Of a stretch of 23,355 nt of DNA, positions 1-23,355 are shown in pieces. The stretch is from positions 1 through 23,355 of IMG/VR virus record IMGVR_UViG_3300028176_000089; one strand, written 5' to 3'. The position numbers and the translations under genes were made by a program. How positions within the stretch are numbered: position 1 is the first letter of the stretch; each line of letters begins with the position of its first letter. This DNA comes from a virus. The notes beneath the pieces were generated by a model that was not told where the DNA came from, ran no database searches, and was given only the letters and a program-made list of their open reading frames with translations.

Positions 1-60
1 CCACGACCGCGACCCCGACCGCGACCCCGACCACAAGCGTTGTTTTCGTCCGCGTTGCAT
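1..60 (-). CDS. Start of an unknown protein, cut by the window edge
   Basis: Only the first 20 codons are visible, from an ATG at 58-60. The start is supported by AAGGAG six bases upstream and by a gap of only three bases after the stop of the preceding gene. The visible peptide is basic, and its end is a Ser-Gly-Ser-Arg repeat encoded by a 12-base DNA repeat. The function cannot be judged from this much. The continuation lies to the left of the window. Confidence 0.5.
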   Translation of the reverse strand, partial: MQRGRKQRLWSGSRSGSRSW

Positions 61-63
61 TGG

Positions 64-330
64 TTACTCCTTCACAACAGAGAATGCTTCCACACACGCC
101 AGCATGACGTACACGGCGTTGGGGAGTTTCTGTGCGTCTTTCCACTTTGGGTCACTGAACGCGCCAGTCTCGTAGACAATGGCAGCGTGATCCAGCCGCA
201 CGCACGATTCATTCACGCCAACGAGGGTTCCGGTGTAGATGTAGTTGAGGCAGAACAACGTGATGCGTTGCCCCATCAAGCCCACCAATCCCTCGCCTTC
301 GACTTCGGTAACTTGCACTAGCTTCTTCAT
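64..330 (-). CDS. Small conserved-looking phage protein of unknown function
   Basis: An 88-residue protein. The ATG at 328-330 has AAGGAG eight bases upstream. An in-frame ATG at 367-369 with AGGGGA four to five bases upstream would add 13 residues and cannot be excluded. The centre (LNYIYTGTLVGVNESCVRLD) has the alternating hydrophobic pattern of a small beta-barrel, followed by AIVYETGAF and a WKDAQ segment. I recall similar small proteins in phage early regions but know no function. It has no signal peptide, membrane segment or zinc motif. It sits between the coiled-coil gene and the gene cut at the edge, in the same transcriptional direction. Confidence 0.65.
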   Translation of the reverse strand: MKKLVQVTEVEGEGLVGLMGQRITLFCLNYIYTGTLVGVNESCVRLDHAAIVYETGAFSDPKWKDAQKLPNAVYVMLACVEAFSVVKE

Positions 331-380
331 CGCTCGATCTCCTTGTGAAAGAATTGTAAACTCACTCATCGCTTCCCCTG

Positions 381-734
381 TTACGTTGTAGGTGCATTGG
401 CTCGGCAGTTTATTGCGATTTTCAACAGCCTGTTTTCTTCCCTCAACGCCTCCACCGTCACCCGCTCCTGGTCAAGCTGCTCGCGTAGCAGGCGGTTGGT
501 TTCGGCGGCGTCGGCTAGCTCTGCTTTCAGCGAATCAATGTGATCGTCGCGTACTTGTAACTTCGCGTCCTTGGTTGCGTCATGCTCGGCAAGGATCGCG
601 GTGATGCGTTCCATCAGCACATCCCACGTCGTTTTGCCGTCGTAGATTTCGTTATCCTCGTTCCAGTGCTGTGCGTTGTGAATGCCATCAGCGGCACTTT
701 GAATCGCTTGTTTGATACGCTCGGCGGTAGTCAT
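381..734 (-). CDS. Small coiled-coil protein, unknown function
   Basis: A 117-residue protein whose C-terminal half is a heptad-rich coiled coil (roughly residues 60-110: SLKAELADAAETNRLLREQ, then EALREENRLLK). It is probably a soluble oligomerising protein; no catalytic motif is seen. The start is uncertain. The ATG at 732-734 has GGGAG at good spacing. The ATG at 738-740 makes an ATGA overlap with the repeat-protein stop but has the Shine-Dalgarno almost touching it. The first seven codons (MTTAERI) recur exactly in a small open frame at 1397-1441, a partial duplication described separately. Confidence 0.65.
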   Translation of the reverse strand: MTTAERIKQAIQSAADGIHNAQHWNEDNEIYDGKTTWDVLMERITAILAEHDATKDAKLQVRDDHIDSLKAELADAAETNRLLREQLDQERVTVEALREENRLLKIAINCRANAPTT

Positions 735-735
735 G
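713..735. repeat. 23-bp direct repeat, copy 1 (start of the coiled-coil gene)
   Basis: A perfect 23-base match to 1420-1442. On the minus strand it covers the ATG and first codons (M T T A E R I) of the gene at 381-734. Confidence 0.9.
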
Positions 736-736
736 T

Positions 737-1393
737 TCATTCTCCCACGGTGCATATTGCCTTCGGACCTTTTCGGTCAATCGCAACGGCTTTCGGTCCA
801 GTCGGCGTGGCGGTAGCGTTGCCATAGAGCGTGGCGGTAGCGTTGTCCCAGAGCTTGGCGGCGGCGTTGTCCCAGAGCTTGGCGGTAGCGTTGCCATAGA
901 GCGTGGCGGTAGCGTTGCCACAGAGCGTGGCGGTAGCGTTGTCCCAGAGCTTGGCGGCGGCGTTGTCCCAGAGCTTGGCGGTAGCGTTGCCATAGAGCGT
1001 GGCGGTAGCGTTGCCATAGAGCGTGGCGGTAGCGTTGCCATAGAGCGTGGCGAATCCACCATACGCGAACACATTGCCGTCTTTTATCTCTCGCTCGCCG
1101 TCGAGAATCACACGCTCCTTGAACCACTCTTTCAACTCCGCTCGCGTTCTCTTTTCGGTTTCCTTGGCGTCGTGCCACGGCGGCAACTTGTCTTGATCGA
1201 CGCGGTAGCTCCACTCCTTGAGCGGTTTCCGCATGTCGCCTTCCGGCGGCGTAATCTCAACCCTCACGATGTTTGGGCCGCGCACCCCGTCCGGCGATAG
1301 GCCAAACTCCTCGATGATGTCCTCGTGCGAGTCGGATTTCTTCGACCAGAAAACGCGGTCCTTGGTCAGTACGAATGATGCTGGCGAACACAT
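737..1393 (-). CDS. Protein with an N-terminal unknown domain and ten octapeptide repeats
   Basis: A 218-residue protein. Residues 1-110 are a soluble mixed domain with VFWSKKSDSHEDIIEEF, VRVEITPPEGD and a YRVDQDKLPPW stretch. Residues from about 115 to 194 are ten consecutive 8-residue repeats of two kinds, ATLYGNAT and AKLWDNAA. A short tail follows. Such Ala/Gly/Asn repeats with a regular aromatic or hydrophobic position are seen in phage and actinobacterial proteins and suggest a beta-solenoid; that is inference. The ATG at 1391-1393 has GGGGAG eight bases upstream. The stop overlaps an ATG of the next gene (ATGA). The DNA repeat is perfectly in register, so all three minus frames stay open across it; this frame is chosen for its ribosome binding site and coupling. 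Confidence 0.75.
   Translation of the reverse strand: MCSPASFVLTKDRVFWSKKSDSHEDIIEEFGLSPDGVRGPNIVRVEITPPEGDMRKPLKEWSYRVDQDKLPPWHDAKETEKRTRAELKEWFKERVILDGEREIKDGNVFAYGGFATLYGNATATLYGNATATLYGNATAKLWDNAAAKLWDNATATLCGNATATLYGNATAKLWDNAAAKLWDNATATLYGNATATPTGPKAVAIDRKGPKAICTVGE
809..1048. repeat. Ten tandem 24-bp units inside a coding gene
   Basis: Ten head-to-tail units of exactly 24 bp (240 bp). Two unit types differ in their second half (GCCATAGAGCGT or GTCCCAGAGCTT). Units 2-5 (833-928) and 6-9 (929-1024) are the same 96-bp block apart from one base (cacag against catag), showing a recent duplication of a four-unit block. The repeat encodes the octapeptides of the gene at 737-1393. Confidence 0.95.
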
Positions 1394-1396
1394 GGC

Positions 1397-1441
1397 TTAG
1401 TCTCCCCTGTTTTGGTTAGTGATACGCTCGGCGGTAGTCAT
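1397..1441 (-). CDS. 14-codon open frame repeating the start of the coiled-coil gene
   Basis: ATG at 1439-1441, TAA at 1397-1399, peptide MTTAERITNQNRGD. The first seven codons are identical in DNA to the start of the gene at 381-734. GGAG lies about ten bases upstream, and its stop is three bases before the ATG of the repeat-protein gene, so it could act as a short leader peptide. It overlaps the end of the membrane-protein gene at 1416-1604 in another frame. It may simply be a remnant of a duplication that created the repeat-protein insertion. Whether it is translated is unknown. Confidence 0.3.
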   Translation of the reverse strand: MTTAERITNQNRGD

Positions 1442-1604
1442 GGCGTTGGCTCTCCTTATCAAAATAGTCAACCACCTTCTCTGCTACCCACCCCACACAC
1501 CAGAACGGCAGGATAATAAGCAGTACGGGCGATAGCACTAGCAGCAGGCAGCAGACAACCCCAAAGAAAACCCTGTCGGCTTGGTCGCTCATATCCGGTT
1601 TCAT
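1416..1604 (-). CDS. Small hydrophobic membrane protein
   Basis: A 62-residue protein. Residues about 12-40 are strongly hydrophobic (VFFGVVCCLLLVLSPVLLII, then LPFWCVGWVAEKVV), one long or two short membrane segments, with a charged C-terminus. The ATG at 1602-1604 has GAGGAA eight bases upstream; a later ATG at 1590-1592 has none. It is the first gene after the promoter at 1628-1656, so it heads the leftmost operon. A holin, superinfection or membrane regulatory role is possible, but nothing specific is visible. Its last codons come from the 23-bp repeat, suggesting the original C-terminus was altered by the duplication. Confidence 0.6.
   Translation of the reverse strand: MKPDMSDQADRVFFGVVCCLLLVLSPVLLIILPFWCVGWVAEKVVDYFDKESQRHDYRRAYH
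1420..1442. repeat. 23-bp direct repeat, copy 2
   Basis: A perfect 23-base copy of 713-735. Here it lies across the end of the membrane-protein gene and creates the 14-codon frame at 1397-1441. Confidence 0.9.
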
Positions 1605-1627
1605 GGCATCGGTTCCTCGTTTCGCGG

Positions 1628-1656
1628 ATTCTAGCAAGTCTCTGACGTGGTGTCAA
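1628..1656 (-). promoter_or_regulatory. Sigma70-like promoter with a 13-bp operator-like site over the -35
   Basis: On the minus strand: TTGACA (1651-1656), a 17-base spacer, then TAGAAT (1628-1633). The -35 is a consensus match and the -10 matches at five of six positions. Transcription would start near 1621, 17 bases before the membrane-protein ATG. The motif TGACACCACGTCA (1643-1655) overlaps the -35 and extends into the spacer, where a bound protein would block RNA polymerase. Confidence 0.7.
1643..1655 (-). promoter_or_regulatory. 13-bp intergenic motif, copy 1
   Basis: TGACACCACGTCA on the minus strand, overlapping the -35 of the promoter at 1628-1656. It is a member of the seven-copy family with consensus near TGACRCYGYGWCA. 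Confidence 0.6.
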
Positions 1657-1666
1657 GCACAATTCG

Positions 1667-2065
1667 TCAAAAATATGCAGCTACCTCGTCCGGGGTAATC
1701 CGGTTGGGCGCATTCGGGTTGACTAAGCGGTTGAACGCCACCAGATCGTAGTCGTTCGGCCTACTCCGCAGCAACACCGCCAACTGCCGGGCTTGCGGCC
1801 ATTTCCGCTTATCCTCTACCTCCTGATGATTGCAGTTGGTGCATAGCACCAGAATGGCATACGGCTTGTCGAGAGCTTTCTCCCGGTTCGGCCCATTCGC
1901 CACTTCATGCACGCACAGCGCCGAACACTCACGCGGGAGTCGCGTATTTGGTCGCTTCGGACTTGCGCCGCAGATTTCGCACTTCCCGACCCTTGCGATC
2001 AGGGAGTCGCGGATCGGTTTCACCTTCCGCAGCAACCCACGTCGTTTCTGCGAGATCGGTCGCAT
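1667..2065 (-). CDS. HNH-type zinc-ribbon endonuclease
   Basis: A 132-residue protein. A basic N-terminus (KRRGLLRKVKPIRD) precedes a zinc knuckle C29-x2-C32, the His-Glu pair of an HNH-like centre (CVHEV, residues 51-55), an Asn at 60 and a second knuckle C75-x2-C78 followed by N-H. The likely role is nicking or cutting DNA as a free-standing mobile nuclease or phage packaging/recombination accessory; the sequence does not say which. The ATG at 2063-2065 has GGAGGA five to six bases upstream. Its first 137 bases overlap the end of the gene at 1929-2252 in another frame, an unusually long overlap for this window. Confidence 0.8.
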   Translation of the reverse strand: MRPISQKRRGLLRKVKPIRDSLIARVGKCEICGASPKRPNTRLPRECSALCVHEVANGPNREKALDKPYAILVLCTNCNHQEVEDKRKWPQARQLAVLLRSRPNDYDLVAFNRLVNPNAPNRITPDEVAAYF

Positions 2066-2252
2066 CGGGCTCCTCCTTCGGTGGTCGGCGGTCCTCCAAC
2101 TCCACGGTGTCAATGTAGGCGTCACGGTATCCCAACGAGATAGCCGTCGCCTTGAGCTTTCTGGCGTCCTCTGGGTTGTCCACGGCGGCGTAAAGCATCC
2201 CTCGCTTTGTGCCATAGGTGCAAATAATTCGGTACTCGGTGCGATCTCTCAC
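1929..2252 (-). CDS. Small protein of unknown function, GTG start
   Basis: A 107-residue protein. Its first part (TEYRIICTYGTKRGMLYAAV, then EDARKLKATAISLGY) looks like a small alpha/beta domain; the rest is charged and probably disordered. The GTG at 2250-2252 has AGGAG seven bases upstream. A GTG at 2256-2258 would give a GTGA overlap with the preceding stop but has the Shine-Dalgarno only one base away. The last 45 or so codons overlap the HNH gene in another frame, so the true functional part may end before that. No family is recognised. Confidence 0.5.
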   Translation of the reverse strand: MRDRTEYRIICTYGTKRGMLYAAVDNPEDARKLKATAISLGYRDAYIDTVELEDRRPPKEEPDATDLAETTWVAAEGETDPRLPDRKGREVRNLRRKSEATKYATPA

Positions 2253-2254
2253 GT

Positions 2255-2437
2255 TCACTCTCCTGGTTTGTAGGGTCTGTAGCCAATCCATTCGCCACAC
2301 GCCGAACACTTCGTCTTCCACCATCCACCGCGCTCGTCGAGCAAGGACTTAGCGCCAGCACGCCGCACCCTCGCCTCGACGAGCGCTTTCTTTTTGCACG
2401 TCGGGCAGATTCCGCCCATGCACTTGGCCTCTCGCAT
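2255..2437 (-). CDS. Small zinc-ribbon protein
   Basis: A 60-residue protein with two CxxC knuckles (ICPTCKKK at residues 10-17 and KCSACGEW at about 43-50) separated by a basic stretch, the layout of a single zinc ribbon. It probably binds nucleic acid or a partner protein. The ATG at 2435-2437 overlaps the stop of the SSB-like gene (TGATG) and has GGAG six bases upstream. An alternative ATG at 2417-2419 would just trim six residues. No specific family is recognised. Confidence 0.65.
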   Translation of the reverse strand: MREAKCMGGICPTCKKKALVEARVRRAGAKSLLDERGGWWKTKCSACGEWIGYRPYKPGE

Positions 2438-2682
2438 CAGAACTCCACGTCAGAAGTGGGGGCGGGCTGGCCCTTCGGCTTCGCGGGTTGCGGGTCCTTG
2501 GGGGTGAATGAGAGCGACAGGAACGTCTTGCCGCTCTGCTTGCCGGTCTTCTTCCAGCCGGACAGCCAGTATTCCACCCCGCCCACCTCGGCGTTGCCCT
2601 TGTAGTCGGGATGCTTGGCGTCCTCCTTCTTGTCGTTGACGAACAAGGCGCCGGTATTGTTGTTGTCGTACTCCTTCGCCAT
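2437..2682 (-). CDS. Small SSB-like protein with acidic C-terminal tip (putative)
   Basis: An 81-residue protein. Residues 1-62 contain NNNTGALFVNDKKED, HPDYKG, VEYWLSGWKKTGK and TFLSLSFTPK, alternating strands resembling a small OB-like barrel and a pattern I recall from short phage proteins. A Pro/Lys linker leads to a tail ending SDVEF, similar to the acidic, Phe-terminated tail by which SSB proteins bind partners. Binding of single-stranded DNA is an inference. The ATG at 2680-2682 has GAAAGG about eight bases upstream. A copy of the 13-bp motif lies 23 bases upstream of the start. Confidence 0.6.
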   Translation of the reverse strand: MAKEYDNNNTGALFVNDKKEDAKHPDYKGNAEVGGVEYWLSGWKKTGKQSGKTFLSLSFTPKDPQPAKPKGQPAPTSDVEF

Positions 2683-2705
2683 AGCAGAAACCTTTCTCAA
2701 AAAAG

Positions 2706-2718
2706 TGTCACGGTGTCA
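2706..2718 (-). promoter_or_regulatory. 13-bp intergenic motif, copy 2
   Basis: TGACACCGTGACA on the minus strand, identical to the copy at 18225-18237. It overlaps the stop codon of the coiled-coil Cys-rich gene and lies 23 bases before the SSB-like ATG. No convincing -10 hexamer is seen here. Confidence 0.55.
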
Positions 2719-3477
2719 TAGATCGACGCATTCAGATTTCTTCACGAAGTCGGTGATTACCTTGGCGAGGTTGCCCAATACCCCGGCCGTCTCGGTCAGC
2801 ACGCCCAGGCACGTCTCGCAGGGGCCGCCCTCATCTGGCGGTTCGCACGTCTCGCAGTTGCACTCGCCGGCCACGCACTTCAACCGCTCGACCTCGTGGG
2901 TCAACTCGTTAATGCGTTGCGACTTGCACCCGATGCGGTACTGTAAGTCGTTGATGTGTTCCTGCTGGGCCGCCCGGTGCCGCTTGTCGGTGGCTTTGGC
3001 GTCCGCAAGCTGGTATTCCAGACTGTCCTGGAATGCGGACGCCTTTACGCGGGTGTCATTGGCAATCTGTGCAGCCTCCTCAAGCTGGGTTTCCAAGCAA
3101 CTGATCTGCTGCTTCAACTCCTCCTCGCGGCGGTCCTTACTCTGGCACGTTTCTCGCAAGGCTTGGACCAGCAGGGAATCTTGCCGGCTGGCTTCCTTCC
3201 ACTCGCCGCAATCGCGGGCGGCGCAGAGCCACGCCTCCGATACTTGCCCATATCGTTTCAGTAAATCCGATTGTGCGCGGTTCAGGTAGGCGTAGCCAAT
3301 GGCCGCCTCGGCAGCGATGGCCGAAATTCGTACTGCGCCGCCCATTCCGCTCTCGGCAAGCATGGATGGGTATGCGCATCCCGTGCGCAGATCGTAGGCC
3401 AATCGCGTCGGAAACTCCCAAATCCAATGCGGGCACGCGCTGTCCGCGCTGCTGCAATAGTATCGCTTCTCACTCAT
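2716..3477 (-). CDS. Coiled-coil, cysteine-containing protein, unknown function
   Basis: A 253-residue protein. The first 45 residues hold several Cys and aromatic residues (RYYCSSADSACPHWIWEFP). An Ala-rich stretch follows (AAEAAIGYAYL), then a long coiled coil at about 100-205 (REEELKQQISCLETQLEEAA and onward). A Cys cluster comes next (CNCETC, then CETC, about 215-230) that could bind zinc, and then a short amphipathic helix. The ATG at 3475-3477 makes an ATGA overlap with the stop of the helix-turn-helix gene. It is probably a structural or scaffolding partner of the DNA-processing genes; no family is recognised. Confidence 0.65.
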   Translation of the reverse strand: MSEKRYYCSSADSACPHWIWEFPTRLAYDLRTGCAYPSMLAESGMGGAVRISAIAAEAAIGYAYLNRAQSDLLKRYGQVSEAWLCAARDCGEWKEASRQDSLLVQALRETCQSKDRREEELKQQISCLETQLEEAAQIANDTRVKASAFQDSLEYQLADAKATDKRHRAAQQEHINDLQYRIGCKSQRINELTHEVERLKCVAGECNCETCEPPDEGGPCETCLGVLTETAGVLGNLAKVITDFVKKSECVDL

Positions 3478-3728
3478 TTCGCTTTCCCTTTCTGTTTGAT
3501 GATGTCGTAAACCGGAACACGCCGCGTTCTTCCGCTGAGCGGGTCCGTTCGCTTCGAGCATCCGGCCCGGATTGAACCACTCGCCACTCCATGCGTTACC
3601 CGCTTGTGTGTGGTTGCGGGGCTCAACCCAAGTAATTCCGCCAGTTCCCGCATCGTAAGCCCAGGGTCGTTGCACTCCGACGTTTGCATAGCCTCACGCC
3701 ACTCCTCCACGGTGATTTCAGGCTTCAC
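3474..3728 (-). CDS. Small helix-turn-helix DNA-binding protein, GTG start
   Basis: An 84-residue protein. Residues about 24-50 form a helix-turn-helix (LTMRELAELLGLSPATTHKR), and the following strand-like part with SGRTRRVPVYDI suggests a winged HTH. The GTG at 3726-3728 overlaps the preceding stop (GTGA) and has GGAGG seven bases upstream; no ATG fits. A transcription regulator of phage genes is likely. It is one candidate to bind the 13-bp motif found in the gaps, though nothing ties it to those sites. Confidence 0.7.
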   Translation of the reverse strand: MKPEITVEEWREAMQTSECNDPGLTMRELAELLGLSPATTHKRVTHGVASGSIRAGCSKRTDPLSGRTRRVPVYDIIKQKGKAK

Positions 3729-4573
3729 AGCGTTTCCTCCTTCCCTCGTGACAGACTGCGCACCCAGTGACGGGAGTACAAATCCTCGTCCCCGCACCGC
3801 AACACCGTGCCGCCAATCTGGGGCATGGATTGCCGCGCCCCGGCGATTCGGTACGCGAACGGAGTTTTCAACTGCCAGGCGGGCGTCGTGCAAACCGTGG
3901 CGAACCCCTTGTGCGTCATCACCCGCACCTCGGCGTTGCGGTGTCTGTGCGAGCGGACAACCCAATCGGGCGGCTCGTTGTTCCAGCGGCCCGACTCGAC
4001 ATAGGACTCCGACAACTCCCGCATTAGGGCGGACGATTCGTAGGCCATGCTGCCCGAGGTGCCGATGTGGTGGCTGATATGGGCCAGCCCCCGCCCAATC
4101 CGCAACCACAACTCATAGCGGGCGAACTGGCCGGACTCGCTGGGGATGGCGCCCAGGCTTTGGGCCAGGGCCTCCTCTTGGGCGCCCGACGCCCCGACGT
4201 GGGCCTCGGTGCCGCGAATGTGGTAGTACCGCCCCTCGCACAGTTCCACGACCGGGGCCAGAATCGCATGGGCCGCCTTCCCCTGGTCCGTGAGGTTGTG
4301 CGTCCACTGGTGGGTCGCCCCGTGGTGGGAACCGTCCAGGGCGTCCCCGTTGACGCAGACGGCGAACGGTTCGCCGCGGCAATATTCGGGAACCACCACG
4401 TTCCAGAACTCCTCCCACCACTTCCACACCACCCGTTGCAGCTTGTTGGGCGAGTACCGCCCACCTTCGTCCATCGGGTGCCCGTCCGGGTGGCACAGGC
4501 CCATCTGGCAGCCGACGTGCAAGTCAGACACTACGACGAGGTTTTGCACCTTGAGCTTCTTGCGTTTTGCCAT
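3725..4573 (-). CDS. Calcineurin-like metallophosphoesterase
   Basis: A 282-residue protein with the ordered metal-binding motifs of this superfamily: D17-x-H19 (SDLHVG), GD at 76-77 with D80 (NGDALDG), a GTEAH motif at 121-125 where most members have GNH(E/D), HH at 168-169 and a terminal SHRHR at 208-212. It would hydrolyse a phosphoester using two metal ions; the substrate (nucleic acid, nucleotide or protein) is unknown. Phage members of the family are often found with replication genes. The start at 4571-4573 has GGAGG four to five bases upstream and begins with a basic MAKRKKLK segment. The Thr in place of the usual catalytic-loop Asn is notable. Confidence 0.85.
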   Translation of the reverse strand: MAKRKKLKVQNLVVVSDLHVGCQMGLCHPDGHPMDEGGRYSPNKLQRVVWKWWEEFWNVVVPEYCRGEPFAVCVNGDALDGSHHGATHQWTHNLTDQGKAAHAILAPVVELCEGRYYHIRGTEAHVGASGAQEEALAQSLGAIPSESGQFARYELWLRIGRGLAHISHHIGTSGSMAYESSALMRELSESYVESGRWNNEPPDWVVRSHRHRNAEVRVMTHKGFATVCTTPAWQLKTPFAYRIAGARQSMPQIGGTVLRCGDEDLYSRHWVRSLSRGKEETL

Positions 4574-4587
4574 CACAACCTCCTTGG

Positions 4588-4887
4588 TTACGCCACGCCT
4601 TCCCATATCTCCCACGCAGAGAATATGGCCGAATACTCCGCACCCCACACAGAGTCATGCTGATACGCCCGGTCGATGCAACGAACATGCCCCCATTCGT
4701 GCATGATGGTATCCCGCTGGCCCCCTTCGCTCTGGCTGCTGTTCACCAGTACGGTGAACGCCCCGCCGTCAAACCGCGTCCAGCCGGCCAACACCTTGCG
4801 ATGCTTGCGGACCACCTTCACCGGCATGGACACCGGGAACGTATCTCGCAGAAATCGCAGCAGCGCGTTCCATTGTTTGCGGGACAT
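4588..4887 (-). CDS. Mini-zincin metallopeptidase-like protein
   Basis: A 99-residue protein built around HEWGH (residues 63-67), the HExxH zinc motif, preceded by a helix (RDTIMHEWGH) and followed by E84 in a hydrophobic helix, which can be the third ligand. A beta hairpin with KVLAGWTRF and FTVLVNSS precedes it, as in short SprT/WSS1-like or phage zincins. It would be a soluble peptidase, since there is no signal peptide. Start ATG 4885-4887 with GAGGT four bases upstream, seven bases after the dNMP kinase stop. The substrate is unknown; anti-host or DNA-protein cross-link roles are both possible. Confidence 0.7.
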   Translation of the reverse strand: MSRKQWNALLRFLRDTFPVSMPVKVVRKHRKVLAGWTRFDGGAFTVLVNSSQSEGGQRDTIMHEWGHVRCIDRAYQHDSVWGAEYSAIFSAWEIWEGVA

Positions 4888-4894
4888 GGCAACC

Positions 4895-5530
4895 TCAGTT
4901 CGGAAAACAGTGTTGTTCGACGGCCAGCAAGCGGTCGATCTCTTGGCCAGTCTGGGCTGGGCATTCCTCGACGCCCGCGATCCACGCGGCGATATTGCTG
5001 GCGGCCTCGGATAGCTCGCTCATCTGGCCGGACTCCCCCACCACCATATCCCAGCACCGGCATCCCATTAGCGCCAAGTCGCTCGGCGTATTCAGCGGGC
5101 CGAAGCCGGGCCGAATCACCTTAACCAGCATCCCGCCCTTCTGGCGAATGGCATCCACCTCGTTTGTGAACCGCACGTCGGGGATGACGACAACGCCGTT
5201 CTCACACTTCCGATTCAGCACGTTATCAATCCACGTCGCGCCGTAGACCTCATTGCGGACGGCATTGCCCAACTTCACCCAGACCTCGATGGGGGTGAGC
5301 CCGATAGCGTCCAGCTTGACGTGGCGCAGCGCAGCGCCTTCTTCCGTCTCGTAGAACGACGGTTGCCGCAGCCCGGCCCAGCCGTACAACTGGAACGACA
5401 CGTCCTTGAGCTTCCACGCGAAACTCCAAATGTCCGCCTGAATGCCGCGGGTCGCCAGTTCCTTGACGATCATCTTGGCAAGTGAGTCCTTGCCGACGCG
5501 GCTGTAGTGGCCTAATCCGATGATTTTCAT
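4895..5530 (-). CDS. Deoxynucleoside monophosphate kinase-like P-loop protein
   Basis: A 211-residue protein with a P-loop G7-x5-G13-K14-D15-S16 (GHYSRVGKDS). Asp after the Lys is typical of phage and adenylate-kinase-like dNMP kinases. VVIPDVRFTNEVDAI at about 118-132 fits the dNMP kinase core strand and Arg positions. It would phosphorylate dNMPs to dNDPs and supply replication. The ATG at 5528-5530 overlaps the HD gene stop (ATGA), placing it directly with the phosphohydrolase that acts on the same pool. The C-terminal 60 residues are less typical. Confidence 0.8.
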   Translation of the reverse strand: MKIIGLGHYSRVGKDSLAKMIVKELATRGIQADIWSFAWKLKDVSFQLYGWAGLRQPSFYETEEGAALRHVKLDAIGLTPIEVWVKLGNAVRNEVYGATWIDNVLNRKCENGVVVIPDVRFTNEVDAIRQKGGMLVKVIRPGFGPLNTPSDLALMGCRCWDMVVGESGQMSELSEAASNIAAWIAGVEECPAQTGQEIDRLLAVEQHCFPN

Positions 5531-6066
5531 GCGCCGCTCCACTTCGGGAAAAGGGTTCTGAACCGATCCATGAACATATCGTGCGCCAACTCGTGTCCGC
5601 AGGCGACAATCTTCCGCTCCAACGGCACCACCCCATCCGTCCAACTCCAATGCAGCCCGGACGGATTGAGCAAGTCCCGCCGCTCCGTGGCGAGCATTAT
5701 CACGTCGGCCTCATGGACCGTCTCGGGCATCGGCCAAGATAGCCCGAACCGCTCGGCAATCACGGCTTCCAAATTGTATTCAAGCAACTGATACTCGGGC
5801 AGCAGCGACTTGAGCGGTTTCGACACGTCGCCCAGGTACGCCTCAGTCGCGTCGTGCATCAGTGCCCAGGGGGCGAACGGCGGCGGAACGATCTGCGACA
5901 TGATGGCGCAATGCTGCGCTACTGAGTATGGGACCAGCGTATGTCCGGTGTAACGGTTGAGCATGGACAGGGCATGGGCTATGTCCTCCACACACACGTC
6001 CTCGGGATTAGCGTCCTCAAAGTGAAACGCTCTCCCCGAGTATGTTTCTATCCAGCTTCCGTTCAT
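5527..6066 (-). CDS. HD-domain phosphohydrolase, YfbR-like 5'-nucleotidase
   Basis: A 179-residue protein with the HD-domain residues in order: H31, H52 in VAQHCAIMSQ, the H71-D72 pair in ALMHDATEAYLGD, and a later Asp (HEADVIMLATERRDLL, about 125-140). The motif HDATEAYLGD followed by PLK is very close to that of YfbR and phage relatives, which dephosphorylate dNMPs. It likely tunes the dNTP pool, opposite or alongside the kinase at 4895-5530. The ATG at 6064-6066 overlaps the HNH stop (ATGA); the longer upstream frame is a shadow of the HNH gene. Confidence 0.85.
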   Translation of the reverse strand: MNGSWIETYSGRAFHFEDANPEDVCVEDIAHALSMLNRYTGHTLVPYSVAQHCAIMSQIVPPPFAPWALMHDATEAYLGDVSKPLKSLLPEYQLLEYNLEAVIAERFGLSWPMPETVHEADVIMLATERRDLLNPSGLHWSWTDGVVPLERKIVACGHELAHDMFMDRFRTLFPKWSGA

Positions 6067-6647
6067 ACTACACCTCCGTTGGTTTTTGGCGGAACCAGAA
6101 CGTGTTTCCAGCCGTCTCCGCTGGCAATTCGGCTCACCATCTTCATCGGGAGGCCGCAGGTTTTTGCCAAGGCAGTTACCCATCCGTAAGGAAGCCGCCC
6201 GTTTTCGCCTCTCATCCCCGCGGCGGCGGAACGAATGAAGGCCACTTGCGAATCCTTGAGTTTGGCGGCATAGTGCGATTCTCCTCGTTTGGCCAACAGG
6301 GGGTTTTTGCGTAGTGGATGATCGTCGCCACACAGCGGGTTCTTCCGCAGCCGCCCCCGCCGAACACAGTCGCGCATGTTGGTTGTCTGATTGCCCAGAT
6401 ATAGGTGGTTTGGATTACAGCAAGAAGGGTTGTCGCAGTGGTGGCAGATGTATGCACCCAGAGGAATTGGCCCGTTGTGCAACGACCACATGAGGCGATG
6501 GACAAGCCAGCTTTTCCGTGTTCCATGTTGGAAGGTTTCGGTTTGACCGTATCCATATTTGTTGCGCCATCCCTGCCACTCCCAGCACCCGCTTGTGGCG
6601 ACCATCACTCGCGCCATAATCCAAGATATGCGTTCTTCTCCGTTCAT
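6063..6647 (-). CDS. HNH homing-type endonuclease
   Basis: A 194-residue protein. GCWEWQG (20-26) with GYG (32-34) and VHRLMW (49-54) lead to the core ICHHCDNPSCCNPNHLYLG (68-86), an HNH_3-type nuclease with Cys ligands, then TTNMRDCVRRGRL. The C-terminus (about 120-185) contains an HTH-like DNA-recognition helix (VTALAKTCGLPMKMVSRI). Such nucleases are usually mobile and cut intronless or unoccupied sites; here the ATGA link to the HD gene shows it is settled within the operon. A short repeat RKNPL occurs twice, near residues 101 and 113. The preceding gap holds a copy of the 13-bp motif. Confidence 0.9.
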   Translation of the reverse strand: MNGEERISWIMARVMVATSGCWEWQGWRNKYGYGQTETFQHGTRKSWLVHRLMWSLHNGPIPLGAYICHHCDNPSCCNPNHLYLGNQTTNMRDCVRRGRLRKNPLCGDDHPLRKNPLLAKRGESHYAAKLKDSQVAFIRSAAAGMRGENGRLPYGWVTALAKTCGLPMKMVSRIASGDGWKHVLVPPKTNGGVV

Positions 6648-6661
6648 GTGGTATCTCTCTG

Positions 6662-6674
6662 TGACGCGGTGTCA
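6662..6674 (-). promoter_or_regulatory. 13-bp intergenic motif, copy 3
   Basis: TGACACCGCGTCA on the minus strand, in the 29-base gap between the prim-pol stop and the HNH ATG. No good -10 follows at the right distance. Confidence 0.5.
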
Positions 6675-6676
6675 GT

Positions 6677-7417
6677 TCAGTCCCTAAACGCACAACAAAC
6701 CTTGTGGAGCAATTCTTTATCCGTCCAATTTGGGTCTGCATGGTCCCGATTCCAGTGTTGCAAAGCCACGAATGCCTCGGCCTCACTCATGCCCGAGTCT
6801 CTGAGTGCCATCGCAGCGCGATAGGCGTCCTTGTCGCCGCCTTGCCCAGCCACAGACCGTATCGAATCAATGTATTTCGCGCCGTCGCTTATCAGTCGCT
6901 CCCGGCCCGGCTGGCTGAACTTCGTCTCGGGCCGCCATGCCGGGTCGAATACCGGCAAGTCCGCCACGCTCGTCAGCTTGTGCCGCCAGTGGTAGCGACC
7001 TTCCGAATGTAGCGACGGCGGCGCCAGCACGTAGCTCCGGTCGCCCTTCACGTCATAGTGCCCGTTGATCTTCGTGCCGCTCATCACGTACTGGCCGGGG
7101 TGGCGGAAGTAGAAGTGTCGCCCGCGCCGCGTCTTTACCACTGCCGGGCTCTTGGCCACGTTGTTCCAGAACCACAGGGCGTCGTCCTCTGAGTCGCAAT
7201 CCACCACCACGATCCCTGAGATGGGGCCGGTCACTATGGCTAGGCCGTCATGTGGCCAGTCTACAAGCTCTTTCAGTGAAGGCCGGCGGTCCTGGTATTC
7301 CTTCCATGCGACGGCAGGCCGCTTGTCCTCTCCGATCGGTATGACTGAGAATCCAAACCGCTCCGTGTAGAGCGTTGCATACGCCACCCATGCCAATTCT
7401 TTCTCGCGTCGGTTCAT
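6677..7417 (-). CDS. Bifunctional primase/polymerase (prim-pol)-domain protein
   Basis: A 246-residue protein. After an N-terminal FGFSVIPIGEDKRPAVAWKEYQ segment come the catalytic acids D73-x-D75 (IVVVDCDSED), the RRGRHFYFRH strand with H101 and the YDVKGDRSYVLAPPS motif (about 121-135), all typical of archaeo-eukaryotic-type prim-pol domains. The last 50 residues (AYRAAMALRDSGMSEAEAF and onward) match the small helical domain seen after prim-pol in phage proteins. It would make primers for replication. It has no helicase domain of its own; the SF2 helicase overlaps just upstream (ATGA at 7414-7417) and probably works with it. Confidence 0.88.
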   Translation of the reverse strand: MNRREKELAWVAYATLYTERFGFSVIPIGEDKRPAVAWKEYQDRRPSLKELVDWPHDGLAIVTGPISGIVVVDCDSEDDALWFWNNVAKSPAVVKTRRGRHFYFRHPGQYVMSGTKINGHYDVKGDRSYVLAPPSLHSEGRYHWRHKLTSVADLPVFDPAWRPETKFSQPGRERLISDGAKYIDSIRSVAGQGGDKDAYRAAMALRDSGMSEAEAFVALQHWNRDHADPNWTDKELLHKVCCAFRD

Positions 7418-8943
7418 GCCACCCTCCCGTGAAGGTTTTCAACGGGAACGGAACCCACCTTTCGCCACCAGTCGCCAGGGTCTTTCGGCATCAGCGGTAA
7501 GTCACGCGGCGGCCAACCGTGGTTTTCAACGCAGTACAACGCTTCCGCTTGGCGGAAAGTACGCCCCGCCCGTTTCATGCGGTGGTACATGCGTTCCCAT
7601 ATCTGCTGTTCGTTAGGCTGGTGCCGCACTCGACGCGGTTTGTAAACGTCCCCATCGACTTGCCGCAGCGAACCGTCAATCTGCACCACCATGCGGCTCT
7701 TTTTGTGGGCGATGTACCCGCAGGCCGGGCACGTTCTTCCGCTGGCCCGTACCTTGCCGCACTCCGGGCACGTAATCGGCTCCGACTCTTTCCCTTCCCG
7801 AATCTTCTCTTGGCGTTCTCCGACTGCCCGATTGTTCGTGAGCCCGAGAGTCCATTCGCGGTCAACAGCGAGCGACCCATGCCGGTGCCAGTTGCCGCCG
7901 TGGTCGAGGACGATGCACTTCTTTTTGCCGACACTCGGGCACGCCCGCAGTAGCCGCCCGCCGCTCTGCAGGAAGGAAGTGAGCCCGCCGAACACGGTGG
8001 CGAAGATTCCGCACTCAACCCACGGCCAGTCAATGCCTTCTCTCAGAACGAAGCGATTACACACCACCTTAATCTCGCCGGCCTTGGCGAGTTCTGCGAT
8101 GTTCTCCCGGCTCTCCTGATCGGTGCCGTGAAACTCTCCGTCAAGCCATGTATCGGTCCCGTCGATATGGGCGGCGCGGATTCCCGCTTTGGTGAATTGT
8201 TCCGCGAACCAGATCGACTCTTTCACGCCGGGGGCAAATAGCAGCGTCGGTTTCTGTTCGGGGTTGTGTTCCTGCCACGCTTTGACGACCCGCCCGAAGA
8301 TTCCCGGCCTCATAATCGCCTTGACGTTATCCCGTTCGCTCAAATCCTCCCCGACCTGATACTTCTTGATGTGCCGTAAGTCGGGCTCGTCAGGGGCGTA
8401 GGTTTCAGGCTTCACGAGCGCCCCAATGGCAAGGCACTCCGACATGCAGCCGGCGACAAACAACTCATCGTACCCTTCCAGGTCCAGCGGGGTTGCCGTG
8501 TATCCGATGATTGTTGCGCCGGCGTCAACGTGGTCCTGCATGATACGCTGCATGGTCGGGCCGCATTGGTTGTGGGCCTCGTCCACAAGTACCAGCGACG
8601 CGCGGTGCAGTTCGCGGGATTGCGACTTGTACACCTTCGATAGCTCGCTCTGTGTCATGCAAAGCTGGACATCCCGCAGCAGCGCCGTCTTATGGCCGCT
8701 GGCCCGCTTGCCAAAGTCGATGCCCGCCTTGTCCAGTACCCTTGCTGTTTGGTCATAGAGCATCTTTCGCTGAGTGTACAAGGCCACTGGCGCGTTCTGT
8801 CCAGTAGCCCACAAAATCATATCCGTCATTATCTTGGTCTTGCCCGATCCGGTTGGACTGGTAATGCACAGCCGCCGGACGCAGCGACGTATCGCGTCGG
8901 TGGCACCCTCGAAGGCACGGTCTTGATTGGGCCAGTTCTGCAT
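7414..8943 (-). CDS. SF2 DEAH-box helicase with C-terminal zinc ribbon
   Basis: A 509-residue protein with Walker A SPTGSGKT (29-36), DEAH (121-124), motif III TATP (149-152), motif V-like REGIDWPWV (301-309) and motif VI QSGGRLLRACP (326-336), complete for an ATP-driven helicase or translocase. A zinc ribbon follows: C392-x2-C395 and C405-x2-C408. A basic C-terminal tail follows, with an aromatic EALYCVENHGWPPRDLP segment. It resembles phage DNA-unwinding helicases related to UvsW/RecG-like SF2 proteins. The ATG at 8941-8943 shares its last base with the ParB-like stop (TAATG), so the two are coupled. Confidence 0.92.
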   Translation of the reverse strand: MQNWPNQDRAFEGATDAIRRCVRRLCITSPTGSGKTKIMTDMILWATGQNAPVALYTQRKMLYDQTARVLDKAGIDFGKRASGHKTALLRDVQLCMTQSELSKVYKSQSRELHRASLVLVDEAHNQCGPTMQRIMQDHVDAGATIIGYTATPLDLEGYDELFVAGCMSECLAIGALVKPETYAPDEPDLRHIKKYQVGEDLSERDNVKAIMRPGIFGRVVKAWQEHNPEQKPTLLFAPGVKESIWFAEQFTKAGIRAAHIDGTDTWLDGEFHGTDQESRENIAELAKAGEIKVVCNRFVLREGIDWPWVECGIFATVFGGLTSFLQSGGRLLRACPSVGKKKCIVLDHGGNWHRHGSLAVDREWTLGLTNNRAVGERQEKIREGKESEPITCPECGKVRASGRTCPACGYIAHKKSRMVVQIDGSLRQVDGDVYKPRRVRHQPNEQQIWERMYHRMKRAGRTFRQAEALYCVENHGWPPRDLPLMPKDPGDWWRKVGSVPVENLHGRVA

Positions 8944-9737
8944 TACTTGCTCGCCTGCTTCCACTCGGCCAAGGTTGCCATGCACGTTTTGGTTTGGGCA
9001 ATGAGCGCCCGATGCAAGTTCCCGTGCTGGAATTGCCGATGCAGTTCGTCAGTGCGGTTGATGGCCTTACCGAACAACGCCTCGACTTCCACCCATAGCC
9101 GCGGGTCTTTCTTCTGCGCGCCCTGCTTGGGGGCTTCCGGCAGCTTCCCGGTTTTCAACGCCTTGGCCTGCTGCGCCTTGGGCAGCTTGGACGCCTTGAC
9201 GACTTTGGCCTTGCCGAGTTTCGACTTGCCGGCCAGGATTTCCGCCTTAGCTTCCGCCCCCTGCTGCTCAGCGATTGCGTCAACGGCGTCGGCAAACGCT
9301 TCGGCGCGTTGTAGCGTATCGGCGGAAACGCCTTGTTTTGCGGCAATTTCGTCCGCTGATAGCAAAACCGCAGAGTGCGGTTTTGCTCTGTCTCCGCCGC
9401 GGGGTAGCTTTAACTCCTTATAGAGCCTGCCAAGAGCGAATGTGCGATTGGCGTCAGTAAGATTTCTCCGGCCAAGTTGGTTTTTGAGGACAAATACGAC
9501 AACATCAGACTTTGAGGCAAACGTCATCGCCTTAGTCTTAAACGGCAGTCGGTGTGCCGTGCATATCTCGTAGCGATGCTCGCCGTCTATGATGATGTCG
9601 TTGTGGTTGGCCCAAACCAGGATCGGGTCGCGGCATCCCTCCGCAACAATCATGTCCTCAAGTGTCTTTTTTTCTTCGTCCGATAGGGATGGGCAAAGCG
9701 ATTTGATTTCGGGATCAATAGTGAGTTTTTGTGTCAT
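8943..9737 (-). CDS. ParB/Spo0J-like nuclease-domain protein
   Basis: A 264-residue protein. The N-terminal ParB-like domain holds EGCRDPILVW (33-42) and DGEHRYEIC (51-59), the characteristic DGxHR motif. A helical segment with SADEIAAKQGVSADTLQRAEA (about 127-147) looks like a DNA-binding HTH. A Lys/Ala-rich low-complexity linker (about 165-215) and a C-terminal helix follow. It could mark replication origins or regulate transcription; phage ParB-like proteins do both. The ATG at 9735-9737 overlaps the stop of the small frame upstream (ATGA). It starts the replication block and is followed directly by the helicase. Confidence 0.88.
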   Translation of the reverse strand: MTQKLTIDPEIKSLCPSLSDEEKKTLEDMIVAEGCRDPILVWANHNDIIIDGEHRYEICTAHRLPFKTKAMTFASKSDVVVFVLKNQLGRRNLTDANRTFALGRLYKELKLPRGGDRAKPHSAVLLSADEIAAKQGVSADTLQRAEAFADAVDAIAEQQGAEAKAEILAGKSKLGKAKVVKASKLPKAQQAKALKTGKLPEAPKQGAQKKDPRLWVEVEALFGKAINRTDELHRQFQHGNLHRALIAQTKTCMATLAEWKQASK

Positions 9738-9907
9738 GCTGCACCAACCCTTTCCGTGGCCCCATACTGGGCTATGTAATCAAGTAATGTTTCCGATGGC
9801 TCAAACCACTCCCCGTGCATGCGACTCTCCGCAAACCGCACGTGCAATGCTCTTTCGTCGCGTAACAGTCTCGTGCATAGTGGACGGGGCTGGACTCGAA
9901 CCAGCAT
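9734..9907 (-). pseudogene. C-terminal fragment resembling GIY-YIG/T5orf172 nuclease
   Basis: A 57-codon reading frame from ATG 9905-9907. The stretch DERALHVRFAESRMHGEWFE, then PSETLLDYIAQYGA, matches the conserved end of the GIY-YIG/T5orf172 (Mug113) family, where ER-x-LH-x-RFA leads to GEWF. The N-terminal GIY-YIG half is absent: upstream is the tRNA-like gene, which overlaps this frame by 27 bases, and no frame in 9952-10077 encodes the missing part. Its stop overlaps the ParB-like ATG (ATGA), so an internal start at 9818-9820 with GGAG upstream could still couple translation. Most likely a decayed nuclease gene; a functional short protein is less likely. Confidence 0.55.
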
Positions 9908-9951
9908 CTCCTCCCTTGTCAGGACGCCTCTACCAATTGGGCTACCCGTCC
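9881..9951 (-). tRNA. tRNA-like gene with an abnormal anticodon arm
   Basis: On the minus strand, 71 bases form a perfect 7-bp acceptor stem (GGACGGG with CCCGTCC, discriminator A), a D arm (GCC, a loop with AATTGGTAGA, GGC) and a perfect 5-bp T stem GCTGG/CCAGC with loop TTCGAGT. The anticodon arm is odd: TCCT pairs with AGGA around an 8-base loop (GACAAGGG), leaving only three bases before the T stem. Reading the T before GAC as position 33 would give anticodon GAC (Val) but breaks the stem. No CCA is encoded. It lies in the gap between modules and overlaps the nuclease fragment. It may be an unusual phage tRNA, a decayed one, or a tRNA mimic. Confidence 0.5.
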
Positions 9952-10077
9952 AAAACGGCCCGGCCAGTTCATCGGCTTATCGCCGCGTCTTACCTCTTGG
10001 CTTACGCTGGCAAGCTGGGCCTATTCGCGGAACGCATGGTCGGGCCGCATGGGTCCGAGCGTTCCCCGAGTGTTCAC
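9952..10077. other. 126-bp non-coding leader upstream of the tRNA-like gene
   Basis: This is the upstream part of the longest gene-poor stretch (9908-10077). No supported coding frame is found here. On the minus strand GGAACGC pairs with GCGTTCC around about 23 bases that themselves contain TCGG/CCGA, so a stem-loop upstream of the tRNA-like gene is possible. No promoter or copy of the 13-bp motif is seen. Confidence 0.35.
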
Positions 10078-10506
10078 CTACGACGCCGCTTCCTCAGGTG
10101 CAACGTCCGTTGCCGCTTCGGCCGGAAAGGGAGCCACGGGGGCTGCCTCCTCGACGGGCGGGATGTCCGCCGCTGGGTCGGGAACGGAAAGCGACTCCAC
10201 CACCGCTACGTCCTCGACCGGGGTCGGCTCGACGACCGCAATCGCCGTTCCGGGTTCCGGCGCCGGGGGCGGGGCCTGGACAACAATGCTGTCCGGGTAG
10301 GCCGCCATGATGTCCGCAATCAGTTGCGTCCGGGCATCAATCGCGTCCCGCAGTTCCGCCTGGGCCACCGACTCGGCAAGCTGGGCATCGGCCGCAGCCA
10401 GTTCGGCAGCTTTCTTCGCTTCCGCCGCCTTATCGGCAGCGTCTTTTGCCTGCGCCAACTCCCGACTCACAGAGTCAAGTTCGGCCTTCAACTCGTCCAA
10501 GGTCAT
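10078..10506 (-). CDS. Ala-rich coiled-coil protein with acidic Pro-rich tail
   Basis: A 142-residue protein. Residues 1-60 are an Ala/Glu/Lys coiled coil (LDELKAELDSVSRELAQAK and on to AQAELRDAIDART). Residues 77-142 are low-complexity Pro/Ala/Val/Glu (APPPAPEPGTAIAV, VEEAAPVAPFPAEAA), probably disordered. The ATG at 10504-10506 has GGAGG nine bases upstream; the longer frame upstream is a shadow of the GroES-like gene. Such proteins may act as scaffolds or phase-separating linkers; no family is recognised. It is the last gene before the tRNA-like element. Confidence 0.65.
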   Translation of the reverse strand: MTLDELKAELDSVSRELAQAKDAADKAAEAKKAAELAAADAQLAESVAQAELRDAIDARTQLIADIMAAYPDSIVVQAPPPAPEPGTAIAVVEPTPVEDVAVVESLSVPDPAADIPPVEEAAPVAPFPAEAATDVAPEEAAS

Positions 10507-10622
10507 CGTGCGTATCCTCCAAACAAGGGTCAAGATTGACGGCGCGTCCCACATTGCAGTGAGAAGGGTTTTCCACGTGGGTACTCCCCTACAGCTTGCG
10601 CGCCGAGTAAAAGCCTCAGTTA

Positions 10623-10904
10623 CTACTTTCCTGGGTCCGTCCACCTTCCCCGCACATGGCAGGAATGAACCAGCACGTACACCTCGCCGGTGTTCCCGTG
10701 CGGAATCTCTATGGCGCTGTTCATCTCGCGGGGATCGACAAACACCATATCCCCCACCGCGAAGTCCGGCGTCTCGAACGCCCCATACGGTCCATGTTCG
10801 CCTGGCCCAACCTTGGCAACCGGCGCCGGGTTGATTCCTTTCCCCAGCGGCCCCAGCAGCAGGAACCCACCTGCCGGCGTAAAGTGTTCCAATTCCAACT
10901 TCAT
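10623..10904 (-). CDS. GroES/cpn10-like protein (putative)
   Basis: A 93-residue protein. The segment AGGFLLLGPLGKG (11-23) resembles the mobile loop and its hydrophobic triplet that docks on GroEL. VAKVGPGEHG (29-38) matches the co-chaperonin AVGxG turn, and FAVGDMVFVD (48-57) matches the VKVGDxVxF strand; a final YVLVHSCHVRG resembles the last strand. The family is usually about 95 residues, but the first strand appears shortened by some 15 residues. If real, it could replace host GroES during capsid folding, as T4 gp31 does. The ATG at 10902-10904 overlaps the previous stop (ATGA) and has GGAGGA upstream. Another small beta-barrel is the alternative. Confidence 0.5.
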   Translation of the reverse strand: MKLELEHFTPAGGFLLLGPLGKGINPAPVAKVGPGEHGPYGAFETPDFAVGDMVFVDPREMNSAIEIPHGNTGEVYVLVHSCHVRGRWTDPGK

Positions 10905-11122
10905 TGGTATCCTCCGTATTTGTTGAACGCTGCCTCAAGTCGGTCGTTGTACGTCGGCTTCCTCGAACGGCTCCTTGCCTTTTGGCCCCGCCTCTCGACG
11001 GCCGCCTCCCAATCCGGGTCGCAGTGGTGGTCTGAACCGCCGAGCGGCCCCACTTCGGTCAACTTCTTGCCGCAAGCCACGCAATGCGTCAGATTGTTGC
11101 GTCCGTGCGGGTCGGCCCTCAT
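10901..11122 (-). CDS. Small zinc-binding protein
   Basis: A 73-residue protein. Residues 13-35 hold HCVACGKK followed by SDHHCDPDW, giving two Cys plus His/Cys ligands for one zinc, followed by a basic KARSRSRKP stretch and a short helix. It likely binds nucleic acid or a partner. The ATG at 11120-11122 overlaps the SMC-like stop (ATGA); the longer frame upstream is a shadow. It is the immediate neighbour of the ATPase, so it may be a partner of that recombination complex; no family is recognised. Confidence 0.6.
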   Translation of the reverse strand: MRADPHGRNNLTHCVACGKKLTEVGPLGGSDHHCDPDWEAAVERRGQKARSRSRKPTYNDRLEAAFNKYGGYQ

Positions 11123-12462
11123 GCCGCACCACCTTTCTTCTTCGCCTTGCCGTTCTCGATAATCACGCTGCACCGCTCCTCATCCTCGGCCCCCCGCGTG
11201 ACAAGCTCGACGATGCACTGGAACCCGCCCTCTTTCAGCAACTGGTCAAGGGCCTCGATGGTGTCCACGTCCAAGTCACTTCCACCCTCGCACACCAGCA
11301 GCTTGAGCCGGGGGTTCAACGCCATGCCAATCTTGGCGCTGGTCAGAATCCGCTTGGACTTGGCGGCCTGCTCGAACGGCAACCCGTTGTAGAGAACCCC
11401 GTCGTCGTCGATAGACAGGCCGGGTACAGGCCACTTGGCCGTCATAAGGGCCGCAGCTTGCTCGCCCACGATAGCGGCCATCTTGTCGGACAGTTCTTGC
11501 GACTGCTTGCGCAAGGCTTCCAGTTCGACGCCCACGGCTTCACGCTGGGCATTGGCGCGGGCCTTGTTGTTCAGGGCCTCGGCACCGCCGATCTGGTCGC
11601 GGATTGCAACCTCGTCCAACGGCTCGAAGGCTTCAACCGTCTCGGCAAGTTCCTTCCACCGCTCTTGGCTCGCCGTCAAGGCAAGTTTTTCGTTCGCCAA
11701 CTGCCGTTGTAGTTCGGCAATCTTCGACTCCAAACCGTCACGGCACGCCTTTTGGCGGTCGATGGTGTCTTGCACCTTTCCAAGCTCGATCTTCCGCCCG
11801 TCGTTCACGTCGTTGTGCTTGCGCCGCCGCTCCAACTCGGCCACCAGGGCAGACACCGAAACCTCCTCGGCGGGAGCGTCAGCATGGACCGGCATTCCGT
11901 CGAACCGCGCCCGGACGTTCTTGCCGTCTCTATTGACCGCCTCGCGTTCCTTGTAGAGCCGGTCGTATTCCTTCTTCTGTTCCGAGAAGTCGAGTCCAAC
12001 CAGCTTTTGCAGCAGGCCGCGCTTCTCCTTCTTCGGCAACCGCTCGAACGCCAGCGGGTCGAACGCCTTGAGAGAGTACATCCTTTGCAGCAAGGCGCGG
12101 GGCTGGGGCACTTCGTTGCCCTCCCCATCGGTGATGCGGAAGGATTCGACCACTTGCCCGCCGCGTTTTCTCTTGAGCAGCAGTTCCACCGCAAGACCCT
12201 GGGCCAGCTTGCCGTCCATGTCTTCCTCGCTGGCGGCCAAGTCCACCTTTACCCAGCCGTCATCTTCGCCTTGGCGCAGGGCAACGTCGGGAAAATCCTC
12301 CATCCCCGAGCGTCCGCACAAAGCCATCAGCAGGGACTTGATAGCCGACGATTTTCCCTGGTCGTTTTTTCCCCCGACAAGGAACAGGTGGTGCCCCTCA
12401 AGATCGAAGCTGATGTCAGCCACCTTGAGGACATTGTGTGTCTCATATCGCAGAACCTTCAT
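11119..12462 (-). CDS. SMC/RecF/Rad50-like ATPase with degenerate Walker B
   Basis: A 447-residue protein. A P-loop GGKNDQGKSS (30-39) follows the strand FLV typical of RecF/SMC ATPases, and a Q-loop-like region follows. A coiled coil spans about 150-320 (LVAELERRRKHN, IAELQRQLANEKL, VELEALRKQSQEL). The C-terminal half has a weak signature near NGLPFEQAAKSKRI and LLVCEGGSDLD at 388-398, where the usual Asp-Glu of Walker B is Cys-Glu. It could tether or process DNA ends with the PDDEXK exonuclease at 13682-14560, by analogy with SbcC or T4 gp46; this is inference. Start ATG 12460-12462. Confidence 0.82.
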   Translation of the reverse strand: MKVLRYETHNVLKVADISFDLEGHHLFLVGGKNDQGKSSAIKSLLMALCGRSGMEDFPDVALRQGEDDGWVKVDLAASEEDMDGKLAQGLAVELLLKRKRGGQVVESFRITDGEGNEVPQPRALLQRMYSLKAFDPLAFERLPKKEKRGLLQKLVGLDFSEQKKEYDRLYKEREAVNRDGKNVRARFDGMPVHADAPAEEVSVSALVAELERRRKHNDVNDGRKIELGKVQDTIDRQKACRDGLESKIAELQRQLANEKLALTASQERWKELAETVEAFEPLDEVAIRDQIGGAEALNNKARANAQREAVGVELEALRKQSQELSDKMAAIVGEQAAALMTAKWPVPGLSIDDDGVLYNGLPFEQAAKSKRILTSAKIGMALNPRLKLLVCEGGSDLDVDTIEALDQLLKEGGFQCIVELVTRGAEDEERCSVIIENGKAKKKGGAA

Positions 12463-12491
12463 CGCAACCCTCCATAGGTATTGTTTGATTG

Positions 12492-12504
12492 TGACACAGC
12501 GTCA
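12492..12504 (-). promoter_or_regulatory. 13-bp intergenic motif, copy 4
   Basis: TGACGCTGTGTCA on the minus strand, in the 63-base gap upstream of the SMC-like gene. CATAAT, a possible -10, lies just before it on the minus strand, as at 18140-18152, but no clear -35 is seen. Confidence 0.5.
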
Positions 12505-12525
12505 CAGATTATGGCCTAACGCGAA

Positions 12526-12732
12526 TCACGCCGCGTCTTCCCGGCACCGGGCAACATTGTCGTTGCTGGGGTTCTCACTCAGGGGCGGCCACTTGCGGCG
12601 TCGGCCTCCCGTGCTGGAAATGCTCTGAGCCAGTGACGCCCAGAACTCCCGATTGCAGTCCGCACAGTACCACGTTCTGTCCGTTTGCACGGTCGCATCG
12701 GCCGCCTTGCACACTTCACATTTCGGTTGCAT
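12526..12732 (-). CDS. Small zinc-ribbon protein
   Basis: A 68-residue protein. Two knuckles, C5-x2-C8 and YCADC (about 23-27), near the N-terminus make a single zinc finger; the rest is Ser/Arg-rich and probably disordered. The ATG at 12730-12732 has GAGG about six bases upstream; an upstream GTG would add four residues. It sits between the HNH gene and the SMC-like ATPase. No function can be assigned; it may bind DNA, RNA or a partner protein. Confidence 0.65.
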   Translation of the reverse strand: MQPKCEVCKAADATVQTDRTWYCADCNREFWASLAQSISSTGGRRRKWPPLSENPSNDNVARCREDAA

Positions 12733-12756
12733 CGTCCACCTCACGGGTGATTGGAT

Positions 12757-13287
12757 TTAATCAATATGTCGCCACGATAGGCGAGCGACTATCCTTCTTA
12801 CGGAAGCATCACTTACGCAAAAACATTCACGAAGAACACGAACCGAAACGCCTCTGCTGGCTAACTCGCGGATTGTTTTCACGTCTTGCTCCTTCAACCT
12901 GGCACGCGGGTTCATTGTTCCCTTGAGACTTGTTCCGTGGAGAACCTTATCCGCGCCATTCTCTCCTTTGCTGCCCCACTTAAGATTGTCGCAGCAGTTA
13001 TTGAGCCGATTCCCGTCTATGTGCCTGGCTTCCATATTAGCGCCAGGGTGTGCTTTGACAAAGGCGGCTAACACAATTCGGTGGACCGAAAGCCTTTGTT
13101 TTTTGCCTGCGCGACACAAAGTCACACCGTAATATCCATTGGTTCCTATATCCGGGTGTAATCGCTTCCATAAGTCACATTCACCGCGCCGCATAGCCAT
13201 CTGTCTCGACCACACAGAACCATCGATTCCCACTCTATACATGGGCCATTCTGCAATGGGTCGATATGTTACTTTCGGCACTTTCAT
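12757..13287 (-). CDS. HNH homing-type endonuclease with NUMOD-like ends
   Basis: A 176-residue protein. The N-terminus EWPMYRVGIDGSVWS (13-27) matches the NUMOD4 DNA-binding motif, LSVHRIVLAAF (67-76) and RHIDGNRLNN (88-97) form the HNH core (H69, H89, N96/N97), with NLKW following. The C-terminal 130-170 (LKEQDVKTIRELASRGVSVR onward) is a helix-turn-helix. It is likely a mobile nuclease. The ATG at 13285-13287 overlaps the preceding stop (ATGA) with GGGGGAG upstream; the longer frame is a shadow. It sits between two recombination genes, a common place for homing nucleases. Confidence 0.9.
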   Translation of the reverse strand: MKVPKVTYRPIAEWPMYRVGIDGSVWSRQMAMRRGECDLWKRLHPDIGTNGYYGVTLCRAGKKQRLSVHRIVLAAFVKAHPGANMEARHIDGNRLNNCCDNLKWGSKGENGADKVLHGTSLKGTMNPRARLKEQDVKTIRELASRGVSVRVLRECFCVSDASVRRIVARLSWRHID

Positions 13288-13685
13288 TTCTCCCCCTGGG
13301 GCGATGCCGAACCCATAAAGTCTCGCACCGACTTTGGGATCGGAGTACCGGCGGGTGGAATAACCCGGATGCACAACTCATTCTTTTGCCCAAACGCATG
13401 CGCCGCATCCAGATAGCGCCGCTGCAAGTGGACCGTTTTCCCGAGCCAGTCCGCAGGGTTCTTTCCCAGCAGCACTTTCAACATTCGGTAGTTGGTTCGA
13501 TTGAGAACCAGCCGCTTGGCCTTGTCCTTGAATCGAACCAGTGCCTTGTGAATCAATTTTCCTGACGCATCCGTTTCGGTGTCCGGGTCGGCCACGGCCT
13601 CGATGGTGACGGGGCACGAAGCACCCTCCGGCAAGTCGATTGCCTCTAAAAAGTGCCCCTCGTATCGTTCTTCCATTGCGTTCAT
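13284..13685 (-). CDS. Small phage protein of unknown function, coupled to the exonuclease
   Basis: A 133-residue protein. YEGHFLEAIDLPEGASCPV (8-26) starts a beta-rich domain, continuing with GKLIHKALVRFKDKAKRLVL and NYRMLKVLLGKNPADWLGKT and ending with an ELCIRVIPPA strand. Such a fold is compatible with a small OB-like or phage recombination accessory. The ATG at 13683-13685 overlaps the exonuclease stop (ATGA); a second ATG at 13674-13676 is possible. The tight coupling to the PDDEXK nuclease suggests a shared role in DNA recombination or end processing. No family is named with confidence. Confidence 0.65.
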   Translation of the reverse strand: MNAMEERYEGHFLEAIDLPEGASCPVTIEAVADPDTETDASGKLIHKALVRFKDKAKRLVLNRTNYRMLKVLLGKNPADWLGKTVHLQRRYLDAAHAFGQKNELCIRVIPPAGTPIPKSVRDFMGSASPQGEK

Positions 13686-14560
13686 TCCTGGTACTCCACA
13701 AGTTCCTCGTCTTCATCCTCCATGCACCACGCCGGCACGACCAACTCGTACAACTCCCCATTCGCCACTCCGGGGAAGTAGCCGGTCTTGATACACTCGG
13801 GAAGCCGCTCGATGATTGCCAGCCCGTGCCGTGCCCCCTGGTCCAGCACCGCGTCGGGAATAGGGATGAGTGCGATGTCGTAGGGCCGATGGTTCTCAAT
13901 GGCGAGAATGTAGACGGGGTATGGTTTCCCCGTACATTCTTGTAGCCACCGCTGATACAACCCCAATTTCAAGTCATAGTGAAACGCGAAAAAGTCGCGC
14001 CAGAACTTGTCCTTGTGAACGTCCTTGGTGGACTTCACATCGACAATGACTTGCTGCGAAGAAATCCAGTCCAGTCGCCCGCGGCACTGGATACCGAACT
14101 CCACGGAGAAGACCGTCACTTCCGCCTTGCCGGCCTCGATCAACGGCTTGATGTCGCTGCCGGGCCGGTCGCATTCCTCCACAAAATGCGCCCCGGCCTC
14201 GGCAAGCGATGCCATCTGTTCGGTTTTGAGAACTTCCTTGCCGTGTTCCCATGCGTCGGCAGCGAACTCCTCGTAGGCTTTCCCCGCCCGGCGCCCGTCC
14301 CACGAGGCGTACCGACCGGCGAACTCGCGCGGTTCGAGAATCATCGTGTGGATCGCCCGGCCCCACTGTTTGCTGGCCGAGTCGGTATCCGTGGCATTCC
14401 ACGCCGACAAGAGATGCAGCATGGACTTCATGCCGTGGGCGATGGTCGAGGGGTTCATGGCCGGCAGGGCTTTATACTCGTCCCAGCCAAGCCCCTCGTT
14501 GATTCCAGTGCGGCCCGGCCCCTTGGCCAGAACCTTGGAAATGTCGATAGCACTAGACAT
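13682..14560 (-). CDS. PDDEXK exonuclease, RecE/exodeoxyribonuclease VIII-like
   Basis: A 292-residue protein. PSTIAHGMKS (about 37-46) and a conserved H71 (GRAIHTMI) precede the catalytic core: E147 (AEVTVF), D164 (CRGRLDWI) and the D174-V-K176 pair (VIVDVKSTKD), with TKDVHKDKF and YDLKLGLYQRWL (about 196-207) after. This is the PDDEXK arrangement of RecE-type exonucleases, which resect double-stranded DNA for recombination. The ATG at 14558-14560 has GGAGG at five bases; an ATG four codons earlier lacks one. It is coupled to the small gene at 13284-13685. No annealing protein of the RecT/Erf kind is recognised nearby. Confidence 0.85.
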   Translation of the reverse strand: MSSAIDISKVLAKGPGRTGINEGLGWDEYKALPAMNPSTIAHGMKSMLHLLSAWNATDTDSASKQWGRAIHTMILEPREFAGRYASWDGRRAGKAYEEFAADAWEHGKEVLKTEQMASLAEAGAHFVEECDRPGSDIKPLIEAGKAEVTVFSVEFGIQCRGRLDWISSQQVIVDVKSTKDVHKDKFWRDFFAFHYDLKLGLYQRWLQECTGKPYPVYILAIENHRPYDIALIPIPDAVLDQGARHGLAIIERLPECIKTGYFPGVANGELYELVVPAWCMEDEDEELVEYQE

Positions 14561-14591
14561 AAGAGCCTCCATGACTCGCTATCAAGTGACG

Positions 14592-14858
14592 CTATCCGTC
14601 GATGAGCGATTTCAGATAGTACCCAAGGGCCGTCGTCAAGACGCCCACGCACGCCCACAGAACCTTGCTGCTGATTCGCGCCGTCGTTTCCAACTTCGCA
14701 AGTCGCTCAAGGATAGGGGGCTTTCCGTTCCCCATCACGATTGGCCGGCATTCTGCACAGTGGCCTATCATCACGTCCAGCTTCGACTCGATCCGCGATG
14801 CTGTCTCAAACACGCTGTCAATCCGCTCGTGAATCCGTTTGTTCTCTGCCGCTGTCAT
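14592..14858 (-). CDS. Coiled-coil plus single transmembrane protein, holin or XhlA-like
   Basis: An 88-residue protein. Residues 1-60 are an amphipathic helix region (RIHERIDSVFETASRIESKL, then ERLAKLETTAR) with a Cys-x2-Cys (CAEC), and residues about 63-83 are a membrane helix (SSKVLWACVGVLTTALGYYL). This layout is like XhlA or phage holin accessory proteins. The ATG at 14856-14858 has AAAGGA about eight bases upstream. It follows the thioredoxin/protease gene, which also ends with a membrane segment, behind a strong hairpin. Role in lysis is inferred only. Confidence 0.65.
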   Translation of the reverse strand: MTAAENKRIHERIDSVFETASRIESKLDVMIGHCAECRPIVMGNGKPPILERLAKLETTARISSKVLWACVGVLTTALGYYLKSLIDG

Positions 14859-14897
14859 AGGTCGAATCCTTTCGGCCTGCTCGAAGGTGTTTTTTAA

Positions 14898-14933
14898 CTC
14901 CCCGCCGAGTGTTTTCGGGCACTCGGCGGGGAG
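14898..14933. terminator. Strong 14-bp hairpin without a T tract
   Basis: A perfect 14-bp inverted repeat (CTCCCCGCCGAGTG and its complement) around an 8-base loop, between the thioredoxin/protease gene and the coiled-coil membrane gene. In the minus-strand RNA the stem is followed by UUAAAAAA rather than a U tract, so it is not a standard intrinsic terminator. It may attenuate, protect an RNA end, or be a weak terminator. Confidence 0.5.
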
Positions 14934-14950
14934 CGCTCAAGGAGGTTTAC

Positions 14951-14963
14951 TGTCACTGCGTCA
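14951..14963 (-). promoter_or_regulatory. 13-bp motif, copy 5, over the stop of the protease gene
   Basis: TGACGCAGTGACA on the minus strand, spanning the last codons and stop of the gene at 14953-16773, just before the hairpin. Confidence 0.4.
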
Positions 14964-16773
14964 GCGTTTGGACCGCATCAACGGCCGCTTTCGCCTGCGC
15001 CGCACCGGGAACCACCGCTATAGCCGCTTGGGTGGCGACGTGAAGGGCGGAATCCGCTTTGGCTTTCAGGGCCGACAAGTCGGGGAGCTGGGCCTTAACC
15101 TTCTCCTCGACGGTATCCACGCGACCGTGAATCTTGGCTAGCAGTTCCACCAGCTTGTCGTCAACGGTGTTGCTCGTCTTGGCGGCCAACTCTTGCAGCT
15201 TCGGAATAGCCTTATTGTTGATCTTGTGAATCAGCATCAACAACACCAATCCGATACCGACGATTGCCGCACAGAAGATGAGCAAGGCGACCTTGGCCTG
15301 GGTGAAGCCCTTGAACCGGACGGCCGCCGATTCGCTGTCCATGTTCTCCTCGGCATTCGCGGCCAATCGGCTGCTGATAGGTCCGCCGTGTTCGGCCAGC
15401 CAAGAGGCTTCCTTGTCCGTGAGCCGACCGATAGCCGTTTTCATCTTCGAGGCATCGTCAGCGGGCTTCTCAGCGGGGGGAGCTACCACGGGAGGAGGAG
15501 CTTGTCGTTGCTGATTGGCAATCTGAGCTTGAATAGCCTGTAGGTTTTCGTTCACCCGCTCCAACTGAGCGGCCATCGCCGCGTCTTTGGCAGCTTCGCC
15601 AGAACGGTACGGCAACAGGAAGTTCCCGCCGGGGGCAGTCTGTGCGCCCGCAGTAGGAGAACAACCGCCCGGCCCGCATCCACTCGCCGAATCGCCCGGT
15701 TGCTGGTACGGTTCCGGTCCAGGCATCGGGGGCGTTGGGGATCGCTGAATCGCCACGGGGACTAGCTTACCCATCGACTGCGGAACGATGTAGGCGCGTT
15801 GCTGTACCTTCGGTATCGCGGAGTCCAAAAGAAGATGCAGCCTGCCAGATTGGACGCAAACCACTACCTTGCCGTCCGTGCCCCAGAGAACACCCACGAG
15901 GCGACCGCGTTCGTTGAATACCGGGCCACCCGAATCACCCTGCCTCGCGTAGCCGGAAATCTCCATCCAATCGTCGGGGCCGTTCATCGCGGCATTCGAC
16001 CGCTTGTAAGACAGAAACCGGCCGCTATTTATCGCCAGCTTCCCATCCGGGCCGTAGCCGCACGATTCGAGCACAGCACCCTCGCGCAGCAGTGCCGCAT
16101 CGCCCATTTCAATCTCGGCGGGCTGGACATTGGGGGTGCCCTTCAACTCGATAACCGCACAGTCCCAAACCGCGTCAACCTTCAAGACGGTGCCATAGTA
16201 TGTCTTGCCGGTCACGGCCTCGACGATGATCTTCTTCGCATCCTTGACCACATGCCTGGCCGTCAGCACCACAATCTTTCCAGCCCAGCGAACGAGCGTA
16301 CCGCTGCCGATGCTTCGCGTTTGCCACTTGACGCCAGTGCCTTCCTGGCAGTAGATGCGCACGATAGCAGCACGAGAACCAGTAGGTTCGGCGTATCGCC
16401 ACGCTCGCGTAGGAATCCCCTGCTTGGCCGGGCCAGCATTGTTGGGTCGTCGCAACTTCTGCTTCAACCGCTCGATGCTCACCGTGCCAGATACTCGGTC
16501 GATTTCCCTGCCGCGTTCCACCACAATAAACGTCGGCACGGCGTCCACCCGATACCGTTGCGCCATCGCCCTATCGCAATCAATGTCAATCCGCTGCACG
16601 GCGTAGCCGTCCAATGCCAGTTGGTCCACGGTCGGTGCCATTTCTCGGCAGGGCGAACACCACGGTGCGTAGAAGTCCATCAGCACTGGGCCATCCTCGG
16701 CCAGCGCCGCCACGGCGCCGAACGAAAGCAGCAGCATCGCCAGAATCGCAAACAGTTTGCCATCGCGTCTCAT
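14953..16773 (-). CDS. Secreted thioredoxin/trypsin-like protease fusion with a membrane anchor
   Basis: A 606-residue protein. Residues 1-25 are a signal peptide. A thioredoxin domain follows, with the redox motif W38-C39-S-P-C42 and the cis-Pro P79 (VDAVPTF). A chymotrypsin-like serine protease (about 135-310) has H173 (LTARHVV), D203 (WDCAVIEL) and S280 (QGDSGGP), so the triad is complete. A Pro-rich linker, a coiled-coil stretch (about 395-420), a membrane helix at about 492-515 and an Ala-rich C-terminal helix complete it. It should be exported, with the enzymes outside the inner membrane. Putting a disulfide-active and a proteolytic domain in one phage-like protein is unusual. The ATG is at 16771-16773 with GAGGAGG seven bases upstream. 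Confidence 0.88.
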   Translation of the reverse strand: MRRDGKLFAILAMLLLSFGAVAALAEDGPVLMDFYAPWCSPCREMAPTVDQLALDGYAVQRIDIDCDRAMAQRYRVDAVPTFIVVERGREIDRVSGTVSIERLKQKLRRPNNAGPAKQGIPTRAWRYAEPTGSRAAIVRIYCQEGTGVKWQTRSIGSGTLVRWAGKIVVLTARHVVKDAKKIIVEAVTGKTYYGTVLKVDAVWDCAVIELKGTPNVQPAEIEMGDAALLREGAVLESCGYGPDGKLAINSGRFLSYKRSNAAMNGPDDWMEISGYARQGDSGGPVFNERGRLVGVLWGTDGKVVVCVQSGRLHLLLDSAIPKVQQRAYIVPQSMGKLVPVAIQRSPTPPMPGPEPYQQPGDSASGCGPGGCSPTAGAQTAPGGNFLLPYRSGEAAKDAAMAAQLERVNENLQAIQAQIANQQRQAPPPVVAPPAEKPADDASKMKTAIGRLTDKEASWLAEHGGPISSRLAANAEENMDSESAAVRFKGFTQAKVALLIFCAAIVGIGLVLLMLIHKINNKAIPKLQELAAKTSNTVDDKLVELLAKIHGRVDTVEEKVKAQLPDLSALKAKADSALHVATQAAIAVVPGAAQAKAAVDAVQTLTQ

Positions 16774-16833
16774 CGAACATCCTCCTCAGAAGTCAGTGGG
16801 GCTTATCCCCCGTGTCGGAAACTCCACGGCCAC

Positions 16834-17022
16834 CTAGCCGTGAATCAGCTTGTACGCCGCAGCAGCAGCCGTGATAATCGCCGCGACAGAAGCACCGGCA
16901 ATTGACAGCCACTTCGCTAGATCGAACCACGTCTTATGCAGCAGGCCCAGGAACACCTTGGCTGGTACGGGCTTCTTCGTGTGGTGGTGCCCCACCCCTT
17001 TGACGCCAACTGTTTTAACCAT
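16834..17022 (-). CDS. Small membrane protein with a basic His-rich N-terminus
   Basis: A 62-residue protein. Residues 1-25 are basic with HHH at 12-14 and TKKPVPAK; residues about 35-58 are hydrophobic (LAKWLSIAGASVAAIITAAA), one membrane helix. It is likely a holin-like or inner-membrane partner of the envelope group. The ATG at 17020-17022 has AGGGAAAG immediately upstream and follows the papain-like stop by seven bases. A longer frame upstream of this start is a shadow. No named family. Confidence 0.6.
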   Translation of the reverse strand: MVKTVGVKGVGHHHTKKPVPAKVFLGLLHKTWFDLAKWLSIAGASVAAIITAAAAAYKLIHG

Positions 17023-17029
17023 CTTTCCC

Positions 17030-17662
17030 TCATGGGACGAGTGTGAACATTCCCTTGAAAAACGCTGACCGAGCCAAGTCACCCGGTTCGGTCGCACGAT
17101 CCGCGAGGTTCGGTACGGGGTCCACGCCTCCCGCTCGACAAGCAGCCGAAACGGCCGCAGAGCAGAACGGCATAGCGGTGGATTCCTTGTCGTCCACGTC
17201 GGCCCGGACGAACCACCGGATGATGGGGAGGTGAACCCACGACGCCTTGAACAACGTCCAGTAGCCATACGGGCGGCCGGTGATTTCGAGCATCGCATGG
17301 AGTGCCGCCTCCCGGTTGAACTTCCGCCGGCTGGCGTTGGCCTTGTACACGTCGCACGTCCCCGGATACTGGTTGACGACGTTGCTCAACAGTTGGGCTC
17401 GGCCGCCGTCGAACGTCATCTCAACGCACATGAGACGATTCCCCCACCAGCCAGCCATTGCCGCATGGCAGTATTCCGACCGCCCGCTGACGAGGAAAAG
17501 GCCCGTGTACCAGTCCCGCGACCGGAACAGCAGCACGTCTCCGGTCTTGATCTTCCCGCGAACTTCGTTGTACGACTTGGACGGCAGGACGGACTCGATG
17601 GACACGCCATCAGTCAACGAATCCCAGAAGTCGGCCGGAAGTTTCGGTTCTTGTTCTTGCAT
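17030..17662 (-). CDS. Permuted papain-like (YiiX/NlpC-P60 type) amidase or peptidase
   Basis: A 210-residue protein. KTGDVLLFRSRD (39-50) starts the core, H66 lies in YCHAAMAG, E81 in VEMTF, and the probable nucleophile C167 comes late, in MPFCSAAVSAACRAGG. His before Glu before a C-terminal Cys is the order of circularly permuted papain-fold enzymes such as YiiX. It may cleave peptidoglycan stem peptides or lipids/amide bonds in the envelope. There is no signal peptide. It sits between a secreted CAP protein and a small membrane protein. Start ATG 17660-17662 with GAGGGA close by. Confidence 0.75.
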   Translation of the reverse strand: MQEQEPKLPADFWDSLTDGVSIESVLPSKSYNEVRGKIKTGDVLLFRSRDWYTGLFLVSGRSEYCHAAMAGWWGNRLMCVEMTFDGGRAQLLSNVVNQYPGTCDVYKANASRRKFNREAALHAMLEITGRPYGYWTLFKASWVHLPIIRWFVRADVDDKESTAMPFCSAAVSAACRAGGVDPVPNLADRATEPGDLARSAFFKGMFTLVP

Positions 17663-17669
17663 GATTCCC

Positions 17670-18122
17670 TCAGTCAGCCGCGAGAATTACCCCGTACCAC
17701 GTTCCGTTGCGCCCCTGCGCCTCACCCGTTCCAATGAACCGATGGGCAACCCGCGCCGTCCGCCAGTGCCCCGGCGATTGCTTCCAGCACTTGACGTACT
17801 CGGCCCACCGCTCGTCCTTGCTGGCGCCGGACTGCCAGGCCCACGTCTCGGCACAAATCTCAGAGTATCCGCTGGCGGTTATCACCTCCCGTAGGCGGCC
17901 AACTCTTGCGGAAAAACCCTGATGACCCTGTGTCATGGATTGGGCCATGAACTCAGCGTGACCTTGCGCCTCGGCATCCATCGCGGCCGAGTGAGGCGAC
18001 CCCAGCGCCGGGCACGCGGGCAGCTTCTCTGCTGCCGACGCCACCTGCGCCAGCAGCAGGAAGAAGGCCACCACCAGGGCGGCAATTCCCGTCAGCAGTC
18101 CGGTCCAGGCCACAGTTTTCAT
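17670..18122 (-). CDS. Secreted CAP/SCP-domain protein
   Basis: A 150-residue protein. Residues 1-30 are a signal peptide (hydrophobic core ALVVAFFLLLAQVASA). The CAP domain contains HAEFMAQSMTQGHQGFSARV (55-74), AETWAWQ, and the signature SPGHWRTARV with VAHRFIGTGEAQGRNGTWYG at the end. CAP proteins bind lipids or act on surfaces; no specific substrate is visible. The start at 18120-18122 has GGAAG close by and is preceded by a good promoter and a copy of the 13-bp motif. Its stop is seven bases from the next ATG. Confidence 0.82.
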   Translation of the reverse strand: MKTVAWTGLLTGIAALVVAFFLLLAQVASAAEKLPACPALGSPHSAAMDAEAQGHAEFMAQSMTQGHQGFSARVGRLREVITASGYSEICAETWAWQSGASKDERWAEYVKCWKQSPGHWRTARVAHRFIGTGEAQGRNGTWYGVILAAD

Positions 18123-18139
18123 CGCATCGCTTCCGTATC

Positions 18140-18152
18140 TGTCACAGTGTCA
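18140..18152 (-). promoter_or_regulatory. 13-bp motif, copy 6, just after the CAP-gene start point
   Basis: TGACACTGTGACA on the minus strand, centred about 13 bases after the expected transcription start of the promoter at 18166-18194. This position suits an operator. Confidence 0.65.
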
Positions 18153-18165
18153 TTCATCAGCCCGC

Positions 18166-18194
18166 AATTTACCACAAGCCGAGTTTAATGTCAA
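18166..18194 (-). promoter_or_regulatory. Sigma70-like promoter of the CAP/envelope operon
   Basis: On the minus strand: TTGACA (18189-18194), 17-base spacer ending TGG (an extended -10), then TAAATT (18166-18171). The start point would be near 18159. It is flanked by two copies of the 13-bp motif (18140-18152 and 18225-18237). Confidence 0.75.
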
Positions 18195-18224
18195 GCTCAA
18201 TCCGACCGGATTTCCCAAATAATC

Positions 18225-18237
18225 TGTCACGGTGTCA
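18225..18237 (-). promoter_or_regulatory. 13-bp motif, copy 7, upstream of the CAP promoter
   Basis: TGACACCGTGACA on the minus strand, 30 bases upstream of the -35 and 13 bases downstream of the giant gene's stop. It is identical to the copy at 2706-2718. Confidence 0.6.
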
Positions 18238-18250
18238 GTTATCGCCAAAA

Positions 18251-21200
18251 CTACTTGCCCAGCTTCCGCGACCCACGCGAATTAACGTCCGTGCGGATCG
18301 GATCGTAGAGGGCTTTCAGTTCCTCGTACTCGCGTTTGCCTTCGGGCGTGCGGTCGTTGAAGGCGGTTTTCATCTTACTGTCCCACTTCTTCCGCAACGC
18401 ACCCGCCACTTGGTTCTTTTCCTTGTCCGTGGCAAGGTTGTACGCCTCAATCGCTTGGCGCAGATTGGACCGAGCGAAGAAGGTTGGGAACCCCGGCGCC
18501 AAGTCCAGCTTCTTCTGTGCGGCGTGAATCTGCCGGCTGTTCGCGTATTCGCCAAGTGCCTTGGAATCCAGCCGCTTGGCGCCAGAATCCCGAGCCGCCT
18601 TGACGGCCTGGATGACCTTCGTAGCACGCTCCACGTCGGCCTTGGTGCGAGGCGGGCGGGGAACCTTGCCGAACTCGTCCAGTAAATACTGAGACGCCTC
18701 CGAGCGTGTATGGGCCGCTGGCACTGGTGTAATGCCGAAGAATGCTTGCGTCTGCCCCTTCCATCCAGCACCTTCCTCCGAAAGCTGCTGCATGTTCCGA
18801 ATGCTGAGGGGGACAAACTTGGACCCGATATGCTTCCCGTAGTCCAGCGTCTTTCGGCCAGCAGCTTGCAGCTTCCCTTCGCCGGCTACCGGGGTGGTAA
18901 TCTGTGTGCCGAAGTAGTCCGTCCCCTTGTAAATGTCCGCAATCGCTGCCAAGGCAGGATTCAGCGAGTGCTGGGCCAGGGCAATCGGGTGCGTCAACAG
19001 CGCGTACCAGTCCCTCTCCATACCGGGGGAAGCCACGCGGCTTGCTGTGCCGTCTGGGTTCATGTCACCCGTCCGCGGCTCGAAGAAGTCCTGCAACTCC
19101 GTTTCGTCGTCCCAAGGGAACTTGCCGGTCTTGAGGTACTGGTAGACCGTATTGAACAGCGCCGTTCCCGCCAGTACGGCCGGCAAGTGAACGATACTGC
19201 CGGTCAGTAAGTGCCGGCCGGAACCGGGCTCGCCTTTCACCGCGTCACGAGCCGCCATGTAGAGTGCGCCGAGATTGCCACCCTTCCAGCCGGGGGCAAA
19301 GAACACCAATTGCGCCAAGTCTTTCGAGACTCGGTTCATGTTGATGTTTTCCCAGTTCACTTGGCCGAAGCGGGCGTCCACGTCGCCGCGAATCTTTCGG
19401 TAGGCCACACTCCGCTGATCCTCGCTGGCCCCCTGGTGCGTCGCTTCCCACTCGGCTTGCAGGTCGAGAGCCACGCCCACCTTAATATCGCCCGCCGCCC
19501 GCATGACCGGCTTGGTGGTGAACTCGGGGGCCGACATGACAGCATGGAAGAATGCCTTGGCAGCTTCCGTACCCTTCTGGATTGCGTTCAAGTCGGGGGC
19601 CTTCATCTTGGCCCAATGCACCTTGGCTTTTTGCCAATCGCCAGTCATCGAGGCGGACAATAGGGCACCGCCTTTTTCCGACTCGGTGATTTGCTTTCTA
19701 CGCTCAGGTGTCAACTCAGAGTCGGGCTTGAGCCGGTCGGCCCGCCATTGTTCAGCCGGCGATCCCACCAACCCCGTGGTGGCCGAAAGAATATCTCGGC
19801 CGATAGTCAATGGCGATGCAAGGGCCAGTCCAGCAGCTTTGCCAGCCTGCCCGAAACTGCCCTTGCTCCACGGCTGCAACCCGTGTTCGATCATCGACCC
19901 AAGGTAAGTCTCGAACTTCTTGCGAGCCACGTTCGTCAAGTGGAATGCCGAGAGCGTTAGGCTCGATTGCAGCATCTTCTGCTGGACGAACCGCAACCCG
20001 CCCAGCCCGAGAGACAGCACGTTGCCAGCAACCCCACCCCGTTGCAGTTTGGCCCGCAACCCCTCCGACCCGTACCGCTCGACCGCTCGTGCCAATTCGT
20101 TAGGCAGCGCCCGATACCCCATGATGCGCATGCCGTGAATCGGAACCTCGTACTCACTCGACCCCAGCACCAGCGACGGCTGGATGTCCAGCAGCGGCTT
20201 GAGCTTGGGGTTCTCAGACAGGAACCGCACGAAGGCTTTGTAGACGTGGGGGGCAACCTTTTGGAACTCGCCGGGGGCGTGTAGCAATGCTTCCAGCATG
20301 ACGGCTTCTTTCTCGGCCCCCTTGCGCACATACTTCTTGTACGCATCGGTAGTCTCTTGGCCCTTGAATCGGGCGTCGGCCAAGTCCCGCATCTCCTTCT
20401 TGATCTGGACCCGCTCGGCAACGTCTTGGGGGTTCGTATCCTTTGGGTCGCCATTCATCCAGTCCAGCAATCCATAACGGGTTCCGATGATGTGCCCGAT
20501 CTCATGGAACAACACGGCCAACTGCCCATTCCGCTTGGTCACGACCTCCTTGTCCCCATAGGCCACGCCCCACTTCTTGCCCCCGAGATTCAGCACGCGG
20601 CTCATGTTGACGCCCATGCTGCGGCCGAACTCGTGAATCTGGTCGAACTGTACGGCGTCGTAGGCTTCTTTCATCGTCATGGTCGGCGGGCCGAAGATCG
20701 TGAACATCGACGATGGCATTCCGTTGACGATTGGAACGTGCCAGCCCGGCTCGGACTGCAAGCTGCTTTGCGTCTTAATCCAGCCCCGCTTGTCTGCGAA
20801 GTCGTACAGCCGCAAGTCGCGCAGGTAGTCCGTTGCGCCATCGTACCGAATCCGCTGCATTTCCAGCGGGTTGTCGGAAATTGGCTTGAGCCAACCGGCT
20901 TGCCGATCCAGTTCCTTGGCTTCCTCGTCACGCCCTTCGCGTCGGGCCTTCTCGGCTTTCTCCATCAGCGACTTACGCAACTCCCGGCCCGCCTTCATGC
21001 TGTCCAGCGTCCGCTCCATCATCATGCTTGGCTTGCCACCTTCGCGGTAGCCAGCGTTCGGACGGCCGGCGAATAACTCGGGCAGCGTCTTTTGTAGCCA
21101 CGATTGCCCTTCCTTGCTGCTACTGCCCTCGTAGCCGCGAGAGAAGTAGAACGGCGCCCGCTCATCTTCCGTCAGCTTGTCGGGCCGAATCTCATTGATC

Positions 21201-23355
21201 GCGTCCGCCCAGGCGGTCCATCGGTCCATCCACGCCTTGGCAACACGATCCAATTCTGGGGTAGCTTGGGCCTCGCCCTTCTCCCAGCGGTCGATGAACT
21301 GGTCGCGTTCTACTTGCGGCAACTTCCACATGGCCACTTCCGCTTGGCCAGTTTCGGCCTCGGCCTGGTCCATGCTCCGTTCTTTCTTGGCATTCTCGAA
21401 ATTGCGTTCCGCCTGGAACACCGGCAAGTCGGGCATCTCCAATGCCTTCTTGGCAGCCAGCAAGTGACTGGCCATGATCTTCTTCGGCGGTTCCGGGGGC
21501 TCGGGTGCGGCCGTGGTCGTATCCGCCGGGGGTGGCGGTGGATTGTTGCCCCGGTCGTCCAGGCGGCGGGCCGCGTACTTTCTGGCGTTATCTGCTATCG
21601 AACCGGGCTGCTCCTCAAAGGCCATCGCTGCATTGCCACCGGAACCACCGGGGGAACGGCGCGAGGGTGGAGAGGCGGGGCCATCGTCAAACCCCGGATC
21701 GTCGGGCGGGGCTGGTGGTGCGGGCGGGGTGGGTGCAGGTTTCTCGCCTTCCGTAAACCCAATATCACCCCTACCTAGCGCGACGCCCTTGCCCGACTCT
21801 GCCCCGCGGACAATCGCGTGCAAGTCTCGCATTCGGTTGCCGACGCGAGTGGACTGGTCCTGCTCGAATGGGATGTTTTTACCGAACAGCCAGTCAATCG
21901 TGACCGGCTTCTTAATGCCCAGCCGGGGAAGTCGGCCGATAGTCTGGTCCAACTTTGTTGCCGTCCACGGTACGTTGAGAACAACCATCGCCCGTTCCGG
22001 CATTGTCCCCGTGGTGTCGTGAAGCGACAGCCCTGTTCCGCCCTTGTCCATTGTAGCCAGGAGGATCGGCAGCTTGCCCGCCTTCCACTTGGACAGATAC
22101 CGAGTCGCCTGCGCGTCAGATTGGTCGCCCGTGTATAGGGCTAGTTTTTCTTCGCCAAAGGCTTCCTGAAATGCCTTGATCGTCGAGGGAATCTCATACT
22201 GGATTCCGCGGTCGTGCAGGACTGAGGCGATTTCCTCAATAAACGGCGCGAAAGGTGGGGGCGGCACAGGCTCCTTCATCGCCTTCGCCATCTTCTTTTC
22301 TTCGCGCCATGCGTCCATCATCCGACGAATCTGCGGGTAGTCGTAGAGCGGCCCGGTAGCGTCATCGCGCATCCGATACTTACCGATGTTCTTGTCGGCC
22401 TTGGTTTCCAGATATATGACCACCTGTTTGCCAGCGTCAACCAACTTGCGAACATGGTCAATGGCGAATGGGACTTTCGCTGATTCCAATATCCGCTTTG
22501 CCACGTTAATGCCGTGCATCTTGATCTTGCCGGCATTCTCGGACCCATCCTGGGCCTGGTCGTAAGCGCCCACGAGGTCATGGTAGCGATTGACCCATTC
22601 CAGCGGAACGTCATGCGGAACGAACTCGGTATAGACCATCCCTTCGGGAAGTTGCATGGGTTGTTGCGTCATCATGCCGCGTCGCTTGAACCACTCGTTT
22701 GCGGCCTTCTGCAACTCAACGCCGTAGTCGCCCATGTGAACCCAGTAGGGCGTCTCTACCTTCTCGCCATCGACCACTTTCGTTTTGACCTGGGCACCGT
22801 GCATCTTGGCCCACTCGACGAATCCGCCCTCGCTGTCAAACGCGCCGGTAGCATCGAGGAACTTGGCGTCAACGGGATTTCTAAACGGGGTGGCGCTTGC
22901 CAGGGACACGAACTTGGCGTCAGCCATTGCCTTCTGCGCCGACTCACCCCGCTGAGACTTTAGGTTGGTGATGTTCTGCGATTCGTCCAGAATGAGAATC
23001 GCATCCTTGGTGTCTACTCCACCTTCACCGAACTTCGCGTAAGAGACGAACTGCACCCGGTCGGCACCGAAATCGCGTAGGTCTTTCCGGTTTTGCTCGA
23101 TCAGGTCTTGCGAAGTGGTAACGTAGACAATCTTCTTCTCGCCAGAATCGAGAAGTTCTTTGATGAAGCCGCCCGTTACGAACGTCTTGCCCATACCGGG
23201 GTCACTGGCAAGAATATGGACGGGCTTGCCGGTGACGAATGCCCTATGCGTGCGGGCAACGTCGTCAATCTGGGCGTCTAAGATGGAATCGGGGATTCCG
23301 GCGGCGGAACCGCGTCGGATGAGTTCTTGCGTCGATAGCTGAACGTATTTATCAC
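18251..23355 (-). CDS. Giant polyvalent protein: SF2 helicase plus zincin metallopeptidase (5' end beyond window)
   Basis: 1700 codons are visible and the frame is open to the window edge, so the start is missing. An internal Met that is part of Walker A is not the start. Counting from the first visible codon: Walker A DPGMGKT (51-57), DESQ (123-126), SATP (153-156), ATMDKGGTGLSLHD (433-446) and QTIGRLPR (470-477) make a complete SF2 helicase. A Pro/Gly-rich linker spans about 540-625. A zincin motif HEIGH (950-954) is followed by a Glu-rich helix (KEAVMLEALLHAP). The remaining 700 residues are mostly helical, with hydrophobic stretches (SIVHLPAVLAGTALFNTVYQ). This layout matches phage polyvalent proteins thought to be packed in virions and injected with the DNA. 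It may protect or remodel incoming DNA and cleave host factors. Confidence 0.88.
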   Translation of the reverse strand, partial: DKYVQLSTQELIRRGSAAGIPDSILDAQIDDVARTHRAFVTGKPVHILASDPGMGKTFVTGGFIKELLDSGEKKIVYVTTSQDLIEQNRKDLRDFGADRVQFVSYAKFGEGGVDTKDAILILDESQNITNLKSQRGESAQKAMADAKFVSLASATPFRNPVDAKFLDATGAFDSEGGFVEWAKMHGAQVKTKVVDGEKVETPYWVHMGDYGVELQKAANEWFKRRGMMTQQPMQLPEGMVYTEFVPHDVPLEWVNRYHDLVGAYDQAQDGSENAGKIKMHGINVAKRILESAKVPFAIDHVRKLVDAGKQVVIYLETKADKNIGKYRMRDDATGPLYDYPQIRRMMDAWREEKKMAKAMKEPVPPPPFAPFIEEIASVLHDRGIQYEIPSTIKAFQEAFGEEKLALYTGDQSDAQATRYLSKWKAGKLPILLATMDKGGTGLSLHDTTGTMPERAMVVLNVPWTATKLDQTIGRLPRLGIKKPVTIDWLFGKNIPFEQDQSTRVGNRMRDLHAIVRGAESGKGVALGRGDIGFTEGEKPAPTPPAPPAPPDDPGFDDGPASPPSRRSPGGSGGNAAMAFEEQPGSIADNARKYAARRLDDRGNNPPPPPADTTTAAPEPPEPPKKIMASHLLAAKKALEMPDLPVFQAERNFENAKKERSMDQAEAETGQAEVAMWKLPQVERDQFIDRWEKGEAQATPELDRVAKAWMDRWTAWADAINEIRPDKLTEDERAPFYFSRGYEGSSSKEGQSWLQKTLPELFAGRPNAGYREGGKPSMMMERTLDSMKAGRELRKSLMEKAEKARREGRDEEAKELDRQAGWLKPISDNPLEMQRIRYDGATDYLRDLRLYDFADKRGWIKTQSSLQSEPGWHVPIVNGMPSSMFTIFGPPTMTMKEAYDAVQFDQIHEFGRSMGVNMSRVLNLGGKKWGVAYGDKEVVTKRNGQLAVLFHEIGHIIGTRYGLLDWMNGDPKDTNPQDVAERVQIKKEMRDLADARFKGQETTDAYKKYVRKGAEKEAVMLEALLHAPGEFQKVAPHVYKAFVRFLSENPKLKPLLDIQPSLVLGSSEYEVPIHGMRIMGYRALPNELARAVERYGSEGLRAKLQRGGVAGNVLSLGLGGLRFVQQKMLQSSLTLSAFHLTNVARKKFETYLGSMIEHGLQPWSKGSFGQAGKAAGLALASPLTIGRDILSATTGLVGSPAEQWRADRLKPDSELTPERRKQITESEKGGALLSASMTGDWQKAKVHWAKMKAPDLNAIQKGTEAAKAFFHAVMSAPEFTTKPVMRAAGDIKVGVALDLQAEWEATHQGASEDQRSVAYRKIRGDVDARFGQVNWENINMNRVSKDLAQLVFFAPGWKGGNLGALYMAARDAVKGEPGSGRHLLTGSIVHLPAVLAGTALFNTVYQYLKTGKFPWDDETELQDFFEPRTGDMNPDGTASRVASPGMERDWYALLTHPIALAQHSLNPALAAIADIYKGTDYFGTQITTPVAGEGKLQAAGRKTLDYGKHIGSKFVPLSIRNMQQLSEEGAGWKGQTQAFFGITPVPAAHTRSEASQYLLDEFGKVPRPPRTKADVERATKVIQAVKAARDSGAKRLDSKALGEYANSRQIHAAQKKLDLAPGFPTFFARSNLRQAIEAYNLATDKEKNQVAGALRKKWDSKMKTAFNDRTPEGKREYEELKALYDPIRTDVNSRGSRKLGK

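Follow-up and report, generated by a model that had tools for sequence, protein, structure and literature searches.

What use might a phage have for a thioredoxin and a serine protease fused in one protein that appears to be exported and anchored in a membrane? The question is posed by P0001, the product of a gene on the minus strand of a 23,355-base stretch of DNA, hereafter the window. The window is a complete IMG/VR virus record, in keeping with the initial annotation, which had called the genome phage-like.

The fused protein

The open reading frame starts with an ATG at window position 16773, preceded by TGAGGAGGATGTTCG, and its GC content (0.70 at third codon positions vs 0.47 at second positions) follows the pattern expected of a genuine gene. 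Its features are the following, with the basis of each call in brackets.

14953 to 16773, minus strand: P0001, 606 aa, exported thioredoxin, HtrA-fold serine protease and near-C-terminal membrane helix
16699 to 16773, minus strand: signal-peptide-like N-terminus, residues 1-25 (sequence, hydropathy)
16450 to 16701, minus strand: thioredoxin domain, residues 25-108 (Pfam PF00085; AlphaFold2 pLDDT ~95)
15799 to 16413, minus strand: serine protease domain, residues 121-325, with H174, D204 and S281 (Pfam PF13365; DegS-type fold)
15661 to 15678, minus strand: CGPGGC motif at residues 366-371, within the disordered linker (sequence)
15229 to 15306, minus strand: membrane helix, about residues 490-515, within a predicted helix at 488-532 (hydropathy, AlphaFold2)

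A fused, exported thioredoxin and protease occupying exactly 14953-16773, as the initial annotation had it, is borne out, both Pfam matches lying far beyond chance. The thioredoxin family (PF00085) is matched at E = 1.8e-18, with 66.9 bits against a cut-off of 23.5; the active site is W38-C39-S-P-C42 (WCSPC, residues 38-42), its CxxC is kept in all nine phage fusions, and P0001 is a thioredoxin by profile score and active site alike. Residues 156-295 match Trypsin_2 (PF13365) at E = 7.1e-21, with 75.9 bits against a cut-off of 27.6, and all 24 of the phage-type proteases aligned retain the triad H174/D204/S281; score and triad together place P0001 among trypsin-like peptidases. The His-Asp-Ser triad had thus been read correctly as intact, with the serine numbered one residue too low: residue 280 is the aspartate of GDSGG. 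In an AlphaFold2 model built from 39 aligned sequences, the thioredoxin and protease domains are both predicted to fold (pLDDT ~95 for each), the linker at residues 328-390 is disordered, and long helices span residues 388-423, 488-532 and 539-587.

The signal peptide and the membrane helix are called from hydropathy and the AlphaFold2 model. P0001 has one hydrophobic helix at each side, N-terminal and C-terminal; the signal-like N-terminus terminates in ALA/ED, and the most hydrophobic stretch is residues 497-515 (Kyte-Doolittle mean 3.1). The C-terminal membrane helix proposed earlier is predicted here too, although not at the extreme C-terminus, since about 90 residues, including the helical tail at 539-587, lie beyond it.

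P0001 resembles the DegS/HtrA family in protease fold, triad, envelope location and membrane anchoring, and PDZ-less DegS structures are the top Foldseek matches of its protease (E = 2e-15). It differs in having its anchor on the C-terminal side and an added thioredoxin, in that no PDZ domain was found with Pfam, and in scoring 59.0 bits against the HtrA/Do subfamily (TIGR02037), far below the NCBIfam cut-off of 416.2. Like MarP (Rv3671c), the membrane-anchored periplasmic serine protease that partners the NlpC/P60-superfamily enzyme RipA, it would work from a membrane anchor; MarP, however, has four N-terminal helices and no thioredoxin, and P0001, in which the four helices are absent, matches the family (NF033740) at E = 3.6e-13 with 49.3 bits against a cut-off of 250. 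The likeness to PHROG 11383 (unknown function; E = 2e-14) and PHROG 9683 (protease; E = 1e-12) is confined to residues 138-299, in the protease part.

A redox switch inside the protease was considered and rejected, no clear cysteine pair emerging across the 24 sequences. Cys142 and Cys238 occur in 9/9 fused proteases and Cys205 in 8/9, and Cys142 in 5/15 unfused ones; the unfused protease of locus L239 keeps Cys142 and Cys205 and has no Cys238.

Gene neighbourhood and conservation of the cassette

The gene order in the window is a CAP-like exported protein, a YiiX-like enzyme, a small membrane protein, P0001, a gene termed cc and an exonuclease VIII gene, and the first four are separated by gaps of 7, 7 and 60 bases. 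The neighbours are:

18251 to 23194, minus strand: large helicase-containing (polyvalent-like) protein, whose start may be cut by the end of the record
17670 to 18122, minus strand: CAP/SCP-like protein of 150 aa, exported (sub-threshold match to Pfam CAP, E = 0.0057)
17030 to 17662, minus strand: YiiX-type permuted papain-like (NlpC/P60, C92) enzyme, 210 aa, without signal peptide (family A8, AlphaFold2, Foldseek)
16834 to 17022, minus strand: small membrane protein of 62 aa with a single hydrophobic helix (hydropathy)
14592 to 14858, minus strand: cc, 88 aa, coiled coil and weak C-terminal membrane segment (home-made HMM cc)
13682 to 14572, minus strand: exonuclease VIII-like gene, directly after the cassette, likewise in the sister phage (context)

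The YiiX-like protein shares with YaeF/YiiX (peptidase C92) the fold and the catalytic His/Cys/Tyr pattern, and differs in its own TEPxDLARS motif and in matching no Pfam or NCBIfam family. Its model (pLDDT 86) finds 3kw0 at 3e-8 and YiiX (2if6) at 2e-4 with Foldseek; D42, H66, Y132 and C167 are invariant in 20/20 relatives (family A8), and the permuted papain fold with its His...Cys order (H66, C167) assigns it to peptidase C92. No pro-domain or signal peptide is in sight. The cc protein is holin-like in size and layout, with a hydropathy of only 1.3, and its sequence is one of the four seeds of the cc HMM. The 62-residue membrane protein did not match sTM (family A5), the small membrane proteins of the relatives. 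The CAP/SCP-like protein has a homologue (38% identity) in the corresponding region of L262, the sister phage.

Elsewhere in the window, a tandem array of about ten copies of a 24-base unit (805-1052) lies within a minus-strand open reading frame (737-1393) and encodes repeats of the ATLYGNAT type. ARAGORN places a tRNA-Cys with the unusual anticodon ACA at 9880-9951; the call may be false or the gene degenerate.

Single-protein scans of viral contigs with P0001 returned one thioredoxin-only locus in one scan and none in another, and in phage and plasmid collections no record held a single place covering 80% of P0001; the relatives of the cassette were reached through the YiiX neighbour and then by alignments. 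Profiles built from those alignments define a set of 21 strong phage-type proteases (E < 1e-40), in which L239/L262 (one contig) and L003/L006/L242 are each counted once and L226/L227 and L259/L260 are close pairs. The domain pair does occur elsewhere: the fusion is known from nine proteins of phages or prophages, P0001 included, and Pirellulales chromosomes have a fusion of their own. The eight besides P0001 come from viral loci L003, L005, L237, L259, L260 and L261 and from Pirellulales genomes (L225, L229), and over aligned parts P0001 is 56% identical to L003 and 48% to L005. Twelve strong relatives (L226, L227, L228, L230, L231, L239, L241, L263, L264, L265, L266, L268) have no thioredoxin; their protease and context are those of the fusions. 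The well-delimited members of the set show both a signal-like sequence and a membrane helix.

A YiiX-like gene adjoins the protease in 20 of the 21 loci, the exception being L005, which has 302 bp upstream. An sTM or cc gene follows the protease in 16 (not in L261, L263, L264, L266 and L268), and a terminase in 13, or 12 of the 16 loci with at least 3.5 kb downstream; the loci without one are the window, L260, L239 and L264, and the calls in L003, L259 and L265 are weak profile matches. Seeds for the cc, sTM and YiiX profiles came from within the set, and the seed members match by construction; with the same profiles, 95 thioredoxin-only viral loci gave no YiiX, no sTM and no cc. Because it accompanies at least two terminase types by Pfam (GpA and Terminase_6C), the cassette behaves as a function-bound module would.

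In the sister phage L262 the same cassette, without thioredoxin, occupies the same place, in the order polyvalent protein, YiiX, CAP, HNH, thioredoxin-less protease, sTM, cc, exonuclease VIII, ParB, helicase and primase-polymerase; identity to the window is 43% for the exonuclease VIII, 59% for the helicase and 52% for the primase-polymerase. Since the window has no terminase, the late-gene position of P0001 rests on kinship. With Pfam, PHROGs and NCBIfam, no holin family was matched by the small membrane proteins and no lysin family by the YiiX-type enzyme. Scans of the phage genomes G588 (35 proteins, Pfam) and G590 (32 proteins, Pfam; PHROGs, among 25 of 32 families) revealed no other lysin, holin or spanin family; both encode their own head-maturation proteases (S49; phrog_133/phrog_4523). 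G590 has a YiiX-like gene near both ends of its 43.4 kb contig (L333, L335), with slightly different starts; the contig may represent a circular genome that is nearly complete, or two related phages joined together. The unit that needs explanation is thus the whole cassette, in which thioredoxin is optional, rather than a single odd fusion.

An optional thioredoxin and the origin of the fusion

Because thioredoxin is absent from 12 of the 21 proteases, it is not essential. In most of these relatives a motif of the form CGPWGC, CGPRGC, CPGGGC or CEGPGC takes its place directly behind the signal peptide. Such CGPxGC/CPGGxC-type motifs are seen at the N-termini of L226, L227, L228, L230, L231, L239, L263, L264 and L268, and in the window at residues 366-371, in the linker; they are possibly covalent anchors to a cysteine-rich wall. 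Weaker relatives among the 80 loci listed have other N-terminal cysteine arrangements or collagen-like tails. The exported phage proteases of L004, L271, L275 and L276 have collagen-like GxY repeats behind the catalytic domain, and the phage proteases of L270, L272, L273, L281, L313, L318 and L325 have N-termini with paired CxxC motifs resembling a DnaJ zinc finger.

Thioredoxin also occurs as a gene of its own. Locus L244 has, in order, a papain-like gene (Peptidase_C92, E = 9e-5, under the cut-off), a protease with a membrane helix, sTM, a separate thioredoxin and cc; its upstream gene had no BLASTP match to the window's 1647-residue protein. Nine loci have a separate thioredoxin adjoining an sTM-like gene (L244, L245, L247-L249, L252-L255), these thioredoxins being exported or lipoprotein-like. 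In eight of them (L245, L247, L248, L249, L252, L253, L254 and L255) the sTM-like gene precedes the thioredoxin gene, and in all of these except L255 a terminase of the type seen in L249, assigned there to GpA by Pfam, comes next; the thioredoxins of L245, L249 and L253 have lipoprotein-like starts. In an unrelated phage (L002), a thioredoxin gene lies between Holin_6 and GH25 lysozyme genes and the terminase. From L244, the L245-L255 loci and L002 we conclude that thioredoxin accompanies lysis-type genes, whether fused or separate.

Three side observations concern thioredoxin-like proteins. A lipoprotein-like thioredoxin stands behind the sTM-like gene and ahead of the terminase in L245, L248, L249 and L253. 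L245 and L249 also encode, ahead of sTM, an exported protein with a C-terminal hydrophobic helix that could have a cysteine-free thioredoxin-like fold. In an ssRNA phage record (L342:154-564, NC_073930.1), the first open reading frame begins as a thioredoxin with WCVPC, which may reflect either a chimeric assembly or a genuine gain of the domain.

The exported thioredoxin-protease fusion on Pirellulales chromosomes is present in 229 of 246 genomes of that order and in 21 of 294 phylum-wide (e.g. L048, L044; L187-L212, L220-L222). It shares with P0001 the signal peptide, the N-terminal thioredoxin and the HtrA-type serine protease, arranged in the same sequence. It differs in its active site, GRSGG rather than GDSGG in 27 of the 29 loci looked at; in that no strong membrane helix follows the protease (hydropathy at most 1.65, vs 1.87-2.84 in seven phage-type loci); and in belonging to a separate lineage. 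L211 and L212 have no such active-site motif, the usual motifs having seemingly been lost. In a protease tree of 58 rows, into which 20 of the 29 host-type loci passed by profile and length filter (nine were dropped), the 20 host rows form a single 100/100 group on a long stem, free of phage rows, and the phage fusions nest among thioredoxin-less phage proteases. A recent insertion from the host, which would have undercut the initial annotation, is accordingly rejected as unlikely, the Pirellulales fusion belonging to another protease lineage.

At least three gain or loss changes are needed under the starred branches of that tree, so thioredoxin was gained or lost repeatedly, and the phage protease lineage itself appears to be old, having taken up or dropped thioredoxin several times. 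In a thioredoxin tree of 83 rows (bacterial rows limited to 14 and viral free-standing ones to 22, free-standing planctomycete thioredoxins being left out), eight of the nine phage domains fall with the host-fusion thioredoxins, apart from the free-standing ones (91/96 branch), although there are few columns and many forks are unresolved. The thioredoxin was perhaps drawn from the host's fusion.

Host, proposed role and rival explanations

Among 296 genomes of Pirellulales, the order to which L048/G005 belongs, 7 have phage-type proteases, and several of these copies are on contigs that also bear housekeeping or chromosomal genes (judged by eye from translations). The phage-type A4 profile found none in 392 planctomycete genomes phylum-wide, where four candidates were scored in each, and none in 198 Bacteroidota genomes, where few were; neither sample included a positive control, and both negatives are weak. 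After the phylum-wide result, the link to a planctomycete host rests on one order. Passages of PMC3035269 describe the planctomycete envelope as proline- and cysteine-rich, disulfide-stabilised protein, and a similar statement occurs in PMC2754498. Kinship of sequence suggests that the phage of the window probably infects planctomycete bacteria. Peptidoglycan was later found in planctomycetes too, which renders the picture of a protein wall incomplete.

Our preferred reading, held tentatively and with not quite even confidence, is that P0001 is the exported, anchored effector of a lysis-type cassette of Pirellulales phages, for which we infer a spanin-like role in breaking the envelope. It draws on gene position, export, anchoring, the host envelope and the lack of other lysin, holin or spanin family matches in G588 and G590. 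The initial annotation had already proposed, as one option, lysis through the opening and cutting of disulfide-stabilised host surface proteins, an idea that the cassette, the planctomycete host lineage and the disulfide-rich envelope described for planctomycetes all strengthen.

Sec export would place the thioredoxin and the protease in the periplasm, with the C-terminal helix as their tether. The small membrane proteins would act as holins late in infection and give the YiiX-like enzyme access to the envelope, the thioredoxin would reduce disulfides in the cysteine-rich envelope proteins of the host, and the protease would cut the chains so loosened and clear the final obstacle to the escape of the phage. 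In other Gram-negative hosts that task falls to spanins. Where the domains are unfused, the fused thioredoxin may have a substitute in a thioredoxin encoded separately or in a CGPxGC motif. Spanins and the lambda lysis cassette offer the nearest layout, in which an anchored periplasmic protein accompanies a hydrolase and small membrane proteins close to the terminase, and the present cassette is alike in each respect; P0001, however, has protease and redox domains where spanins have a coiled-coil fusogen. Neither a spanin or holin family match nor an i-spanin/o-spanin architecture was found (Pfam, PHROGs), catalytic domains and a C-terminal anchor being present instead.

Several points count against a role in lysis. 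A periplasmic thioredoxin requires an electron supply (DsbD/CcdA-like) and is otherwise oxidised; no holin family was matched, the hydropathy of cc is weak, and 5 of 21 loci have no sTM or cc. Nor are YiiX-type enzymes established peptidoglycan endolysins: their structures, according to passages of PMC3142127, argue for amidases with lipid-like or lipid-linked amide substrates. The wider claim, that planctomycete phages lyse or leave their hosts by a redox-proteolytic cassette with an exchangeable reducing module, in which an anchored thioredoxin-protease replaces spanins and there is perhaps no classical peptidoglycan endolysin, we consider doubtful.

The protease might instead serve as an activator, clipping or switching on the YiiX-like enzyme or a host cell-wall or lipid hydrolase, while the thioredoxin tunes a disulfide, either the protease's own or one of its target. 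This is raised by the closest biochemical precedent, mycobacterial MarP, which activates the NlpC/P60 endopeptidase RipA by cleaving it in the periplasm (passages of PMC6628586); MarP is also the best NCBIfam match of the thioredoxin-less L226 (8.4e-15), the papain-like gene is the protease's neighbour in all but one of the 21 loci, and Cys142 and Cys238 are both present in every fused protease, with Cys142 in a third of the unfused. We judge it unlikely, however, since the MarP score of P0001 falls far under the cut-off, P0001 lacks MarP's four N-terminal helices, no pro-domain or signal peptide is visible in the YiiX-like protein, and the retention of Cys142 is confounded by kinship.

Envelope quality control during infection, by a DegS/DegP combined with a disulfide-isomerase chaperone, as the host's own fusion may provide, would account for the same architecture in a near-universal Pirellulales gene and for the grouping of most phage thioredoxin domains with those of the host fusion, a grouping weakly resolved over few columns. 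The host fusions differ, though, in their GRSGG, their lack of a strong post-protease helix and their protease lineage, and this reading leaves the cassette unexplained; we regard it as distinctly improbable. A moron that destroys or alters receptor surface proteins, for superinfection exclusion or host-surface remodelling in lysogeny, would suit an exported protease and the several copies in bacterial contigs that look like prophages, but a moron would not usually be linked so consistently to a YiiX-like enzyme, small membrane proteins and terminase. Superinfection exclusion, the other role initially proposed, gains nothing from the neighbourhood or the relatives, and we think a moron very unlikely. 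Serine proteases do serve in phage head maturation, and the gene is often near terminase; a virion or head-maturation protease with a signal-like N-terminus arisen by chance is nevertheless scarcely credible, given that G588 and G590 have such proteases of their own and that signal-like sequence and membrane helix go together in the well-delimited members.

Among the titles and abstracts retrieved on lysis by planctomycete phages, on thioredoxin-trypsin fusions of phages or planctomycetes, on thioredoxins of lysis cassettes, and on YiiX and periplasmic proteases in phages, none describes such a cassette, and how phages escape from planctomycetes, with their unusual envelope, is apparently undescribed. 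A compact cassette that recurs in many phages and Pirellulales contigs makes that question testable. If the wider claim of a redox-proteolytic exit is true, the cassette would be a lysis tool of a further kind beside endolysin, holin and spanin; if our preferred reading of P0001 as a lysis effector is right, nature would have supplied in it a set of enzymes with which disulfide-stabilised protein shells can be opened.

Follow-up and report, generated by a model that had tools for sequence, protein, structure and literature searches.

A giant viral protein fragment with an SF2/SNF2-like helicase and a conserved C-terminal module in which a zincin is an optional insertion

What kind of protein is encoded by a viral reading frame that joins a helicase to a metallopeptidase and continues past the end of its contig? 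The stretch of DNA analysed here (the window) is an IMG/VR viral fragment of 23355 bases, and its minus-strand frame at 18251-23353 runs off the end. Polyvalent proteins are predicted injected phage proteins that carry multiple weapons. We read the 1700 residues present as the C-terminal part of a phage polyvalent protein, consisting of cargo, linker and delivery module, and give this reading, jointly with the model of packaging and ejection described below, a probability of about 0.75. The frame contains, in order, an SF2/SNF2-like helicase, a Pro-rich linker and a mostly helical tail, which forms a module into which a zincin with the motif HEIGH is inserted (Table 1). The initial annotation had named a complete SF2 helicase, a Pro-rich linker, an HExxH zincin and a long helical tail with hydrophobic stretches in a protein of about 1700 or more residues. 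The first three features were recovered, and the length holds for the part present, the N-terminus being cut off. The tail is helical as described, but where several hydrophobic stretches had been noted it has a single conserved hydrophobic helix, and its nature as a conserved module had been missed.

Table 1. Features of the giant gene and of its downstream neighbours in the window.
Feature	Coordinates	Strand	Basis
Giant polyvalent protein (reading as above), 1700 aa, N-terminus past the contig end	18251..23353	(-)	open frame
Helicase/translocase domain, SF2/SNF2-like, with intact motifs, residues 1-520	21794..23353	(-)	Pfam, phrog_62, identities
Pro-rich linker between cargo and C-terminal module, residues about 535-625	21479..21751	(-)	sequence; coding periodicity kept
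Module first half, residues 660-890	20684..21376	(-)	profile A5 match; pairwise matches
MtfA-like zincin inserted in module, residues 890-1072	20138..20686	(-)	10 homologues; model; Foldseek
HEIGH zinc-binding motif, residues 950-954	20492..20506	(-)	aligned HExxH in 10/29 carriers
E1014, probable third zinc ligand, invariant	20312..20314	(-)	alignment; aligns with Glu of MtfA helix DPAECFA
Module second half, residues 1074-1680	18314..20134	(-)	alignment A8; 29 records
Invariant APGW motif, residues 1353-1356	19286..19297	(-)	29/29 sequences
Conserved hydrophobic helix, residues 1382-1400	19154..19210	(-)	hydrophobicity, 29 members
Secreted CAP-like protein, 150 aa, downstream neighbour	17670..18122	(-)	signal peptide; family by inspection only
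Papain-like (NlpC/YiiX type) hydrolase, 210 aa, downstream	17030..17662	(-)	phrog_1128, E 6.6e-10; family by inspection
Small membrane protein, holin-like by position, downstream	16834..17022	(-)	translation, inference
Protein with signal peptide, thioredoxin, trypsin-like protease and TM helix, 606 aa, downstream	14953..16773	(-)	Trypsin_2, E 7.1e-21; Thioredoxin, E 1.8e-18

The frame, which holds two biochemically unrelated domains (helicase and zincin) in one polypeptide, was examined for integrity. A stop-free run of 1700 codons has a chance probability of about 10^-26 at the base composition of the window, and third-position GC stays between 0.68 and 0.82 from end to end. This signal is constant through the linker and thus gives no indication that two frames were fused. 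On other viral contigs, each half of the protein recurs within giant proteins encoded by single frames, and a more distant helicase is joined to the same module within single frames of L010, L136 and L150. On these sequence comparisons a gene-fusion artefact is excluded, and an assembly fusion of two genes, which the initial annotation had named as one possible objection and for which we found no favouring evidence, has a negligible probability. In relatives, from about 170 to more than 3300 residues precede the helicase; the corresponding N-terminal part of the window protein is cut off.

The isolated helicase piece matches Pfam AAA_34, ResIII and Helicase_C as well as the DNA helicase family phrog_62 (E 7.7e-24), and the Walker A motif GMGKT, the DE, SATPF and GGTGLSLH motifs and the QxxxRxxR region are all present. 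The phrog_62 and AAA_34/Helicase_C matches place it, like the helicase of DarB, in the SWI2/SNF2 clade of SF2. The nearest named sequence is the helicase WP_014510995.1 of Thermus thermophilus plasmid pTHTHE1601 (30% identity over 495 aligned residues), which shares inserts with the window helicase but is a stand-alone protein of 621 residues without zincin or module. Thermus igniterrae and Meiothermus luteus have similar helicase genes as well. The stand-alone version of this phage helicase in Thermus and Meiothermus (L002:11638-13503, L084 and L085) is plasmid-borne in T. thermophilus.

Nearer relatives of the helicase, at 32-43% identity, are domains of giant proteins from viral contigs (L171, L155, L154, L153, L156-L170, L004-L006 and L011). 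These giants have 3108-4597 residues where the frame is closed, and at least 5204 (L155) and at least 6776 (L166) where it reaches the fetched edge. The L004 giant also carries ddrB-ParB and an HSP90/gyrase-like ATPase, the L011 giant ART-PolyVal and the L007 giant an inorganic pyrophosphatase. At a cut-off of E 1e-3, the C-terminal module of the window protein was detected in 0 of the 21 checked loci with the nearest helicases. Therefore, as far as the sequences seen can tell, the window combines known parts in a new way by pairing this helicase subgroup with the module. Two of the giants have further peculiarities. The HSP90/gyrase-type ATPase domain of L004 (12065-12394, residues 2092-2201 of 4174; PF13589, E 2.7e-10) lies just after the helicase and is unusual for a polyvalent protein, and L166:2-20329 is a single open frame in which the window-type helicase is accompanied by a HELAH motif.

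Residues 660-1680, first described as a long helical tail, form a C-terminal module that is conserved and begins just past the Pro-rich linker. Scans of viral and genome contigs with the single protein gave no relatives, the search peptides lying in unconserved places, and it was alignments that found them. L010 was matched first, a directed scan added 13 loci, a profile scan gave 33 loci and a search of whole records gave 29 carriers, that is, the window and 28 other uncultured viral contigs. Profile A5, in which the window itself is one of 13 rows, matches G000:18311-21361 with an E-value of 1.5e-218, and pairwise matches to the module begin at window residues 653-822 in several relatives. 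The second half contains 35 invariant columns in the 13-row alignment A8. The hydrophobic helix lies about 30-45 residues past APGW, and in 21 of the 29 members no other 19-residue stretch of the entire protein is as hydrophobic. The module is always C-terminal, in carrier frames of 1534 to 5245 residues, with one frame of 893 residues (L143) cut by the contig edge.

No Pfam model matched the module, either in full L086, L089 and L096 (E up to 0.1) or in the window tail; domain libraries beyond Pfam were searched with the window protein only. Nothing matched in tblastn searches of 50,697 phage records with the whole window protein and with the tails of the window, L010 and L098, while a plasmid search with the window protein and tails returned helicase matches only. 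Neither the whole protein nor the tail profile nor the helicase had relatives in a PDB sequence search. An identity with LPD38 was considered for the tail and rejected (hhalign of A8 against the LPD38-bearing tails A7, probability 0.4%). Because the structure model of the whole module is weak (pLDDT 59.7), fold matches in the PDB were used for the zincin only; most of the tail is predicted to be helical. In a BFVD structure search, the module came nearest to a 'DNA helicase' from an uncultured phage, of which it matched a C-terminal piece (E 2e-12), and it also matched an entry named 'large polyvalent protein associated domain-containing protein' (E 3e-4); both matches had low TM-scores. From these matches between predicted structures, relatives of the module are probably already in UniProt, though no model names it. 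The window module is at most 26% identical to any other and sits on a very long branch, too long to place on the module tree. The window's single protein is thus only a divergent member of the module family, and transfer of function to it is weaker than among the other members.

The zincin lies within the module in 10 of the 29 carriers, the window among them. Its homologues are 29-35% identical to the window, and H950, E951, H954, E1014 and E1021 are invariant in all 10. An AlphaFold model computed with these 10 rows predicts a helix, three strands, the HExxH helix and a Glu helix, with domain pLDDT mostly 65-94. Alignment and predicted fold thus both give the HExxH motif and the Glu in the second C-terminal helix that mark a zincin MPTase. 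The first Foldseek match is MtfA (3dl1; probability 0.99, E 0.011), followed by anthrax lethal factor and ArdC; the E-values are not below 0.001, but most top matches are nonetheless zincins. MtfA is a cytoplasmic single-domain protein of family M90. Its HExxH and AE..A helix align with the window zincin, but the score of the latter against the Pfam M90 model, 16.7 bits, is far under the cut-off of 26.2. The window sequence HEIGHIIG lacks the Asp three residues past HExxH that relatives mostly keep (HEIGHQLD). The module tree implies four or more gains or losses of the insertion, which is therefore optional, cleavage not being essential for the family.

The targets of MtfA, lethal factor and ArdC are other proteins or processes of entry. 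That these three have the folds nearest to the zincin is consistent with a host-targeting entry weapon, in which the zincin would cleave a host protein, for example of the envelope or of a defence complex, while the helicase would disrupt host DNA processes. We consider this unlikely: the zincin is often lost while the module stays, an observation that equally fits self-processing or a dispensable role, and we know of no host target for it. Moreover, Iyer et al. argue for autoprocessing by the MPTase of polyvalent proteins (PMC5512222). The 'anti-host entry system' of the initial annotation goes beyond the data, and the helicase-zincin combination of the window is not new, contrary to what had been suggested, since polyvalent phage proteins of this design were described in 2017 (Iyer et al., PMC5512222).

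The window protein resembles the class of Iyer et al. in having disparate domains in one giant polypeptide, an HExxH MPTase with a downstream Glu helix and an SF2/SNF2-like ATPase. It differs in that neither a DNA methylase nor an LPD domain is seen in the part present and in that its module matches no Pfam model. Searches of the 1700 residues found no LPD, ART-PolyVal or ddrB-ParB domain, the N-terminus being cut, but at the family level the likeness extends to these domains, which are present in relatives sharing the helicase or the module.

The cargo ahead of the module is diverse. In the 21 N-terminal parts of module carriers that were scanned, InPase and ResIII each occurred three times, SAM lyase, GGDEF, HAD_SAK_2, Helicase_C and SNF2 twice, and ddrB-ParB, Strawberry-notch helicase, ART-PolyVal, Kinase-PolyVal, LPD1, LPD3, LPD5, LPD22, 2H ligase, RadC, Eco57I, Acb1 and others once each. 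L132/L087 further carry InPase, LPD3 and RadC. The predicted cargo of the carriers thus consists of known conflict enzymes and varies among phages. The window protein couples an SF2/SNF2-like ATPase, itself intact, to a module that elsewhere bears other anti-host enzymes, and within which the zincin is optional. What is added to the known class is this shared C-terminal module, with its optional zincin insertion and varying cargo. The cargo also bears on whether the protein could be a motor or pore for DNA entry, with the module and its hydrophobic helix forming an ejection conduit through which the ATPase pulls the DNA. The position of the conserved helix after APGW and the portal genes adjoining the carriers would agree with this, but unrelated cargo replaces the ATPase in most carriers, which therefore cannot be a general motor, and solved ejection proteins gave no match to the module. 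We regard a conduit of this kind as very unlikely. As a separate observation, SAM lyase and Acb1-like anti-CBASS domains sit inside giant proteins of module carriers. Such enzymes are usually made after infection, and their presence in the giants suggests virion-delivered forms.

The genes adjoining module carriers encode portal (L098, L087), terminase (L097), virion structural and tail fibre (L095, L010) and endolysin (L086) proteins. Terminase or portal lies on the strand of the giant gene in 18 of the 19 module records with such a match, the exception being G021 (two-sided binomial 8e-5 if the records are independent, with kinship and mostly one-strand genomes not accounted for). In six records one of these genes lies close downstream of the giant gene, at about 0.5-3 kb (portal in G017, G020, G026 and G041; terminase in G024 and G025). 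In the window, whose contig ends within the giant gene, searches of the other genes found no structural (virion) gene. The cluster that follows the giant gene had been called an envelope operon. A cluster is indeed there, but it is better read as a lysis/host-envelope cluster of CAP-like, papain-like, membrane and thioredoxin-trypsin-TM proteins, of which the CAP-like and papain-like genes just past the giant gene are possibly the lysis or envelope part. The papain-like hydrolase has relatives in three other records. A promoter-like site at 18194-18166, of a kind expected 0.5 times by chance, precedes the cluster and suggests that it has its own transcript.

Beyond the lysis-like cluster, the next genes on the same strand are those of replication and recombination (exonuclease VIII-like, HNH, Prim-Pol and second helicase genes). 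Such neighbours would suit a giant protein that is not virion-borne but made in the infected cell as a replication/recombination helicase and matured there by the zincin. The window, however, already has a separate helicase beside its Prim-Pol gene (7414-8985; phrog_16, E 8e-54), and the module relatives sit with portal and terminase and carry conflict enzymes, not replication proteins. Replication genes common to the window and the module carriers amount to one weak case. A replicative role of this type appears quite unlikely to us.

Known virion-borne proteins offer a comparison. BcepIL02 gp70 (4667 aa) is 32% identical to L134 over about 1600 residues and 34% identical to L150 over about 1360 residues, both of which carry the module. 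At its own C-terminus, however, no match to the module of the window was detectable; this end is similar to the tails of L014, L015, L016 and L023. Its homologue JC1 gp69 (4515 aa) was found in CsCl-purified virions by mass spectrometry with 51 unique peptides, and its gene is placed between the virion and lysis modules (PMC9144972). Similar cargo on two different C-terminal modules supports the view that the C-terminus can be exchanged and that the protein travels in the virion. These DarB-like Lessievirus proteins are, like the window protein, encoded by giant frames (4515-4667 aa) with a helicase. Their genes close the virion module and precede lysis genes, and in the window lysis-like genes follow. 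The helicase profile of the window is only marginally similar to them (E 0.019). In N4 vRNAP, packaging requires the C-terminal MPTase-bearing region (PMC5512222), which supports a role for the C-terminus. P1 DarB, a virion-borne SF2 helicase protein that acts against restriction, is instead packaged via its first 30 residues (PMC9024508), so packaging need not depend on the C-terminal module. DarB combines this N-terminal capsid signal with an adenine methylase, which together with LPD36 precedes its SF2 helicase; no such methylase is found in the part of the window protein present, whose N-terminus is cut.

We therefore read the giant protein as one probably carried in the virion, by analogy with these cases. 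As the initial annotation had suggested, it would be a polyvalent protein on the DarB/DdrB/N4-vRNAP theme, a proposal strengthened by the late-gene regions of the carriers and by the two carriers that share cargo with the homologue of a virion protein. We propose that it is made late and packaged in the head near the portal, and that its ejection with the DNA is helped by the module and the hydrophobic helix. The zincin would cut the polypeptide during maturation or after entry and free the helicase cargo, and the freed ATPase would act on the entering genome, most likely by warding off host restriction or repair nucleases, as DarB does. This model of packaging and ejection is supported by the 28 other viral records in which a giant ORF closes with this module behind conflict-enzyme cargo, by the matches of the module in the BFVD search, by the co-directional terminase and portal genes of the carriers, close downstream in six, and by the presence of JC1 gp69 in virions together with the lysis-like genes that follow the giant gene in the window too. 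Against it count a window in which the searches found no virion gene and whose upstream part is missing, nearest helicases that lack the module, and the variable presence of the zincin.

A module common to 29 giants with different cargo, anti-restriction and anti-CBASS enzymes included, amounts to a defined candidate part for packaging and entry. It might even be an uncatalogued general delivery chassis of phages, self-processing and membrane-interacting, that loads interchangeable anti-defence cargo and carries it into the cell, although we hold this broader idea to be somewhat doubtful. If it is true, cargo would be naturally swappable between phages. The motifs APGWTGG, RLGQV and FRTG..DE.GN.ER provide a sequence handle by which new anti-defence cargo may be found through its attachment to the module.

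Two minor observations concern other genes of the window. For the 606-residue downstream protein, the matches listed from the phage collection cover only the thioredoxin part. At 9880-9951 on the minus strand, a lone tRNA gene is called as tRNA-Cys with the anticodon printed as aca, where the usual Cys anticodon is gca, so the call is odd or false.
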